Below are positions 1 through 64,000 of a stretch of DNA of 64,000 bases, one piece after another. Source of the DNA: Candidatus Poseidonia sp. (GTDB lineage Archaea; Thermoplasmatota; Poseidoniia; Poseidoniales; Poseidoniaceae); NCBI GenBank assembly GCA_022426155.1, contig JAKMEE010000032.1, forward strand, positions 1 through 64,000. The letters are read 5' to 3'. A program made the translations under genes and the position numbers. Position 1 is the first letter of the stretch, and every line of letters begins with the position of its first letter. The notes beneath the pieces are model-generated. The model worked only from the letters and a program-made list of their open reading frames with translations, searched no databases and was not told the DNA's origin.

Positions 1-71
1 TAAATTACTTTACACATAGTAGTCTAAGAAGTGTAGGGAGAATATTGAAAATATATTAGTAAAGGATTTGA

Positions 72-725
72 CTGGGGGCGATTCTAAACTTTGGCAAAAA
101 GGCACCGTTTTTTTGGTTTAGTATACCAGAAAACCTACGCATAATTACTGAACCCGGTCATCTTTCTTTCTATGAAGAATTTCGTAAGCCAAGTACTAAA
201 GATAAAATCATAGGACATGCATTCTCTATTGGATTAATTGTACTAATTGTAAAATTAGTCAATGATGGATTACAATATAATGATTCAGACCCTCTTCTTC
301 CATTTGTAGGGCAATTACCATTTATACCAGCTACAGTTCTTCTATTTGTGCTAATTTTGACTAATGTGCGAAGGAGAATCAAACTAATCACGTTTGATTT
401 CAACAAAAATGAAGTTAAACTTGAACCGATTAAATTCTCATTTATTGGTACCAAAACTGCAACAATATCATCTCCATTCAGTGTGAAGATACAGAGAAAC
501 ACGAGAGAAAAACAGCATAGTAGTAGTGACGGAGACGGTTATGGAGAAAGCTGGACTACCTATCATGAGGGATATGAGATCATGATAAATCTTGAAAAAT
601 TAGGGTATCAATCGGTAATGTTCCTCGAGACTGATAATCTAAAGGAAGATTATGGTGATTTAATCAGTAGATTAGTCACCTTCGCAGGTATTGATGACCC
701 ACTATTGGAAATCGATGAAAACTAA
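72..725 (+). CDS. Two-TM membrane protein of unknown function, no canonical start codon
   Basis: I do not recognise this protein. The frame is open from just after a TGA at 69-71 to the stop at 725, and it reads like protein throughout. It has two hydrophobic spans, one encoded near 207-257 (IIGHAFSIGLIVLIVKLV) and one near 321-365 (FIPATVLLFVLILTNV), followed by a basic stretch and a soluble C-terminal domain of about 110 residues with a Ser/Asp/Gly-rich loop. The first ATG, GTG or TTG in frame is a GTG at 348, which would cut off the first span and most of the second. The gene may use an unusual start, or its 5' end may be damaged by a frameshift. Confidence is good that the region codes, poor for the start. 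Confidence 0.5.
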   Translation: MGAILNFGKKAPFFWFSIPENLRIITEPGHLSFYEEFRKPSTKDKIIGHAFSIGLIVLIVKLVNDGLQYNDSDPLLPFVGQLPFIPATVLLFVLILTNVRRRIKLITFDFNKNEVKLEPIKFSFIGTKTATISSPFSVKIQRNTREKQHSSSDGDGYGESWTTYHEGYEIMINLEKLGYQSVMFLETDNLKEDYGDLISRLVTFAGIDDPLLEIDEN

Positions 726-769
726 AATTCGCATCACTACTCTAGCGCCTGTATCAGCCCACTGCACCT

Positions 770-798
770 CTTTGTATCGGGAAATAAAATGTAAAGGG
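770..798 (+). repeat. Left arm of 29-bp inverted repeat
   Basis: This 29-nt sequence is the reverse complement of 2694-2722 with one mismatch. The two arms bracket the zinc-ribbon gene and the pentapeptide lipoprotein gene. The core includes TTTGTATCGGGAAATAAAAT. A shortened variant of the same core lies at about 1234-1249. Confidence 0.8.
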
Positions 799-851
799 TA
801 ATCAGATGAAAGGTTTGTATTAATCTGGATATGTCATACTTCCCAATTTAA

Positions 852-1208
852 TTAATACCCTCTGATCAAGAACGAAATTACGACAATTGGTATTCCAATA
901 GCCACAATTCCGCAAGGGACGACAGCCGCTGCATAGTTGCCCCATGAGCCACCACCACCATCTTCAAAAATCGCGAATCCCATGAATGTAATTACTCCTA
1001 TAGCATTAATTGCCAGTCCAATTTTCATGCCCCTGCTCATAAAAAGTTGTGAACGGTCAAATAGATTTGGAGCAACTAATTCATTATCACCAAATGAGAA
1101 ACCATTACCACAATGGGGGCAATCAAACAATCCTGAAACTCCGTCTTCTAATTCAATATCTTGCTCACAATGAGGACATTGAATTACGACCATAAAATTT
1201 CCAATCAT
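852..1208 (-). CDS. Zinc-ribbon membrane protein, 118 aa, unknown function
   Basis: The N-terminus carries two CPHC knuckles about 18 residues apart (residues 11-14 and 30-33), a typical zinc ribbon. After a short polar linker there are two predicted membrane spans (about residues 62-80 and 92-114). Cytosolic zinc ribbon followed by two helices is a common architecture for small archaeal membrane proteins of unknown role, and a second example lies at 36688 in this window. The gene follows the pentapeptide lipoprotein on the same strand, separated by 146 nt of palindromic spacer, so it probably has its own promoter. The substrate is unknown. Confidence 0.75.
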   Translation of the reverse strand: MIGNFMVVIQCPHCEQDIELEDGVSGLFDCPHCGNGFSFGDNELVAPNLFDRSQLFMSRGMKIGLAINAIGVITFMGFAIFEDGGGGSWGNYAAAVVPCGIVAIGIPIVVISFLIRGY

Positions 1209-1296
1209 TGCGATTGAATAAGCATTGAGCAGGTTTCCGATACAAAGGGCCCCCTTCGCTTACCCATCGATAACAACGGTACCCACTGTATGGATG

Positions 1297-1325
1297 GAAA
1301 TGCAAAGGGGCCCCCTTCGCATTTC
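1297..1325. repeat. 29-nt near-perfect palindrome (hairpin)
   Basis: Fourteen base positions on each side of C1311 pair with one mismatch; the centre is AAAGGGGCCCCCTT. It lies just beyond the stop of the pentapeptide lipoprotein gene (minus strand). A weaker relative with the same AAAGGG/CCCCTT core is at about 1243-1258, and the flanks share bases with the 29-bp inverted repeats at 770 and 2694. It may act as a transcript 3'-end hairpin or belong to a dispersed palindromic element; no T-run follows in either direction. Confidence 0.6.
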
Positions 1326-1354
1326 AGTCGTATTTTTAAATTATAGAATGAAAT

Positions 1355-2611
1355 TTATGGGTTCGGATTCATGTTGTTGTCGCAGGTATTTCCATTGTCA
1401 TCGGAATTCGTACCATCAGGACATATTGTGTTATTCCATTGCGTCCAAAAACCATTTCCGTAAATCGTTGCACCTGTCAAATTCGTATTAGAAAAATTAA
1501 CGAATTCGAGGGGAACGTTCCCTAAATTGACGCCACTCAAATTTGCATCTGTGAAATCTACCCACTCCAAGTCGTCAAGCAATGACAAATCCAAATTACT
1601 CAAGTCAATACCGGTAAAATCAGCACCTCCAAGGTTAGCATACGGTCCAACAAGGCTGTAAGAGCCGTAGTTGCTTGGTCCAACACAAGACCAGTTCGAA
1701 GGAAGTGATAATGGACAAATGACATTCGCCGTTGACGTATGATTCATATCCAAGCCCTCCATAATCACTCCAGAAAGGTTAGCCCGATAAAATGAACTAA
1801 ATGTCACAATTGCGCCCTCCAAAACTGCTCCAGAAAGGTTAGCTCCCGCAAAGCTGGCCCCAAGAAGATATGAATTCGTCAGGTTTGAATCGCTTAAGTT
1901 CGCATTGGCAAGATTCGCAGAACCTAGATTGACGGAATAAAGATTTGCTCTACTTAAATCTGAGTTAATCAAAAATGCATTCTGAAGCTGTACTGAAGTG
2001 AGATTTGCACCACTTAGACGAGCTCCCTCAAGATCAGCGCCATCAAGATTTGCCAAACCTAGGTCAGCAATGTTTTGCTGGGCAATTCGTTGCCAGTATT
2101 CTACGAGATTTTCTTCTGTAATAATGTCACTTTGGAGTTGTATAATTGTTTCATTAGCTTCTTGAAGCATGGTTGTTAAATCATCATTTGTAGAATTTGA
2201 TTCTGACAGAAGCCCTAACAGGGTATTGCGTTCTTCTTCAACATTAGAGAGTTGTAGTTGCATGTTTGACAAATTTAAATTTGCAGCCAAAAGTTGTTGA
2301 TTTGTGGAGTTAATTAATTCAATATATTCTAAAATCAGAGTATTTTTCTCCATAATGGTGTTGTTCTTATCAGCAATCATCTCTAGTAATAATGTATTAT
2401 TTGAGTTCAGTTCATCAATGACGATAACCAATTCAGCGTGAGAATTTAGTTGTTCTTCAAGTGTTTGATTCATTTCATCTTGATTCTTTTGCAGATCTGA
2501 TATCTCTTTATGTAATTCTGAAGTATCAAATTCTTCAGCATCTCCTAAACAACCTGCTAGGGAAGAAGATATTATCAAAGTTGAAAATATGATTGCATGT
2601 AATTTCCTCAT
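1355..2611 (-). CDS. Pentapeptide-repeat lipoprotein with coiled coil
   Basis: The N-terminus is a lipoprotein signal: MRK, a hydrophobic stretch and the lipobox LAGC with Cys21 as the likely lipidated residue. Residues about 30-175 form a long coiled coil rich in Asn, Glu and Leu. From about residue 183 there are many pentapeptide repeats of the A(N/D)LxG type (ANLDGADLEGARLSGANL is representative), broken by a Cys-containing insert near residues 295-315 and resuming to about 385. Numerous NxS/NxT sequons suggest an exported, possibly glycosylated protein. The likely form is a membrane-anchored stalk carrying a right-handed beta-helix. A TATA-like ATTTTATG sits 25-33 nt upstream of the ATG, suggesting a leaderless mRNA. 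The ligand is unknown. Confidence 0.85.
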   Translation of the reverse strand: MRKLHAIIFSTLIISSSLAGCLGDAEEFDTSELHKEISDLQKNQDEMNQTLEEQLNSHAELVIVIDELNSNNTLLLEMIADKNNTIMEKNTLILEYIELINSTNQQLLAANLNLSNMQLQLSNVEEERNTLLGLLSESNSTNDDLTTMLQEANETIIQLQSDIITEENLVEYWQRIAQQNIADLGLANLDGADLEGARLSGANLTSVQLQNAFLINSDLSRANLYSVNLGSANLANANLSDSNLTNSYLLGASFAGANLSGAVLEGAIVTFSSFYRANLSGVIMEGLDMNHTSTANVICPLSLPSNWSCVGPSNYGSYSLVGPYANLGGADFTGIDLSNLDLSLLDDLEWVDFTDANLSGVNLGNVPLEFVNFSNTNLTGATIYGNGFWTQWNNTICPDGTNSDDNGNTCDNNMNPNP

Positions 2612-2693
2612 ATCTCAAGGACTCCTACCCTCATACATAAAATGTACACCGGCAGCGCATATCTTACCAATATTTCAAGGGATTATCCGAAAA

Positions 2694-2722
2694 CCCTTTG
2701 CATTTTATTTCCCGATACAAAG
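2694..2722 (-). repeat. Right arm of 29-bp inverted repeat
   Basis: This is the reverse complement of 770-798 with a single difference (28 of 29 identical). It lies upstream of the pentapeptide lipoprotein gene. Both arms are also near copies of GGGTAATCAGA (about 796 and 2765). Confidence 0.8.
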
Positions 2723-2771
2723 GGGATTCAGTGGGTCGCTGCTAACGCTATCCCTTGATGCGATGGGTAAT

Positions 2772-2788
2772 CAGAGGGGAACCCTCTG
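2772..2788. terminator. Short hairpin downstream of the 2813-3568 gene
   Basis: CAGAGGG-GAA-CCCTCTG is a perfect 7-bp stem with a 3-nt loop. It lies 25 nt past the stop codon of the minus-strand gene that ends at 2813, so it is a plausible transcript 3' end. No U-tract follows, so termination is an inference. Confidence 0.4.
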
Positions 2789-2812
2789 GTTAGGTGAACA
2801 TTGATTGTTCCA

Positions 2813-3568
2813 TCAACGATCCCAATGCATTTTTCCATCTTGATCAACCCAATGATGGAAGTAGCGAACTTTCACATCTCCCCGCCTGATTGCATCTCTC
2901 ATCCTCGCCTCGTTCTTTGTGAGACTTGGAACTGAGTCAGTTGTTGTCAAATTTGATTCAATGAAGAACAGATGGAGTTTGTCATTCTTCCATGCGATTG
3001 ACAACCAATCACAACCGTAGCGCATCTGATGGATGTTTCTCAGTGGAATTGGTGGCCGGCTATTCATAGGGATCAAACCTGCAATTTGCATTTCAATGAC
3101 AGTACCTGAATCTCTATTGATTTGTTTTTGAAGACGTCTAACTTCTTCTTCCAGTCTTTTTTCCCGTCTTGACTTGGGTGGATTGCGAGAGATTCTTCTC
3201 AAACTATATCCAAATGCTGCAAACCCTTTCGCTAGTTTGTTTCTCCACTTCGCAATCAATCTCTTGTTGCCTGAAATCTCAGCATCAATCATCTCTATTG
3301 CGCGAATCGAAGCTTCTTCGGAGATTGTGATTGACGAATCGGTATCGGAAATCTGAACACGTTGTTCAAGGTGTTCTCTTTCGACCAAAATGAATCCTTG
3401 GCTCGAGTTCGGAATCGATGCTGCAAGACAATCCTGGTCAAGATTTGCAACTTTTACATGTCTTGTACTTCCATTTGGCGTCAAACGAACCGCAAAACCT
3501 CTGTCTTTGTGCAAGATTGCCCTCCTAAGGTCTTTCTTTGCCTCAGGAAATCGCTCAATACCCATCAT
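2813..3568 (-). CDS. Hypothetical basic soluble protein
   Basis: I do not recognise this protein. From the ATG pair at 3568/3565 (MMGIERFPEAKK) it is about 251 residues, soluble, and rich in Arg/Lys. A predicted coiled-coil segment of mixed charge (RREKRLEEEVRRLQKQIN) lies about two thirds along. The C-terminal part has beta-rich text such as YGCDWLSIAWKNDKLHLFFI, followed by an Arg-rich helix, and ends in HHWVDQDGKMHWDR. The same frame is open upstream to 3670, but that extension runs through palindromic repeats and reads poorly, so the internal ATG is preferred. A nucleic-acid-binding or nuclease-like role is possible, but no catalytic motif is clear. Confidence 0.6.
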   Translation of the reverse strand: MMGIERFPEAKKDLRRAILHKDRGFAVRLTPNGSTRHVKVANLDQDCLAASIPNSSQGFILVEREHLEQRVQISDTDSSITISEEASIRAIEMIDAEISGNKRLIAKWRNKLAKGFAAFGYSLRRISRNPPKSRREKRLEEEVRRLQKQINRDSGTVIEMQIAGLIPMNSRPPIPLRNIHQMRYGCDWLSIAWKNDKLHLFFIESNLTTTDSVPSLTKNEARMRDAIRRGDVKVRYFHHWVDQDGKMHWDR

Positions 3569-3636
3569 TTCCAACCCCCATGGTTTGCAATGGTTGAACC
3601 ATTGATGGTTGCTCAAATTCGGCTGAACCATGGGGG

Positions 3637-3680
3637 TTTTCAAGAGTTGAAAACATGGTTTGATTTTCAAGAGTTGAAAA
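3637..3680. promoter_or_regulatory. Tandem palindromes TTTTCAA-GAG-TTGAAAA
   Basis: The same 17-nt perfect palindrome (7-bp arms, GAG spacer) occurs at 3637-3653 and 3664-3680, 27 nt apart. An unrelated palindrome AACCAT-TG-ATGGTT lies at about 3596-3609. All lie 30-110 nt upstream of the minus-strand ATG at 3568, where a dimeric repressor or activator would bind. An operator role is inference. Confidence 0.5.
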
Positions 3681-3828
3681 GTCGTTCAACAAAGGGCATC
3701 AACTCCTGGGCTTGAGAATGAGGCTAAAAGATCCCTTGCTGCCTCGGCATCACCTGCAGCCAGCAAGGCATGTGCCGCTCTGATTATGGCAAGAAGTTTG
3801 GAATCAAATTCTTGGGTTATACAGACCC

Positions 3829-3929
3829 CAGCGTCCACTTTGCCTCTTATCGTTGAGCATTGTGTTCGCTTTGCCATGCTCATTGCACAGGTTGTCGAAT
3901 GGAGAGCGTTGGCCCCAGCGTCCACCATC
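3829..3929 (+). repeat. Dispersed direct repeat, copy 1 (left of giant gene)
   Basis: About 100 nt here match 8965-9059 in the same orientation. The first ~57 nt differ at about 6 positions (AGCGTCCACTTTGCCTCTTA is identical in both), and the right end shares GTTGGCCCCARCGTCCAC. CCCCAGCGTCCAC itself occurs twice, at 3826 and 3913, so the element is bounded by a short direct repeat. The two copies bracket the 4125-8786 gene. Confidence 0.75.
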
Positions 3930-4093
3930 CCTTTTTTGGCCGCGCAGTATGCTGTTAGCCTTGCAAAAACGGTAGACTTTTTCTAACGGCTCTGTTGTTC
4001 GGCAAGGTGACAATCTTTGTTCGGCCTCTCAGCAATCAACGGTTTTACATGAGGATTGGATGTTATTGAGGCTTATACATTTCACAAAAATAA

Positions 4094-4100
4094 GTTATAT
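4094..4100 (+). promoter_or_regulatory. TATA-like box of giant surface protein
   Basis: GTTATAT in an A/T-rich stretch is centred about 28 nt before the ATG at 4125. This spacing fits an archaeal TATA box driving a leaderless mRNA. Confidence 0.45.
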
Positions 4101-4124
4101 CTCGATTAAAAAGTTTATTCCCGA

Positions 4125-7100
4125 ATGAATAAAATCTCTTCACCTATTCGCCAACACATGTCCCGTCCTCGTAAAATTATACCAATCGCTATTGTGTTGA
4201 TGCTGTTTTTCGTTTACTTGAATCAAATTGTTGAATTCAGTCAATCATCCCTTGAGGCAAATGAACGTCTCGTTCACCCAACAAACTCACAGTCCCCAGA
4301 GGTGGAACTTTACCAACCAACGGAACCTGTTATGCAGTTGGACATTAGCGGCGATAACTACTTTTCTTGTTACGTTTCTTCTGAGGGAGGATTGTTTTGT
4401 TGGGGAGATAATGCGGCTTCACAACTCGGAGACGGGACGACAACCGATCGTGGCGTACCAGTAACACCCGCAGGTCTCCAATCTAACGTCAGTATGGTCG
4501 CTCTCGGCCGATATTTTGGCTGTGCACTCTTGGACAACGGCACGGTATCATGCTGGGGGAAAAATGACTATGGGCAACTCGGCGTTGGAGATCTTCTAAC
4601 GAGGACAACACCAACGCAAACCAACGGTTTTGGAACAAACAAATCCGCAGTTTCAATCAGTGCCGGAGACTACCACATGTGTGCGATTATCAACGATGGG
4701 TCTATCCAATGTTGGGGTCAAGGAAACTCAGGTCAATTGGGTCGTTCAGCCAGTTTGGGAGTTGCAAAAACCCCTACCTCTACAGGAACTCTTGGTTCAG
4801 GAAAAACTGCTGTGTCAATTAGCCTTGGTAATACCCATTCCTGCGCTTTTCTGAACGATCAGTCGGTCAAATGTTGGGGAAACAATGGTCATGGTCAATT
4901 GGGAATCGGTAGCTATACCTCCAGTGTACACTCCCCAACAACGGTGTCATCCTTTGGTGGAAACAGGCAAGCAACGGCCATTTCATCAGGATATCAGCAT
5001 ACATGTGCGATACTTGATGACGGAAACACATCTTGTTGGGGATTGAATGATTATGGTCAACTTGGTTTGAACTCAACAACGAGCTACCGAACACCACAAA
5101 TAGTTGATATGAGTAACCTCCAAAGCACCTTCAAATCTCTGTCAGCGGGGAAGATGCACACCTGCGGCGTGCTGGTTTCCAACCAATCAGCTTGCTGGGG
5201 TCATAACAGTGGTGGAAACCTTGGAGACGGTACGACGACCATCAAAAAACTGCCAGTTTACGTAGAGAATTTATCATTGGGCGACGAAGTGGTGAACATA
5301 AGTGGAGGGAAATTACATACCTGCGCTTCATTCAAGGACGGGTCGCTAAGGTGTTGGGGGTCCAACAATGAAGAAGCGTTGGGTCTTTCGTATTCCTCCG
5401 TCACCAGCAGTGATGAACCAAGCGGTCGTCCAATAGGTCCCAAGAGTTTGGTTCGAGCGACTGAAGTGGTTGAAAATCAACAGACTAATCTAACCGTTCG
5501 AATATTGAATCATGCTGGAACAAATCTGACTTTAGATCATCCCGCCGGTCTCAACTTTTCAAACGCGACCATGATGCTAAGCGGGTCGCCCGTGTACACG
5601 CTACAATCCGTTTGGAACGCAACCAGCACCAATCCGTTTGAATCGTTCAACAAAACATACGCCCTTGAAGTGCTCAGAGACACAGACAGTGACGGTATTG
5701 CCAACAAATACGACAACGATGACGATGGGGATTCAATCTCAGATGATTCCGACGTGTGTCCAATCGAATGGGGGAATGCCACCGTTGACCGTCGCGGTTG
5801 CCCGGACAAGGACGGCGACGGTGTTTCAAATTCAGGAGACGCCTTCCCCGCCGATGCGAGTCAAATAGGCGATTCGGACCAAGACGGGTACGGGGACAAC
5901 ACTACTGGTTTTCGGGGCGACCGGTGCCCGACGATTTACGGAGAGTCTCGCAGGGGGAATGTGTTTGGATGTCCAGATACAGACTTTGATGGATGGGACA
6001 ACGGCAACGATTCCTTTCCTCAGCAGTCGAGTCAATGGAACGACAGCGATGGGGATGGTTACGGTGATGAATTCTCAGGGTTCCAAGGAGACCGTTGTGT
6101 TAGCATCGCTGGAAATTCAACCACCGACCGGTTTGGGTGCATTGATTCAGATGGAGACGGTTATTCAGATTTAGGTGATGCATTCGACAATAACCCAACG
6201 CAGTGGTTCGACTTAGATGGCGACGGTTACGGGAACAATCAGTCCACCAATGCCACACAATCCGATGCCTTTCCAAGCGACGGTACACAGTGGAACGACA
6301 CCGATGGCGACGGGCACGGTGACAACAAGTACGGTTCCCAAGGTGACCACTTTCCGAGCGACCCAAACCGCTGGCAAGACACCGATGAAGACGGGTATGC
6401 CAACGAAGATGATGCCTTTGACAACGACGCAACTCAATGGAACGATACCGATGGAGACGGGTACGGGGACAATCAAAACGGTAACAACGCAGACCTTTTC
6501 TCAAACGATTCCTCTGAGTGGTACGATTCTGATGGGGATGGGGTCGGTGACAATTCTGACGATTTCAAATTTGATGGATCTCAATCTGTTGACGGGGACA
6601 ACGACGGCTACGGTGACAATCCAAACGGTACCAATGGCGACCAGTTTACAAACGACACACTACGTTGGAGCGACCGTGATGGAGACGGCTACAGCGATCA
6701 GCAAAACGATGACGCCTTCATCAACGATGCCACGCAATGGAACGATTCAGACGGCGATGGATTTGGCGACAATGCCAACGGCAACAACCCTGATGCATTC
6801 GCCAACGACTCATTAGAATGGAAAGACACGGATGGCGACGGTGTAGGAAATAACGGCGATTGGGCTCCTACCGATGGAACCCAATGGGCTGACGTTGACA
6901 ACGATGGCTTTGGCGACAACCCGAACGGCACCAACGGTGACCAGTACACGAACGACTCACTGCGTTGGTCCGACACGGACGGTGACGGGTATTCGAATCA
7001 GGAAAACGATGACGCTTTCATCAACGACGCCACGCAGTGGAACGATACCGACGGAGACGGCTATGGAGACAACGAAAACGGTACCAATGCCGACCTGTTT

Positions 7101-8786
7101 CCCAACAACAGCAGCGAATGGTACGACGCAGACGGCGACGGCGTAGGCGACAACTCGGACGAGTTCATCTATGACGGCAGTCAATCGGCTGATTCGGACG
7201 GTGACGGATACGGTGACAACGCCAACGGTACCAACCCTGACGCCTTCCCCAACGACCAAACAGAATGGCGAGATGGAGATGGTGACGGCTACGGTGACAA
7301 TTCAGACGCCTTTCCCGTCGACGCCACACAATGGGCTGACACGGACGGAGACGGGTACGGAGACAATAAGTATGGTTCACAAGGCGATCACTTCCCGGAC
7401 GATGTAACCCGCTGGAAGGACAGCGACGAGGACGGTGTTGCAGATGATGATGACGCTTTCCTTAACGAACCAACGCAGAGCTCAGATCGAGACGCTGACG
7501 GCTACGGCGACAATGCCTCAGGAACCAACCCGGATCAGTTCCCTGATGATGGTGGTGAATGGGAAGACAGTGATAACGACGGCGTGGGCGATAACACCGA
7601 TGCCTTCGTGTTCGACCCGACGCAGTCAACCGACAGCGACGGTGATGGCTACGGTGACAATTTGACCGGCTCGAACGCTGATGCCTTTCCCAACAACTCC
7701 CTTCGTTGGGCAGACACCGACAACGACGGCTATGCTGACCAAGACGACGCATTCCCGACGGACAACACGCAATCAAGCGACACGGATGGCGATGGATACG
7801 GCGACAATGCCAACGGGACCAATCCAGATGCCTTCCCTGATGATGCGACACAACACGCAGATCGAGACAGCGACGGCTTCGGGGATAATCCACTGGGAAC
7901 GAATCCAGACGCCTTCCCATCCGATACAACGCAGTGGTCGGACCAAGACGGGGATGGTTTTGGTGACAACCCCACAGGCCAGCAACCAGACCAGTTCCCT
8001 GAAAATCCAACGCAGTACATTGATGAAGATGGCGATGGATTGGGCGATAATCAAGCCGGAACCGAAGCTGACCCTTCCCTGAACGATGCGGACAACGATG
8101 GGTACACCGATGACGTTGACATCTTGCCAAATCTGGCCAGCCCAGGTGATTTGGACAACGATGGAATCCTCGATGAAGAGGACGCCTTCCCTGCTGATTT
8201 CCGTGAGTACAAAGACAGCGACGGTGACGGCGAAGGCGACAACGCTGACGTGGACGACGACAACGACGGATGGACCGACATTGACGAAATTCGTGAAGGA
8301 GCCGATCCCTTTTCATCCAGTGTTCAACCCGTTGAAGGCTTTGAGGTGATTATCCCCAGCACACAAGTGAGTCTTGGTGCCTGGGACATCATCGGCATTA
8401 TGACCGGTGTGCCACTTGCTCTTTGGATGGGGCTTGGGCTTGTAACTCGGACCCAACGTGGCAGGAAGTACGAGGACTTGCTAAGCAATGCCGGTTCCAT
8501 CGAGGAATTGAATTCAATTGCTGCAGAATACGAATCCTCCCTCATGTGGAAGATGCTCGGGCCGCACCAAGGTCTGCGATTGGAACGCATGCGAACCGAG
8601 ATCGAACGAGACAAATTTGGAGACCAGATGAAGTCACTACCCGAACTTGAATCCAATATAGCACTCAGGCCTACTGGTCAAATAGAACCGGCGGCCGAGG
8701 CCACACAGGTGACTCCAAACACCGTTGATGGGGCTCCAGAATCAACAGCAACGGCTCAGAAAACCGATGAGAAAGGGTACGAATGA
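4125..8786 (+). CDS. Giant RCC1-repeat / thrombospondin type 3-repeat surface protein
   Basis: The protein has 1553 residues. Residues 18-33 form a signal anchor. Residues ~65-440 carry seven or so RCC1-type blades, each with a C-x-(L/I)-x-(D/N)-G-x(3)-CWG signature, predicting a beta-propeller whose paired Cys residues could form disulfides. Residues ~519-1395 are calcium-binding thrombospondin-3-like repeats (D-x-D-x-DG-x-GDN). A single membrane span lies near residues 1419-1440, followed by ~110 cytoplasmic residues. It is probably a cell-envelope adhesin or sensor: a propeller displayed on a long Ca2+-rigidified stalk. The TSP3 DNA shows higher-order repeats with exact 300- and 600-nt offsets (compare 6624 with 6924, and 6516 with 7116). 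The gene stands alone between direct repeats. Confidence 0.85.
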   Translation: MNKISSPIRQHMSRPRKIIPIAIVLMLFFVYLNQIVEFSQSSLEANERLVHPTNSQSPEVELYQPTEPVMQLDISGDNYFSCYVSSEGGLFCWGDNAASQLGDGTTTDRGVPVTPAGLQSNVSMVALGRYFGCALLDNGTVSCWGKNDYGQLGVGDLLTRTTPTQTNGFGTNKSAVSISAGDYHMCAIINDGSIQCWGQGNSGQLGRSASLGVAKTPTSTGTLGSGKTAVSISLGNTHSCAFLNDQSVKCWGNNGHGQLGIGSYTSSVHSPTTVSSFGGNRQATAISSGYQHTCAILDDGNTSCWGLNDYGQLGLNSTTSYRTPQIVDMSNLQSTFKSLSAGKMHTCGVLVSNQSACWGHNSGGNLGDGTTTIKKLPVYVENLSLGDEVVNISGGKLHTCASFKDGSLRCWGSNNEEALGLSYSSVTSSDEPSGRPIGPKSLVRATEVVENQQTNLTVRILNHAGTNLTLDHPAGLNFSNATMMLSGSPVYTLQSVWNATSTNPFESFNKTYALEVLRDTDSDGIANKYDNDDDGDSISDDSDVCPIEWGNATVDRRGCPDKDGDGVSNSGDAFPADASQIGDSDQDGYGDNTTGFRGDRCPTIYGESRRGNVFGCPDTDFDGWDNGNDSFPQQSSQWNDSDGDGYGDEFSGFQGDRCVSIAGNSTTDRFGCIDSDGDGYSDLGDAFDNNPTQWFDLDGDGYGNNQSTNATQSDAFPSDGTQWNDTDGDGHGDNKYGSQGDHFPSDPNRWQDTDEDGYANEDDAFDNDATQWNDTDGDGYGDNQNGNNADLFSNDSSEWYDSDGDGVGDNSDDFKFDGSQSVDGDNDGYGDNPNGTNGDQFTNDTLRWSDRDGDGYSDQQNDDAFINDATQWNDSDGDGFGDNANGNNPDAFANDSLEWKDTDGDGVGNNGDWAPTDGTQWADVDNDGFGDNPNGTNGDQYTNDSLRWSDTDGDGYSNQENDDAFINDATQWNDTDGDGYGDNENGTNADLFPNNSSEWYDADGDGVGDNSDEFIYDGSQSADSDGDGYGDNANGTNPDAFPNDQTEWRDGDGDGYGDNSDAFPVDATQWADTDGDGYGDNKYGSQGDHFPDDVTRWKDSDEDGVADDDDAFLNEPTQSSDRDADGYGDNASGTNPDQFPDDGGEWEDSDNDGVGDNTDAFVFDPTQSTDSDGDGYGDNLTGSNADAFPNNSLRWADTDNDGYADQDDAFPTDNTQSSDTDGDGYGDNANGTNPDAFPDDATQHADRDSDGFGDNPLGTNPDAFPSDTTQWSDQDGDGFGDNPTGQQPDQFPENPTQYIDEDGDGLGDNQAGTEADPSLNDADNDGYTDDVDILPNLASPGDLDNDGILDEEDAFPADFREYKDSDGDGEGDNADVDDDNDGWTDIDEIREGADPFSSSVQPVEGFEVIIPSTQVSLGAWDIIGIMTGVPLALWMGLGLVTRTQRGRKYEDLLSNAGSIEELNSIAAEYESSLMWKMLGPHQGLRLERMRTEIERDKFGDQMKSLPELESNIALRPTGQIEPAAEATQVTPNTVDGAPESTATAQKTDEKGYE

Positions 8787-8964
8787 GACATGGTAGAAGA
8801 TGGTATGGACTCTACTGGCCGAGGGCAAGCGGTGATGAGTGGATTATGCATGAGAATTGAGTTCGTGCTCCATCAGTGTCATGGCCAAATCGGTTCGCTG
8901 CGCCTCGATGAGCGTAGCGATGGCATGCAGAATTGAGTGACAATCGCACACCTGTGCGACTCGC

Positions 8965-9059
8965 TAGCGTCCACTTTGCCTCTTATGGTTGAGCGTTGTG
9001 TCCGCTTTACCACGCTCTTTGCTCATCGCTGCAATTCGTTGGCCCCAACGTCCACATCC
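8965..9059 (+). repeat. Dispersed direct repeat, copy 2 (right of giant gene)
   Basis: This is the second copy of the 3829-3929 element, 6-7 nt shorter through an internal gap. Its right end contains the perfect 14-nt palindrome CGTTGGCCCCAACG (9037-9050); copy 1 has one mismatch there. It ends 13 nt before the stop of the EF-hand membrane protein gene. Confidence 0.75.
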
Positions 9060-9072
9060 TCAGAGAGTCATC

Positions 9073-10428
9073 TTAAGGGGCGTCATCAATTCGTTGTGCT
9101 CGCTTGTATGCAAATTTCCAAAGCGGAGCCATGTCTTGAGTAAATTCGCCAATGGATATTTTTCCATCATCCCCTCCGAAGTGTTCCATATAATCGACTG
9201 CCTCGTATGGAGCCATGCCCCATTCCACGAGGAGAACTTCGAGTTCCATCAACTCCAAAAATCCAGATTGATCAATGTCAAGGAATTCAAAAACAGCTTT
9301 TGCAACCAATTCTGGATTCGAAAGACCTTTGTCGCGTAGTAGGTCTGCTGGGATTCGCTTTTGCATGTTTCCAATCGACCAAACCGTTTTTCTGAAGCAA
9401 TCAAAATCAATTTCTTCTTGATGCTCAAAACGGTCAATATATGCTTGAATTACATGTGGGGTCGCATCCCATGAAATTAACAATTCCTGGATTTCACCAA
9501 CATCAAGTGTCCCTGAGTTGTTGTGGTCAAGCGAGTGGAATGCAGCTTTTGCGGCTTCAATTTCACTCAACCCACTTGAAGCATATTCTGTATTCAATTC
9601 TAGCCACATGGCTCGGACATTCTCATTAATTGTGGCAGAATGTGTACGTTCTTCCATCAATGCTTTGTATTCATTTATGCTAGGCTTTAGAATTATTTTG
9701 GTCAATTGAATGTAAAAGATAATCCCCATACAAAACAACAGAAGGCCTGCCGGGCCAATCACAAAGTGAATAATGGTTGCACCACCAGCCATTGTTCCGA
9801 CGGTATAGGTTGAATTTGGAATCATGCCAAATTTCCACATCAATCGTCCGTATAAGCGAACGAATGCATACGCTTGTAAGGTAATCCAAGTTCTCTCAAT
9901 CCAAAGAAGACTTTCTGGTTCAAATGCTAAATGAATTGCGCAGTAAATATGAAGTGACGAGATTCCAATATATGCTGGAACCATGATTCCTTTCGCTCCA
10001 AATACACCCGGAGTCTGAAACAATGCTGAAGGTGCGTGCGCAGTAAATACACAGACAAGTGTGATCATTGACCATGTATATCCTGAAAACACGATGACAT
10101 CACCGGTGTAAATACAAAACCAAGCCATGGCTCCAGCAATGACTTCAGCAGAGCCTGCAATTATGTGACTCATCATAGTGAACTTTCGTTTCGGCAACAT
10201 GATGTATTTTGGATGTGGTGGGTTGGTAGCATGAAAGTAAATGATATACATATTCAGAAGTATAGAAAAAGCGGCGAAAGCTATGAATTGAGATTTGTAT
10301 TGCATTGAAGAATATATCCAAGAAGTGCCCTCTCCGTTTCCAAAATAGTCCAAAAAGAGCCAATAAATTCCAAAATAAGCACCCATTGTAAGGAAAAAGA
10401 CCAAACCCCTCAGTTTCCGATTTGACAT
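9073..10428 (-). CDS. Multi-pass membrane protein with C-terminal EF-hands
   Basis: Residues 1-247 contain seven or eight predicted membrane helices with several His residues in or near them (His87, His131, His160, His166, His221). Residues ~285-451 are soluble and carry EF-hand loops: DHNNSGTLDVGE (301-312) and DIDQSGFLELME (384-395) are close to canonical, while regions near 333-341 and 416-428 (HFGGDDGKISIGE) look like degenerate partners, giving two EF pairs. EF-hand regulation of an integral membrane protein is rare in archaea. The gene is divergent from the NDH-2-like flavoprotein at 10515, sharing an 86-bp promoter region, which suggests a joint function. The membrane domain family is not recognised; haem binding by the histidines is only a possibility. 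Confidence 0.7.
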   Translation of the reverse strand: MSNRKLRGLVFFLTMGAYFGIYWLFLDYFGNGEGTSWIYSSMQYKSQFIAFAAFSILLNMYIIYFHATNPPHPKYIMLPKRKFTMMSHIIAGSAEVIAGAMAWFCIYTGDVIVFSGYTWSMITLVCVFTAHAPSALFQTPGVFGAKGIMVPAYIGISSLHIYCAIHLAFEPESLLWIERTWITLQAYAFVRLYGRLMWKFGMIPNSTYTVGTMAGGATIIHFVIGPAGLLLFCMGIIFYIQLTKIILKPSINEYKALMEERTHSATINENVRAMWLELNTEYASSGLSEIEAAKAAFHSLDHNNSGTLDVGEIQELLISWDATPHVIQAYIDRFEHQEEIDFDCFRKTVWSIGNMQKRIPADLLRDKGLSNPELVAKAVFEFLDIDQSGFLELMELEVLLVEWGMAPYEAVDYMEHFGGDDGKISIGEFTQDMAPLWKFAYKRAQRIDDAP

Positions 10429-10449
10429 AGCAAGTGTTTATCGGGCTTG

Positions 10450-10459
10450 TTTATAATTT
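10450..10459 (-). promoter_or_regulatory. TATA-like box of EF-hand membrane protein
   Basis: AAATTATAAA on the minus strand lies 22-31 nt upstream of the ATG at 10428, consistent with a leaderless archaeal promoter. The divergent gene at 10515 has an A-rich GAATAAAAGA at 10491-10500. Confidence 0.45.
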
Positions 10460-10514
10460 CATTCATTATGAAGCCAGGGGTTATCTTGATGAATAAAAGA
10501 GATGTCGTTTAGCC

Positions 10515-12128
10515 ATGGCTCCGAGAAGGATAGTGATTCTCGGAGGTGGCTACGGAGCACTGTACTCATGCCCAAGATTGAAGCGAGCGGCTCGTCAAGG
10601 AAAGGTAGAAGTCACCTTGATTAATAAAGAAAATTTTCACATTTGGCATGGTTTCATTGGTGAAATGCTTGTTGGAAAGATTTCTCCTCGCAGCATCTTA
10701 ACGCCTGCTCGGCGTGTCTTCCAGCCAGCAAAAATCATACTGGCGATTGTCAATCAAATCGATCGGGAAAAGAAGTTAGTAAGCTTCATTCGGGAACACG
10801 ATGGCCTGCCGGGGACAATTCCCTATGATGATTTAATCATCAATGTGGGAACGCGACAAAGTTCTGAATCATTTCCGGGATTGGATGAACATGGATTTAA
10901 ATTAAAAAAATGGGATCACTGTTTCCAACTTCGTAATCACATACCACGAATGTTTGAACTGGCAAGTTCGACTGATGATGAAGATGAACGACGTGCCATG
11001 CTCACATTTTTTGTTGCAGGGGGCGGATTTTCTGGTACAGAAGTTGCAGGCTCCCTGGCTTCCCTTGCTAAAAAAGTCATAAAAAAGGATTACAAAGAGT
11101 TGGATATGTCTGAGGTAAGAATTGTTTTGGTTCATCCTGGAAAGACGATCTTGCCTGAATTTTATGGCCCGAGAGTCAATACAAACCAAGTTAAACAATA
11201 TCCGTCATTGGTAAAGTATGCTGAGAAACAACTCAAAAAATCCGGCGTAGAATTGAAGACCGAGACAAGAATTTTAGCGGTTTCTCCGAAGTCGGTCACC
11301 TTGGATGATGGGATTGTTATTCCAACTCGAACCGTAATTAGTGCAATTGGAACTAGCCCACAAGCCCTCGTTTTTGGAAGTGACCTACCACTGACAGAAT
11401 CTCAACGTTTGGATTGTGAACCCTCTGGTTTGGTCAAAGGTTGCACGGATATTTATGCTGCCGGCGATTGTGCAGCAATTCCACATCCGAAAGGGGGGGA
11501 AATTCCACCCACTGCTTGGTGGGCAATGAAAGCAGGTGACCATGTTGCAAAAAATATTCTAAGGGCAATGAAAGGCAAGAAGCCCAAGCCATTCAAATTA
11601 ACAGGGCTTGGTCAGGCGGTATCGATTGGTAATAATCGGGCTTGTGCGGAGTTGAAAGGAATTCCGATAAAAGGCTTCACTGCATGGGTGACCTGGCGAA
11701 TATTTTTGCTTTACTATTTCCCTTCAGTCGATGGAAAAGTCCGCCTTCTCTCTGATTGGATGATTTCCCCATTATTGGGTAGAGATATCATTGATATGAG
11801 TGTTGACGATTTTGACGATTTCGAAATTAAAAGAATGCGGTATCAGCCAGGTGAATTGATTGTTGAGCAAGGTCGGGTCGGAAACACATATCAATTGATT
11901 CTTTCAGGTCAAGCGATTGTATCCCAAGATGTGGATGGCGATGGTGTTGACGACTTCGTCAAAACTCTTGGTGTTGGAGATCTGATTGGGCACGATTCAT
12001 CCGATGGAATTGCAAAATATTCAGTCAAAAGTGATGATGTCCTAGAAACGGTTGCTTTACGACACGATGAAGCAGAAGACTTGGCACGTACATTCTCTAT
12101 TTTGTTGAAGAGCGAGCATTCCTCTTGA
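10515..12128 (+). CDS. Type II NADH dehydrogenase-like flavoprotein fused to cNMP-binding-like domain
   Basis: Residues 1-420 are an NDH-2/FAD-dependent pyridine nucleotide-disulfide oxidoreductase: FAD-binding VILGGGYGA (7-15), NAD(P)H-binding FVAGGGFSGTEVAGS (166-180), and the second FAD motif DIYAAGDCA (312-320). Such enzymes pass electrons from NADH to membrane quinone without pumping protons. Residues ~436-530 form an extra domain with the cyclic-nucleotide-binding fold pattern (YQPGELIVEQG, YQLILSGQAIV, LGVGDLIG). Inside it is DVDGDGVDDF (472-481), which matches a calcium-loop consensus. NDH-2 enzymes are usually ~400-450 residues, so the C-terminal domain is an addition. Substrate could also be sulfide (SQR-like), but no redox Cys pair is evident. 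Confidence 0.75.
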   Translation: MAPRRIVILGGGYGALYSCPRLKRAARQGKVEVTLINKENFHIWHGFIGEMLVGKISPRSILTPARRVFQPAKIILAIVNQIDREKKLVSFIREHDGLPGTIPYDDLIINVGTRQSSESFPGLDEHGFKLKKWDHCFQLRNHIPRMFELASSTDDEDERRAMLTFFVAGGGFSGTEVAGSLASLAKKVIKKDYKELDMSEVRIVLVHPGKTILPEFYGPRVNTNQVKQYPSLVKYAEKQLKKSGVELKTETRILAVSPKSVTLDDGIVIPTRTVISAIGTSPQALVFGSDLPLTESQRLDCEPSGLVKGCTDIYAAGDCAAIPHPKGGEIPPTAWWAMKAGDHVAKNILRAMKGKKPKPFKLTGLGQAVSIGNNRACAELKGIPIKGFTAWVTWRIFLLYYFPSVDGKVRLLSDWMISPLLGRDIIDMSVDDFDDFEIKRMRYQPGELIVEQGRVGNTYQLILSGQAIVSQDVDGDGVDDFVKTLGVGDLIGHDSSDGIAKYSVKSDDVLETVALRHDEAEDLARTFSILLKSEHSS

Positions 12129-13158
12129 TGCTAAGTTCAAACAATTCCATCAATGCCTGCTCGATTATTTCAACATCATTGAGCAAATTCCCGTGGCTTT
12201 GAGATGTCTCATATTCGATATCAATCGGATAGAATGGCTTTGCTGAATCAAACAATATTCTTCCGTCACCCGGTTCTAAACTCGGTTGGTCGATGTCCCA
12301 TTTGTTGGATGTGGTTCGTTTGTATGAACATGGAGTTTGATGTTTCAAACTACGTACTATTCCGGTAGGGGGTATTTCTTTGGAAATTGGCCACTCCGAC
12401 TCAATTGTTGTTCGAATCCTTTGTGCGGTAAGAAGTGCTTGGTCCAAGTGTTTCATGTCTTTCTTGGAGAGTGTGGATTTAGATGAAAACAAACCCAAGC
12501 CATTCGCCCTCCATGAGTTTGAATCGTACCAATTATGGTCAACTTCATTTCCATCTTGGTCAAAAAGTCTAGAATGACCTGCGAGTGGAAAGTATGTCCA
12601 CGGAGCAGTCCACGTGAAGTGAACGCTTTGATCGATGATTGTTCTGTTTCTCAGAATACGCTCTCCCCTGGTCATGTCTGGGAGAAAACTTACCCCATCC
12701 CCAAAAGGTACGCCACAATGGAGTACGCCGTGGACCTTCGGACACGATTCCATTCGCAGTGCTAATTCTGTAACGATTCCACCGTTGCTGTGAGTTATCA
12801 GCAAAGGGATGTCTTGTTCATTGGTTATTCTTTCGATGAAGGCGACCAGGAGATCCGCAGCTTCTTCTTGCGATCTACGCCAGTCGTATGTAAATGAATG
12901 AACTCTCCACAATTTTTTCCCTAGGCCATTGAGGAATTTACCGTAAATTGACTTTCCAGCGAGTGAAGATATCGGTTTTCCGCTCCGATCACTCGTTTTG
13001 GATTGAATTCCATCGTCCCAAGAGATAGGTAGTGCCATGCTTGTGTCTTTGTTATACAGTATGTCTCGGATTCGCAGCCACTTTTTGTTACCCTTGGCTC
13101 CAATCAATTCGCACCCTTTGATTCCATGGATAAAAATCAGTGGTGGATTGGATGCCAT
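12097..13158 (-). CDS. LCAT-like alpha/beta hydrolase
   Basis: This resembles the lecithin:cholesterol acyltransferase / PGAP1-like branch of alpha/beta hydrolases. It starts with the oxyanion strand PLIFIHGIKG (6-15), has FTYDWRR (89-95) as in LCAT proteins, and a nucleophile elbow LLITHSNGG with Ser124. The elbow reads T-H-S-N-G rather than the usual G-x-S-x-G. A later acid and histidine (for example in the SQSHGNLL region near the C-terminus) could complete the triad. A lipase, acyltransferase or esterase acting on lipids is likely; the substrate is unknown. Its 3' end overlaps the convergent flavoprotein gene by 32 nt. Confidence 0.7.
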   Translation of the reverse strand: MASNPPLIFIHGIKGCELIGAKGNKKWLRIRDILYNKDTSMALPISWDDGIQSKTSDRSGKPISSLAGKSIYGKFLNGLGKKLWRVHSFTYDWRRSQEEAADLLVAFIERITNEQDIPLLITHSNGGIVTELALRMESCPKVHGVLHCGVPFGDGVSFLPDMTRGERILRNRTIIDQSVHFTWTAPWTYFPLAGHSRLFDQDGNEVDHNWYDSNSWRANGLGLFSSKSTLSKKDMKHLDQALLTAQRIRTTIESEWPISKEIPPTGIVRSLKHQTPCSYKRTTSNKWDIDQPSLEPGDGRILFDSAKPFYPIDIEYETSQSHGNLLNDVEIIEQALMELFELSIKRNARSSTK

Positions 13159-13299
13159 GAAGTCACCTAACTACGCCATTGAACATGGGGTAATAACTTA
13201 ATCTCACCATTCCAAAGTTAGGTAAACCCGTTCAACATCAATGTAAGCTACACTCACCTTAACCACGGTCAAACACTCGTTCTGGTAGGTTTGGTTTCA

Positions 13300-13566
13300 C
13301 TATTTTTTTCTCGATACTTCACAATACACGGTTTTTCCACTTCGGAGTAAATTTACTATGTTCGTGTGAACATCGTGTTTTCCAGAAATCAACCTCCACA
13401 AATAATTCTCGGGGTGTTCTGATCCATGGGTTGATGCCCAGTTAGAATTTGGCGAGCGGAAAATAATGCTCACGTCCACTCCCTCCCAGCGAAGTCGAAA
13501 ATCATCCAGTTCCCCTCCGCGGTTTTCAATGAGATTTGTTGTGATTTCAATTCGTTCTTTGTCCAT
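13300..13566 (-). CDS. Small hypothetical protein, 88 aa
   Basis: I do not recognise this short soluble protein. The ATG at 13566 (MDKERIEI) is chosen because a GGAGGAG Shine-Dalgarno-like sequence lies 6-12 nt before it; the frame extends five codons further to a TTG. The text alternates strands and charged turns (FRLRWEGVDVSIIFR; KTVYCEVSRKK), suggesting a small beta-rich fold. It lies between the LCAT-like hydrolase and the nuclease gene on the same strand. Confidence 0.6.
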   Translation of the reverse strand: MDKERIEITTNLIENRGGELDDFRLRWEGVDVSIIFRSPNSNWASTHGSEHPENYLWRLISGKHDVHTNIVNLLRSGKTVYCEVSRKK

Positions 13567-13617
13567 TATTGGCTCCTCCAAGAATCAGTATTAGATCGGA
13601 CTCAGAAGCCTTGGGTT

Positions 13618-14697
13618 TCAAGGCCAAGAACCAGGATGATTTGTTCTCATCCATTCATATCGATTATCCATCACATCAAAGTCATGGAAGTTCTCAACGG
13701 TGGAAACTCTTCCTGTCCGAGAATTAGGAGGCGAAGGCATCGCTTGTTTGGGTGGTAAATTTGGGTCAAGAATGCACTCAATTGCTAAATCAATTGTGGG
13801 TTCAACCCAGCTCCAATCCAGTGGAGTTTCTGTATGAGCACTTTCTAACTGCAAATCCAAACTAGTGGTGAAATCTACTTGACTGCCATGGCCAGCGTTG
13901 AAGATGATGTGATGGCCGATGGGGTGAACACGATGAGGAAGCCCCTCGCGTGCCACAATCCTCTCCATCATCCATGCATAGAACTCGAGTTGTCGGATAT
14001 ACGCTCGATGAAATTTTCCAGATGAGTGTCTTGGATTCCACCATTCGGTTACTTTCTCTTGCCATTTGGATGGTTTACTGCTTGTTGATTTATAATCGAT
14101 GATAACCAACCAAGGTTGACCATCTTCATCAGTGTATTCAAGGATGTCATCCGGCATACCGTACACATTAAATCGAGCATAGGGGTCTGTTGGACGTTGG
14201 TACAAGATGCCACGGGTACGGGCCCACCTCCACTGCGCATATGGACGTCGGCCACATAAATCCACGAAGAAATCAGGGTCAGTCGGATGTATCCACGGGA
14301 CCATGTCGGCAAGAGGGGTCCCTGAAAAATGTGGAATAGCCCCCACTCGTGAAAGAGTTCCTGACGCACGAATGACATCGGTTGAAGCCTCTGCCAATGT
14401 GCCGATGCGCTCGTTGATTGTGAAACTCGCCCCAGATAACCTCGCAGCAAATGCTCCGTTAAATCTCAACCAAAATTGACGTGGGCTCTCGAGGAAAATG
14501 CCCAATGTACCTTGGCTGAGGTCTTTTGTGAAATCACTGCCTCTCTGGCCGACTCCATAGAATATTTGAGTTGCGGCCGTCGATGGGTCATACGCCGTGC
14601 GATCGTACCCTCCAACTTTCTTATCCAAGAGAATTCGATTCGCAGGAAATCCTGGAAGGAATTGGTATGATTCATTGCCTGGGTCTCCGACTGTCAT
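13618..14697 (-). CDS. PD-(D/E)XK nuclease superfamily protein (RecB/Cas4-like)
   Basis: The core has the ordered signature of RecB-family nucleases: an acidic residue in YGMPDDILEY (about 179-188), the catalytic IIDYKST strand (Asp201, Lys203), and the downstream helix RQLEFYAWMM (235-244), matching the QxxxY motif. The 359-residue protein has a long N-terminal extension that may recognise DNA. No Cys set for the Cas4-type Fe-S cluster is evident, and there is no CRISPR array here, so a DNA repair or processing role is more likely than adaptation. The primase and helicase genes follow a few genes away. Confidence 0.75.
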   Translation of the reverse strand: MTVGDPGNESYQFLPGFPANRILLDKKVGGYDRTAYDPSTAATQIFYGVGQRGSDFTKDLSQGTLGIFLESPRQFWLRFNGAFAARLSGASFTINERIGTLAEASTDVIRASGTLSRVGAIPHFSGTPLADMVPWIHPTDPDFFVDLCGRRPYAQWRWARTRGILYQRPTDPYARFNVYGMPDDILEYTDEDGQPWLVIIDYKSTSSKPSKWQEKVTEWWNPRHSSGKFHRAYIRQLEFYAWMMERIVAREGLPHRVHPIGHHIIFNAGHGSQVDFTTSLDLQLESAHTETPLDWSWVEPTIDLAIECILDPNLPPKQAMPSPPNSRTGRVSTVENFHDFDVMDNRYEWMRTNHPGSWP

Positions 14698-14791
14698 GGG
14701 TTCAAACTCTCGCTGATGCTTTTCAAATTTACCCTACTACATGGTGTCCAGAAAAACACCCACTTATATGCTGGAAGATGAATGTAACCAC

Positions 14792-15583
14792 ATGCGAAAA
14801 GGTATTCTCGGCGTTCTCGTCCTTGTCATTGGCTTATCCATGCTTTCAGTAACAGCCATGCTCGGTTTAGGCATGAATCCTTTTTCGTCAACGGAACGGC
14901 CGTTTGAAATTTCGGTGAATGATGAGGTTGGGACCAATCGCTACGTTATGATTGAGGTTGACGAAGGAGATAACGATGAAGAAGAAATGATCACTGAAAT
15001 TTTTCATGAATTTCAATTCACTTCAAATTCCGATGAGGGCATGGTAACTTGGGACTTCGGCGACGGTGAAGTTCAAACAGGCCAGGCCGTCACCCATCAA
15101 TTTACAAACCCAGGTGTTCATACTGTGAAAGCAACCTTGGTGACCGGAGAGATGGTTACAATGCGTAGTCTTACCGTCACAGTTCACCTCGATTCAGAGG
15201 TGGAAGCCGATAACATGGAGTGCGCCTGTGCGCCAACTGGGAAGGACACGATCATCGTCTTATCATCAAACGTCGGTCAATCCACTTTGGAAGGCTTTGT
15301 ACAGGTTCAGCACGATGGTAGCAGCGAATCCTGCAGTCTTCGCAACCCTCTGCAGGAATGCCACGTCCGTGTGATGGTTCAAACATTGCAAGAAGGCTCC
15401 GTGATTCAACAGGATATTCTTTTCGATGATACTTTCCGCAGTAACGAATACGTGGTGGATTTCATGTTTGAGGATCTTACACTCGAGGAAGGACAAACGC
15501 TTCAGTTACGTCTCGAAACCGATCAAGTACGTGATTGGCATAAACCGACAGCAGCATGGATGACGAGCGCACCATTGATTTGA
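14792..15583 (+). CDS. Membrane-anchored PKD-domain protein
   Basis: From the ATG at 14792 (MRKGILGVLVLVIGLSML) the protein has about 263 residues, starting with a signal anchor or signal peptide. A PKD domain follows, with the hallmark VTWDFGDGEVQTG and the strand THQFTNPGVHTVKATL. The C-terminal half is beta-rich with Cys pairs (MECACAP; SCSLRNPLQECHV) that could form disulfides outside the cell. The upstream in-frame ATG at 14741 would precede the signal by 17 polar residues and is less likely. It is probably a cell-surface protein; the ligand is unknown. Confidence 0.75.
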   Translation: MRKGILGVLVLVIGLSMLSVTAMLGLGMNPFSSTERPFEISVNDEVGTNRYVMIEVDEGDNDEEEMITEIFHEFQFTSNSDEGMVTWDFGDGEVQTGQAVTHQFTNPGVHTVKATLVTGEMVTMRSLTVTVHLDSEVEADNMECACAPTGKDTIIVLSSNVGQSTLEGFVQVQHDGSSESCSLRNPLQECHVRVMVQTLQEGSVIQQDILFDDTFRSNEYVVDFMFEDLTLEEGQTLQLRLETDQVRDWHKPTAAWMTSAPLI

Positions 15584-15596
15584 CCTGTTGATTGGA

Positions 15597-15980
15597 TCAG
15601 TCCCAACCCATCACCTTGCGAAGGGTCGCTGAGGTGACGAGTGCCTCAATGGTTTCACTGCCCATGTCCTTCAAATAACTCTCACCTATTTTTCCCCGAA
15701 ATTCCGCTTCACTCAGGCCTGATGCATCCAGCCGATGGATGATGCTATTGTAAGCCGACATTCGACTTGCTGAAACAGGTCGAGGTGTGAAATTAATGGC
15801 GTGAAAGCACGTTTTACACATCGAATGGCCTGACCATTGCGTCATGCGGCCGCAACCAGATTCGCAAGGATTTGGCGCCTGTGAATGTGAAGGTTGAGAA
15901 GATTGCGAAGATTGCGAAGACTCATTGCCATCATTAATGCCTCCATTGAGGAGGTTGAATATAAACTGTAGAAATCCCAT
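15597..15980 (-). CDS. Small protein with Cys4 motif and C-terminal helical domain
   Basis: The ATG at 15980 (MGFLQFIFNLL) is preferred over the upstream GTG/ATG candidates. The N-terminal hydrophobic helix is followed by a Ser/Gln-rich linker, then a putative zinc knuckle CESGCG-(8)-CKTC (C-x3-C-x~11-C-x2-C). The C-terminal ~70 residues (SEAEFRGKIGESYLKDMG) look like a compact helical domain. The function is unknown. It lies between the PKD protein (convergent) and the primase-like gene. Confidence 0.6.
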   Translation of the reverse strand: MGFLQFIFNLLNGGINDGNESSQSSQSSQPSHSQAPNPCESGCGRMTQWSGHSMCKTCFHAINFTPRPVSASRMSAYNSIIHRLDASGLSEAEFRGKIGESYLKDMGSETIEALVTSATLRKVMGWD

Positions 15981-16109
15981 GTGGCTCAACTCGTGACTGC
16001 GGGGCTGCCCGACCCCGCAGTCGATTGGATTCATGAAAAATTTTCATAAGGTCATTACCCGAAGGTTCTCTTGGACAGTGGGCCATTTGTTCATTCGGCC
16101 TATAATAAT

Positions 16110-17414
16110 TCAGTTTTTGACAACCATTCGGACAGCTGGCTCTCTGCGACCCGCAACTTCCTCATCCCCAGTTTCAATCTCAATGTCCAATCGCTTCAGA
16201 ATTTCGAGGTGTGTCGCAGACCAGGGTACGTTGGATTGTTCTTTGCGAACCTCTCTCCAAATTCCCAGGGGTACCAACTCTCCTTCCATCGCTCCATCGC
16301 CCGGCTTGACAGGGGAAATATCCACCCAATAATGCCCTAGCCGTTGAATCTCTCCAGACAGTTGTGGGAAACCGAGCGATGGAAAGGTCTTGCGAAGTTG
16401 CTGCATTGGAATGGCTCGAGGGACGATGACCAATTCCCGCTGGTCCATGGAAAAAGCGAAGGCTGGCGTCCATTTCTTTTCTCTGAGTCGTTGCGCCGTA
16501 CGTTCGAGTTGTTGTTCCCCCCAACGTCGTGGAATCCATAGCAGAACTGCACTTCGTTCCTTAGTGCCAATGACTTGGCTGCTCAATTGAAGCCCTGTTC
16601 TCGTTGCTTGCTCTGTCCCTGTTGAAGGTGTTGATTTCTTTTTCAAGGTCAAACGTTTCTTCAATCCAAGTAACATTTGTGGTAATGAAGACGGCCAGTA
16701 AGGCATGCGTTTGGCAGAGGGGTGGCGCGGAAGTTCCTTCTTCCATTGTTTCAGGGGTTGCCTGAGTTTTTCTCGAGTGATTCGAAAACAGCACCAGCCC
16801 GTAGTGCCATGAAGACTTCCAGGGAGTCGAATAATCCGACGAGTATCAGCGGTGACGCTCGGGTCAACGGGGAAACCTGCATCAAGCACACGTTTCAGGA
16901 GTGCTTTGCGCACCCTCCGAACTTCTTCCTCTCGTGTTTTGGGGTCCGGTATGGCAAACATTTCTCGGTTAGGGTCTGAAAAAATGAGATGAAATCCCTT
17001 TCCACCACTGAAACTAATGCTACGAAGTGTGAGATCTTCATGTTCATCCAACCATTCAAGCAGTGCCGATGCTGCGAGGCGTGCTCGTTCGAGTCGCCGA
17101 TGACAGAAGGGACGGAAATCAATATCGAACACCACCAAATGGTCGAGGAGGATTGGAGGTGCTCGTTCATCGTCGGTTAATTTTGGGAGATCGATAGGAT
17201 TGAGCCAAGATGACGTGCCAATGTACACATCACGTGGCCCTTGCTTTGAGAGAATCTTCCGAAGCATCTTGTCGTTGGAAATCTGCTTTGATGCTGTCAC
17301 CCACCGATTGTTTGGCATTCTCCATCGGAATTGATGCCAGGATGGTTTGTCAAGCCATTCCATGTCGGTTGGATTGGAGGCATACCATGCCTTCAATGTC
17401 TTTCGCTCGAACAT
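16110..17414 (-). CDS. priS: DNA primase small subunit-like protein (PriS / AEP superfamily)
   Basis: Three archaeo-eukaryotic primase motifs are present in order: VVFDID (about 95-100) with the metal-binding Asp pair, SFSGGKGFHLIF (135-146) matching SGGRGxH, and DTRRIIRLPGSLHGTTG (191-207). These bind metal and NTP to make RNA primers for replication. At 434 residues it is longer than typical PriS (~330-400); the C-terminal part contains an extra Arg-rich segment and an acidic tail. No large subunit (PriL) is adjacent. A primase-like repair enzyme is the alternative, but the third motif is very PriS-like. Confidence 0.8.
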   Translation of the reverse strand: MFERKTLKAWYASNPTDMEWLDKPSWHQFRWRMPNNRWVTASKQISNDKMLRKILSKQGPRDVYIGTSSWLNPIDLPKLTDDERAPPILLDHLVVFDIDFRPFCHRRLERARLAASALLEWLDEHEDLTLRSISFSGGKGFHLIFSDPNREMFAIPDPKTREEEVRRVRKALLKRVLDAGFPVDPSVTADTRRIIRLPGSLHGTTGWCCFRITREKLRQPLKQWKKELPRHPSAKRMPYWPSSLPQMLLGLKKRLTLKKKSTPSTGTEQATRTGLQLSSQVIGTKERSAVLLWIPRRWGEQQLERTAQRLREKKWTPAFAFSMDQRELVIVPRAIPMQQLRKTFPSLGFPQLSGEIQRLGHYWVDISPVKPGDGAMEGELVPLGIWREVRKEQSNVPWSATHLEILKRLDIEIETGDEEVAGRREPAVRMVVKN

Positions 17415-17512
17415 CAAAATGAAGGGTATTTGGCATAGCCCTCAAAGTTTCCCTTTCGCCCCTTTCTCCGGTTTGGTGCTCTAATATAACGGGGAGTGGG
17501 CCATTGCGCCGA

Positions 17513-18913
17513 TCAACGGCGGTTATTTCGTCGACCCTGAGAGGAGCCGCCTTGTTGGCCACCAGAACGCTGGCCTGATGACCCACGTCCTCCCTGACCG
17601 CCAGAGGCTCGACCTCTGTTGCGTCCATTGCTTTGGCGTCGTTGTGAAGACTGTCCACCTCCGCCTTGTCCACGTCCACCCTGGCGGCCGTTGTTCGAAC
17701 GACGGCGAGAATTCGAAGATTTCTTTGCGTTCGGGTCCTTGATTTTTCCAGGTTTTTGACCCGGTTTTGGTCGTGCATTTTCAAAATGATATTGGTGGTC
17801 TTCAATGACTGGAATTTCATTTCCAATCAATTGCTGAATCCCAACAAGATAACCAGATTCGGAATCGTCACAAAAGCCGTAGGCCACTCCTGAACGACCA
17901 GCTCGTGCCGTCCGCCCAATTCGGTGGACATAGCTCTCTGGTTCATTAGGCAAATCATAATTGAACACGTGGGTAATACCTTCTACGTCAATACCTCTGC
18001 TGGCAATGTCGGTGGCGACCAAAATAGGAATATTCCCTTGCTTGAAACCCGCCAATGCTTTTGTTCTCGCACCTTGTGATTTGTTTCCGTGTATGGCTGC
18101 AGATTCAATACCGGCTTGGAGTAATTGCTTGACCAAACGGTTTGCACCGTGTTTGGTTCGAGTGAATACGATGCCACAAGCCACTGATTCATTTTCAATG
18201 ATGTTTACCAAGATTCGGCGCTTATCGGCCTTTCGTGTGAACATAATATGCTGTTCAATACGGTCGACTGTGATCTCTTTTGGACTGATGTCAACCGTGA
18301 CGGCATTACGAAGAAAGGAACTGGCTAGGCTGGCAATCGTTGTCGGCATGGTTGCGCTGAACAACAAGTTTTGGCGTTTATTCGGCAAAAGTTTGAGCAC
18401 CTTCTCAATGTCTCGAATGAATCCCATGTCAAGCATTCGATCTGCTTCATCGAGAACAAAAAATTCAACATGGGAGATGTCGATGTAGCCCTGCCCAATC
18501 AAATCCAACAATCTTCCAGGTGTGGCGATGAGGACATCAAGTCCTTTTTGCAAGGCTCGTACTTGTGGACCTTGTTTGACACCACCGAATATGACGCGAT
18601 GGCGCACATCAAGATGGGTGCTATAGGCTCCAAAGCGCTCATCGATTTGAGCCGCGAGTTCACGGGTGGGAGAGAGGACAAGGGCCCGAATACGACGCTT
18701 GTGTTGAGGTCGTTCTTTGGTCATGGCTTGGAGGACGGGCAGAGCAAAGGCAGCTGTTTTTCCAGTTCCCGTTTGTGCAATGCCCAACACATCCTTTCCA
18801 GCAAGAAGGGGTGGGATGGATTGCAGTTGAACCGGAGTTGGGGTCTCATAGCCTTCGCTTTCGACCGCCCTAAGGAGAGGTTCAGAAAGGCCGAGATCTG
18901 AAAACCGTGTCAT
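17513..18913 (-). CDS. DEAD-box RNA helicase with RGG-rich tail
   Basis: All canonical motifs are visible: Q motif (FSDLGLSEPLL to PTPVQLQSIP), AQTGTGKT, PTRELA, GGVKQG, TPGRLLDL, DEAD, SAT, GIVFTRTK, ATDIASRGIDV and HRIGRTARAG. The C-terminal ~95 residues are a low-complexity Gly/Arg/Gln/Ser tail (repeated GGRGQGGG-like text), as in RhlE-type or cold-shock helicases that bind RNA through RGG repeats. A role in RNA unwinding for ribosome assembly or mRNA turnover is expected. The ATG at 18913 (MTRFSDLG) fits the family start. It is divergent from the pseudouridine synthase gene, another RNA-related protein. Confidence 0.95.
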   Translation of the reverse strand: MTRFSDLGLSEPLLRAVESEGYETPTPVQLQSIPPLLAGKDVLGIAQTGTGKTAAFALPVLQAMTKERPQHKRRIRALVLSPTRELAAQIDERFGAYSTHLDVRHRVIFGGVKQGPQVRALQKGLDVLIATPGRLLDLIGQGYIDISHVEFFVLDEADRMLDMGFIRDIEKVLKLLPNKRQNLLFSATMPTTIASLASSFLRNAVTVDISPKEITVDRIEQHIMFTRKADKRRILVNIIENESVACGIVFTRTKHGANRLVKQLLQAGIESAAIHGNKSQGARTKALAGFKQGNIPILVATDIASRGIDVEGITHVFNYDLPNEPESYVHRIGRTARAGRSGVAYGFCDDSESGYLVGIQQLIGNEIPVIEDHQYHFENARPKPGQKPGKIKDPNAKKSSNSRRRSNNGRQGGRGQGGGGQSSQRRQSNGRNRGRASGGQGGRGSSGQRSGGQQGGSSQGRRNNRR

Positions 18914-18940
18914 ACAACCCACTCCGGTGCGGTCAATGGT

Positions 18941-19873
18941 ATGCCTGAAAACTGTTGGCAGAGTGAGTGCATACCCCGCGGTCAGCCATCTCCCCTAAAA
19001 CCGAAGGGGTCCATTGAAGCAAAAAAGGGGGCCTTTGGATGGTGGGAGGCTGTTACGGGGCGAAAGGCTAAGCCGCATCGCTGGGACATTGGGTTGGAGG
19101 CCAAGGGTGTGAAGGTTCGCTTGCATCAGTTTTTATCGAGAACAGGGCACTTTTCTTCAAAGCGTGATGTCAAGAATGCCATTTGGAACGGAGACATTAC
19201 CGTCAATGGGTCCATCGTCAAAGACATCGCCTATCAGTTCAATTCCCGAACCAAGCCAGTGGAGTATCAGGGAAAACGTTTGCATTTACCTGATGCAGAT
19301 TTGATCTATGTCTTTCACAAACCTCCAGGTTATCTCTGCGCGAGGCTCAACGCAAAAGAACGCGCTATTGGAAAACGCTCTGTCTTTGATCTCTTTGAAG
19401 GTCGCGTAGACTCAACCGTATTTGCCCGGCTGTTAACAGTTGGACGATTGGACGAGGCCACCACAGGTCTTCTGTTTATCACCACCAGTGGAGATGTGGT
19501 TCACCGGATTACAGCCCCAGAACATCATGTGGCCAAGCGTTATTGGGTCTCAGCAAAGCGTCCGTTAACCGAAGAAGCAGAATTGCATTTGACAGGGGGC
19601 GTTACCATTGAGTTAGAGGTTGATGGCCACACTTCAGATTATACCACTCAGCCCGCGTCCATTGAACGAGTTGGCGACCGCGATTTCATTTTGGAAGTCC
19701 AGGAAGGAAAAAAGCGACAGGTTCGACGCATGGTCTCCGCAGTTGGGAATGCAGTTGAACATCTTCACAGGCTGTCAATTGCAGGAGCGACCCTTGACCA
19801 ATTCGATCTCAATGAAGGGGCGTTTGTTGAGGTGACCTCCACGCAACTTGAGGCATGGTTAACTGAGGATTGA
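18941..19873 (+). CDS. RsuA/RluB-family pseudouridine synthase
   Basis: The protein has an S4 RNA-binding domain (VRLHQFLSRTGHFSSKRD to GDITVNG, about residues 59-93), then the catalytic pseudouridine synthase domain with GRLDEATTGLLFITT, which contains the catalytic Asp, and the conserved C-terminal GKKRQVRRM. It would isomerise uridine in rRNA. This S4-containing RsuA/RluB/E/F type is mainly bacterial, so horizontal acquisition is likely. The first ~55 residues are a basic, low-similarity extension; a GTG at 19109 gives a family-sized protein and may be the real start. Confidence 0.85.
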   Translation: MPENCWQSECIPRGQPSPLKPKGSIEAKKGAFGWWEAVTGRKAKPHRWDIGLEAKGVKVRLHQFLSRTGHFSSKRDVKNAIWNGDITVNGSIVKDIAYQFNSRTKPVEYQGKRLHLPDADLIYVFHKPPGYLCARLNAKERAIGKRSVFDLFEGRVDSTVFARLLTVGRLDEATTGLLFITTSGDVVHRITAPEHHVAKRYWVSAKRPLTEEAELHLTGGVTIELEVDGHTSDYTTQPASIERVGDRDFILEVQEGKKRQVRRMVSAVGNAVEHLHRLSIAGATLDQFDLNEGAFVEVTSTQLEAWLTED

Positions 19874-19936
19874 CCAGACAAAAGACCTTGAACAGGAAGG
19901 CTCTGTCATGGTTGAGGATTGACCGTGCCCGGTGAT

Positions 19937-21106
19937 ATGTCTTGGATGAAAGCCCGTTTTGAAGAGTTGCAAGAGAAATCACTCTTGTGGGAGCCTCCAA
20001 CTCTCGAGGGGCCAAATCAACCCCGATGCCAAATGGATGGAAAACCGACCATTATGCTCTCAGCTAATAATTACCTCAACCTTACTACGCATCCAAAAGT
20101 GATGGAGGCCATGCAGGCGGCCACCACAAAATATGGTGCAGGGAGCGGTTCTGTTCGTGCCATCGCGGGAACCATGGACATCCATCTTGAAGCGGAAAAG
20201 AAGGTCGCGGAATTCAAGGGTGTTGAGGCCTCACTGATTTATTCAGCAGGTTATACCGTCAATGTTGGCTTGATTCCAACCCTCGTGACGGGTCCCAAAG
20301 ATGTCATCATTTCCGACGAACTCAACCACGGTTCTATCATTGACGGTGTTCGTTTAACAAAGGCCTCTCGGGCTGTTTATGGTCATAACGACATGGGTGA
20401 ATTGGAAGCAGTTCTCAAAGCGCACGAATCATCTGAAAGGAAATTGATTATCACCGATGGAGTGTTCTCAATGGACGGCGATATTGCTCCACTGGATGAA
20501 GTAACAGCCCTTGCAGAAGAATACGGTGCTATGGTTTACGTCGACGATTGTCACGGAGAAGGCGTGTTGGGCGATGGCGGTGCTGGAATTGTGGATCACT
20601 TCAAACTTCAAGGAAAGGTTGATTTCGAGACGGGTTCGTTTTCTAAGGCCCTCGGGGTGCAGGGTGGTATTCTCGCAGGAACTGAAATGACTCGGACCCA
20701 TGCCCTCAATCATTCACGGTCGTGGTTACTTTCAGGTTCCCAGCCACCGGGTGTTGCTGCGGCGCAAAAAGCTGCGATTGAAGTGCTCATGAGTGAACCA
20801 GAACACCATGCAAAATTATGGGAGAATACAAATTATTTCCGGAAAGAATTGCAATCTATGGGCTTTGATACTGGCGACTCGATGACGCCGATTATTCCTG
20901 TCATGTGCGGTGAGTCAAGCGTTGCCAAAGCCATGACACAGGCCCTTGGAAGAGAAGGCGTGATGGCGGGGGCCATCGTCTTCCCAATGGTGGCACGAGA
21001 TAAGGCCCGAATACGCACGCAAATGTCTGCAGGCCTCTCTCGCCAAGATCTTGACGATGTCCTTGCGTGTTTTGAAAAAGTGGGCCCAGGGCTCGGTTTG
21101 ATTTGA
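19937..21106 (+). CDS. kbl: Alpha-oxoamine synthase (2-amino-3-ketobutyrate CoA ligase-like)
   Basis: This is a fold-type I PLP enzyme of the KBL/BioF/SPT/HemA family. Motifs are YGAGSGSVRAIAGT, the PLP-stacking Asp in YVDDCHGEGVLG, and the Schiff-base Lys in TGSFSKALG. Family members condense an amino acid with an acyl-CoA; the closest pattern is 2-amino-3-ketobutyrate CoA ligase (threonine/glycine interconversion), but no threonine dehydrogenase is adjacent, and 8-amino-7-oxononanoate synthase or serine palmitoyltransferase-like activity cannot be excluded. The frame allows TTG at 19919 and GTG at 19925; the ATG at 19937 (MSWMKARF) is preferred. Confidence 0.85.
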   Translation: MSWMKARFEELQEKSLLWEPPTLEGPNQPRCQMDGKPTIMLSANNYLNLTTHPKVMEAMQAATTKYGAGSGSVRAIAGTMDIHLEAEKKVAEFKGVEASLIYSAGYTVNVGLIPTLVTGPKDVIISDELNHGSIIDGVRLTKASRAVYGHNDMGELEAVLKAHESSERKLIITDGVFSMDGDIAPLDEVTALAEEYGAMVYVDDCHGEGVLGDGGAGIVDHFKLQGKVDFETGSFSKALGVQGGILAGTEMTRTHALNHSRSWLLSGSQPPGVAAAQKAAIEVLMSEPEHHAKLWENTNYFRKELQSMGFDTGDSMTPIIPVMCGESSVAKAMTQALGREGVMAGAIVFPMVARDKARIRTQMSAGLSRQDLDDVLACFEKVGPGLGLI

Positions 21107-21108
21107 GT

Positions 21109-21717
21109 TCACTCGGACTCAAAAGCATCAATGACTTCAAGCAACTCAGTGTCTTCTCCGACCATTTCTTCGGCCTCACTCTTCTCTTCTTGCTCAACTA
21201 CTCCACCGAATGGATCCTTGCCATCCTCAACCATGCACAATAAGCGCCAGCGTGGTGCCCATGATAAATGGACATAGACTGGGCCAGGTAGTAAAAGAAG
21301 CATCCAAATCAGGACAGCAGGCAGGCCGATCAATTCTGTGCGGTCAATCGTCAACATTGCCAAACCAATGAATGGCATGGGATAGAGGATGTATCGAGGA
21401 GGCGCTATTGGGTGGCGTTTTGAGAAGGCGATGAGCATCACCGAGAGAAAACCCGTGAATGCGCACGCAACGATGAGCAAGGAAGCATGGAAGACCCATT
21501 CGACACCCCACACTTCGTTATTTGTGGCGCCAAATGCATAGGGGAGGAGTAATGCAAGTGAAACAAGAAGTGCGTAAAATGCTCCAATGTTCGCTGGGTG
21601 ACTCAGCCACAAAGGTAGTTTTGAAAATCGGCGTGACAGCGAGGTCCCCAGAAGCGTATCACGCTCGTGTGGGGCTAAATGCTCCACCCGTTGCATCCAA
21701 TTCTCAACGGTTGTCAC
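21109..21717 (-). CDS. Four-TM membrane protein of unknown function
   Basis: The 202-residue protein has four predicted membrane helices (about residues 45-63, 76-97, 111-125 and 131-150) followed by an acidic cytosolic tail rich in Glu. No enzyme motif is seen. It lies at the end of a minus-strand set with the two-TM protein at 21775 and the DUF309 protein at 22460, probably one operon. It is convergent with the alpha-oxoamine synthase, with 2 nt between stops. Confidence 0.65.
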   Translation of the reverse strand: MTTVENWMQRVEHLAPHERDTLLGTSLSRRFSKLPLWLSHPANIGAFYALLVSLALLLPYAFGATNNEVWGVEWVFHASLLIVACAFTGFLSVMLIAFSKRHPIAPPRYILYPMPFIGLAMLTIDRTELIGLPAVLIWMLLLLPGPVYVHLSWAPRWRLLCMVEDGKDPFGGVVEQEEKSEAEEMVGEDTELLEVIDAFESE

Positions 21718-21774
21718 GCCCCTCGGTCGCTTGAATGGGTTTTGAACTTAGGGGGTCAAATCTCCCCTCAGACC

Positions 21775-22452
21775 TCATTCTTCCTTGCGGAAGAACGATA
21801 CCAATGGGCTCTCAACTTCGATTTCCCCTTCATCTTCCAACCAAGAGCGCTCAAGTAATCCAGAATCAAGCCCTTCCCGATCACGTGCTTCATCGATTGG
21901 ATCAGGCACCGAATTCACGGCATTTCGCAAAGCGATGGCCTGGTTGATGAGGGCGAGGTGCCTCACAATCGTGGGGGTTCGTTCCTTTTGGGATGTGAAG
22001 TGACCTAGGACAGGATAGTCCAACGTGTCATGAACCAAATTATACCCTCCGAGTAATTCATCAGGAGCGAGACGGACTCGATGTTCACCGGTGTCAACCC
22101 AGCGCCCATCTGTTAGTTGAACTCGAACTTCTGCATCACTCAATGGGTTTTCATCCAGAAATGGATGGTTCATGTTGACTGCTAGGGGCGTGGTTGCGTG
22201 GCTGCGATATCGTGCCATGACAACCATGGCATTGAGTGCCATCAGGGATGCCCCAATGGTCAAGGAAACGGTACGGTCGGCGCTGAGCATAAGCAAGATC
22301 ACCCACACGATGATACCGGTTGCTAGACTTGCAAGAAGGCCCACATTTCGAGCTTGAACAAAGCCTTGAGCCACTGGAGTCTCAATGAACCGCAACATGC
22401 CAGCGGGTGGGTTGGATTGTGGACCCATGTCAAAGGTAATGTGTGGATTCAC
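21775..22452 (-). CDS. Two-TM membrane protein of unknown function
   Basis: The GTG at 22452 starts 7 nt after the stop of the upstream DUF309 gene; longer starts (ATG 22539 or 22521) would overlap that gene by up to 80 nt, and an ATG at 22428 is a further option. Two hydrophobic spans (VGLLASLATGIIVWVILLML and VSLTIGASLMALNAMVVMA) sit near the N-terminus. The rest is soluble, with a HEAT-like or helical middle and an acidic C-terminus. I recognise no family. Confidence 0.55.
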   Translation of the reverse strand: MNPHITFDMGPQSNPPAGMLRFIETPVAQGFVQARNVGLLASLATGIIVWVILLMLSADRTVSLTIGASLMALNAMVVMARYRSHATTPLAVNMNHPFLDENPLSDAEVRVQLTDGRWVDTGEHRVRLAPDELLGGYNLVHDTLDYPVLGHFTSQKERTPTIVRHLALINQAIALRNAVNSVPDPIDEARDREGLDSGLLERSWLEDEGEIEVESPLVSFFRKEE

Positions 22453-22459
22453 TTGAACC

Positions 22460-22903
22460 TCACGCCCGAGGTATTTGGTGGTCAGTGGCCTTGAGCTCCC
22501 AGGTTCCCACGTCCTTGGCATAATGGGATATGACTTCAAGATGCAGAGATATATTGAGGCCCCAGGCCACAGTCCAGCCTTTGAGTTTGGGCTCTAATTT
22601 AGCCCACTGGTTGGACACGCCACGTACTTTTTGTTGTTCGTGATGAAGCAATAGTGCAGCGGTTTGAATCAATCCCTGAATGAGCAGAACTTCACGTTGG
22701 GGTGCCATTCGGGCTTTGAGTTCGTTCCACAAATCTTCCCAGGATTCGTGTGCATGCCAAAATCTTCCAGCATCAAACCGTTCAAGTCCCTCTTGGAGCA
22801 AGATATCTTCGGAAGTCGACAACGGACCCGCTTGCTCCACCGCCATGACGGCCCGTTGCCTTCTCGCTTGAAACACTTGGTGTTTCGTTCGTTTTCTCCG
22901 CAC
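22460..22903 (-). CDS. DUF309 family protein
   Basis: The signature FDAGRFWHAHESWEDLW (about residues 43-59) matches DUF309 (small all-helical proteins with a conserved His-Glu-Trp set), followed by the conserved helix LLIQGLIQTAALLLHHEQ. The biochemical role of this family is not established. The frame begins at a GTG (22903); an ATG at 22846 (MAVEQAGPLSTSED) is an equally good start. It heads a likely minus-strand operon of three genes and is divergent from the DUF835 protein. Confidence 0.75.
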   Translation of the reverse strand: MRRKRTKHQVFQARRQRAVMAVEQAGPLSTSEDILLQEGLERFDAGRFWHAHESWEDLWNELKARMAPQREVLLIQGLIQTAALLLHHEQQKVRGVSNQWAKLEPKLKGWTVAWGLNISLHLEVISHYAKDVGTWELKATDHQIPRA

Positions 22904-22950
22904 CTTTCAAGAGGGGGCTCGGAGGTTGTCAACTTCAACGGTGAGTTCGC

Positions 22951-24903
22951 ATGATTGAAATCCCGCACGGTGACCTCATCGAACAACGGCGCGGAGGCGT
23001 CGATGTTCTCCGTGTCATTGCCAAGGATTTGGAGCGTCACGAGCAATCTGGTGCGGTCAAGATATCCGCCCCAGACGGGACTCGTGTGGGGTGGTTGTTA
23101 TTTCGTATCGGGCTACCTGTGATGGCCTTTCACCACGGTGTAAAAGCAACACAAGGGCTTGAAGCACTTCTCGAAATTGAACAAGATGGTTTGAACATCG
23201 AGAACGAAGTGATGCTCTACGAAATGGGGGTGTCAGGTCTGCGTCAAACGATGAATGGCCACTCACACAGTATCCTTCACCTCGAGCGTGAAACTGAGGC
23301 ATCGAGTGAAGGCCATTGGTGGTCTTCCGTCCGCCTTCCTTCGATCTCTTGGAATCGTGAAGCAAGGCCAGAAGATTACCAAACCTATGTCTTCGAACCC
23401 GAATCACTTCGACGAGGGCCCTCTAGGAGCAGTGCATCAGGTGATCAGGTCCTGATGCAGCCAGGGGATGTGTTGTTCATCGATTCTCCAGATCCACACC
23501 CAATGATGCATCTTGGTATTGAGTTGGCAGAACGTGGATTGCCTTTCTTGGGATTGTTTGGGGCTCCTTTTGGTTCAACCGATGTGACACGTCGTTTGCC
23601 CATTCCCTCCTGCCATTCATTGATGGGCTCTCATGACCAACTTCATTCTCTTGAATCAGCGGATGACGTTCTGAAATGTCTTGAGACCTTCATGTGGGGT
23701 AATGAGCGTTCTGTTGTCGTCATCAACGGATTGGACCGATTGGGCAACGCTTTGGGAGATGATGCCATGCTCGATGTGTTTCGGGCACTCGTTGACGGTG
23801 TTCGTTTCAACGACCATCTCTTGCTATGCAGTACAGACCTTGAGGTCTTTTCGTTACCAGTGAGGCACGGCCTCTTGAGCGAGGCTCAAGAACTACAGGC
23901 AGCAACACTCAACAACTGGTTAAATGACACCGATGGCTTATTTGATCACCCGATTCTCACAGTCCAAGATGAAGATGAAGCCCGTTGGATTGAGGCTCAA
24001 TTGGTTCACCAACTTGGAGCTACCCCAAATGAAGAGGTCGCTGTTGCAAGTTTTTCGATGGAGGGGGGAGGGCTCCCCCCCGATGAAACAGAGCGGCAGG
24101 CAGCGGTAGAGGCACTTGCTGAACTCGTTGAAGACTGGCCAGCAGTGGAATCAGTGGAACCGGTCCCTTCGCATGTTAAAGTCCCACACAATTCCGAACC
24201 AAGCGCATGGAAACCTTCCATTGAATCACCCGTTCGTTCTGGAAGATTTGTGAGCGAATCAACGCCGATTGAACCCGTAGTTGAACATGCAGTTCCTGTT
24301 GCGCTTCCTGAACCCAAATCAATCGCATCAACCACTTCGGATGTCAAGCCTGCATTACGACAACCGCAGAAGATGGTTCGTAGAAAGCCAAAGCCACAAT
24401 TCCCAGAGATCACCAACGGTTTGACCGTTGGCCGAAGTCACGCTCTGTCAGGTAATCCTCAATCATTGCCGGACTGGCCCGAACGAAACTCTTCTCCAAC
24501 TCGGTTCCTCAATGAGCAACTTGACCCTTACCAATCGCGACTTGAACAAGCCGAGAAACGACAAGCAATTCGACGTCCGATGCGAGAACAGACGGCTCTC
24601 AAGGACAATGTATCCGCAAGCGCTTCGTTCTCAGAACCTTCGTTGCCAGGAACTGTATCGGTCCCCACGCTGCCAAAAACACCGAGCGGAGAACAGATTC
24701 CCCTTGAAGGCGGAGTGCGACCGGAAGACGACCTCTCTACTAAACCTGCGAGGGAAGTGGCCTCCAGTGAACAACATACACCTACGATTGAGGAAGTTTA
24801 CGACCGATGGAACCAATGGGAAGATGAACAAATTGGCTCAACTACGGCTCTTTACAGCGAGCGTGGTGAAAAACTCAAAAAATTCGGGGAGGGTGAACAA
24901 TGA
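22951..24903 (+). CDS. DUF835-domain protein with long disordered C-terminus
   Basis: Residues ~160-320 fit the DUF835 pattern: a P-loop-less RecA/ATPase-like domain with VVVINGLDRLGNALGDDAMLD (central strand and helix) and LLLCSTDLEVFSLPVRHGLL. The N-terminal ~120 residues (IEIPHGDLIEQRRGG; VGWLLFRIGLPVMAFHHG) form another alpha/beta domain. Residues ~370-650 are Pro/Glu/Ser-rich and probably disordered. DUF835 is typical of euryarchaeal signalling and scaffold proteins; no catalytic function is known. The last codons overlap the next gene by 4 nt (ATGA), so the two products are probably made together. Confidence 0.7.
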   Translation: MIEIPHGDLIEQRRGGVDVLRVIAKDLERHEQSGAVKISAPDGTRVGWLLFRIGLPVMAFHHGVKATQGLEALLEIEQDGLNIENEVMLYEMGVSGLRQTMNGHSHSILHLERETEASSEGHWWSSVRLPSISWNREARPEDYQTYVFEPESLRRGPSRSSASGDQVLMQPGDVLFIDSPDPHPMMHLGIELAERGLPFLGLFGAPFGSTDVTRRLPIPSCHSLMGSHDQLHSLESADDVLKCLETFMWGNERSVVVINGLDRLGNALGDDAMLDVFRALVDGVRFNDHLLLCSTDLEVFSLPVRHGLLSEAQELQAATLNNWLNDTDGLFDHPILTVQDEDEARWIEAQLVHQLGATPNEEVAVASFSMEGGGLPPDETERQAAVEALAELVEDWPAVESVEPVPSHVKVPHNSEPSAWKPSIESPVRSGRFVSESTPIEPVVEHAVPVALPEPKSIASTTSDVKPALRQPQKMVRRKPKPQFPEITNGLTVGRSHALSGNPQSLPDWPERNSSPTRFLNEQLDPYQSRLEQAEKRQAIRRPMREQTALKDNVSASASFSEPSLPGTVSVPTLPKTPSGEQIPLEGGVRPEDDLSTKPAREVASSEQHTPTIEEVYDRWNQWEDEQIGSTTALYSERGEKLKKFGEGEQ

Positions 24904-26903
24904 GTTCTACTCCTACCAAATTGGCTTTGGCTTTGGAAGATGCCAAGGAGAAAATCAAGGATACCATCTTGGCTCAAGCCTCTTCACCGGGTCCTGTGCC
25001 AATACCCCAGGAAAAACACATCCGTCCTGCATCATCAAAACTGAATACACTTTTGGGAACCAAGCATGTGAAGGACGAGCGTCCTTCTCTCTTCAAGAGG
25101 ATTGGTGTGCCTCAACGACCAACCTACGATCTTGTTTCCGACCATGTCTTGGGCAAAGATGTCGAGGAGCATCGCACATTTTTAGAAAATTCGTCCACCT
25201 ATGCGACGCATGTAGCCCAACGATTGAATCATTTACGAATGCAGCGCCAAAGTGATTTAGAGACCGACCAAACCGCTGATGATTCTGATGTATTCGTAGG
25301 AGTCGAGGGAGATGGGCGTCCAGTTTGGAATCATATTCTAGATGAGCAAAGGGGCTGGCATTCTACGCTCCCAGAGATTGATCTCCAGCCACCGAGCATC
25401 GAAGATCCATTTCATGCGCGTCAGGTGTTGGATATCAAAGGAGATTGGCCTAAACGTTTGGCCTGGTCTGACCGTTTGACTTTCCGGCAGTGGTTTGTTT
25501 GCGATGAGAACATTCGAGCAACACAAGCATGTGAAGCCATCATTGATGCTCCATCTTCATCGTTGAATCCTTACGTCATTGTCGGCCAACCACATGCGGG
25601 TTGCTCTCACCTTCTGCATGCCACGGGGCAAGCTCTGTTGCGACGTCAAGAAGGACATGTATTGATGGTCGGTGCGGCTGATGTTGCGAACCTCGACGCC
25701 CTCACTTCGCAGTGGCAAGATGCCTTGGCCGCAGCCAGTGCAATCTTGGTTGATGACGTGCATGAATTTGCTGCACATCAAGATTGGTCTCATCAACTTG
25801 GGATTCTTCTAGACCACGCACTCAATCTTGGTTTGCAAGTTATTGTTGCTGGCCGTTCGAAGCCGGATAGATTGCCTCCCTCTCGCCTCAAAGAAGTATT
25901 ACGTCATTCAGCAAGTTCCACAGTTCAAATTCCTTCAAGAGCCACTTTGATGGCCTACGGGACGTGGCGCTCTTCGCAACTGAACCTGCTGGTAAACGAC
26001 GTTCATCTCGCCGCTATGGTTTCCATGGAACCAACCGGTTGGCGAGCGATGGAAGGACGATTGCAACAACTGGTCGTAGCCTTTGACTCGGGGGCAGTTC
26101 TTCTTGAACATGACAGTGTTGTGGATTTACTCAATGGTGATGTTCCGGGCCGCACTGCAAAGCATCAGGCCCTTGAACAACAACGAGTTGATGATACAGC
26201 TTCTCAATTGATCGGCCAAGCCATTGACAGTGTCTATTCATCTGTCGATACAGGTGGCGTTGAACTTCACTCCCCACTGGCCTCAATGGATGATGATGAT
26301 TATGAACCGCCCGAATGGGATGCAAGTGAATTCATGGAACGCGATGATTCCAACGTGAACCAGCGTGTTGCACAAACCATCGCCAAGATTACTCCTGCTG
26401 CTCCTTCTGTCCTTGATGTCAATGAGCGTGAACGCCATCTCATCGATCGTTCACGAACCCTTGAGGTGGATGATGCGTGGCGGGCAGCGGATGTTCTCGC
26501 TGCTTTGGATGAAGAAATTGATGCCCGTATCGATCACCGTCAGAGTTTCATGAAACAGGATTCAGAAGAACTCAATCGCCTTGAGGAGCGCATGGTTTTC
26601 TTGGCCCAAGAAGCCACAGAGGCAGATATTGAGCGATTGATATCCATCGCAGATGAACTTCGAGAACTCGAAGAACGACTGGCCGTATTGGACCCTGTCC
26701 AACAACCACTTCCTCACCTTGAACATACTCGCTCCCCTTCAACCCAACAGGGCATGGATGAGTATGAACCAGAAGGAGATTGGGACATTGATGAGGCGGA
26801 GGTTGAAGCCAACGATTTATTGATGAATGAACCGCCTCAAAAAACTCTGATTCGCCTGGGTCGAATTCGGCCAAAGACGGTGTTGATGGGTGAAGAAGAA
26901 TGA
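24900..26903 (+). CDS. DnaA/Hda-like AAA+ protein with degenerate Walker A
   Basis: Residues ~192-412 line up with the DnaA AAA+ core: TFRQWFVCDENIRATQACEA resembles the DnaA TFDNFVxGxSNxxA segment, LNPYVIVGQPHAGCSHLLHA (222-241) the Walker A region, AILVDDVHEF (281-290) Walker B, LGLQVIVAGRSKPDRLPPS sensor 1, and GWRAMEGRLQQLVVA the RELEGAL segment. The Walker A Lys and Thr are replaced (GCS instead of GKT), so ATP hydrolysis is doubtful. The DnaA DNA-binding domain is absent. The N-terminal ~190 residues are probably flexible; the C-terminal ~250 are acidic and coiled. Its gene overlaps both neighbours by 4 nt. A scaffold or regulator coupled to the DUF835 protein is inferred. Confidence 0.65.
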   Translation: MSSTPTKLALALEDAKEKIKDTILAQASSPGPVPIPQEKHIRPASSKLNTLLGTKHVKDERPSLFKRIGVPQRPTYDLVSDHVLGKDVEEHRTFLENSSTYATHVAQRLNHLRMQRQSDLETDQTADDSDVFVGVEGDGRPVWNHILDEQRGWHSTLPEIDLQPPSIEDPFHARQVLDIKGDWPKRLAWSDRLTFRQWFVCDENIRATQACEAIIDAPSSSLNPYVIVGQPHAGCSHLLHATGQALLRRQEGHVLMVGAADVANLDALTSQWQDALAAASAILVDDVHEFAAHQDWSHQLGILLDHALNLGLQVIVAGRSKPDRLPPSRLKEVLRHSASSTVQIPSRATLMAYGTWRSSQLNLLVNDVHLAAMVSMEPTGWRAMEGRLQQLVVAFDSGAVLLEHDSVVDLLNGDVPGRTAKHQALEQQRVDDTASQLIGQAIDSVYSSVDTGGVELHSPLASMDDDDYEPPEWDASEFMERDDSNVNQRVAQTIAKITPAAPSVLDVNERERHLIDRSRTLEVDDAWRAADVLAALDEEIDARIDHRQSFMKQDSEELNRLEERMVFLAQEATEADIERLISIADELRELEERLAVLDPVQQPLPHLEHTRSPSTQQGMDEYEPEGDWDIDEAEVEANDLLMNEPPQKTLIRLGRIRPKTVLMGEEE

Positions 26904-27376
26904 GAGCACCCTGGTGGATGAAGGGCGTTCATTTTTCATGTCAATCGGGATGCGGTCGTTGTTGTGATCAACCCGGAGGGATCGTCTATCTCTCGTCTGA
27001 TGATGCAAAGCGGCTCGCTGAGCACGCACAATTGTCGGTGATTGATTGGTTGGAACGCGATGCTCGACAAACGCATGATGGGCGTTATGTGCTCAAAAGC
27101 CGGGAAGAAGATGGGATTTGCATTCACCTGAATGAACAGAAACAGTGTGGAGTTTACCAAGTACGTCCGCAGCAGTGTCGAGCCTTTCCATGGTGGGGTG
27201 AAAATTTAGCCTCTGACAGAGCTTGGAAGAAGGTCAAAGAGAATTGTCCAGGGATTGATGCTGAGGATGCAATCATTGTTGACGGACATACCATTCGATT
27301 GCACGTCTTTGCAGACCGAGAGTCGAGCAAAGGATTCAGAACATGGCCTCCAGAACCGCGTCGGCGTAAATGGTAG
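26900..27376 (+). CDS. YkgJ-family Cys-cluster protein
   Basis: The protein has the YkgJ (UPF0153) arrangement: FSCQSGCGRCCDQPGG (C-x3-C-x2-CC) at residues 13-28, then CIHLNEQKQCGVYQVRPQQC with CRAFPWW, and a later Cys in NCPGID. These Cys residues are thought to bind zinc or an iron-sulfur cluster; the reaction is unknown. It overlaps the preceding AAA+ gene by 4 nt (ATGA), so it is the third gene of the DUF835/AAA+ operon. Confidence 0.8.
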   Translation: MRAPWWMKGVHFSCQSGCGRCCDQPGGIVYLSSDDAKRLAEHAQLSVIDWLERDARQTHDGRYVLKSREEDGICIHLNEQKQCGVYQVRPQQCRAFPWWGENLASDRAWKKVKENCPGIDAEDAIIVDGHTIRLHVFADRESSKGFRTWPPEPRRRKW

Positions 27377-27384
27377 GCTGCGGC

Positions 27385-27402
27385 GGTGTTGCTGGCAACA
27401 CC
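27385..27402. terminator. Strong hairpin between YkgJ operon and citrate synthase
   Basis: GGTGTTG-CTGG-CAACACC is a perfect 7-bp stem (8 bp with a 2-nt loop), starting 9 nt after the stop of the YkgJ-like gene. It is a plausible 3'-end structure for that operon; no U-run follows. Confidence 0.5.
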
Positions 27403-27433
27403 GAAGAAAACACCTCGATATTAGAGGAGCCGC

Positions 27434-27441
27434 ATTTATAC
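27434..27441 (+). promoter_or_regulatory. TATA-like box of citrate synthase
   Basis: ATTTATAC lies 35-42 nt before the ATG at 27476, placing transcription start about 10-15 nt upstream of the gene. A purine-rich CGGGGGA at 27464-27470 could be a ribosome-binding site. Confidence 0.5.
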
Positions 27442-27475
27442 CAAACCCATCACTCGGCTTCTTCGGGGGAACACA

Positions 27476-28642
27476 ATGTCAGATGACCAAGGCATGTTCA
27501 ACGTCACTGAAGCCCACCTCAATACCGGTCTTCGCGGAATCCCAGTAGGCACCTGCAGAACTTCCTTCGTAACACCAGGTGAAGGAGTTCACTACTGCGG
27601 TTATCCAATCAGTGAATTAGCCCACTTTCCTCCTGAAGATATTGTGTATTTATTGTTCAACAAAGAATTACCAACGTCCGAACAATCCGAAACATTCCGA
27701 GCAGATATTTCCAAACGTGGAGCAGTTCCCGAATCCGTCGCTGCGGTCTTTCACACATTGCCACGTGATGGCCATCCAATGGATTGGTTGAGCGTCGGAA
27801 TTCACACCCTTGGCATGCTCGATACTACAGGTGATTGGAAGGAAGATGCTCTCAATCTTATCGCCCGGATGCCTCGATTGATGGGCTTGCTCTTCCGAAT
27901 CCGTGAAGGCCGAACTGAGAATATTCCCGAAGATGATTTGTCGCAGACGATGGTACAACGTTTCGTCAACACCCTTGACATTGATGGTATCGATAAAGCC
28001 CAAATGGAACGCATTTTGGCAACCTACCTCGTGCTTCACATGGACCATGGTGGAGGAAACCTGTCAACATTTGTTGGAAAAGCTGTGGCCTCAGGTCATG
28101 CAACGGTTTACGCTTCTATCGCAGGTGCTATGAACGCCCTTTCCGGTCCACTGCATGGGAGAGCCAACCAATCCTGTCTTGAATTCGTACTGCGTATCGG
28201 CACCAGCGACCCGACCGAAGTGGAAGCCTTCGTGCGAGGTGAATTGGAAGCTAAGCGACCCGTCTTTGGATTCGGTCACGCCGTTCTTCGTTCAGAAGAT
28301 CCACGTGCAACCGTTCAATTTGCTCTAGGTGAAACCATGTGCCCAAATGATGAAAATTTCAAAATCATCCGCACCCTTCGTGAAGTTGCTCCTCGCGTTC
28401 TCTCAGAAAACCCAAAAATCTCCAACCCCAACGCCAACGTTGACATCGCAAGCGGCGCCCTTCTCCACTATGTTGGATTCAAAGATCCAACCTACTACAC
28501 GACCTTCTTCGGTTGGGCTCGTGTTGCAGGTATTGGTGCACAAATCATCGATGAACGCGCAGTGATGCGAGGCGGAAGGGGTACCCCAATTTACCGCCCG
28601 AAATACATCGCTGAACAACAATCTTTGCGTCACATTGAGTGA
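27476..28642 (+). CDS. gltA: Citrate synthase
   Basis: The 388-residue protein carries the citrate synthase core: LHMDHGGGNLSTFVGKAVAS with the first active-site His region, SGPLHGRANQ with the second conserved His, VFGFGHAVLRSEDPRA with the GxGHxV motif and binding Arg, and NANVDIASGALL containing the catalytic Asp. It condenses acetyl-CoA with oxaloacetate at the entry of the TCA cycle. It has its own promoter and is followed convergently by the GDPD gene with a 13-nt overlap. 2-Methylcitrate synthase is a related alternative, but no methylcitrate-cycle gene is near. Confidence 0.93.
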   Translation: MSDDQGMFNVTEAHLNTGLRGIPVGTCRTSFVTPGEGVHYCGYPISELAHFPPEDIVYLLFNKELPTSEQSETFRADISKRGAVPESVAAVFHTLPRDGHPMDWLSVGIHTLGMLDTTGDWKEDALNLIARMPRLMGLLFRIREGRTENIPEDDLSQTMVQRFVNTLDIDGIDKAQMERILATYLVLHMDHGGGNLSTFVGKAVASGHATVYASIAGAMNALSGPLHGRANQSCLEFVLRIGTSDPTEVEAFVRGELEAKRPVFGFGHAVLRSEDPRATVQFALGETMCPNDENFKIIRTLREVAPRVLSENPKISNPNANVDIASGALLHYVGFKDPTYYTTFFGWARVAGIGAQIIDERAVMRGGRGTPIYRPKYIAEQQSLRHIE

Positions 28643-29829
28643 ACATCGGTCAAGACTGGCCGGGATGTCTTTCCAGAACCGCGATGACCAATCAGTCGTG
28701 GTGTTGACCACGGAGGTGATGCTGCATGATGTTCCTGAAGGATTGCATCGATTTCACCTTGCCAATTCCACTGTGACTTCCATTGTTTGACAAGGATTTG
28801 GCGTCGATGTGCATCACACTCTTCCCATGTGGGGGTGTTGTCCATGAGTTCGGTCAGAATGGATTGGTGGTTTTCTTGTGTTGCCTGCTTGAGTTGAATC
28901 TTCTGCGATTCATCTAGGGGCCTTGTTGCGGGATGGCGCCATCTTGCATGGCCCGATGGGAGCCATGACAGCGCTGGGTCGGCCGAATCTGTAAGCGCAG
29001 TCATGCCAGCCTCCAACACTGCATGTTCGTTACGAGCTTTTGTTGGCCACACATAGGTTGGCATACCTTCTCGTTTTGCTGTTAAGCGTTTGAGACCGTT
29101 GCCACTCAGGCCAACATGGCGGCCGAGGGGCAAGTATTTCGTCGGCGTCTCAAAGTATTCCATGGCACAGGGCAACATAGAACTCCCTTGTTGTCGATGA
29201 TGTCGGATCAACCGTCCAAAGGGTGTGGTCAAATATTGTCGAAAAGCTTTGATTCGTTGGAAATTTCTTGAACCATACGGGGCGATGTATGGAATCAAGG
29301 CGGCCCAAGGGCGATTGGTTTGCGCCATTTTAGCAGATTGAGGCATGTGTTTGTGAAACGCATAAAACACGGTGTTTTCCCTAGGGATTTCGTAGGCATC
29401 AAGATGTGCTTCTGCCAACTTCATGGTTTCACTTACCTGGCGAATGTGATGTTGTTTTCCGAGAAATCCACCACCACTCGCTGCTTTTGGATGAGGTCGT
29501 TTAATCTCGACACACCCCATTTTCCCTTTTGAAGTCCAATGTTCTCGAACTGTTGAATCTTTCAAGAGGTCCTCAAAACTCAGGAATCCAACTTCCTCTA
29601 ATTCATCCAGAGTCCATTCTTCTGTCCAAGGTGAACGGCCTTGGAGAGCAGATTTTGGTATTGAGACGGTTCGGTCATGATGAATGACGAGTTCTTGATC
29701 AGACGTGATACGGATATCAAATTCAATTCCATCAAACATGGTGATGCCATGTCGCAGACTTGGTAGGGTGTTTTCTGGAGCAGCAGACCAACCCACTTCA
29801 TCTCCCATGTGCATCCCAATGAGAGCCAA
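28630..29829 (-). CDS. Glycerophosphodiester phosphodiesterase-like protein with extra C-terminal HRG motif
   Basis: The N-terminal half is a GDPD TIM barrel: His7 (IGMHMGD), the APENTLPSLRHG motif with Glu19, FDGIEFDIR (Glu36, Asp38), LVIHHD (His51) and GCVEIKRP. Such enzymes hydrolyse glycerophosphodiesters to glycerol-3-phosphate. The first motif reads HM instead of the usual HR. The start is a TTG at 29829, chosen because ALIG forms the first barrel strand; a TTGAGG lies just upstream. Oddly, the C-terminus (380-399) repeats the opening GDPD motif as LIGHRGSGKT and then stops, as if a second domain were cut off. It is divergent from the PAP2 lipid gene. Confidence 0.7.
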   Translation of the reverse strand: MALIGMHMGDEVGWSAAPENTLPSLRHGITMFDGIEFDIRITSDQELVIHHDRTVSIPKSALQGRSPWTEEWTLDELEEVGFLSFEDLLKDSTVREHWTSKGKMGCVEIKRPHPKAASGGGFLGKQHHIRQVSETMKLAEAHLDAYEIPRENTVFYAFHKHMPQSAKMAQTNRPWAALIPYIAPYGSRNFQRIKAFRQYLTTPFGRLIRHHRQQGSSMLPCAMEYFETPTKYLPLGRHVGLSGNGLKRLTAKREGMPTYVWPTKARNEHAVLEAGMTALTDSADPALSWLPSGHARWRHPATRPLDESQKIQLKQATQENHQSILTELMDNTPTWEECDAHRRQILVKQWKSQWNWQGEIDAILQEHHAASPPWSTPRLIGHRGSGKTSRPVLTDVHSM

Positions 29830-29917
29830 GCCTCAATCTTTGCCATTATGCCGTAAAGCCATCGCTTGACGTGCACAGCATAAGCCAACTCTAAAACGAA
29901 TACGGATTGGGAGAGGT

Positions 29918-31372
29918 ATGGACCTTTACATAATCATGGGGGGGATGATTTTAGTTTTGACTCCAGTCATTTGTTGGCTATTCACTCGCCAACAATCGGA
30001 ACATCGTGTTCCATTCAAATCATGGTTCAGTGAATTTAAGCAAAAGAGGTATTATCTCCACGCCCTTGGTTATGTGGTAATCATTGGTTGGAAGGCCATG
30101 ACGGACAAATTGAATGAACCCATGAAACACCGCACTGGGCATTGGACCGAATGGGTTTATGGGCTTGAAGGCGAATTGACAAAATGGATTCAAGATGCAT
30201 TTCGCAACGATTGGTTGACCGATTTTTTGAATTTCCATTACCTGTTCATTTACCTCTTCTTGATTTATGTAACTACTGTCTATTATGCCTTTTCTGGTGA
30301 CCGAGATATGACTGACAAAGTGACGATGAACTATCTTTTGATCTATGCGATCGCCATCCCCTATTACCTCTTCTTCAACGTTGAAGTGACATCTTCGTGG
30401 ATTCCTGGGATGGAGGCATTGCTCTATCACGATGGTTCCTACACTGGGTTTTATGCTTCTCACGACCCCCTTGATAACGCAGTCCCGAGTCTCCATATTG
30501 CAATTCCATTTGGAATTCTTATGCTGAATTATCTTCATGTGAAGGAACAGGGAGGGACACTTCGAGAGTGGCGTCATTGGCGATATCATGTCTTTGTTCT
30601 GGTGAATACTGTACTGTTCATGTTCTCCGTCCTCTATCTGGGCATTCACTGGTTCATTGACATTCCACTGGGACTGATTGTAGGTGCTATTGGTGCCTTG
30701 TTCATACATTACCTCCAGCCACGAATCCGGAACGACTACGGCCCTATGTTCAAAGGTGTCTCCCAAGAAAAAGTCCGACGACATTTCTTGGTCGAGGGTG
30801 TCGTAGTTCTTCTTCTTCTCACCTCGGTCTTGATGGCTGTGAATTATCAAGAAGAACACGCCGACGAGCGAATCTCATTTCAATTGGGACAAGGAGATAC
30901 AACCCTCGAAATATTACAGCCCATCGATGCTGGTTCCCATGTGACGAGCAACATCACAAACCTCAACGAAATTGGTACGATGGGCGTCGTTGTCATCGTG
31001 GTTGAAGCGAGTGTACCTGCAATGGATCTCGGGTTCATTGATTGGGAGCATTTGGTTGAGTTGGGTGAGCATCATACGGTCGCACCCCAAACAACCTTGA
31101 GTTTGAACATCACAACTCCAAATGTGTATCATTACATCGCCATGAATTATGATTTGAACGAATCCTACGAGTCAGAATTACATGTTCGAGTCTTGAGTGA
31201 TTATGGCGACGATAAGATGCTGCAGGCCGTTGCGTTGAGTCTGCCATCGATGTGGATCACAGGCTTTGTCCTCTTCCGGTTATATCGATTGAAGAAAGAA
31301 GGTCGGAGTTGGATTGATTCAACGCCTTCTTATGTGTGGGCGGAGTCTTCAGGCTTAGACGAAGAGGCATGA
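29918..31372 (+). CDS. PAP2-superfamily membrane enzyme (inositol-phosphoceramide synthase-like)
   Basis: A multi-pass membrane protein with PAP2 motifs: AVPSLH (188-193, the PSGH-equivalent) and YLGIHWFIDIPLG with His244 and Asp248. The spacing and the SLH variant resemble the AUR1/IPC-synthase branch, which transfers phospho-head groups, rather than a simple phosphatase. About six helices lie in residues 1-275, then one helix near 290-305, a C-terminal extracellular domain of ~130 residues with NxT sequons, and a last helix near 445. In archaea this enzyme could act on archaeal phospholipids or polyprenyl phosphate. It overlaps tatC by 4 nt. Confidence 0.7.
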   Translation: MDLYIIMGGMILVLTPVICWLFTRQQSEHRVPFKSWFSEFKQKRYYLHALGYVVIIGWKAMTDKLNEPMKHRTGHWTEWVYGLEGELTKWIQDAFRNDWLTDFLNFHYLFIYLFLIYVTTVYYAFSGDRDMTDKVTMNYLLIYAIAIPYYLFFNVEVTSSWIPGMEALLYHDGSYTGFYASHDPLDNAVPSLHIAIPFGILMLNYLHVKEQGGTLREWRHWRYHVFVLVNTVLFMFSVLYLGIHWFIDIPLGLIVGAIGALFIHYLQPRIRNDYGPMFKGVSQEKVRRHFLVEGVVVLLLLTSVLMAVNYQEEHADERISFQLGQGDTTLEILQPIDAGSHVTSNITNLNEIGTMGVVVIVVEASVPAMDLGFIDWEHLVELGEHHTVAPQTTLSLNITTPNVYHYIAMNYDLNESYESELHVRVLSDYGDDKMLQAVALSLPSMWITGFVLFRLYRLKKEGRSWIDSTPSYVWAESSGLDEEA

Positions 31373-32166
31373 GTGGCATGACGGATGATTCCATTTCAGC
31401 AAGCGTTGAACGCCTGATGCAATCTCCAGGCGGTCAAATCATCGAAGACTTGCGTGAATACATTCAACGCACTTTCAAAGGCTATCTCATTCTTTTTCTC
31501 CTTGCTTTTTCTCTCAGTTTCCCTTTCACTCGTTCGTTGGTTGCATGGCTGATTGAACCTGGGCGTTTACCCGAAGATGTCTCGATTATCGTCGTCACTC
31601 CTGTTGAATTTCTGTTGCTCCAATTGCGTATTGCAGGAGGTGTTGGATTATGTCTTGTCGTCTTAGTGGCCCTTTGCCATGGTGCTTGGAAGGGGAGCAA
31701 GCATCAGGCCGTCAAGGAGCGGTTGGCGGAGATTGAATTTCAAATCCCAAAACCAGCTCCTGCCCTTTTGTGGACTCTTTTGAGTTCGACCCTCCTCTTT
31801 GGGTTAGGTCTGTATTACGCTTGGGAATGGCTCATCCCACTTCTCTTGGAATACCTAACCACCGATGCCCAACAAGTGGGCCTCTCCACCGAATGGCGGC
31901 TTGCGGGCTATGTTGGCTTCATCATTAATCTCGCTCTCGCTTCAGCCATTGGATTCCAATCTCCTGTTCTAACCACATTGGCACTACGTACAGGATTGGC
32001 TGAACGACAAACCCTCACCACATACCGCAGACATATTTGGTTCAGTGCCTTTGTGATGGGGGCAATGCTTTCCCCTCCAGATCCTCTCTCCCTCTTCCTT
32101 GTGGCGATGCCAGTGATCGTTCTGTTTGAACTAGCGGTTGGCGTGGACCGTATCATTCGTTCATGA
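31369..32166 (+). CDS. tatC: TatC-family twin-arginine translocase subunit
   Basis: The ATG at 31369 overlaps the upstream stop (ATGA). The protein has six predicted helices and TatC landmarks: a Glu-containing first loop region (VVTPVEFLLLQLRIAGGVGL), FQSPVLTTLALRTGL and the late signature YRRHIWFSAFVMGAMLSPPD, which matches the family's RRY...TPPD segment. TatC recognises twin-arginine signals of folded exported proteins. No TatA is adjacent. The N-terminal ~35 residues are a polar extension longer than in bacterial TatC. Convergent with the PHP gene, with 14 nt overlap. Confidence 0.85.
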   Translation: MSGMTDDSISASVERLMQSPGGQIIEDLREYIQRTFKGYLILFLLAFSLSFPFTRSLVAWLIEPGRLPEDVSIIVVTPVEFLLLQLRIAGGVGLCLVVLVALCHGAWKGSKHQAVKERLAEIEFQIPKPAPALLWTLLSSTLLFGLGLYYAWEWLIPLLLEYLTTDAQQVGLSTEWRLAGYVGFIINLALASAIGFQSPVLTTLALRTGLAERQTLTTYRRHIWFSAFVMGAMLSPPDPLSLFLVAMPVIVLFELAVGVDRIIRS

Positions 32167-33043
32167 TGGATTCATGAAGGGCCAGTTTCATCACTGGCAT
32201 GTGTCCTGGACGCTGAGAGGATGACAATCCATGAAAATCTGAGCCAACGGTGACCTTGAGACCATGTTCTTCTGCTGCGATTTGTAAAGCATGTCTGTAT
32301 TGATCTGGATGACTTCGATGAACGGCTTCCACAGCATCGACTCCATGTTCCGCTAAACAGTTCAGTAGAGTATCTGGCGAGATGCCATAATACAAGGGGT
32401 GGGCAAGAGATGTGAACCCTCCAGCCGCTTTCACGGCAGAAATTGCTTCGTTGAGAGTTGGTTTTGAATGAGGGATGAAGGCAGGTTTTCCGTCCCCAAT
32501 CCATTCCTCAAAAGCCTCGTTCTTGTTTTGAACATAACCGGCTTCAATCATGGCTTGTGCTAGATGAGGTCGTCCAACAGAACCTTCTGCTTTGGCAAGA
32601 ACAGAGTCGACGTCAACAGGCATACCCAATTGTTCCAAGGCTTTGCACATTTGACGCATTCGCGGTTCACGACCTCCTTGAAGTGGTTCCAACCATGTTC
32701 TGAGTGCAGCGACATCGTCTTTGGAATCCAACGGATCGTGAGACGGGAAGTAGGCGAGGAGGTGCCAAGATGCAGAGGCTCGGTCTCTGCCCTGTCGTTC
32801 TAATTCAAGTGCATCACCCGGCAATGCTGGTTGACAGGTGATTTCAATTCCTGGAATGAAGCGAATGCTCTGCAGTCGTGCAGCCTCTGCTCCTTCTCGC
32901 CAACCAGACATTGTGTCGTGATCGGTTAATGACCAAACTTTGACACCGTTGTCGCCCATCAATTGGGCCACAAGTTCAACAGCGTGCTCACCGTCACTGT
33001 GCGTGGAGTGCGAGTGGAGGTCAACTTGCTCAGTCCACATCAA
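32153..33043 (-). CDS. PHP-domain phosphoesterase (RNase AM / YciV-like)
   Basis: PHP metal-binding motifs are present: DLHSHSTHSDG near the N-terminus, SLTDHDTMSGW, PGIEITC, FTSLAHPLYY, and the terminal GSDFHG. The layout and length (296 residues) match the TrpH/YciV group, which hydrolyse 3',5'-nucleotide bisphosphates or trim 5' ends of RNA. It uses two or three metal ions. The gene sits between tatC and a DLPDL-repeat membrane protein and shows no clear operon partner. Confidence 0.85.
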   Translation of the reverse strand: MMWTEQVDLHSHSTHSDGEHAVELVAQLMGDNGVKVWSLTDHDTMSGWREGAEAARLQSIRFIPGIEITCQPALPGDALELERQGRDRASASWHLLAYFPSHDPLDSKDDVAALRTWLEPLQGGREPRMRQMCKALEQLGMPVDVDSVLAKAEGSVGRPHLAQAMIEAGYVQNKNEAFEEWIGDGKPAFIPHSKPTLNEAISAVKAAGGFTSLAHPLYYGISPDTLLNCLAEHGVDAVEAVHRSHPDQYRHALQIAAEEHGLKVTVGSDFHGLSSSQRPGHMPVMKLALHESIMNE

Positions 33044-33079
33044 GCAGGAGGTCGCGGGGAACCTCTTTGAATGATTCGT

Positions 33080-33922
33080 TCAGAATAAATCATCCAAATC
33101 TGGTAAATCAGGAAGGTCAACCGGAGCGCTAACTATTGGGGGTGCCTCATCCATAAACAAGTCACCAAGGTCAGGTAAATCAAGCGAAGGGAGGATGTCT
33201 GTTATCTCTTCACTCGTGGATTGAATGGCGGAGGTTTCCACAGTTTCATCAAGGATTGGTAGGCCTGGTAAAGGTATGTGCTCGAGGCCATCTGAGACGA
33301 ACTCTCGGTCGGCTTGGAGGCCAGGGATGGTACGTGGATCAACTGTTGGTTCCTCTTCCTTACCTGGTAATGGGACTGGTTCGATATAATTACGGGACAA
33401 TGTGGTCCCTGTATCACTGTCAACTGGGAGTGCCTCTCGCTGAGAATTTGCTCGGATGTCCATTGGCTCCCTCCCGACCATTTCTTCAGCCGCCATGGCT
33501 CCATACTGACCGGTTGATAGTGTGTGGATGGCTGAAGATACCTCGGCAGCGTTGGCTTGTGTATTGGTGCCCAATATCGAGTGGAGAATGGACTTCGTTG
33601 CTTCACTTGGAGTGTTGGTGCTTTCGTAGCCCTGTTGTTCTGTAGGTACATGGTTGGAAAATGCTGTTCGTTCAATGTCAAACCCTTCAATATTCGAACG
33701 CGCAGGTGTTGCCATGAGGTCTGGAATTTCATGTTCCTGATTGGCCCAGCGCCCCACTCCCATCAATCCGAAAGCGGCCAAAACCATGGCAACTTCTTCA
33801 AGAGAAAGGCCAGGGGTGCCCACCATGTTAAGATTCCAATTCAAAGATGCAAGAAGAAGGGATGCACCTGCAAGGAGCATTGACGCTGCGGAAAGCCGCG
33901 GTGCTCGTGGATCATGGGACAC
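33080..33922 (-). CDS. Two-TM protein with disordered acidic tail and DLPDL repeats
   Basis: Two hydrophobic helices near the N-terminus (about residues 11-27 and 40-57) are followed by ~220 residues of low-complexity, Ser/Thr/Glu/Pro-rich sequence. The C-terminus repeats a short acidic motif, LDLPDLGDLF and then VDLPDLPDLDDLF, which could be a peptide ligand for another protein. I recognise no family. The gene lies between folD and the PHP gene on the same strand. Confidence 0.6.
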   Translation of the reverse strand: MSHDPRAPRLSAASMLLAGASLLLASLNWNLNMVGTPGLSLEEVAMVLAAFGLMGVGRWANQEHEIPDLMATPARSNIEGFDIERTAFSNHVPTEQQGYESTNTPSEATKSILHSILGTNTQANAAEVSSAIHTLSTGQYGAMAAEEMVGREPMDIRANSQREALPVDSDTGTTLSRNYIEPVPLPGKEEEPTVDPRTIPGLQADREFVSDGLEHIPLPGLPILDETVETSAIQSTSEEITDILPSLDLPDLGDLFMDEAPPIVSAPVDLPDLPDLDDLF

Positions 33923-33961
33923 AATTCAAGGGAATGAGGCCATTCTATTTGGCTTCTCACA

Positions 33962-34837
33962 TCACTCAGAAAGCATTTCTGCCGCTCGAACGGTGTTTTC
34001 CATAAGCATGGCAATGGTCATTGGCCCCACTCCACCGGGCACGGGGGAGAGCCATGAAGCGACGTTTTCAACTTCAGGGGAAACATCTCCAGCAAGCCTC
34101 CATCCTCGCTCACGAGACGAATCCTCAACTCGATTAATCCCGACATCAACCACGACTGCTCCCGGTTTCACCCATTCAGGTTGAACCATCTCCGGGCGGC
34201 CAACAGCTGCAACGAGAATATCCGCCTCTTGGCAATGTTTTGCAATATCTTCTGTGCGTGAATGAACTACTGTGACGGTCGCGTCAGCACCTTTGGCACC
34301 GAGCAATAATGCCGCGGGCATTCCTACGATTCTTGAACGGCCTAAGACGACAGCCCGTTTCCCTTCAAGTTCAATTCCAGCCCATCGTAGCATGCGCATA
34401 ACACCACTTGGTGTACAAGGTAGCATTCCGTCCAATCGGCCCTGGACGAGGCGACCTAGGTTTTGCGGATGGAAGCCGTCAACATCCTTACGGGGGTTGA
34501 TCAAGTCCGTCAGTTCTTCTTCATTCATGTGGCTAGGTAGTGGAGACTGAACTAAGATGCCATGCAAATCTTCTTGCTCGTTCATGGTAAGGATGTGGTC
34601 TCGAAGCACTGCCTCGGCAGTATCTGATGGGAGTTCAAGATGTGTTGAACGGATTCCCAATCTCTCGCAGGTACGCACCTTGGATTTGACATAGACATGT
34701 GAGGCAGGGTCGTCACCCACGATAATAACTGCCAAATGGGGTTGGATGCCTTTGGCCTTGAGCGTCTCAACACGTCCTATCAATTCGGCTTCAACATCTG
34801 CAGCACAAGCTTTTCCGTCCAATCGTTGCGCTGCCAT
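33962..34837 (-). CDS. folD: Bifunctional methylenetetrahydrofolate dehydrogenase/cyclohydrolase
   Basis: FolD signatures are clear: HLAVIIVGDDPASHVYVKSK with the catalytic Lys, GILVQSPLP, RKDVDGFHPQNLGRL, PCTPSG, the NADP-binding AVVLGRSRIVGMP, and the closing PVPGGVGPMTIAML. It interconverts methylene-, methenyl- and formyl-tetrahydrofolate. The 291-residue length is standard. FolD is of bacterial type in many Thermoplasmatota. Here it appears to be monocistronic or first gene of a run with the 33080 gene. Confidence 0.95.
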   Translation of the reverse strand: MAAQRLDGKACAADVEAELIGRVETLKAKGIQPHLAVIIVGDDPASHVYVKSKVRTCERLGIRSTHLELPSDTAEAVLRDHILTMNEQEDLHGILVQSPLPSHMNEEELTDLINPRKDVDGFHPQNLGRLVQGRLDGMLPCTPSGVMRMLRWAGIELEGKRAVVLGRSRIVGMPAALLLGAKGADATVTVVHSRTEDIAKHCQEADILVAAVGRPEMVQPEWVKPGAVVVDVGINRVEDSSRERGWRLAGDVSPEVENVASWLSPVPGGVGPMTIAMLMENTVRAAEMLSE

Positions 34838-34930
34838 GTTAGGTGCACGCGCACAGTCGTTTTGAGACTTACTTATCGCTCAAGGAGAGTCTTTGACCGG
34901 TGATGAAGACCATGCAGGGTTGTTGGAGAA

Positions 34931-35164
34931 TTACAAGGGGGTCCTGATTCCCATGGCGCGAACAATGCACCAGCCTGCTCGGGCTTCGTAAATTGCGAAT
35001 GCTCCACCTGCATACATTCCCGCGATGGCAAACCACGTCACAGGTTCCTGAATCATGCCAAATAGCATGCCCGCTGCCAAGATACTTCCAGCGAGAACGG
35101 AAATCATACCTGCGGTGAATCGTGCTACTTTCCCTCTTGCGTCAATGTTGCATTGTCGTGCCAT
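34931..35164 (-). CDS. DUF2892-like small membrane protein
   Basis: From the ATG at 35164 the protein begins MARQCNIDARGKVARFTAGM, a form of the DUF2892/YgaP-TM opening (CNI-x-x-x-G/D-R-x-x-R), followed by two helices. A second family member is at 63249. These proteins are inner-membrane hairpins, sometimes fused to rhodanese domains; their role is unknown. It lies just downstream of the tRNA-Thr gene on the same strand. Confidence 0.65.
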   Translation of the reverse strand: MARQCNIDARGKVARFTAGMISVLAGSILAAGMLFGMIQEPVTWFAIAGMYAGGAFAIYEARAGWCIVRAMGIRTPL

Positions 35165-35219
35165 ATCATACGAACCACCCTTTGAGTATTTGAATGACTG
35201 TTTCAAACAGTGGAAAAAG

Positions 35220-35293
35220 AGCCAACGGAGGGACTCGAACCCCCGACCGTCTGATTACAAATCAGACGCACTACCAGACTGTGCTACGTTGGC
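35220..35293 (-). tRNA. tRNA-Thr (anticodon TGT)
   Basis: On the minus strand a full cloverleaf is seen: acceptor GCCAACG/CGTTGGC, D arm AGCACAGTCTGGTAGTGC, anticodon stem GTCTGAT/ATCAGAC with loop TTTGTAA (anticodon TGT), and T arm GGGGGTTCGAGTCCCTC. The discriminator is T, as usual for archaeal tRNA-Thr. CCA is not encoded. Confidence 0.95.
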
Positions 35294-35393
35294 TTCGTCC
35301 TGTGCGTGGACCCTCCCCTTGATGAATGAAGCGGCTTCAAATCCAAGGAAAGGCCATAGTCAAGTCAAAGAATGAGGGTCCGTTGCATTGTCC

Positions 35394-36683
35394 ATGGACG
35401 TTGAGAACGGAATGCAATTTCTTTCTCATGACGCTATGGGGAAAACTGGTAATGACGTCATTTTCAGTTGGTTTGCCCGATATCAGAATGCCGCGGCCGC
35501 CGGTGCTGATGCCGTGAATGGGACGGTCGGTGCCTTGTTGGAAGATGAGGGGACTCTCGCCATTAACACCGTGGTCGATGCGGCACTTCGGGAAGCACCA
35601 CCCGTCGAATTCGCCGCCTATGCTCCGTTACGAGGTCTCCCATCATTTCTCGATCTCGCTCAAACCCTCGCATTGGGTGAAACTCGCTCTCCCCTGCTTG
35701 AATTGGGTGTGTGTGCCACAGCCACGGCAACTCCAGGTGGTTCAGGTGCACTGTATTTGGCAGCGAAGAATTTTGTAAATGAAGGTGAGTCTGTCCTCCT
35801 GAGGGACCGACATTGGGGCCCTTACGCTGGTTTTCTTGCTGGTTGCGGCCTTGAAACATCGACCTACCCATTACTGCCGGAGACAGAAGACGAGGCTCAT
35901 CCGCATTTTGATGCGAAGGCGTTTAGTGTGGCTCTGGAAAAACTCGCAAGCCAGCAGAAGAACGTGATGACATGGCTCAACGATCCCGCTCACAACCCAA
36001 CGGGTCTTTCCCTTCCTGCCGAAAGTCGTTATGAACTTCTCAATTTGTTCATGGAAAGTGCTGCGAAAAACGAACATGTTGGTCACACCTTGTTGCTTGA
36101 TGCTGCCTACCACCTCTATGCCGATGAACCGCATGGGTGGGCAGAAACAATTCATGAGGCGCTTGAACGGGGACTCCCATGGCCAGAGAATTTGCTGATC
36201 ACCTTTGCAGTTTCATTATCTAAATCTCACACCATCTATGGATTGAGAACAGGAGCACTTGTGTCACTCCATCCTGATGAAGCTGTGCTTGAGCGATTGG
36301 ATGATGTGATGGGAGTCACAGGGCGTCAAACATGGTCGGCAGCTCCTCGAATTGCCCAATTCGTACTCAGCGGCCTTCATTCAACGGCAGAGGGCGGCCA
36401 AGCATGGTCTCATGAATGTGAGCGCTTGACCCATTTGTTGACCGAACGCCGAGAGGCATTTATCTCAGCATGTCAACGACTGGATGTTCCGGTCAATCCG
36501 AGTCACGACGGATTCTTTGCTTGGTATGAATGCGACAATCCCACGGAAGTGGCGGAAGCCTGTGCAGACCAGCATGTCTACTTGGTGCCTCTCAAAGGAG
36601 GCATTCGTATCGGACTGTGCGCAATTCCTCTAGCCAAGATCGAACAAGTGGCTCAGGCTCTTTCAAGGGTCTCTCAGGAGTGA
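35394..36683 (+). CDS. Aminotransferase class I, aspartate/aromatic type
   Basis: A fold-type I PLP enzyme with a glycine-rich PGGSGALYLAAKNF segment, WLNDPAHNPTG (the Asn-Pro-Thr-Gly motif), LLLDAAYHLYAD (PLP-binding Asp), VSLSKSHTIYGLRTG with the Schiff-base Lys, and a late GGIRIGLCAIP Arg that binds the substrate carboxylate. This set resembles tyrosine/aromatic or aspartate aminotransferases. The ATG at 35394 is preferred to the TTG at 35388. The next gene starts 4 nt after the stop, but is unrelated in function. Confidence 0.85.
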   Translation: MDVENGMQFLSHDAMGKTGNDVIFSWFARYQNAAAAGADAVNGTVGALLEDEGTLAINTVVDAALREAPPVEFAAYAPLRGLPSFLDLAQTLALGETRSPLLELGVCATATATPGGSGALYLAAKNFVNEGESVLLRDRHWGPYAGFLAGCGLETSTYPLLPETEDEAHPHFDAKAFSVALEKLASQQKNVMTWLNDPAHNPTGLSLPAESRYELLNLFMESAAKNEHVGHTLLLDAAYHLYADEPHGWAETIHEALERGLPWPENLLITFAVSLSKSHTIYGLRTGALVSLHPDEAVLERLDDVMGVTGRQTWSAAPRIAQFVLSGLHSTAEGGQAWSHECERLTHLLTERREAFISACQRLDVPVNPSHDGFFAWYECDNPTEVAEACADQHVYLVPLKGGIRIGLCAIPLAKIEQVAQALSRVSQE

Positions 36684-36687
36684 TTGA

Positions 36688-37065
36688 ATGTCACGTCTGT
36701 CCCGTGAAAATTTTGTCCTTTCAGGATTTATTTGTATTGTTGCAGGGGCATTCTTGTCGGTTGGCGGGTTAGGTGCGATGGCATTAACCATCGGTTTGTC
36801 AGGCGTTGTTTTGTATCTCATGGGGATGTTCATGAGCCGTCAAACAGGTTTGTCACCACAAGCAGTTGCTGAGTGGGCTCCTGAAGCGGAAGCCCTCCCT
36901 GATGCAGGACGATTTATGTTCCGGGTTGATGTTACACTCGATGAGCCAATTCGTACTTCAGTTCTGTGCGGGCCTTGCAGCCACGTTGAAGTTCGTGATG
37001 GCCCCAAACCATCCGCCTTCACCTGCCCGAATTGTGAACGTCTGCTTTGGGACGAAGAGGAGTGA
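36688..37065 (+). CDS. Two-TM protein with C-terminal zinc ribbon
   Basis: Two hydrophobic helices (about residues 10-26 and 29-50) are followed by a soluble part ending in a zinc ribbon, VLCGPCSHVEV and FTCPNCERLLW (CxxC...CxxC). This is the mirror image of the 852 protein, where the ribbon comes first. The function is unknown. The gene is 4 nt after the aminotransferase and 63 nt before pheS, so it may be co-transcribed with either. Confidence 0.7.
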   Translation: MSRLSRENFVLSGFICIVAGAFLSVGGLGAMALTIGLSGVVLYLMGMFMSRQTGLSPQAVAEWAPEAEALPDAGRFMFRVDVTLDEPIRTSVLCGPCSHVEVRDGPKPSAFTCPNCERLLWDEEE

Positions 37066-37128
37066 GTTTACTCACTTTTGACTTGTTTCTAACGGTGATT
37101 TCAAAGCAAGGCGACGGCTCGACGAATC

Positions 37129-38613
37129 ATGGAAGCACCAGACTTGCTCAACCCCGAGCGTAGAATGTTGCTTCAAATGCAAGGTGCTGAAGTTCGTTCC
37201 TGGTCGCTAGATGAGATCTTGAACTCATGCAATTGGTCCGACCAAGCGATCGCAGTTGGGGCAGGGCATGGTTTGGAAAATCATGGCTTTGTAAGTGTTG
37301 AAGAACATCTCAGCACGCTCGTTGATTTGGATGATGAAGGACAACGTGCACTCAATAATGGTTTGTTGGAACAGAGAATTTGGGATTGGGTCAAGGCCAG
37401 AGACCAAGCTACAATGAAAGACTTGCAAGGCGACTTTGAACGACATGAGGCGGGTCCTGGAATTGGATTACTCAAGCAACTTGGTGTCAACCTTGAGCAT
37501 GGTGTTTTGCAAGCAACCGATGTCGCCCATCTCGAAAAAGTGCTTAGCCAGCGTCGCTCATTCCTCGAACAATTACCAGCGCAACTCGAATCTCTCGATG
37601 ATGCTATGCTTGACCATTTCCGACAACGTCGAGGTCTCATTCACCAGGTGGACCGGACTCAACGAACTTGGACGATGACAGAGCAAGGTCAATCAGTCCC
37701 AAAAGAATCCCTTATTGAGCAACTCGTTGTCTCTGAAATTACACCTGAACTGCTTCAATCGGATGCTTGGAAAGAAGCTGTCTACAGGTCCTTTGACGTC
37801 ACCTTGGAATCTGCCACTCCTCGCACGGGACGAAGCCACCCCATGCAATCTTTAATCGAACGAATCCGTTCGGTATTTCTTGAAATGGGATTCTCGGAAC
37901 TCGTGGATGATTACGTCCAGACTGCAGGTTGGAACATGGATGCCTTGTTCATTCCACAAGACCACCCTGCAAGAGAAATGCAGGACACCTTCTACCTCAC
38001 CCAACCTTCTCAGATCGAGTTGCCGACAGACTTGATGAACACCTGGAAATCAATTCATGAAACCGGAGGTGAAACTGGTTCAACTGGCTGGGGTGGTTCG
38101 TTTTCAAATGAAACTTCCCAGCGAGCCTTGCTTCGGACTCACACGACGGTCAATACAATTCAATATCTGGCAAAACATCCAACAGAGTCCTGTAGAGTCT
38201 TCTCCGTCGACCGCGTGTTCCGTAAAGAAGCCATAGACCGCACTCATCTCCCTGAATTTCATCAAATAGAAGGCATCATCATGGAAGAAGGTGCTAATTT
38301 GCAGATGCTGGTCGCCACGCTCAAAACCTTCTATGAGAAGATGGGCTATCCGGAGGTCCGAGTTCGTCCAGCATATTTCCCATACACAGAGCCAAGCCTT
38401 GAAATTGAAGTGAAATGGAGAGGAAAATGGTTGGAATTGGGTGGTGCTGGAATTTTCCGACCAGAGGTAACTGAACCCCTTGGCATCACGTCTCCTGTAT
38501 TGGCATGGGGCATGGGGTTGGAACGCTTGGCTATGCTCGTTCTTGGGTTGGATGATATCCGACAACTCTACATTTCCGATATCGAATGGCTTCGTCAACA
38601 ACCGATTCTCTGA
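37129..38613 (+). CDS. pheS: Phenylalanyl-tRNA synthetase alpha subunit
   Basis: The class II catalytic core is at residues ~240-485: HPMQSLIERIRSVFLEMGF (helix before motif 1), RALLRTHTT, then motif 2 CRVFSVDRVFRKEAIDRTH and LPEFHQIEGIIMEE, and motif 3 LAWGMGLERLAML. The N-terminal ~200 residues contain winged-helix modules as in archaeal/eukaryotic PheS. With PheT it charges tRNA-Phe. pheT is not next to it, so the two subunits are encoded apart in this genome. Confidence 0.95.
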   Translation: MEAPDLLNPERRMLLQMQGAEVRSWSLDEILNSCNWSDQAIAVGAGHGLENHGFVSVEEHLSTLVDLDDEGQRALNNGLLEQRIWDWVKARDQATMKDLQGDFERHEAGPGIGLLKQLGVNLEHGVLQATDVAHLEKVLSQRRSFLEQLPAQLESLDDAMLDHFRQRRGLIHQVDRTQRTWTMTEQGQSVPKESLIEQLVVSEITPELLQSDAWKEAVYRSFDVTLESATPRTGRSHPMQSLIERIRSVFLEMGFSELVDDYVQTAGWNMDALFIPQDHPAREMQDTFYLTQPSQIELPTDLMNTWKSIHETGGETGSTGWGGSFSNETSQRALLRTHTTVNTIQYLAKHPTESCRVFSVDRVFRKEAIDRTHLPEFHQIEGIIMEEGANLQMLVATLKTFYEKMGYPEVRVRPAYFPYTEPSLEIEVKWRGKWLELGGAGIFRPEVTEPLGITSPVLAWGMGLERLAMLVLGLDDIRQLYISDIEWLRQQPIL

Positions 38614-38659
38614 AAGGCTAGGGGAACATTTGATAAGACGCCTCATCTGACAAACTACC

Positions 38660-38995
38660 ATGGAACCTGTCACAGTGTCATTGCTTCTTTCAAATGTTGA
38701 AACGATACCTGGAAAATCAATCACCTCTACCTTAGGTCTAGTAACGGGGTCAACCGTCCGTGCAAAACACATCGGTAAGGACATCTTCGCATCCTTCAAG
38801 AACCTCGTTGGTGGAGAACTTCGAGCCTATACAGAACTTCTCAATGAATCTCGAAATGAAGCCCTTCAGCGAATGATGGTGGAGGCAAATCAACGAGGTG
38901 CCAATGGCATTGTTAACATTCGTTTCGCTACCTCCAGTGTTGCATCGGGTGCATCGGAATTGTTCGTCTATGGTACAGCTGTCGTTGTCGAGTGA
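38660..38995 (+). CDS. YbjQ/UPF0145 family protein
   Basis: The 111-residue sequence has the YbjQ pattern: SNVETIPGKSITSTLGLVTGSTV, then GGELRAYTELLNESRNEAL and a final strand set ending in FVYGTAVVVE. These small proteins form pentamers and have been suggested to bind metal; the function is unproved. It starts 46 nt after pheS. The next gene is a membrane-anchored paralogue, so the two look like a duplicated pair. Confidence 0.85.
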   Translation: MEPVTVSLLLSNVETIPGKSITSTLGLVTGSTVRAKHIGKDIFASFKNLVGGELRAYTELLNESRNEALQRMMVEANQRGANGIVNIRFATSSVASGASELFVYGTAVVVE

Positions 38996-39004
38996 GGGAT
39001 TTTT

Positions 39005-39493
39005 TTGAATGAGGTTTTCGTCTGGGGCATCCTTACGATCATCGGTGTGCTTTTCATCCCAACAACCTCTTATCTCTTGGGACGATGGTATCAATCCTCT
39101 GTGATGGAGAAACTCATGGTTCGTGAGAAAACTATCAATGATCGTTACTCGCGAGACCTTTTGGTCACAACATCACGCAAAATCACAACCTTGGACGCCT
39201 CCCAAACAACCCTCTTGCATACATCAGTCGTATTCGGGCCTTCTTGGGGGCAAATGTTCCTCATGGCATGGAAATCAATTTTTGGAGGTTCATTGGCTTC
39301 CTACCAACACATTTTGGAAATGGGGCGAAGAGAAGCCATTCTGCGTCTCATGGAACAAGCCGGTCATCGAGGTTGTACTTCCATTGTCAACCTACGCATT
39401 GAGACCAGCGTGGTTATTTTGAGTAAAAATTCAACCAAATCTAAATCCGCATCCGTTGAATTCTTAGCTTATGCCACTGGAATTACTGCTTGA
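39005..39493 (+). CDS. Membrane-anchored YbjQ-like protein
   Basis: A TTG start at 39005 lies 9 nt after the upstream YbjQ stop and gives an N-terminal helix (VWGILTIIGVLFIPTTSYLL). The soluble part follows the YbjQ layout (LVTTSRKITTLDASQTTLLHTSVVFG is shortened here to LVTTSRKI...VVFGPS; GGSLASYQHILEMGRREAIL; FLAYATGITA). It may be tethered so that a YbjQ ring sits at the membrane. Function unknown. Confidence 0.75.
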   Translation: MNEVFVWGILTIIGVLFIPTTSYLLGRWYQSSVMEKLMVREKTINDRYSRDLLVTTSRKITTLDASQTTLLHTSVVFGPSWGQMFLMAWKSIFGGSLASYQHILEMGRREAILRLMEQAGHRGCTSIVNLRIETSVVILSKNSTKSKSASVEFLAYATGITA

Positions 39494-39495
39494 AC

Positions 39496-39945
39496 TCATT
39501 CCCAATCGTTTTTGAAACGGTCAGTGCGTTCTTTCGCTTCTTCACTAGCAGGGTCCTCGTCGGGTTGGTGCTCACCCGGATCGATAAATATGTCCTCTAA
39601 TTCATCCTCAGGATCTAAGGAATGTTGAAAATTTGAACGAATGAATTTGTGAAAATTCTCTTTTTGGTCCGATGACATTTGGAAGTGGTACTGTTTGCCT
39701 CCATGTTCACGTTCCAAATGCCTTCTTTGGCGTCTTCTCTGACTCCAAAAATGCTTGAACAGCATGCGAACATCTTGTTGATTTTCGGGATAAGGTGATC
39801 CTTCTGGCCAATCATAGTTTTCTAAGGCCTTGACAAAGTTGTGAAATGCATCTGTGTATTCTTTGACGTCCTCCGGGATATCATCGTCGTTTTGGGTGCC
39901 CTCAGGGTTCTGATGTTCTTTGGATGAATCTTCTTCGTTTGTCAT
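39496..39945 (-). CDS. Hypothetical acidic protein
   Basis: I do not recognise this protein. From the ATG at 39945 (MTNEEDSSK) it is about 149 residues. Both ends are acidic and probably disordered; the middle has a basic helix (HFWSQRRRQRRHLEREHGG) next to aromatic-rich text (YDWPEGSPYP). Its start is only 23 nt from the divergent riboflavin kinase start, so the promoters must lie partly inside the neighbouring coding sequence. Confidence 0.6.
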   Translation of the reverse strand: MTNEEDSSKEHQNPEGTQNDDDIPEDVKEYTDAFHNFVKALENYDWPEGSPYPENQQDVRMLFKHFWSQRRRQRRHLEREHGGKQYHFQMSSDQKENFHKFIRSNFQHSLDPEDELEDIFIDPGEHQPDEDPASEEAKERTDRFKNDWE

Positions 39946-39968
39946 GGTCAATCGGAAATCAAAACACG

Positions 39969-40502
39969 ATGAGAGTATATCAAAGATTGACGAGGACAGG
40001 AACGCACACTCAAAAGGGAGTGGTTGTTGGACGACACATGGAACTCAACGGTGTGGTGAGTAGTGGGCTTGGCCGAGCTCATGTTTTCATGGCTCAGCCA
40101 CACTATCAAGACCAATTCAGAGAGTTACTTGGACAGACGGCCTGGCCGGGTACACTGAATGTCAAAGTGGATGAGGCGATGTTATCTCATTACATTGCTC
40201 TGCGACAGAGAGCCGGAATTGATACACTTGATGCTCCCGATAGAGCCAGAGAGGCTGCACAAAATCATGATGTTGAGGCCTACAATTTGGTTCGTATTCG
40301 TGGGTTCTTGCGTGATGGCGTCTCTTTTGGGGGTGCAACTGCTTTCAAGGCCACCATTCACCGTGAAGGCAATACCGTCCCTTGTGCAGTCCTCATACCT
40401 GATTTGACTCGTCACGTGGATGTTATCGAAATCATTTCAACAGCCTTTTTGCGTGAAGTTTTACACCTCCATGATGGAGATACCGTCGCTCTTTCACTGT
40501 GA
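39969..40502 (+). CDS. ribK: CTP-dependent riboflavin kinase (DUF120)
   Basis: This matches the archaeal RibK/MJ0056 family, which makes FMN from riboflavin using CTP. Visible motifs are GVVSSGLGRAHVFM, the PGTLNVKVDE loop, and the C-terminal LIPDLTRHVDVIEIIS and LHLHDGDTVAL. The ATG at 39969 (MRVYQRLTRTG) gives a 177-residue protein; many archaeal versions carry an N-terminal winged helix, absent here. Its stop overlaps the convergent truA stop by 9 nt. Confidence 0.9.
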   Translation: MRVYQRLTRTGTHTQKGVVVGRHMELNGVVSSGLGRAHVFMAQPHYQDQFRELLGQTAWPGTLNVKVDEAMLSHYIALRQRAGIDTLDAPDRAREAAQNHDVEAYNLVRIRGFLRDGVSFGGATAFKATIHREGNTVPCAVLIPDLTRHVDVIEIISTAFLREVLHLHDGDTVALSL

Positions 40503-41411
40503 ATCGGAATGAAAACTCAGTGGCAATGTCCCAATGGATGCCCACTCATTGTAGAGCATGGTTTTGAGCTCATGTTGAGCGGCTCGCTGCCACCTTGAAC
40601 GCTGTGTGCGCTCTGCTTCACGACCAGTTGGTGGGGCGGAAAGGGATGTTGCATGCGTTGCTGGTGGCAAGGGGAAATCTTCCCATGAAACCCCCCAAAG
40701 AATGAGCCATTGTGCCGGGGCTACGCCGAAATCCACTGAAACCAACGGCTCGTCAATGGCGGATTGAATCTCATTCAATGTCAATTCACCCACCGAGAGG
40801 CGAAATAATGCATTGGCTGTTCTTCGTACTTGATTCCAAAGAAAGGCATTGCCAACGATCTCAAATCCAACAATACGGTCTCCATCCATCCAAGGTGATA
40901 GAGACCTTATGGTTCTCATGGGGTTTTTCCCCTCTTCCAAGCGAGCAAAATTCCTTGCATCGTATGTTCCGACGAACACCTCTAACCAAGTCTTGAATTG
41001 TTCGAAAGAGGGGGCGGTCCAAAATTCCATGGCCTCCAATCGGTATCGATAGACTCTGAAATCTGCCAACCTTGGGTTCCATTGTTCTTCAACAGCTTCG
41101 ACAGTGAGGAAAGAGATGTGATCGTCCAACCGGTCATCAACTGCTCGAATGAATTTTTTGGGAGTGAGAGATTCCCAAAGTGCAGCATCAAGGTCAACGA
41201 TTCCGCCGTTGATTCGGACATGAACGCCAGCATCGGTTCGGCTTGAGAGCACCAAATGGTGGTCGGGATTGCTTTTATCAAGCCATTTCAATGCATGAAA
41301 AACTCGAACCAACTCACCTTGTACGGTTCGGACATCGGGTTGAATCTGGCTACCATGAAAGGCATCTCCAAGATACCCAACACGAAAGAAGAGGCGTACC
41401 GTTGCGGTCAC
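40494..41411 (-). CDS. truA: tRNA pseudouridine synthase TruA
   Basis: The catalytic motif LSSRTDAGVHV with the nucleophilic Asp is at about residues 55-65, and the second domain has FLWNQVRRTANALF (RRMV-type Arg motif). TruA modifies U38-40 in the tRNA anticodon stem. A GTG start at 41411 begins the first strand VRLFFRVGYLGDAFHGSQIQP (G-x-F-x-G-x-Q). The C-terminal ~40 residues after the core are basic and extra. Confidence 0.92.
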   Translation of the reverse strand: MTATVRLFFRVGYLGDAFHGSQIQPDVRTVQGELVRVFHALKWLDKSNPDHHLVLSSRTDAGVHVRINGGIVDLDAALWESLTPKKFIRAVDDRLDDHISFLTVEAVEEQWNPRLADFRVYRYRLEAMEFWTAPSFEQFKTWLEVFVGTYDARNFARLEEGKNPMRTIRSLSPWMDGDRIVGFEIVGNAFLWNQVRRTANALFRLSVGELTLNEIQSAIDEPLVSVDFGVAPAQWLILWGVSWEDFPLPPATHATSLSAPPTGREAERTQRSRWQRAAQHELKTMLYNEWASIGTLPLSFHSDSQ

Positions 41412-41422
41412 CCCACTTCACC

Positions 41423-41950
41423 TCAATCTTCTGAACTGAGCGTGGTGATGGCATCTTCGGTGGTATAGCCGAGGGCACCAACAGCCCATTCCAAGGCTTG
41501 CTTCAACCACGGCTGAATCATTGGAGATTCTCGACTTGGGTCCATGACTTCAATGGCATCAACCAGATTGCGGCTTGCAGTGAAGAGAACTTCATCCACT
41601 GGAATGTCTTCAAGCGCCAAACGGCGCGCATAGCGTTGGAATTCCTTCACTGCCAACGGGATGCGGCGGCATTCAAGAGCAAAGCCTGCAAAGTCTGCGA
41701 TGTATTCCATGTTTTCTTCATCGAGTTCCATTGCAGTTTTGTAGGCGGTCATGATTTTACGACCAGAGATGACATCGTCTTGCTCTTGGGCGTTTTTCAT
41801 GTTTGCAAATTCAGCCCACATGTGGTGCAATTCCGGGATTCCTTTGTTTCCAGCAATCGTTTCTTCGAGGTTAGCAAGTGCGCCGTCCAAGTCTCCGCTA
41901 CTGAACAATTCAATTGGGGTTTGAAGTAATTCTTCGACCATCTCAATCAT
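41423..41950 (-). CDS. TPR-like helical protein
   Basis: The 175-residue protein is all helical in appearance with repeats suggestive of tetratricopeptide units (GDLDGALANLEETIAGN; KIMTAYKTAMELDEENMEYIADFAGFA reads as a helix pair, shown here only in part; PLAVKEFQRYARRLA). It may be a small adaptor. It ends 11 nt before truA on the same strand, so co-transcription is likely. Function unknown. Confidence 0.6.
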   Translation of the reverse strand: MIEMVEELLQTPIELFSSGDLDGALANLEETIAGNKGIPELHHMWAEFANMKNAQEQDDVISGRKIMTAYKTAMELDEENMEYIADFAGFALECRRIPLAVKEFQRYARRLALEDIPVDEVLFTASRNLVDAIEVMDPSRESPMIQPWLKQALEWAVGALGYTTEDAITTLSSED

Positions 41951-42007
41951 CTCTTGTATTGCCGTAGGGCATTTGGCTTTTCAAGCCTCCCTCGTGTCAT
42001 TAGGCTT

Positions 42008-43042
42008 TCAAGATTCGTTCTCGCCCTGAATCGCCTCTTTGAGGTCTTCAAGGAGATTGGATGAGGAATGCTTTCTGTGCATTTCATTCAGCAAGAGTTT
42101 GATCCCTTCCCACTTTCGAATTTTGTAGAAACAATGCTTTGGGTCAGGGTCGACACGGCGTGTTGTGCGTTGGTAACTCAACATAGCAATGAATGAACGA
42201 AAAACACCCTTTCGAACCTTGGCACCAGTTGAATCATCACTCTTGTCTTTTGTTCCTGGTACTCCCATTGCACCACCGGCATTGATTCCTGAAGATTCTT
42301 CAACGAGTCCAACACCCGAATCAGTCATGATGGTCACGGTTGCATAACCGAGCATGGTTCCCATGGGGGTTCGCTCGACCATCACTTCTGAGATACGGTC
42401 AAACAAGATTCGGCGATGCGAACGTGAAAGCAAGAACGAGTGCTGGAAAATCACGGCATGGCTGGTGATGGCATAGGAAAAACTTCGTTGATATTTCAAA
42501 GTGGTCCCCCAAAACACAACCAGGAAGATGGCACCCGCTATCAAGTAATCATAGCCGAATGGAATGAAATCTCCAAATTCCTTGCCGAAAATTCCAGCAA
42601 ACCATGCGATCACGTTGTCCAATTGGATGACTACAGGTACTGCCATTGAGAGTAAAATCGCCGTTGTTACCCAGCGGCCAGAGGTTGACACATTGAGCAT
42701 ACGATTGATCCATGCAATGGTCCCCATGAGGAGTACAAAGGCAATGGGTACTTCCTCACTTCCAGTGAGTTGTATCAAACCATCAATCATTTTGAGCAGG
42801 ATGTGAGTGTCATCTGAGGTGCTGACTCCAAATTCAAAGAGCCAATGAACCCCAAACACAATCAAACCAACAAAGTACATTCCAATGAATGCCAGCGTAC
42901 TTGGGCGGGCTTCTCCATCAGCAAGCACCTCCTCTCCACTGATGAGGCGATATTTTTCCACCAAATTTTCCTTGGATGCTTCTTCAACAGCCTCTGTAGT
43001 TGTCACTTCTTTTGCCTCTGCCTCGGGCGTTTCTTCTGACAT
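42008..43042 (-). CDS. Membrane protein with bacterial PH (bPH2/YdbT-like) domain
   Basis: After an acidic N-terminus, four predicted helices are followed by a bPH2-type domain: YAITSHAVIFQHSFLLSRSHR and RILFDRISEVMVERTPMG, then GYATVTIMTDSG, which is the typical tract. The C-terminal ~90 residues are basic and cytosolic, with a Gly-rich insert (ESSGINAGGAMG). Members of this family sit in the membrane and are poorly characterised. The gene stands alone between the TPR protein and the ABC operon. Confidence 0.7.
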   Translation of the reverse strand: MSEETPEAEAKEVTTTEAVEEASKENLVEKYRLISGEEVLADGEARPSTLAFIGMYFVGLIVFGVHWLFEFGVSTSDDTHILLKMIDGLIQLTGSEEVPIAFVLLMGTIAWINRMLNVSTSGRWVTTAILLSMAVPVVIQLDNVIAWFAGIFGKEFGDFIPFGYDYLIAGAIFLVVFWGTTLKYQRSFSYAITSHAVIFQHSFLLSRSHRRILFDRISEVMVERTPMGTMLGYATVTIMTDSGVGLVEESSGINAGGAMGVPGTKDKSDDSTGAKVRKGVFRSFIAMLSYQRTTRRVDPDPKHCFYKIRKWEGIKLLLNEMHRKHSSSNLLEDLKEAIQGENES

Positions 43043-43111
43043 ACTGATGTCCTCAATTGCAAGTTAGCCGCCCGTACGACAAATAACTTCCCCCTAAAAA
43101 TGGACGAAATA

Positions 43112-44323
43112 TCAATGTAACATGCCCCAAGCGTGTTCGGCATTACCTCGGACCCAACCATAATCTTCCCGTCGACGAACTCCGAATTCATCAGTGATTT
43201 TGAGTGATTTTAATTCCAACGGATATTCATTGTAGGTGAGGTGTGACCAAAGTCCACCTCGCGTCGGTTGATCGAAATGCCAATGTGCACGTTCAACGGC
43301 CTGTACGACAAGTTCGATTTGCGTTCTACCGTTCCACATTTTGACGGAAAATACAGGCAATGGTGCTCCAGGGCTTTGCCCGGATGGCCCTTCCAGCATG
43401 GCAGAAGGTTGTTTGCTCACCTCAACTCTTGCAAAGCGTTCGCTTCGGTGGTTTTTGGCATCATGGAATAATCCACCTTGAGATAAGGCGATGTGCTGGA
43501 TATCACGTTTTTTCCAAGGGCGGGGGTTTCGAGAAGTCATCGTTGGTGAAAGGTGAGGGAGGAACCAATCCATGTACGAGCCATCTTCAAAATGCAGGAC
43601 GCCCCAATACCATGGAGGAGATGGAGCTTGGACACAGACCTTCTGAAAATATCCTGTGCCTTTGATGGATTCACCATCCATAGTTCCGGTTACTTGAGTT
43701 CCGTGGACTCGAAGAATATCATACCCCATATTGGCAGCATAGGTTGCTGTCGAGGGCCTGGCTACTGACATTGGAGGGTTCCAAGGCGTTATTGTCAAAT
43801 CCATCTCCGAAGGAGCCCCACCTTGAACGGCAGCGTCGTCGCCTTTGAGGCGAAGCCAAAATTTCGAGAGATCGCTGGCCAATCCCATGGAAAGATCCTC
43901 GTCCAGTAACGGGACAACTGCCCCTCCACCTTTCCCAATTTCTTTAGCCTCGGGCCAAGATGGATGAGTATCGTCCATTGCAATCATTTTACAAATTTGC
44001 TTGACGTATGGCTCGTGCATGTGCTTGCCATCGAACCACCAAGCACATACCATTCCATCAAGTGCTAAAGCACCGTGCTCGTCCTTCCCAGGGCGCCCTT
44101 GTGGTTCCCATTGGGTGCCATTGACGTCGACCATGTCGTTATCCTTGGTTGACCACAGAACCATCAATTGTCGTCCACTTGGTGCCCCATTGGGGTCCTC
44201 AAGCATCACGAGCCACCACCACCAATCCCAAGTCAAGTGCCATATTGGTGGCCTTTGGGCAAGGGACCACATGGTGGAAAAATCCCCATCAAAAACTGGT
44301 GGGGATTCATCGTTTGGGAGCAT
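43112..44323 (-). CDS. Uncharacterised protein of ABC operon, possibly CrtC/AttH lipocalin-like
   Basis: The 403-residue, Trp-rich, beta-rich soluble protein has no clear signal peptide. FDGDFSTMW near the start, GTGYFQKVCVQAPSPPWYWG in the middle and the closing RGNAEHAWGML loosely resemble the double-lipocalin CrtC/AttH proteins, several of which are encoded beside ABC transporters. The resemblance is weak and rests on motif reading only. It starts 10 nt after the permease stop (ATG 44323; a GTG at 44332 is possible) and is the last gene of a five-gene operon. Confidence 0.45.
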   Translation of the reverse strand: MLPNDESPPVFDGDFSTMWSLAQRPPIWHLTWDWWWWLVMLEDPNGAPSGRQLMVLWSTKDNDMVDVNGTQWEPQGRPGKDEHGALALDGMVCAWWFDGKHMHEPYVKQICKMIAMDDTHPSWPEAKEIGKGGGAVVPLLDEDLSMGLASDLSKFWLRLKGDDAAVQGGAPSEMDLTITPWNPPMSVARPSTATYAANMGYDILRVHGTQVTGTMDGESIKGTGYFQKVCVQAPSPPWYWGVLHFEDGSYMDWFLPHLSPTMTSRNPRPWKKRDIQHIALSQGGLFHDAKNHRSERFARVEVSKQPSAMLEGPSGQSPGAPLPVFSVKMWNGRTQIELVVQAVERAHWHFDQPTRGGLWSHLTYNEYPLELKSLKITDEFGVRRREDYGWVRGNAEHAWGMLH

Positions 44324-44333
44324 AACTAACACC

Positions 44334-45632
44334 TCAATCTATTTCTTTAGATTTGAAAATCGCTCCACCGATGAGCCAACAAATACTGGCTTGGAACAGG
44401 AGGACAAGGGTGGATACAATGATGGTTGCAAGCGGAGAGATTCCAAGGCCTGGTTGGGATGAGAAGAACATCAATCCTCCTGTGCCCTGGAGAGATTCTC
44501 CTGAACCTCCCCCCCATTCTCCGACCAACATCAAGTAGCCGTTGTCGAGCCAAACGAGGGTGGCTGCAGCGTCGACAATGTTCATCGCCCAACCGATGAT
44601 TGAAAATCGCAGAATGGAAGCATCTGGGGCTCCCAACGTGGTCAGCATCATGCCTAATTCCCACGCTGCGAAGGGTATGGCGAGCAAAATCCCATGTTTC
44701 CAAAGAACACCTAGCATGCAAAACAGCATCCCATAAACCAGTGTACAGAGCATGGAAGCGAGCAGGACAGCAGCCCACACGCCAAGGTCAGAAAATCGGA
44801 AGAATCCATCCGATGGACCAAAGATACCGGTGATGATGGCAACTAAGGCAATCAAAGCCCCCATATAGGGCCAAACAAGACCAAGATAGCCAAGAATGCG
44901 ATAGAGAAATACTTCGGAACGAGCGATTGGTTTGGCGAGCATAAAATGCATCGTTCCAGATGTCATTTCGTCGCGAATGAGTCCAGTCGCCATGAAGAGG
45001 GGGATGAAAATACCGAGGAGAAAGGCAAAGCCAAATTTGCCCATGGCAAGAACGAAGGCTCGATGAGTTGCCTCTTTGGCGAAAGCATTGTCATCTGGAT
45101 CCTCATCCACGCCTCGGTCTGCTGAGAGATCAATTCCGTCTCCATAGCGTTGTTCTACGAATTCGATGTCACAAGCAATGCCGTTGTTATTGCTATCTTT
45201 TTGTGAGTTTGTCCTCGTCTCTGTTCTGCAATCTCCATCATCATCATAGCCGCTCCAGTCATCCGATAAGGAATCCCAGTCTATGTCATCTTCATTGATC
45301 CATTTCGAGGGGTCATCTGGTTGGATGGTGGGGTCAAGAATTCCAGGATGGGAGTCAGGATTGAGTATGTCAGTCCCGTACAGATTTTCTTGACCGTTTG
45401 GGTAACCGTCGCCATCAAAATCCCGTGAATCTCCATCGTTATCAATGGCTTCAACCTCCCGAATCATTGAGTCAAGATAGAACATGGTGAGAATTGCCAT
45501 GGCTGTGAGACCAACTCCAAAAATGACCCAAGTTGAAAGGCGCTTTCGTTGCTGACGCATGGTGAATTCAGCCACGGCCATGGCTTTACGATCCAAGCCT
45601 CGCCAAATCGTGTTTTTTCTTTCTTCATCCAT
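44334..45632 (-). CDS. ABC-2 type permease with Asp-rich extracellular insert
   Basis: The first helix (about residues 33-55) is followed by a ~140-residue hydrophilic loop containing thrombospondin-3/EF-like calcium loops (DNDGDSRDFDGDGYPNGQE; YDDDGDCRTE; DSNNNGIACD), then five or six helices with the typical ABC-2 segment GLIRDEMTSGTMHFMLAKPI. ABC-2 permeases export lipids, polysaccharides or peptides. The Asp-rich loop, which would lie outside the cell, is unusual and may bind Ca2+ or partner proteins. The ATG at 45632 or a GTG at 45635 overlaps the upstream ATPase stop. Confidence 0.8.
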   Translation of the reverse strand: MDEERKNTIWRGLDRKAMAVAEFTMRQQRKRLSTWVIFGVGLTAMAILTMFYLDSMIREVEAIDNDGDSRDFDGDGYPNGQENLYGTDILNPDSHPGILDPTIQPDDPSKWINEDDIDWDSLSDDWSGYDDDGDCRTETRTNSQKDSNNNGIACDIEFVEQRYGDGIDLSADRGVDEDPDDNAFAKEATHRAFVLAMGKFGFAFLLGIFIPLFMATGLIRDEMTSGTMHFMLAKPIARSEVFLYRILGYLGLVWPYMGALIALVAIITGIFGPSDGFFRFSDLGVWAAVLLASMLCTLVYGMLFCMLGVLWKHGILLAIPFAAWELGMMLTTLGAPDASILRFSIIGWAMNIVDAAATLVWLDNGYLMLVGEWGGGSGESLQGTGGLMFFSSQPGLGISPLATIIVSTLVLLFQASICWLIGGAIFKSKEID

Positions 45633-46621
45633 CACACAGTACCTCCTGCGAGGTGGGACAGCAAGGATTCAAGATCATCATCTGGGTTATCAATGACCTT
45701 GATTTTGTGCCCATTGTTGACAATAATGCCTGGGAGTTCAGCGTGGAGGGTTCCAAAATGATATGTTTGAATCAACAATTCTTCTGAACTCGGGAAACTC
45801 AATCCGTAAACGGCTTCATGATCCATAATATCCTTGGCTAAGGCCTTGGCATCTTCACCTACAATACGGATGGTGTGAGGGATTTGGTCCAATCGCTCAC
45901 GGATGGCGTGGAGATTTCCTAATGCGACTAATTTGCCTTGATGAAGAATCACAATTTGTTCAGTAATGCGCTCAATTTCATTGAGAATATGACTGCTGAC
46001 GAGAACGGTTCGACCCATTTTCCCAAGTTCTCGTATCACATTCATGATGGTTGTTCTCGCCAGAGGATCACATCCTTGGAGTGGTTCATCAAGGATGATG
46101 AGGTCAGGATTATTCACCAAAGCATGAGCAATTTTGGTACGTTGCCTCATCCCCTTGGAATAGCGACCTATCTCTTTGTTGGCGACATCTGACAAGCCTA
46201 CGAAATCCAGAACACGCCTCGCTTCTTGCTCGGCTTCTTTTCTGCTCATTCCATATAGCCTGGCGAATGTGCTAATGAATTCGAGAGCAGTCATCCAATC
46301 ATGCATTTTTTCATGTTCGGGAACAAACCCAACTCGTGCATAGGGGGCTGGATTTTTCCATGGGTCAGTGCCGAATAAACGGACCTGGCCAGAACTAGGG
46401 CGCAATTTCCCCATGAGCAATTTGAACAGCGTAGATTTCCCAGCACCGTTCATTCCAAGAATACCTGTAACACCGCCGCTGAGTCCGAGTGTGATGTTAC
46501 TAAGTGCATGGATCCGCCCATAATTCTTAGTGATTCCTTCCATGTAAATTACCGGAAACGAAGCATTTGGTTGCCATTCCTTATTTGGAGTGCCTCCAGT
46601 TTGAGTTGGGTCTGGAATCAC
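45632..46621 (-). CDS. ABC transporter ATPase (first of pair)
   Basis: A GTG at 46621 overlaps the permease stop by 4 nt (GTGA) and removes a spurious N-terminal extension. Walker A GMNGAGKST, signature YSKGMRQR, Walker B LIILDEPLQGCDP and the switch His in LVSSHIL are all present. The C-terminal ~90 residues form the extra domain found in ABC-2/NatA-type ATPases. It probably energises the 44334 permease. No close hint to the substrate is present. Confidence 0.9.
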   Translation of the reverse strand: MIPDPTQTGGTPNKEWQPNASFPVIYMEGITKNYGRIHALSNITLGLSGGVTGILGMNGAGKSTLFKLLMGKLRPSSGQVRLFGTDPWKNPAPYARVGFVPEHEKMHDWMTALEFISTFARLYGMSRKEAEQEARRVLDFVGLSDVANKEIGRYSKGMRQRTKIAHALVNNPDLIILDEPLQGCDPLARTTIMNVIRELGKMGRTVLVSSHILNEIERITEQIVILHQGKLVALGNLHAIRERLDQIPHTIRIVGEDAKALAKDIMDHEAVYGLSFPSSEELLIQTYHFGTLHAELPGIIVNNGHKIKVIDNPDDDLESLLSHLAGGTV

Positions 46622-47631
46622 TCTCGGGTCACCTCCATTGAGGAAACACGACTGCTCAATACGTAGAGGGCAAGTGCATTGATGGCGATTAAAGAGACAA
46701 GAGAGAAGGTCCATGGATATTGTGTGTAGGTCGGTTCAGTTCCAATGAGGATCTGGCCAACATGGGCGACGCAGTCATAAGGTGAAATGAGGTAAAGTAA
46801 TTCTCGGTCGAAGAGATTGCGAACGATTATGGCCATTGTTTTGGTTCCAAACAGGATGGCCAACAAACCAATTCCAGGGAAAAACCGACCCTTTGAAACA
46901 CTTGAGAGTGATAATCCTATACTGGTATATGTCACGATGAGTAACACGCCGCACAATCCACCAGCGAGGAACATCGGGAATACATCAAGCATCCATGCCC
47001 ATCCTCTGCCATGGGCCGCAATTTCTGCGAAGAAGTAGAGCATGTAGCTTCCAATTATGATGATGGCTTGAATGATGGCGACAGAGATGTATTTCATTCC
47101 GACGTAATCCACTCTTGAAATAGGTCGTGAAAAATACAATGCTGAAGTTCCATGATTCCGATCTTCAGATATAACTCCTCCAACAAGAAGGGCGGCAACA
47201 ACGGGGAAGATTAGAGTGTTGCGTGGGAAATATCCCAGGATGTGCCCGTAAAGATTGTCACGACTCACGCCCCAAATGGCATGAATTTCAGGGCTGCCGA
47301 TGAGGCTAGAAACCAACACAAGCGCAGCATCACTGAGTGCTATAATGAAAGCAATGAGCAAAAAAATACGAGTCGGCATACCCCAAGGTCGGTTTCCCTT
47401 TTTGAAAATACCCAGTAAGTGATGGCGTAATATGGCCCAATTCCTCATCCATCTCCCGTTGAGTGTGCCGTTCCATGAGGTGTATTGCTGTTCAAAGATT
47501 TCACCGGATTTCTTGGCGAGAGACGCTGTAGCCTCCGCTTCGGTTTCATCCCCTGTGCTGGAACCCCAGGCGACCTCCATCCGTGCTTGGCCGGTAACGG
47601 GTGCATCGGGGCGATGTTCCTCGTCGGTCAT
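46618..47631 (-). CDS. ABC-2 type permease (second)
   Basis: A ~75-residue polar N-terminus precedes six helices (about residues 88-330). The cytosolic loop segment GGVISEDRNHGTSALYFSRPI matches the ABC-2 consensus. It lies between the two ATPase genes and overlaps each by 4 nt, so the stoichiometry of the system is probably two permeases with two ATPases. The product has no Asp-rich loop, in contrast to its partner. Confidence 0.85.
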   Translation of the reverse strand: MTDEEHRPDAPVTGQARMEVAWGSSTGDETEAEATASLAKKSGEIFEQQYTSWNGTLNGRWMRNWAILRHHLLGIFKKGNRPWGMPTRIFLLIAFIIALSDAALVLVSSLIGSPEIHAIWGVSRDNLYGHILGYFPRNTLIFPVVAALLVGGVISEDRNHGTSALYFSRPISRVDYVGMKYISVAIIQAIIIIGSYMLYFFAEIAAHGRGWAWMLDVFPMFLAGGLCGVLLIVTYTSIGLSLSSVSKGRFFPGIGLLAILFGTKTMAIIVRNLFDRELLYLISPYDCVAHVGQILIGTEPTYTQYPWTFSLVSLIAINALALYVLSSRVSSMEVTRE

Positions 47632-48638
47632 GAGGCTCCACCGCCCATGGATTGAGGCGCATCGACTCTTCGAGCTTGAACGGGGCTGGCCAGTAAATCT
47701 TCACTCGATTTGACTTCATATCCGAGGTTTTCCATAATGGCGAGAAATAAATCCTCAAGTGAGGCTTCGTATTCATGCATCCTACGGATTTGAGCACCGA
47801 CTTCATGGGCTGCCTGAAGAATAGCAGATGTTGTGTCCTGTTCACTTTGAGCAATACGCATAACACGTCCTTCGCGACGGACTTTCATGCCTCGGTCTTT
47901 GAGCAATGTTTCGAGGGGTGTGGCTTTCCCCCAAACATGAATCTCAATTTCCCGCTCAATGGCTTTCAAATCTTCAATCCTTCCTTGTGCAGCAAGTTTC
48001 CCTTTATGCAATAGGACGATATTATCACAGACGCGCTCAACATCTTCCATCAAATGGCTCGCCATCAAGACCGAACGCTTTCCTTCATTGACCATGGTGT
48101 TCAACGTGCTGATCATGAATTCACGAGTTTTGATATCAAGGCCGTTGGATGGTTCATCTGCGATAATGAGTTCTGGGTCATGGATGATGGCACATGCCAG
48201 TTTTGTAGCCTGTCTCATGCCAGTTGAAAAACTACTAATTTCTCTGTAGCGCTGGTCTCCAATGCCAACGAATTGAAGCGCTTCATGCGCTCGATTCATT
48301 GCAACGACAGGATTCATGCCCAATAATTCACCAGAGTATCGCACTTGATGGATGGCATCCATATCGGGGTTCAATGCCTCGTATTCGGGCATGTATCCGA
48401 TGCGTGAACGGATCTCCACCCCTTGGGTTTTGATGTCACACCCCAAGACTGTTCCTTCGCCTGAAGTGGTCTGAATCAGTCCGAGAATTGTTTTGAGGAA
48501 AGTGGATTTTCCAGCCCCATTTGAACCTAATAGGGCTGTGGCTCCATGAGGTATGGAGAGGTTCAAATCTTCAAGAGCAAGGTGCGGGCCGTAATATTTC
48601 GTGAGCCCCTTGGTCTCAATGACAAGGTTTCGCTCCAT
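47628..48638 (-). CDS. ABC transporter ATPase (second)
   Basis: The ATG at 48638 (MERNLVIETKGLTKYYG) is the family-consistent start; the open frame upstream runs through the 3' end of tgtA and is not used. Walker A GSNGAGKST, signature FSTGMRQA, Walker B LIIADEPSNGLD (Ala in place of the more common hydrophobic residue) and the switch His in MASHLM are present. The C-terminal domain ends with a helix YEASLEDLFLAIM, typical of export ATPases. It is the first gene of the five-gene operon. Confidence 0.9.
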   Translation of the reverse strand: MERNLVIETKGLTKYYGPHLALEDLNLSIPHGATALLGSNGAGKSTFLKTILGLIQTTSGEGTVLGCDIKTQGVEIRSRIGYMPEYEALNPDMDAIHQVRYSGELLGMNPVVAMNRAHEALQFVGIGDQRYREISSFSTGMRQATKLACAIIHDPELIIADEPSNGLDIKTREFMISTLNTMVNEGKRSVLMASHLMEDVERVCDNIVLLHKGKLAAQGRIEDLKAIEREIEIHVWGKATPLETLLKDRGMKVRREGRVMRIAQSEQDTTSAILQAAHEVGAQIRRMHEYEASLEDLFLAIMENLGYEVKSSEDLLASPVQARRVDAPQSMGGGAS

Positions 48639-48705
48639 GTCGGCCACAATAAAAGGACAACCGAGGCACTCCTTGAAGGCTTTTGTTAAGACCAATGGTA
48701 GAGTA

Positions 48706-50952
48706 TCAAACTTCTTCCTCTGATGGGAAGCCGCCTCGTGTTTTGACAGCGACACCTTTCTGGAATCCAGCCATCTCATCAGAGGTGCACTGGGATATAC
48801 CATGGCCGAGCAATTCACCTGCTTGATTGTAGATGAGACATGCTTCACCTGGTGCTAACCACCCATCGCATGCAGAGATGAATCCGTGAAACACATTTCG
48901 TCCTTTGCGAACGAAAGGTTCTGCATCACCCTCGACGATTACTGCAGCTGGACCAAATCCTGCAGTACCACGCCACTCACATCCTTCCATCCTGGTGGGA
49001 AGTGGGCTGCTTCTGGCCTTGGCTATCAGGCTTGCACCTGCATTAGTGAGTGATATTCCTCCGTCGTAAAGGCGTGGACTCAAGATGTGATCTCCTTGGG
49101 CATCCATGACATTTCTGACTCTCCCTTGTCGATTGATGAGGAAACTCATGCCATGTGTGCTTGAGGCAGCAACCGTGGCATCGACGTTGAGCATCACGAT
49201 CATTTTGTCTTGTGCCTGACGCATGTTGAGTTCATTATCGGCCTTTGAGGCCATGTCCTTCTCGAGGTCATTCATCACTTCAGATTCACCTTTGTGTTTC
49301 AAACTTGCAAGAGCGGTTTCCATGCGTAGCCTTACTCCATCTCCTTGGGCATTTACTGTTGCATAGGGGAGATCTCCTAATCCCAGACGCGCAAGTTCAC
49401 GCTCAAACCAAGGTCCTTCAGGACGATGATTGAGCACCCAAGAAGGGGCATCGAGGTGAGCGAAGGGATTGCTATCTTCAAGAGAGATGGGGACGAGCCC
49501 TATGGGCGTCAACATCAGTACTTGAACATCAGGGCAGTGGTGCTGAAGCCAGATAAATCGGTCGTTGAGGCGGCTCCGAAATGGTCCTTTGATCCCATGG
49601 AAGACCAACACACTTCTGGTTTGAGGCGGTGCCACCCACCGAGTATGAAGCAATCGCCTTGCTTGTTGGATGTGGGGGCGGACAAAGGTGTCATCTCCAC
49701 CCCACATGACGCCACCAGTGCGCGGCGTGTGTTGGCTCCATACCAACCAGTCCCAAGCATCCTCCCACATACCTCGGTCCTTGTCAGTGTCCATGGCTGC
49801 CTCTCGTTCGGTGAATAGTAGTTCATTGGAAATATCTGGGCCGAGTTTCGGAGGGGTGGAAAGCCACAGGAAGGCTTCTCGCAGGGCCGGGTGAAGATGG
49901 CTTCGTTGTTCCGCGAGTTGCCAAATTTTTCCTTCTCGGACGGCTTGCTTGCACCGAGCCAATTCGGATAATGTCACTTCGAGATTAAATTTAGCTAGGA
50001 GTTGTTCGCGAGCCAAGGTCTCCATTTTCCGAACATCTTCAGGGGAGACTGTTGCAACACAAGGCATCAGCATTGGCCAATCGACCAATTCATCGATGCG
50101 TTCTGTTCCCCAAGGAGTGAGCAATCGCCCGTCACGCGCAAAAATAGCATAGGCCGCAGAATCAAACAAGTCTGCACCCAATGCAATCGACATGGGAAAT
50201 AGCATGGGGTGGCCGCAACCAAACATGTGGACTGGGCGTTCAGGTGGAAGGTAAGGAATCGTGCTCAACATGATTTTTGCATATTCTTTGTAGCGCTGTT
50301 GTTCCATCACAGGGACAATGCCCCCGATTGGATGAACTGAAAATCCATGTGGACCCATCAATTGCGCTGATAGGGTTCTCAATTCTCGAAACACGCCTCC
50401 CTGTATTGGTCCATTGAGCATCGTATCAGCGGTTGCAACAACACTCTGAGCAGCTCGCTTCTCAGTTTCCCGTACCGCATGTTCAACTTCATCCATGGTC
50501 ATATCAGGGCGCGAAAATACGTCCAGCATCGTTGCGATATCAACGCCAATTGAGCGTTGGAAGGAAACGATCTCATCTATTCCAACTTCAACATCGCCGT
50601 AAATGTAGGATTGGAATGTACCAGAATCCGTCATGATAACGCCCGGGAAATTCAGCAATTCATGGACGCCATTTGCTTGTGCCTGCTCTTTCAAATCCTC
50701 GTGTTTCCAAATGATATACGAGTTTGTGATCAAGGCCCCAATGCCATATCTATCCCACATTTCTCTGGGTTCGATGGTGCGAATATTAGGATTGACAACA
50801 GGGAGGAGTGCAGGCGTTTCAAGAACACCATGGTCGGTGTGAAGTCGACCAAGGCGAGCACGCCCATCACGCTGAGTGATTTCAAATCGGGATCGGTCTT
50901 GTGGCCGACACGGCTTGGGGTCAGGTCTCGCCCCCTCCTTCCATGCGACCAT
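48706..50952 (-). CDS. tgtA: Archaeosine tRNA-guanine transglycosylase
   Basis: This enzyme replaces G15 in tRNA by preQ0, the first step to archaeosine. The TIM-barrel part shows MTDSGTFQSYIYG (catalytic Asp), GGIVPVMEQQRYKEYAKI and FDSAAYAIFARDGR, with the usual acidic nucleophile region. The C-terminal domains (residues ~560-748) end with a PUA domain (INRQGRVRNVMDAQGD; GEACLIYNQAGELLGHG). The 748-residue length is that of the long archaeal form. The Cys cluster seen in many archaeal TgtA (CxCxxC) is not obvious, so zinc binding may be altered. Confidence 0.92.
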   Translation of the reverse strand: MVAWKEGARPDPKPCRPQDRSRFEITQRDGRARLGRLHTDHGVLETPALLPVVNPNIRTIEPREMWDRYGIGALITNSYIIWKHEDLKEQAQANGVHELLNFPGVIMTDSGTFQSYIYGDVEVGIDEIVSFQRSIGVDIATMLDVFSRPDMTMDEVEHAVRETEKRAAQSVVATADTMLNGPIQGGVFRELRTLSAQLMGPHGFSVHPIGGIVPVMEQQRYKEYAKIMLSTIPYLPPERPVHMFGCGHPMLFPMSIALGADLFDSAAYAIFARDGRLLTPWGTERIDELVDWPMLMPCVATVSPEDVRKMETLAREQLLAKFNLEVTLSELARCKQAVREGKIWQLAEQRSHLHPALREAFLWLSTPPKLGPDISNELLFTEREAAMDTDKDRGMWEDAWDWLVWSQHTPRTGGVMWGGDDTFVRPHIQQARRLLHTRWVAPPQTRSVLVFHGIKGPFRSRLNDRFIWLQHHCPDVQVLMLTPIGLVPISLEDSNPFAHLDAPSWVLNHRPEGPWFERELARLGLGDLPYATVNAQGDGVRLRMETALASLKHKGESEVMNDLEKDMASKADNELNMRQAQDKMIVMLNVDATVAASSTHGMSFLINRQGRVRNVMDAQGDHILSPRLYDGGISLTNAGASLIAKARSSPLPTRMEGCEWRGTAGFGPAAVIVEGDAEPFVRKGRNVFHGFISACDGWLAPGEACLIYNQAGELLGHGISQCTSDEMAGFQKGVAVKTRGGFPSEEEV

Positions 50953-51010
50953 GATTCACCCCCCTCAATCTGTGTTATCAAATTCTCGCCGTAGTACAGA
51001 GCGAAGAGAC

Positions 51011-51466
51011 TCATTGTGTGTCAACAAACTCAACTTGGCCATGAGCCAAAATAAATTCGCGTCCCAACTCGTCAAATGTGTCAAGCAAGGCACTCGAAAA
51101 CCGGATGCGGAATATTTCATCATCGTTTTCCAAATCCGATTTGACCCCGTCCAATGTCCCTGGTGCGGCGCCGCATGACAAACATGCACCTGTGAGGTCA
51201 AGAACCAAGTCCAGTCCCTCTTCAGTCCCTTCACAGGAACTCACTGCAATTCCCCCTCCGTGGCCATCAAGTGCCGCACGCACACTTCCAAGACGTGCGA
51301 GGAGTGCGGGCACGAAAAAGGTCGAATCCGTCCATTCCACCAACGAGAGGTTTCTCAACCGTTCTTCTTCTTGGGGGTCGGTTGCCTCAGCAATTCGCCG
51401 ATTGGCTTCTGCGTTCATAGCAGCCTTTGCTTCGGCAGCGTAGCGGGCGACCAAATCGTCATCCAT
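51011..51466 (-). CDS. NifU C-terminal (Nfu)-like Fe-S scaffold protein
   Basis: Residues ~60-115 match the Nfu domain: VRAALDGHGGGIAVSSCEG, then LVLDLTGACLSCGAAPGTLDGV, with the paired Cys (CLSC) that holds a transferable iron-sulfur cluster. The N-terminal ~55 residues are helical and charged. It is divergent from the SUF operon at 51639, which supports a role in cluster carriage. The last residues overlap no neighbour. Confidence 0.8.
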   Translation of the reverse strand: MDDDLVARYAAEAKAAMNAEANRRIAEATDPQEEERLRNLSLVEWTDSTFFVPALLARLGSVRAALDGHGGGIAVSSCEGTEEGLDLVLDLTGACLSCGAAPGTLDGVKSDLENDDEIFRIRFSSALLDTFDELGREFILAHGQVEFVDTQ

Positions 51467-51638
51467 GTCTTGAGGTCAAGCCTCCAACCTATCAATCTTC
51501 GTTCATTCAAATACATTCAATCCGATGAGTATTTTGAATTTCATCACTCACCGATAGAGAAACCGCCTCGATTTTCACTTCACAAGGCGACTACATCACT
51601 TCATAAAGGAGTGGCGTGAGGGAGAATTGAGGATGGTC

Positions 51639-52394
51639 ATGGCCCGCGAAATATTGCGTATTGAAAACCTCCACGTCAGTGTTGAGGGTACTCCGATCAT
51701 TCGAGGCCTATCCATGACCATCAATCAGGGTGAGATTCATGTCATCATGGGTCGAAATGGTGCAGGAAAGTCGACTCTGGCCAACGTCGTCATGGGCCAT
51801 CCTGCTTACGAAATCACAGAGGGTTCAATTCATTATTGCTCAGAACCATTAGAGGAACTGAGTGTCTTCGAGAGGGCTCGAGCAGGAATGTTCCTGTCGT
51901 TCCAATACCCCGCAGTGATTCCAGGTGTTCAAGTTGGTACATTCCTCAAGAAATCGGTGCAGTCTGTGAGTGACGAACCACTCAAAGGTCGAGCCTTCCG
52001 AAAGCAACTCAACGAAGCTATGGCCTCCTTAGAGATGGAAAAATCAGTCCTTTCTCGCTATGTCAATGACGGATTTAGTGGAGGAGAGAAAAAGCGTTTG
52101 GAAATGCTACAGATGCTCTTGCTCAAACCCACACTCGCCCTTCTTGACGAAACAGATTCGGGCCTAGATATTGATGCTCTGCGCATCGTTGCAAAGGGCA
52201 TTAACCAAGTGGCTCCCGATGCGGGGTGCCTGATAATCACGCATTATCAACGTCTTCTTGACCATGTCAAACCGCACTTCGTTCATGTTATGATCGATGG
52301 CAAAATAATCAAGACAGGGGGCGCTGATCTTGCGCTCGAACTGGAGGCCAAGGGCTATGATTGGCTCGAACCAACGGCGGGGGCTGAAGCATGA
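51639..52394 (+). CDS. sufC: Fe-S assembly ATPase SufC
   Basis: The ABC-type ATPase SufC energises the SufBCD scaffold. Motifs are Walker [10 protein letters not shown], the Q-loop [10 protein letters not shown], signature FSGGEKKR and Walker [17 protein letters not shown], including the DSGLD typical of SufC. The start may be ATG 51639 or 51633. It is the first gene of an operon with sufB overlapping by 4 nt, so the order is sufC-B-D-S-E-MIP18. Confidence 0.95.
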
Positions 52395-53797
52395 GTGACG
52401 AAGCTCGCGATGTAATCGGTGATTACCGGTTTGGATTCCATGACCCTGAAAATTCCACCATCCGGTTTGACAAAGGCCTCTCAGAGCAAGTGGTCCGCGA
52501 CATTTCAGAACTCAAAAACGAGCCAGAATGGATGACGGACATTCGAGTGAAAGCTTACCGTCACTTCGTGGAGCGTAAAATGCCTGATTGGGGCAACTGT
52601 CACGCCTTGAATGAAATCAATTTTGAAAACGTCACTTACTTCTTGCGTTCATCAGATGCAACCGAAAAAGATTGGGACGATGTGCCAGAAGATATCAAGA
52701 ACACGTTTGACAGATTGGGTATTCCCGATGCCGAACAGAAATGGCTCGGTGGCGTCACCGCTCAATATGAATCGGAAGCCGTCTACCATTCCATTCGAGA
52801 AGACTTGGAAGCCCAAGGTGTATTGTTCTTCGACATGGACAGCGGCTTGCGTGAACATCCAGAGATTGTGAAGAAATATTTTGGAACGGTTGTTCCACAT
52901 TCCGACAATAAATTCTCTGCCCTCAACACCGCCGTTTGGTCGGGCGGTTCATTCATTTATGTCCCAAAGAATGTCCATGTTGAAATGCCTGTCCAGGCTT
53001 ACTTCCGAATTAATGCTAAGAATATGGGTCAATTTGAACGCACTTTGATCATCGCCGACGAAGGTAGCAGCATCCATTACGTCGAAGGGTGCACAGCGCC
53101 CACATATTCCACAGATTCCCTTCATTCTGCTGTGGTTGAATTAATCGCTATGAAGGGGGCAAAAATCCGATACTCCACCATTCAAAATTGGTCTGCTAAC
53201 GTCTTCAACCTCGTGACAAAGCGTGGTGTTGCACACGAACGGGCCACCATTGAATGGGTCGACGGAAACATCGGTTCAAAATTGACGATGAAATACCCAG
53301 CCGTTCTGCTCAAGGGAGAGGGCGCTCACGCCGAAGTCATCTCAGTGGCATACGCTGGCGCAGGACAACATCAAGACGCTGGAGCGAAGGTTCACCACCT
53401 CGCACCGAATACGACATCGAACATCCTCTCAAAATCCATCTCAAAGAACGGTGGACGTTCTTCATACAGAGGCATGCTTCAGGTCACGCCAAAAGCCGAC
53501 GGATGCCGCTCTAAGATTGTCTGTGATGCGTTGATGCTTGACAGCGATTCTCGTTCGGACACCTACCCTACCATGGAAGTTGGAAATTCCTCGGCTGACC
53601 TTGAACACGAAGCCAGTGTTTCGAAGGTTTCGGGTGACCAATTGTTCTACCTGATGAGTCGCGGCTTCACAGAAGAGCAAGCCATGGGCTTGATTGTCAA
53701 TGGATTCTTTGAACCGTTTACACGTGAGCTCCCGATGGAATACGCCGTTGAACTCAACAAACTACTCGAGCTGGAGATGGAGGGTTCGATTGGATGA
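52391..53797 (+). CDS. sufB: Fe-S assembly scaffold SufB
   Basis: Standard-length SufB (468 residues). Conserved segments include [40 protein letters not shown] with the core Cys in [20 protein letters not shown], and the C-terminal [20 protein letters not shown] shared with SufD. With SufC and SufD it builds iron-sulfur clusters. ATGA overlaps at both ends show translational coupling. Confidence 0.96.
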
Positions 53798-54834
53798 AGT
53801 ATGCCAAGATGGCCGTTCCTTCCCGTGCAGACCATTTGTGGCGATACACTCCATGGCCTCGTATTCACCCATCCAGTGTTGAACTGGTCCCCGAAGCAAC
53901 ACCCACTCGCTGGTCCGTTTCAGAAGGTGGTTCACTCGAAGACGGTGCACCTCGGTTAATTTCAGAAGAAGAAATCGCTCGAATCTTTCTGAGTGAACTT
54001 GGTCGGGATGCGGTTACATTGACCGTTGATGGGACCCAGCCAGTCGTCCACATTCAAGCAGTAGCCTCAGGGCATGTTTCTGTTGGTCACCTCCATATCG
54101 AGGCCCAACACGATGTTACCGTTTTGATTCATCTTTCAGGTGAAGCAGACTGGTGCGGGCTCCACATGACAGGAGCCATTCGATCTAACACCCGTGTCTC
54201 CGTTGGTTTCGTCAATGAATTATCGAAAAATGGAAAATTATTGCGTTGCGATGATTGGACGGTTGAACGAGATGCCACCTTTGAGCATGCTTCTCTAAGT
54301 GTGGGTGGCTTCCGTTGTAAGAACGATTTACGTACTCGCTTCAATGGGCCTGGGGCGACCTTCAAACAAGCGATTTCAGTGCATGGGAAAGAGCAACGTC
54401 ATATCGATCATCATGTGGAAATACACCACGATGTTGGTCATACAAACTCTTCACTCACTATCCATGCAGCGTGCGATGATGCCAGTCACTCGGTCTCCAC
54501 AGGTTTGTTGACCATCGCACAAACATCCAATCATTGCGATGCAGGTCAAGTATTCAAGAATCTCCTCCTTTCCGAAAAAGCTCGGGCTGAAGCCATACCT
54601 GAACTGGAAGTCCTCGCTGATGAAGTCGCTGCTGCCCATGGCGCAGCAAGTTCGCCTGTTGACCTTGATCAGTTACACTATCTGATGAGCCGTGGACTTG
54701 CTCCCGATGAAGCCACTTCATTGATCGTTGAAGGATTCATGCACGATGGGTTCTCTTCACTTTCTTCTCCTGCTCTCATTCACGAGATGCGAACACGACT
54801 GACCGTCCATTTGGAGTGCGAGCTCAAGAGGTGA
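53794..54834 (+). CDS. sufD: Fe-S assembly protein SufD
   Basis: SufD is the SufB paralogue of the scaffold complex. The beta-helix core is present ([20 protein letters not shown]) and the C-terminal [20 protein letters not shown] aligns with SufB. Compared with SufB the N-terminal part is short. It overlaps sufB by 4 nt and is 4 nt before sufS. Confidence 0.9.
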
Positions 54835-54838
54835 ATCC

Positions 54839-56032
54839 ATGTCCTTAAGAGATGAATTCCCCATCTTGCAACGTCAGGTCAATGGCCACCCGTTGGTCTA
54901 TCTTGACAACGCTGCTACAACCCAGAAACCACAAATCGTCATTGATGCGATGAACGATTACTATTCCCAGTCCAACGCCAATGTTCACCGTGCTGTCCAC
55001 ACCCTTGCAGGTGAAGCAACCGAGGGTTACGAATCATGCCGAATAAAGCTGAAGCAACGGTTCAATGCCCAGCGAGCAATCATCACCAGCGGTACGACCG
55101 AAGCCATCAATCTCGTTGCCCATGCATGGGGCCGAGCCAACTTGTCAAAGGGCGATTCCATTGTTCTGACCGAGATGGAACATCACTCTGATATCGTTCC
55201 TTGGCAGATGCTTGCAGAGGAGCGAGGTGTCGAAATTCGCTATGTGCCAGTGACACAACATTTCACCCTCGACATGGAAGCATTCACCCACGCTCTTGAC
55301 GGTGCCGCCCTCGTATGCGTGGTTCACACGTCCAACGTTTTGGGTGTTCGTAATCCTCTCGAATCCATTATTGAACAGTCGCATGCCGCTGGCGCCAAGG
55401 TTCTCATTGATGCAGCTCAAGGTGTGCCCCACGCACAGATTGACTTCACCGCATTTGGCGCTGATTTCATGGCCTTCTCCGCCCACAAAATGTGCGGTCC
55501 AACGGGCATTGGTGCCTTGTTGGTCCAACCAGATGTTTTCGAGCAAATGGAACCCTTCATGGGCGGCGGGGACATGATTGAAACCGTCACGATTGAAGGC
55601 TCAACCTACCAGACCAACGAACACAAATTTGAGGCAGGTACGCCAAGGATTGCCGAGGCTATCGGTTGGACGGCTGCCTTAGATTGGATGGAAACCTTCG
55701 ATATATCTGCAGAACATGATCGTCTGATTAAAATTGCATCATGGGTGGCAAAGTCGTTGCGTGATCTCGGCATGAACGTCTACGGTCGTCATGAAGATGG
55801 GGACGCTGCCGTAGTTTCATTCCTTCACCCAACCATCAACAGCGAGGACATGGCGCATCTTCTCGACGCCCGTGGTTTTGCGGTCCGAACTGGCCACCAC
55901 TGCGCTCAACCCCTCTTGCACCGCTTGGGAATTTCAGGAACGGTGCGAGCCTCGTTTTACATTTACAACACCCGTGAAGAAGCGGAAGCCTTTGTTTCAG
56001 AAATCAAAGAAATAGTGGAGAGGTTTGCATGA
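54839..56032 (+). CDS. sufS: Cysteine desulfurase SufS
   Basis: A class V aminotransferase-fold PLP enzyme that takes sulfur from Cys. Motifs are YLDNAATTQKP, the PLP Lys in FSAHKMCGPTGIG, and the catalytic Cys in RTGHHCAQPLL. The SufS/CsdA (group II) type is shown by the short Cys loop, which needs a sulfur acceptor; SufE is encoded next. Confidence 0.95.
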   Translation: MSLRDEFPILQRQVNGHPLVYLDNAATTQKPQIVIDAMNDYYSQSNANVHRAVHTLAGEATEGYESCRIKLKQRFNAQRAIITSGTTEAINLVAHAWGRANLSKGDSIVLTEMEHHSDIVPWQMLAEERGVEIRYVPVTQHFTLDMEAFTHALDGAALVCVVHTSNVLGVRNPLESIIEQSHAAGAKVLIDAAQGVPHAQIDFTAFGADFMAFSAHKMCGPTGIGALLVQPDVFEQMEPFMGGGDMIETVTIEGSTYQTNEHKFEAGTPRIAEAIGWTAALDWMETFDISAEHDRLIKIASWVAKSLRDLGMNVYGRHEDGDAAVVSFLHPTINSEDMAHLLDARGFAVRTGHHCAQPLLHRLGISGTVRASFYIYNTREEAEAFVSEIKEIVERFA

Positions 56033-56445
56033 CCTATCCTGTGGCTTTGGCAGAACTCATCGAAGAATTTCAAGCCGTTGACGATAAGCGTGAACGCCTG
56101 GAAATGCTCTTTGAACTCGCAGATGAGGTGGTGGAATTGCCCAGCGAAGAATGGAACGATGACACCCGTGTGCGGGGGTGTCAATCAGAGGCGCATGTTC
56201 GTATTCAGGTGGCTGAAGGACGCATAGAATTCCTGTCTGCTGCCGATGCTCGACTGGTTCAAGGTTTGATGGGGATCTTGACGCTGGCCATCGATGGTAT
56301 GGCTCCTGCCCAAGCCTTGCTCATTCCACCACAATTCGCCGAAGAAATGGGCTTGTTGAACACACTCACGCCAAGCCGCTCAAACGGCTTTCGTAACATG
56401 TTTGACAAAGTGATGAACGAAATACGTCAAAGTACAGAGGGATGA
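56029..56445 (+). CDS. sufE: SufE-like sulfur acceptor protein
   Basis: The family marker is VRGCQSEAHV, whose Cys accepts persulfide from SufS, with the preceding domain LIEEFQAVDDKRERLEML. At 138 residues it is of normal size. SufE is common in bacteria but unusual in archaea, so the whole operon may have been acquired from bacteria. It overlaps sufS and the next gene by 4 nt each. Confidence 0.93.
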   Translation: MTYPVALAELIEEFQAVDDKRERLEMLFELADEVVELPSEEWNDDTRVRGCQSEAHVRIQVAEGRIEFLSAADARLVQGLMGILTLAIDGMAPAQALLIPPQFAEEMGLLNTLTPSRSNGFRNMFDKVMNEIRQSTEG

Positions 56446-56765
56446 TTATGCCAACAAAAGAAGCAGTAATGGAACAATTGGATGAAGTTGAAGACCCAGA
56501 ATTGGAACTTTCCATTGTTGAATTGGGCTTGGTCTATGATGTTCGTTTCGAAGAGAAGGATGAGGGCGTTCATGCAGAAGTGGACCTCACTCTCACCTCA
56601 CCTGGTTGTCCGGCTGCTCCAGAAATTATGGCAGCAGCTCATCGAGCAGCGCTTTCCACAGACGGTCTTGCTTCGGTGCACATCAACTTGGTTTGGACGC
56701 CTCGATGGGATCCCAAAATCCACGCGAGTGAAGACGCTCGGATGGACATGGGTATTTGGGATTGA
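56442..56765 (+). CDS. MIP18/DUF59-family Fe-S assembly protein (SufT-like)
   Basis: The 107-residue protein has the DUF59 signature EDPELELSIVELGLVYDV and LTLTSPGCPAAPEIMA, in which a conserved Cys is present. Such proteins help mature Fe-S proteins and often close SUF operons (SufT). The start is the ATG at 56442 (overlap) or 56448. Confidence 0.9.
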   Translation: MIMPTKEAVMEQLDEVEDPELELSIVELGLVYDVRFEEKDEGVHAEVDLTLTSPGCPAAPEIMAAAHRAALSTDGLASVHINLVWTPRWDPKIHASEDARMDMGIWD

Positions 56766-56815
56766 AGTGCTCGCACAAATCGTGATGCGTGAAGTCGGAC
56801 TGACTGGCAGATGTC

Positions 56816-57931
56816 TTACCGTTTCACCACGATGGTCAGTATATCGCCGTCCTTGAGTTGATGGTCAAGACCGACGCGCTGATCGTTGAATTTTGCACTT
56901 GGGCCTCGGATTCGAGCAAAGCGGAATTTCCTGACGAAATCTCTGTGCAATTTGATACAGATGTTCTGAACCGTTGAATCATCCTTGACAATGAGAGGCT
57001 CTTCCATATCCGCATCTTGCCCCTGTGGCTTGAGATAGACTCGCATGAACCCAAGATTGTCGTAAATGAAATCTTTCAATTCTTCAAGGCCGATGTCCTT
57101 GAACGCAGAGATGTTCATGATGGGCCAAGTCTGAGGTAAAGCGGACCTCGATCGTTCAATGTCTTGTGGTGTTGCAATGTCAATTTTGTTGATGGCAATT
57201 ACCGCCTTTTCGTAAACACGGTTTCCAGCCAAACAGTCGACAATTTGTTCTGCAGTAGAATTTTCACGCAATGTCACCAGGGCAGAAGTGTATCCAAAGG
57301 AACGAATGATTTCACTCATTTCTTCCGCAGTAAGGTGCGTTTGTTCAACCGTGGTTCGAACTTCAATACCACCCCGATCGGTCCGCTTGATGAAGACGGG
57401 GGGTTTTTGTTCATTCAAACGAAGTCCAGCATTGTGCAATTCACGGTGGAGAACGTCAAAGTGACCGTCTTGGAAAGGGTCAACGATGTAGAGCACCATG
57501 TCGGCGCTGCGTATCACATTGAGAATTTCCTTTCCTCGTCCCTTCCCTTCGGCTGCACCCTTGATAAGACCCGGTAAATCCAGAATCTGAATCCTCGCTC
57601 CACGATGTTCCATCACGCCAGGAATGCAGGTAAGTGTTGTGAAGGCATAGCCTCCGGTTTCGGAATGAGCGTCTGTCACTTTGGAAATAAGGGTTGATTT
57701 TCCAACAGAGGGAAATCCGACCAGAGCCACGGTGGCATCTCCTGTTTTTCGAACTTCAAACCCTTTGCCACCGCCGCTGGCACTTGCGTGTTGTGCGGTT
57801 TTCTCTTCCTTGAGTTTGAGTTGGGCAATCTTGGCTTTTAACTTCCCAATGTGGGCGTTTGTAGCCTTGTTTTTCTGGGTCTTGTCGATCTCAGCGCGAA
57901 TCAATTCGATTTGCTCTTTGATTGTAGCCAA
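56816..57931 (-). CDS. DRG-family GTPase with TGS domain
   Basis: The N-terminus ATIKEQIELIRAEIDKTQKN, followed by KATNAHIGKLKAKIAQL, matches the start of DRG proteins, so the TTG at 57931 is preferred over upstream ATGs. GTPase motifs are GFPSVGKST (G1), DLPGLIKGAAEG (G3) and NKID (G4). The C-terminal TGS domain is about 70 residues (MEEPLIVKDDSTVQNICIKL in part) and ends in LTIVVKR. DRG proteins act on ribosomes in archaea and eukaryotes. It is convergent with the SUF operon. Confidence 0.93.
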   Translation of the reverse strand: MATIKEQIELIRAEIDKTQKNKATNAHIGKLKAKIAQLKLKEEKTAQHASASGGGKGFEVRKTGDATVALVGFPSVGKSTLISKVTDAHSETGGYAFTTLTCIPGVMEHRGARIQILDLPGLIKGAAEGKGRGKEILNVIRSADMVLYIVDPFQDGHFDVLHRELHNAGLRLNEQKPPVFIKRTDRGGIEVRTTVEQTHLTAEEMSEIIRSFGYTSALVTLRENSTAEQIVDCLAGNRVYEKAVIAINKIDIATPQDIERSRSALPQTWPIMNISAFKDIGLEELKDFIYDNLGFMRVYLKPQGQDADMEEPLIVKDDSTVQNICIKLHRDFVRKFRFARIRGPSAKFNDQRVGLDHQLKDGDILTIVVKR

Positions 57932-58084
57932 GACGATGCCTCCTGTATCGGGGTTTGGTGTGTCGTTCTTGAAGGCTCTTACGGTGAAAGAAGAATTTCC
58001 CCCATCCATTTGGTAAAGCCGCCTTAACGAGTATCCGAATCCCTCAAGCACATGGGCGGTTTGGAGTGCGACATGGGCTTGGAG

Positions 58085-58756
58085 ATGGTGGCGCTCTTGC
58101 TCGACACGAATGTCTTCTCTCATATCATCAAGACTCCATGGGACGAACTGAAATCTTCAATGGAATCTGGGGTCCTTCGTGAGATTCGACCCGAGCAAGA
58201 TTCTCAGTTGAAGACCTCATTTGCCATTGATGCAGAAGCGGAATTACTCGATTGGATGGACACTCATGGTTCTCTAGGGGGAACGCCCATGTCCGAAGCT
58301 CTTACTACGGTGTCCGATGGAGAAGAGGGGTTGCTTCTGATGATGAAGTGGGCCAGTCCAGGTGCATGGGAAGTCTGGGAAGGTCGTGCTTTCCTCTATC
58401 TTGAGGTGGCGATGCGAACGGCGGTCGACAGCATTCACGACCTCTATACGGCCCCGACGTGGGTGGCTGTGAGCCAAGCATTGACCGGAATTGCCGCAAA
58501 TGAATTTTCTGAACGGGTCGTTCTTGATTGGATGGAGCGACGCAAAGCATTAGGTGAGACGCTTGATGAATTGGAAGATCCTAAAATCGTTCCAACCTTT
58601 GAGGCTCATGACCGTGCGAGTAAGACCTTGGTTCATGCAGTGAACCGGGTTGCATTAGATGATTCGTTGGTATTCATCATTGGCCGAGAACATCTTGAAG
58701 CAACAAAATGGGGTCACGGGGACTGGAATCTTTCCAACTATCTTCAGTCATCTTGA
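58085..58756 (+). CDS. Hypothetical protein with weak PIN-like N-terminus
   Basis: I do not recognise this protein with confidence. The ATG at 58085 gives MVALLLDTNVFSHIIK, which resembles the first strand and Asp of a PIN-domain nuclease, but later acidic positions are not clear. The rest is alpha-helical and acidic. The gene is divergent from the DRG GTPase and is followed 38 nt later by grpE. Confidence 0.5.
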   Translation: MVALLLDTNVFSHIIKTPWDELKSSMESGVLREIRPEQDSQLKTSFAIDAEAELLDWMDTHGSLGGTPMSEALTTVSDGEEGLLLMMKWASPGAWEVWEGRAFLYLEVAMRTAVDSIHDLYTAPTWVAVSQALTGIAANEFSERVVLDWMERRKALGETLDELEDPKIVPTFEAHDRASKTLVHAVNRVALDDSLVFIIGREHLEATKWGHGDWNLSNYLQSS

Positions 58757-58794
58757 GCGTTGGGTTCAAAATCAGCGGGCGGAACCCACCGTTC

Positions 58795-59373
58795 ATGTCG
58801 GAAGATGAACACGAGCAACCTCCCGTGGATGAAGCCGAACTTATTGCTGATGAAGCGGTGCCTGAGGATGAACCCTCAACCATGACGGCAGAGGATACTT
58901 CAGAACCTGTTGAAGAGGAACGAGATCCACTTGAGGTGGCACTCGAACGAGCTGAAGTAGCCGAGAAAGAAATTGCCTACAAGGATGCTGAAATTCAAAA
59001 TGTTCGCAAACGCATGATGGCCGAAAAATCTGAACTGATTCAGTACGGTGGCATGGGTCTTGCACGGAGAATGATCACCATTCTTGGTGATGTGGACCGT
59101 GCCCTCCAATCCATCGAAGAAGGTGATGAAAGCCCCGTAGCCCAAGGTCTTCGTTTGTTGAGAAACAAATTGTGGCATGAATTATCGGCAGACGGTGTTG
59201 TTGCAATCGAGACCAAGGGGCAACGTTTTGATCCACAAAAAATGGACGCTGTAACCACGATCCCTCCATCTGATACATACTCAGCAGGTCATGTTGTTGA
59301 CGTACTTGAAGAAGGCTACATGTACAAGACAAAGGTGCTGATGGTGGCCCGAGTTGTTGTGGCCTCTGAATGA
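58795..59373 (+). CDS. grpE: GrpE nucleotide-exchange factor
   Basis: The start is the ATG at 58795 (MSEDEHEQPP). After an acidic, disordered N-terminus comes a long coiled coil (EVAEKEIAYKDAEIQNVRKR), the GrpE helix region LARRMITILGDVDRALQSI, and the closing beta wing VVDVLEEGYMYKTKVLMVA, which is the family's hallmark. GrpE recycles DnaK. DnaK and DnaJ are not in this window. The gene is of bacterial origin, as in other mesophilic archaea. Confidence 0.88.
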   Translation: MSEDEHEQPPVDEAELIADEAVPEDEPSTMTAEDTSEPVEEERDPLEVALERAEVAEKEIAYKDAEIQNVRKRMMAEKSELIQYGGMGLARRMITILGDVDRALQSIEEGDESPVAQGLRLLRNKLWHELSADGVVAIETKGQRFDPQKMDAVTTIPPSDTYSAGHVVDVLEEGYMYKTKVLMVARVVVASE

Positions 59374-59375
59374 AC

Positions 59376-59927
59376 TTAGCCTGCATGAACGCCAGTCTCA
59401 AACGTAGAACATCGAAACATGGCATCGTTGGTGATGAGCCACTCAATCACTGCCTTTGGGACCGTTTCCTTGAGCACTTCACGGGTTGCGTCATCGTCCA
59501 TGACCGTTGATAGCATTCGAATGGTTTGACGCACCCGCCATCCTTCGAGTTGGTCGCGATTATCCAATTGAACTCGATGCACAGTCCAGTTCGCTGCTTC
59601 GTAGAGTTCTGCAGTAGGGTCGTCAGAGGTGACCAATTCACCTTCGCCGTGGTGTTGTTGAGCATGCTCAACCCAGCGCGGTGGGTCGTTGATATCTTCA
59701 ACACCAGCAATTGTCGCCTCAACATTATTTGCTTTACACCAATCGCCGATCATTTCGGTTCGTTCCGCAACGTCCCAGGGATTACGTGCCTCCCATCCCG
59801 CTTGGGATGAGCCAATGGCAATCACCAACTCATCTTCTGAAGAGCAACGTTTTGCAGCAGCATGGACCAGAGCGGCATGGCCGAAATGAAACGGTTGGAA
59901 CCGCCCCAAAACGATGTATCGAACCAT
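59376..59927 (-). CDS. nadM: Archaeal nicotinamide-nucleotide adenylyltransferase
   Basis: The family start YIVLGRFQPFHFGHAALVHA contains the nucleotidyltransferase HxGH motif, and AIGSSQAGWEARNPWDVAER holds the archaeal NadM pattern. The second nucleotide site appears as WRVRQTIRML rather than the usual ISTSTR-type string. NadM joins NMN and ATP to NAD. It lies 9 nt before the class V aminotransferase on the same strand. Confidence 0.92.
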   Translation of the reverse strand: MVRYIVLGRFQPFHFGHAALVHAAAKRCSSEDELVIAIGSSQAGWEARNPWDVAERTEMIGDWCKANNVEATIAGVEDINDPPRWVEHAQQHHGEGELVTSDDPTAELYEAANWTVHRVQLDNRDQLEGWRVRQTIRMLSTVMDDDATREVLKETVPKAVIEWLITNDAMFRCSTFETGVHAG

Positions 59928-59936
59928 GATTTTTCC

Positions 59937-61121
59937 TCACGCAAAATAAGACGCTACGTCGACTTCGGGCAGGTCATGGCCCAACTCTCGGAAGCAGGCC
60001 AGCATGCGGTTGCAGCCCTCGACCATTTCAGATACTGGAGTTTCACCCATTGATCCCACCCGGAACATTTTGCCCTTGAGATGGTCTTGAGCACCTATCA
60101 CTTGAGTGTTATAGGTTGATTTGAGTGTGGAACGCCACGAATCATCAATTCCATCGGGGTACATAATAGCGGTGACGGTATTGCTGCGTTGCCCGTGGTC
60201 TGCCAGCAGTGTGAAGCCGAGGTCCGTGAATAATTTGCGAACTCCTGAAGCAAGTTTTTGGCAACGGTTCCACCTCCCCTCATTGGTTTCATGCTTGAGA
60301 TTCTCGAGAGCCGCAGACCAACCCATGGCCAGATTGATCGCTGGAGTCCAAGGGGTTTGATCATCATCGCCTTTTTTCAGTGCAGCGATGAGGTCGAGGT
60401 AATATCGCGGATTTCCATCACCTTGCTTGGCGATGGTTTGTACGCGATCAATGAAGTGTGAATTGACTGCGATGGCGGCGATACCTGATGGACCTGCCGT
60501 GCACTTTTGGGCACCCACCACTACGGCTTCTGCGTTCCATTCAGCAGGATGAACTGGAATTCCTCCCACCGAAGTGATGCCATCGAGGATGAACCCTGTC
60601 TCGTTTCGCTTGCACATTTCAGCGATGGCTTCGGCGTCTTGGGTGATGCCAGTACTTGTTTCATTATGGCAGATGAGGACCGCTTCATAGCATCGTCGTT
60701 CAAGCAATAATTCCATTTCTCCAAGGTCAAATTCCCGACCCCATTCGTATTTGAGATGCTTGACATTGCAGTATTGCTCACAGATCGCAGCAACACGTTC
60801 TCCGAATTTTCCATTGGTCGCAACCAAAACTAAATCATTGTTTCGAAAACGATTGGCAATGACCATTTCCATAGCCGCTGTGCCGCTTCCACTGACAACT
60901 ACAACCTTGTAACCATCTTCACCAGACCATGATTCTGATTTCATGGAAGGCGAGGACGGTGAGAGATTGAATGCATGGCGGAGGCCTGAATTGAGGCCTG
61001 CCATCACTTCTCGAAATTCTGGCCCTCTTGCTGTCATCACGGGGGTTGCCATGGCTTGGAGGCAATTCTCACTCATACGGACTGGTCCGGGTACCAGAAA
61101 GCAGTCACCTTCGTGGGTCAT
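59937..61121 (-). CDS. Class V aminotransferase (serine/alanine-glyoxylate type)
   Basis: The ATG at 61121 gives MTHEGDCFLVPGPVRMSENC, the standard start of the serine-pyruvate/alanine-glyoxylate aminotransferase group; the longer frame to 61256 overlaps the pdxT promoter. The motif VVVSGSGTAAMEMVIAN binds phosphate, and VVGAQKCTAGPSG carries the PLP Lys. The substrate could be serine, alanine or phosphoserine. It is divergent from pdxT and followed by nadM. Confidence 0.85.
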   Translation of the reverse strand: MTHEGDCFLVPGPVRMSENCLQAMATPVMTARGPEFREVMAGLNSGLRHAFNLSPSSPSMKSESWSGEDGYKVVVVSGSGTAAMEMVIANRFRNNDLVLVATNGKFGERVAAICEQYCNVKHLKYEWGREFDLGEMELLLERRCYEAVLICHNETSTGITQDAEAIAEMCKRNETGFILDGITSVGGIPVHPAEWNAEAVVVGAQKCTAGPSGIAAIAVNSHFIDRVQTIAKQGDGNPRYYLDLIAALKKGDDDQTPWTPAINLAMGWSAALENLKHETNEGRWNRCQKLASGVRKLFTDLGFTLLADHGQRSNTVTAIMYPDGIDDSWRSTLKSTYNTQVIGAQDHLKGKMFRVGSMGETPVSEMVEGCNRMLACFRELGHDLPEVDVASYFA

Positions 61122-61233
61122 GATTGGGGGGTATGCACGGCGGTTCTTGAAGTGCATCCTTGAGCGTATTGCGGGGAACTTTGTTTCATGATTGAGCCGT
61201 TGGGATGATAGGGAAGTGGCGACAGGGCGTGAC

Positions 61234-61923
61234 ATGCTCAGTATCGGGTTGGCCATGCTTCAAGGTGCTCGTCACGAGCACGCAGAAGCCTTACGTGGCG
61301 CTGCTCGTGAATTGGGAATTGATCTTGAGATCGTCCCTTGCCGAACTGCATCAGATGTGGTTGATGATTTGGATGGCTTGGTTTTACCAGGTGGTGAGTC
61401 AACGACCATGAGAATCGCAAGTCGCTATGAATCACTGCTCAATGCCCTCTTTGATTGGATGGAACGCCACCCCCAACGTCCTGTTCTAGGCACCTGTGCA
61501 GGTGCTATTTTGATGGCGAATCCCGAAGATGGTCGTACACGATTTCTGAACGTGAGCATTGACCGAAATGCATGGGGTCGGCAACGTCAATCGTTTGAGG
61601 CAGAAGTGACGGTCATGCTTGAGACACCAATTTCTTCCAAGATACCCGTTGCAGTTGCTTCAAGGGGGGCATCAACACATCATCCACTTGAGGTGCATTC
61701 ACAAGCTGCACCTCTGTTGGATACAGGGTATCCTGGTGTGTTCATTCGTGCACCTCGCTTTGATGCATCAGACCTCCAATGCACTCCAATCGCCATGCTC
61801 GGTGAAGAGGTCGTCGGTGTCTTGGATGGTTCACGCCTTGGATTGACTTTTCATCCCGAACTCACATTGGACCGAAGATTCCATCGGTGGCTCTTGAGCG
61901 AGGCAACATTAAGAGGCGAATGA
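61234..61923 (+). CDS. pdxT: Pyridoxal 5'-phosphate synthase glutaminase subunit
   Basis: PdxT supplies ammonia to PdxS for making PLP. Triad motifs are visible: LPGGESTTMR, the nucleophile in GTCAGAILMA, and FHPEL near the end. The ATG at 61234 (MLSIGLAMLQG) is the family-like start. pdxS is not adjacent. The stop is 1 nt before the radical SAM gene, so both are probably one transcript. Confidence 0.92.
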   Translation: MLSIGLAMLQGARHEHAEALRGAARELGIDLEIVPCRTASDVVDDLDGLVLPGGESTTMRIASRYESLLNALFDWMERHPQRPVLGTCAGAILMANPEDGRTRFLNVSIDRNAWGRQRQSFEAEVTVMLETPISSKIPVAVASRGASTHHPLEVHSQAAPLLDTGYPGVFIRAPRFDASDLQCTPIAMLGEEVVGVLDGSRLGLTFHPELTLDRRFHRWLLSEATLRGE

Positions 61924-61924
61924 T

Positions 61925-63010
61925 ATGGCAAAAAGTTTGGTGATGGCAACAGAAATCCTCCCCGCAGAAGTCGGTGAAGCAGAAGGCTGCATTCAATGCC
62001 AACAAGGCAGCAAATTGGTGTTATTTGTGACAGGTAAATGTCATTGGGGTTGTGATTATTGCCCTCTCTCAGATAACCGTCGAGAAACACCCGATATGTT
62101 TGCCAACGAACGCCGTTGCACCACTTGGAATGAAGTGATTGAAGAAGGCCATGCTATGAACGCTACAGGTACAGGAATCACGGGTGGTGATCCGATGCTT
62201 GATTTGGAGAAAACGCTTGAAGCAGTAAGACAATTGAAAGCTGCTTTTGGTCCAAAGCACCACATTCATGCTTACACCTCAATCCCCTTTCCACCTGAAC
62301 GAGCGATTGATTTTGCACAGGCAGGTTTGGATGAACTTCGATTCCATCTTCTCGATGGGACGACATCAAAATATCGGGCAACAATGGAAGCTTGTGCAAA
62401 GCATGGAATCACTGTTGGAGTGGAACTACCATGTGAACCTGACAAGGAATCCCAACTCTTCGCCCTCCTGGATGAATTAGAGACCGTACCCGTTGATTTT
62501 CTCAATTTGAATGAATTAGAAATCACGGTGGGGAATCAAGAGAACATGGATGTTCGCGGTTTCAATCTTAGTGGTGGTATAACGGCTGCTGCAGAAGGTT
62601 CCGCAGAACTCGCAATTCGATTGAAGGAAGCAGCGAGAAAAAAATCATACCATCTGAAATTCTGCACGGCCAAGTACAAAGATGCTGGTCAATTGCGGAA
62701 TCGTTTCAAGAGACGAGGGCAGGCCACATTACGCCCTTATGAGGTGCTGAGTGACGACGACACGCTTCTGTTTGGAGCCATCCCAACCGATCTGCAGGAT
62801 GCTCAAGATGACATGAATGAACTCAACGAAGTATTGGGAATGGCTGAAGGTTGGCTCCGCTATGATGGCGTGAATCAACGAATTGAGTTACCTCTCTCCG
62901 TTGCCGAATCCTTGGCTGATATCCTTGATGTCCCTGTCTTGCTCGTCGAAGTTCATCCGACCCACGAGCGGCTCGAGGTTGGCGTAGTACACCTTAATGA
63001 GCACCGTTGA
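61925..63010 (+). CDS. Radical SAM protein (archaeal COG2108-like)
   Basis: The radical SAM cluster motif is CHWGCDYC (C-x3-C-x2-C), preceded by VLFVTGKCHW; the SAM-binding GGDP is in GITGGDPMLD. The N-terminus has two more Cys (GCIQCQQGSK) and a later segment FCTAKYKD. The ~360-residue layout fits archaeal radical SAM proteins distantly related to pyruvate formate-lyase activating enzymes; the substrate is unknown. It lies just before a tRNA-Val gene and follows pdxT. Confidence 0.8.
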   Translation: MAKSLVMATEILPAEVGEAEGCIQCQQGSKLVLFVTGKCHWGCDYCPLSDNRRETPDMFANERRCTTWNEVIEEGHAMNATGTGITGGDPMLDLEKTLEAVRQLKAAFGPKHHIHAYTSIPFPPERAIDFAQAGLDELRFHLLDGTTSKYRATMEACAKHGITVGVELPCEPDKESQLFALLDELETVPVDFLNLNELEITVGNQENMDVRGFNLSGGITAAAEGSAELAIRLKEAARKKSYHLKFCTAKYKDAGQLRNRFKRRGQATLRPYEVLSDDDTLLFGAIPTDLQDAQDDMNELNEVLGMAEGWLRYDGVNQRIELPLSVAESLADILDVPVLLVEVHPTHERLEVGVVHLNEHR

Positions 63011-63055
63011 GCATCGTATGGCTTAAACCCGAAAGGCGAGTCGCAGGTTTACCTA

Positions 63056-63128
63056 GGGCTCGTGGTCTAGGGGTTATGACGTCGCCTTCACATGGCGAAG
63101 ATCGCCGGTTCAATTCCGGCCGAGCCCA
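63056..63128 (+). tRNA. tRNA-Val (anticodon CAC)
   Basis: The cloverleaf is complete: acceptor GGGCTCG/CGAGCCC, anticodon stem CGCC/GGCG with loop TTCACAT (anticodon CAC), and T arm GCCGGTTCAATTCCGGC. The discriminator is A (63128). CCA follows directly at 63129-63131, so the 3' end is encoded in the genome, unlike the tRNA-Thr here. Confidence 0.95.
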
Positions 63129-63160
63129 CCAATACCAGATCAAAGATGCACTGCGATTGA

Positions 63161-63197
63161 TTTTAATTGTTTTTTAGGCGTTTTTTGAGGTTTTTTT
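63161..63197 (+). terminator. Poly-T termination region after tRNA-Val
   Basis: Runs of T (4 at 63161, 6 at 63170, 6 at 63181 and 7 at 63191) follow the tRNA within 70 nt. Such T-tracts terminate archaeal transcription. Confidence 0.7.
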
Positions 63198-63248
63198 GTA
63201 AAATCACTCGATACAAGGTGTTAAGAGTAGTCAGTACGATTTCCTGTT

Positions 63249-63464
63249 ATGAACATGAATGGAAAAGAGCGAATCGTACGTGCACTGTTGGGATCAATGG
63301 TTGTTGTTGCAGATTTTTTGGCAACGATACACATCGAAGTAGTTTTCCTGATCGTTGGTCTCTGGGGTGTCATCACCTCCACCTTCGGCTATTGTCCGTT
63401 TAACACGCTCTTCAATCGAAATAGTTGTGAACTTCCTCAAACTTCCTCGGCCCTTGGGTCATGA
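63249..63464 (+). CDS. DUF2892 (YgaP-TM-like) small membrane protein
   Basis: The pattern MNMNGKERIVRALLGSMVVV, then helices with GLWGVITSTFGYCPFNTLFN, matches DUF2892, including the CP-x-x-x-L motif and a late Cys (NRNSCEL). It has two membrane helices. Role unknown. A cousin is at 34931. Confidence 0.8.
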   Translation: MNMNGKERIVRALLGSMVVVADFLATIHIEVVFLIVGLWGVITSTFGYCPFNTLFNRNSCELPQTSSALGS

Positions 63465-63522
63465 CCTGCGAGGAGGGCCTCTGAGGGCTACATTCTTGAA
63501 CGACCCGCATGCTGTGTGAAGC

Positions 63523-64000
63523 ATGGGACTCCTTGAGCAAGCCGATTTCGGTGTATTCAAAGAGAAATCCACTTGGCAAGCATTTGGTATCGCTCTGTTA
63601 ATGTTCGTTACCATTTCATTTGCAGCTCTTTCCATGTTCGATAGCATGGATGAATTATTTCAATCAGATGCAGAACCTGCACCCATCCCAAACCTTGTCT
63701 ATGAATCTCTCAATCGCACAGGCATCGAATCCAATGTGACCAATGAAACTGGATGGTTCAATCTTGATGACCGCCGAGGGAGTATTATCATACTTGACTT
63801 GATGGCACATGATTGTAGTAACTGTCACTATGTCCAAGATCATCTTGAGGAAAATATGGATGAGTGGCAAGCCATCGCTGAAGAAAATAACACGAATTTA
63901 GAAATTTATGGCTACGGGGGATGGTACAGTGAATCCCTTGATTATCTCAACGAGACCAGTGGTAAATATACAGTCCCGCTTTATCCAACAGGATTTGGCT
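63523..64000 (+). CDS. Thioredoxin-like membrane-anchored protein, truncated by window end
   Basis: The frame begins at ATG 63523 and runs off the window with no stop. An N-terminal helix (TWQAFGIALLMFVTISFAAL) anchors the protein outside the cell. A TlpA/thioredoxin-like fold follows: SIIILDLMAHDCSNCHYVQD carries the redox CxxC (CSNC), and NLEIYGYGGW the next strand. It may reduce or oxidise secreted proteins or cytochromes. About 159 residues are visible. NxT sequons occur in the linker. Confidence 0.75.
   Translation, partial: MGLLEQADFGVFKEKSTWQAFGIALLMFVTISFAALSMFDSMDELFQSDAEPAPIPNLVYESLNRTGIESNVTNETGWFNLDDRRGSIIILDLMAHDCSNCHYVQDHLEENMDEWQAIAEENNTNLEIYGYGGWYSESLDYLNETSGKYTVPLYPTGFG

Follow-up and report, generated by a model that had tools for sequence, protein, structure and literature searches.

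Control of type II NADH dehydrogenases (NDH-2s) by Ca2+ is known from eukaryotic mitochondria. EF-hands, a His-containing membrane domain and electron flow from NAD(P)H through FAD also occur together in NOX5 and DUOX. In the Ca2+-regulated external NDH-2s of eukaryotes (plants and fungi), the enzyme itself contains the EF-hand, as an insertion that lies between its GD motif and alpha7 (PMC5299459). The locus described here lies in a 64,000-nucleotide stretch of DNA from Candidatus Poseidonia sp. (contig JAKMEE010000032.1), here called the window. It likewise associates an NDH-2 with EF-hand motifs, but its flavoprotein has no insertion between GD and alpha7 and the EF-hands reside on a separate membrane protein, so that the parallel with the eukaryotic enzymes drawn in a preliminary description of this DNA is a loose one. 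With NOX5 and DUOX the locus shares the idea of linking EF-hands and a membrane domain that contains His to electron flow from NAD(P)H through FAD; it differs in that those proteins belong to another flavoprotein superfamily, the parts are separate polypeptides here, no sequence similarity was found, and a heme in the membrane protein is hypothetical. Our literature searches returned nothing on an NDH-2 fused to a cyclic-nucleotide-binding (CNB) domain and nothing on Ca2+ and NADH in Poseidoniales.

Two divergent open reading frames with a shared 86-bp gap had been reported, and both are present as described, with 86 bp separating their start codons. What the preliminary description took for a pair is a cassette of three genes, the third of which it missed:

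9073-10428, minus strand: gene 1, a membrane protein with a C-terminal EF-hand domain of four EF-hand units, 451 aa (Pfam, AF2 model, hydropathy, orthologues in G111 and G099)
10429-10514, no strand: divergent intergenic region, 86 bp (86 bp in G111 and about 85 bp in G099)
10515-12128, plus strand: gene 2, an NDH-2-type flavoprotein with a C-terminal CNB-fold domain, 537 aa (Pfam, PDB and Foldseek matches, model)
12097-13158, minus strand: gene 3, an alpha/beta hydrolase, LCAT/lipase-like, with an HSNGG nucleophile motif, 353 aa (Pfam, orthologue comparison)

Gene 3 is convergent with gene 2 and overlaps its 3' end by 32 bp. As far as the contigs reach, the cassette has the same order and orientation in the genomes G000, G111 (PABV01000049, Euryarchaeota archaeon NAT11) and G099, the last of which has gene 2 split across two contig ends, with gene 1 on one and gene 3 on the other. 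The length of the divergent gap is kept in the three loci while its sequence drifts and is poorly conserved, and the outer flanks of the cassette differ in all three. We tentatively read the locus as a rare, horizontally mobile three-gene cassette whose products would make up an NAD(P)H oxidoreductase module, docked at the membrane and responsive to Ca2+. If this is true, a prokaryotic NDH-2 relative tied to an EF-hand protein would represent an independent origin of Ca2+ control, and a cyclic-nucleotide sensor would apparently have been rewired into a metal-type loop. The locus would also offer a compact system of two proteins in which to study how Ca2+ feeds into the redox metabolism of archaea.

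Each of the three genes was found in the same three of the 340 genomes of the class, representing three genera of one family, and in no other; for gene 1 the count refers to full-length matches, the other ten matches in the 340 genomes being short EF-hand matches. A draw of 390 genomes from the phylum contained no further copies of gene 1. The three genes occur as a set, and the pairing of genes 1 and 2 is conserved in the other two Poseidoniia genomes that have them, while at this frequency the cassette is very rare and no general feature of the class. Three orthologues are known; at 63% and 73% amino acid identity, with saturated dS and a dN of 0.2-0.3, they are no chance matches, and across the comparisons the saturated dS with a dN of 0.2-0.5 indicates that the proteins are under purifying selection. 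The differing flanks, a GC content that is lower in the window's first 14.7 kb than in most of the remainder, a PDDEXK gene beside the cassette that is likewise missing from relatives, and a nearby core gene at 16.1-17.4 kb common to 15 of the 16 genus genomes make the cassette look like horizontally moving accessory DNA and not like a mis-binned contig. Bin contamination or a random ORF was ruled out by the same core gene and by the recurrence of the cassette in two further genera of this family. With regard to other origins, PADLOC gave no anti-phage defence match for the four genes checked, and gene 1 had no match among phages, plasmids and viral contigs. A contig scan for gene 1 with single-sequence patterns also gave no match, the scan being insensitive enough to miss the known G111 orthologue too. 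At this place the relatives' flanks differ, the window sits at a contig end, and no clean empty site was seen.

In Pfam, gene 2 matches Pyr_redox_2 (E 1e-27) and NDH2_C (28.9 bits against a cut-off of 27.7), and its best PDB and Foldseek matches are all NDH-2s, in agreement with its earlier assignment as a type II NADH dehydrogenase-like flavoprotein. The two-Rossmann tDBDF fold and the NDH2_C membrane domain that define NDH-2 membership are both present. Three elements of this part are referred to below:

11040-11042, plus strand: E176 of GxGxxGxE, the conserved NDH-2 catalytic Glu (motif per PMC5299459)
11340-11351, plus strand: SAIG (residues 276-279), replacing the NDH-2 motif WxxG (motif comparison)
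11514-11531, plus strand: AWWAMK (residues 334-339), replacing the quinone motif AQxAxQ/AQxAxR/APxAxQ (motif comparison)

Compared with canonical NDH-2s (S. aureus, C. thermarum, mycobacteria and yeast Ndi1), gene 2 has the same fold, the GxGxxGxE motif with the catalytic Glu (G169-x-G171-xx-G174-x-E176), the YD and GD motifs (Y104-D105 and G317-D318) and a membrane-anchoring C-terminal domain, but it is without the quinone motif and WxxG and has an extra CNB-fold domain and a linked membrane partner. By its fold and motifs, gene 2 encodes an NDH-2-type FAD enzyme with the NADH-site Glu intact, and because the NADH-side motifs are intact, its FAD would oxidise NAD(P)H at the cytoplasmic face of the membrane, as established for NDH-2.

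In a survey of 1762 NDH-2s, AQxAxQ, AQxAxR and APxAxQ together accounted for 87% of the proteins, and the Trp of WxxG was present in 99% (PMC5299459). AWWAMK is identical in the G111 orthologue and occurs in none of the other NDH-2s compared, nearly all of which have AQ- or AP-type variants. The archaeal proteins have SAIG or SAVG in place of WxxG, and the Trp is lost too in the Rhodobacter, Gemmatirosa and Paraburkholderia relatives of gene 2. The replacement of the quinone motif by AWWAMK makes ordinary quinone reduction by gene 2 doubtful, weakens the label "respiratory" that the module had been given, and raises the question of a different electron acceptor. Electrons may exit the FAD via the remodelled AWWAMK site and pass either to the membrane protein of gene 1 or to a quinone or lipid of an unusual kind.

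The same data bear on a simpler explanation, according to which gene 2 is a functionally ordinary accessory NDH-2, working as a membrane NADH:quinone reductase and acquired by transfer. The Ca2+ motifs would then have a structural role, and gene 1 would simply lie nearby, with an unrelated function in transport or sensing. The full NDH-2 fold with its NDH2_C domain would be expected from such an enzyme; quinone motifs vary among natural NDH-2s (PMC5299459); and no other NDH2_C protein was found in the 14 genomes checked, so that gene 2 could supply a missing function. We nevertheless consider this explanation somewhat unlikely, as AWWAMK fits neither the three common quinone motifs nor the sequence of any other NDH-2 in the comparison, and the perfect co-occurrence of three genes with differing flanks argues against unrelated neighbours.

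Gene 3 has weak matches to LCAT and Abhydrolase_6, both under the Pfam cut-off, and its HSNGG, DWRR, GVPFG and FLPDM blocks are invariant among the orthologues. The hydrolase suggests a lipid link of the module and, in the Ca2+-responsive cassette that we favour, may process a lipid in the same pathway. A different emphasis would make the whole a lipid-redox or lipid-repair module, with gene 2 acting like FSP1/AIFM2 or feeding a lipid desaturase or reductase; the LCAT-like hydrolase would remodel the same lipids, and Ca2+ would be a membrane or structural cofactor. FSP1 is indeed among the structural matches of gene 2, but these matches are weaker than those to NDH-2s; a fatty-acid desaturase-like gene adjoins gene 3 in G111 but is missing from both other loci; and the LCAT-like hydrolase is a constant member of the cassette, while its substrate is conjectural. 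We judge this explanation unlikely.

The preferred reading of a Ca2+-responsive oxidoreductase cassette draws on the EF-hands of gene 1. The protein is over the Pfam cut-off for EF-hand_1, _5, _6 and _7 and for no other family, and EF-hand models match all three orthologues (best E 7e-14). Structure prediction, which had been proposed for both proteins, gave a model for gene 2 that shows the CNB barrel (pLDDT 73.7) and one that is poor overall for gene 1 (AF2, pLDDT 44), in which four helix-loop-strand-helix units can be seen at about residues 288-319, 324-352, 372-402 and 407-432. The features of gene 1 are as follows:

9643-10428, minus strand: membrane part, residues 1-262 (hydropathy, orthologue comparison)
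9493-9528, minus strand: EF1 loop, residues 301-312, DHNNSGTLDVGE, canonical (orthologue alignment)
9394-9429, minus strand: EF2 loop region, about residues 334-345, the non-canonical partner of EF1 (alignment, AF2 model)
9244-9279, minus strand: EF3 loop, residues 384-395, DIDQSGFLELME, canonical (orthologue alignment)
9145-9180, minus strand: EF4 loop, about residues 417-428, non-canonical (alignment, AF2 model)

The proposal of two pairs of EF-hand loops is therefore partly right: the fold is there, with four units, but by sequence only EF1 (D301-H-N-N-S-G-T-L-D-V-G-E312) and EF3 (D384-I-D-Q-S-G-F-L-E-L-M-E395) are canonical, EF2 and EF4 being degenerate yet helix-strand-helix in the AF2 model. 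Both canonical loops retain their ligand positions in the three orthologues, with either N or D at position 3 of EF1. Variation falls on positions 2, 4 and 11 in EF1 and on 4, 7 and 8 in EF3, a pattern as in Ca2+ loops. In EF4, D421, G422, K423, I424 and E428 are conserved among the orthologues. As judged from this alignment, gene 1 has two canonical EF-hand loops under selection.

Hydropathy gives six clear helices in the membrane part of gene 1 and makes 6-8 plausible, so the seven or eight helices claimed earlier are within the plausible range and above the clear number. No homologue of this part was found by sequence search of Pfam or PDB. None of its seven His or seven Trp residues varies among the three orthologues, where 146 of 255 positions are invariant overall (hypergeometric p = 0.019 for His); this points weakly to ligands of heme or a metal, and to no more than that. 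From the K/R-rich ends and the K/R-rich loop after helix 2, the positive-inside rule places the C-terminus probably in the cytosol if the helix number is even; if it were extracellular, the EF-hands would be permanently Ca2+-loaded by seawater and would sense nothing. The EF-hands and the DxDGDG loops can also be purely structural. In a far-reaching form of the proposal, the His-rich domain of gene 1 would be a new redox carrier (heme or another metal) that gene 2 reduces via the rebuilt quinone site, with the EF-hands and the CNB loop gating the transfer. We regard this form as quite improbable, and the membrane domain as electron acceptor is speculation to which the conserved His residues alone point. 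The module is genuine, conserved and unusual, and would gain much in interest if electrons were shown to pass into the membrane partner under the control of Ca2+.

A further Ca2+-type element of the cassette lies in the C-terminal domain of gene 2:

11823-12071, plus strand: CNB-fold beta-barrel, about residues 437-519, with the phosphate-binding Glu and Arg missing (model, profile search, alignment)
11928-11954, plus strand: DVDGDGVDD (residues 472-480), a DxDGDGxxD Ca2+-type loop in a beta-hairpin turn of the CNB domain (model, alignment)

The Pfam model cNMP_binding scores 19.7 bits on gene 2, under its cut-off of 27.5. When a profile of the domain from the three orthologues was searched against the PDB, almost only CNB proteins were matched, with 15 PKG/PKA-type chains on top (the best a PKG, E 1e-4) and a single weak cupin match (E 0.095). 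The model shows a beta-barrel in which the DVDGDG loop forms a hairpin turn at residues 472-479. In the phosphate-binding cassette, the archaeal domain has IGHxxxDGxA where FGExxL...RxAxV is expected, and both the Glu and the Arg are absent. The calcium-like loop noted earlier holds up, with positions 1, 3, 4, 5, 6 and 9 of DxDGDGxxD invariant in all three orthologues and 2, 7 and 8 variable; it is absent from the bacterial CNB domains compared. A dozen or more families bind Ca2+ through the motif Dx[DN]xDG (PMC3123361), and since that account makes no mention of cyclic-nucleotide domains, the presence of the motif inside one may be a new context for it.

No class III cyclase was found in 14 genomes, the three cassette hosts included, and no CNB domain over its cut-off was found in the three host genomes. 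The earlier term "cNMP-binding-like" is thus valid for the fold alone, the phosphate-binding residues being gone and a class III cyclase not having been found. A cNMP-regulated NDH-2, whose CNB domain binds cyclic nucleotide as those of the bacterial relatives with their intact phosphate-binding cassette probably do, would account for the fold but is highly improbable given the missing Glu and Arg and the searches for cyclases and further CNB domains. We therefore rejected cNMP sensing by the archaeal domain as likely; from the lost cassette, the DxDGDGxxD loop and the cyclase search, a Ca2+-type input appears more plausible. Within the favoured Ca2+-responsive module, the EF-hand domain of gene 1 and the CNB loop of gene 2 would sense or need Ca2+ and thereby control docking or activity. 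Ca2+ as the input is suggested by the conserved Ca2+-type loops, which form two independent sets, one on each of the two linked proteins, together with the loss of the cNMP ligands and the results of the genome searches.

The NDH-2-CNB fusion itself is an existing, little-described bacterial architecture. In a tblastn search of plasmid records, two bacterial proteins proved to share this architecture, one from Rhodobacter sp. CZR27 (NZ_CP023549), with 98% of the gene 2 query covered at 29.5% identity, and one from Gemmatirosa kalamazoonensis (NZ_CP007129), with the order NDH-2-CNB-CBS-CBS. In a tree of 21 sequences, the archaeal pair grouped with these proteins with weak support (80/81) and a stem length of 1.64, and a Paraburkholderia NDH-2 without CNB falls inside the group. 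Gene 2 is, on this sequence comparison, related to the bacterial fusions, and the idea that the fusion is unique to archaea was rejected. The bacterial proteins share with the archaeal ones the domain order (NDH-2, NDH2_C, CNB), the loss of the Trp of WxxG and about 30% identity. In contrast, they keep AQFAVR or AQFALR and an intact cNMP cassette and are without DxDGDG, and no EF-hand membrane protein adjoins them (the Rhodobacter neighbours are sulfotransferase, and none was seen beside the Gemmatirosa gene). What is peculiar to the archaeal branch is the rebuilt acceptor motif, the metal-type loop in place of the cNMP residues, and the two partners, an EF-hand protein and a hydrolase. The Rhodobacter sp. 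CZR27 protein is annotated merely as "FAD-dependent oxidoreductase".

The contig end (1-14700) looks like an accessory island: its GC is lower (most GC3 values are 0.29-0.43, against about 0.4-0.55 beyond) and some of its genes are not present in same-genus relatives. The features considered here, in the window and at other loci, are as follows.

4125-8786, + strand: 1553-aa repeat protein, adjoining the cassette
13618-14697, - strand: PDDEXK_1-family (PF12705) nuclease-like protein
L057:4691-5767 (G111): fatty-acid desaturase-like gene, adjoining the cassette hydrolase
L070:7962-9632: NDH-2-CNB fusion, bacterial plasmid (Rhodobacter)
L071:7980-10022: NDH-2-CNB-CBS fusion, bacterial plasmid (Gemmatirosa)

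The nuclease-like protein was found in 0 of the 29 relatives searched. RCC1-type repeats, then a long array of thrombospondin type-3-like DxDGDG Ca2+ repeats, and a C-terminal membrane segment make up the 1553-aa protein; the cassettes of G111 and G099 do not have such a neighbor, and only in G111 does the desaturase-like gene lie next to the hydrolase.

The two plasmid fusions, annotated, where at all, solely as FAD-dependent oxidoreductase, may be cNMP- and adenylate-regulated NDH-2s. Sulfotransferase genes adjoin the Rhodobacter fusion gene. On an Enterococcus raffinosus plasmid (L073), a 612-aa NDH-2-like protein bearing an extra membrane tail is an already-known type of NDH-2 with a nonstandard electron route; its gene adjoins pplA, which encodes an extracellular electron transfer flavoprotein.
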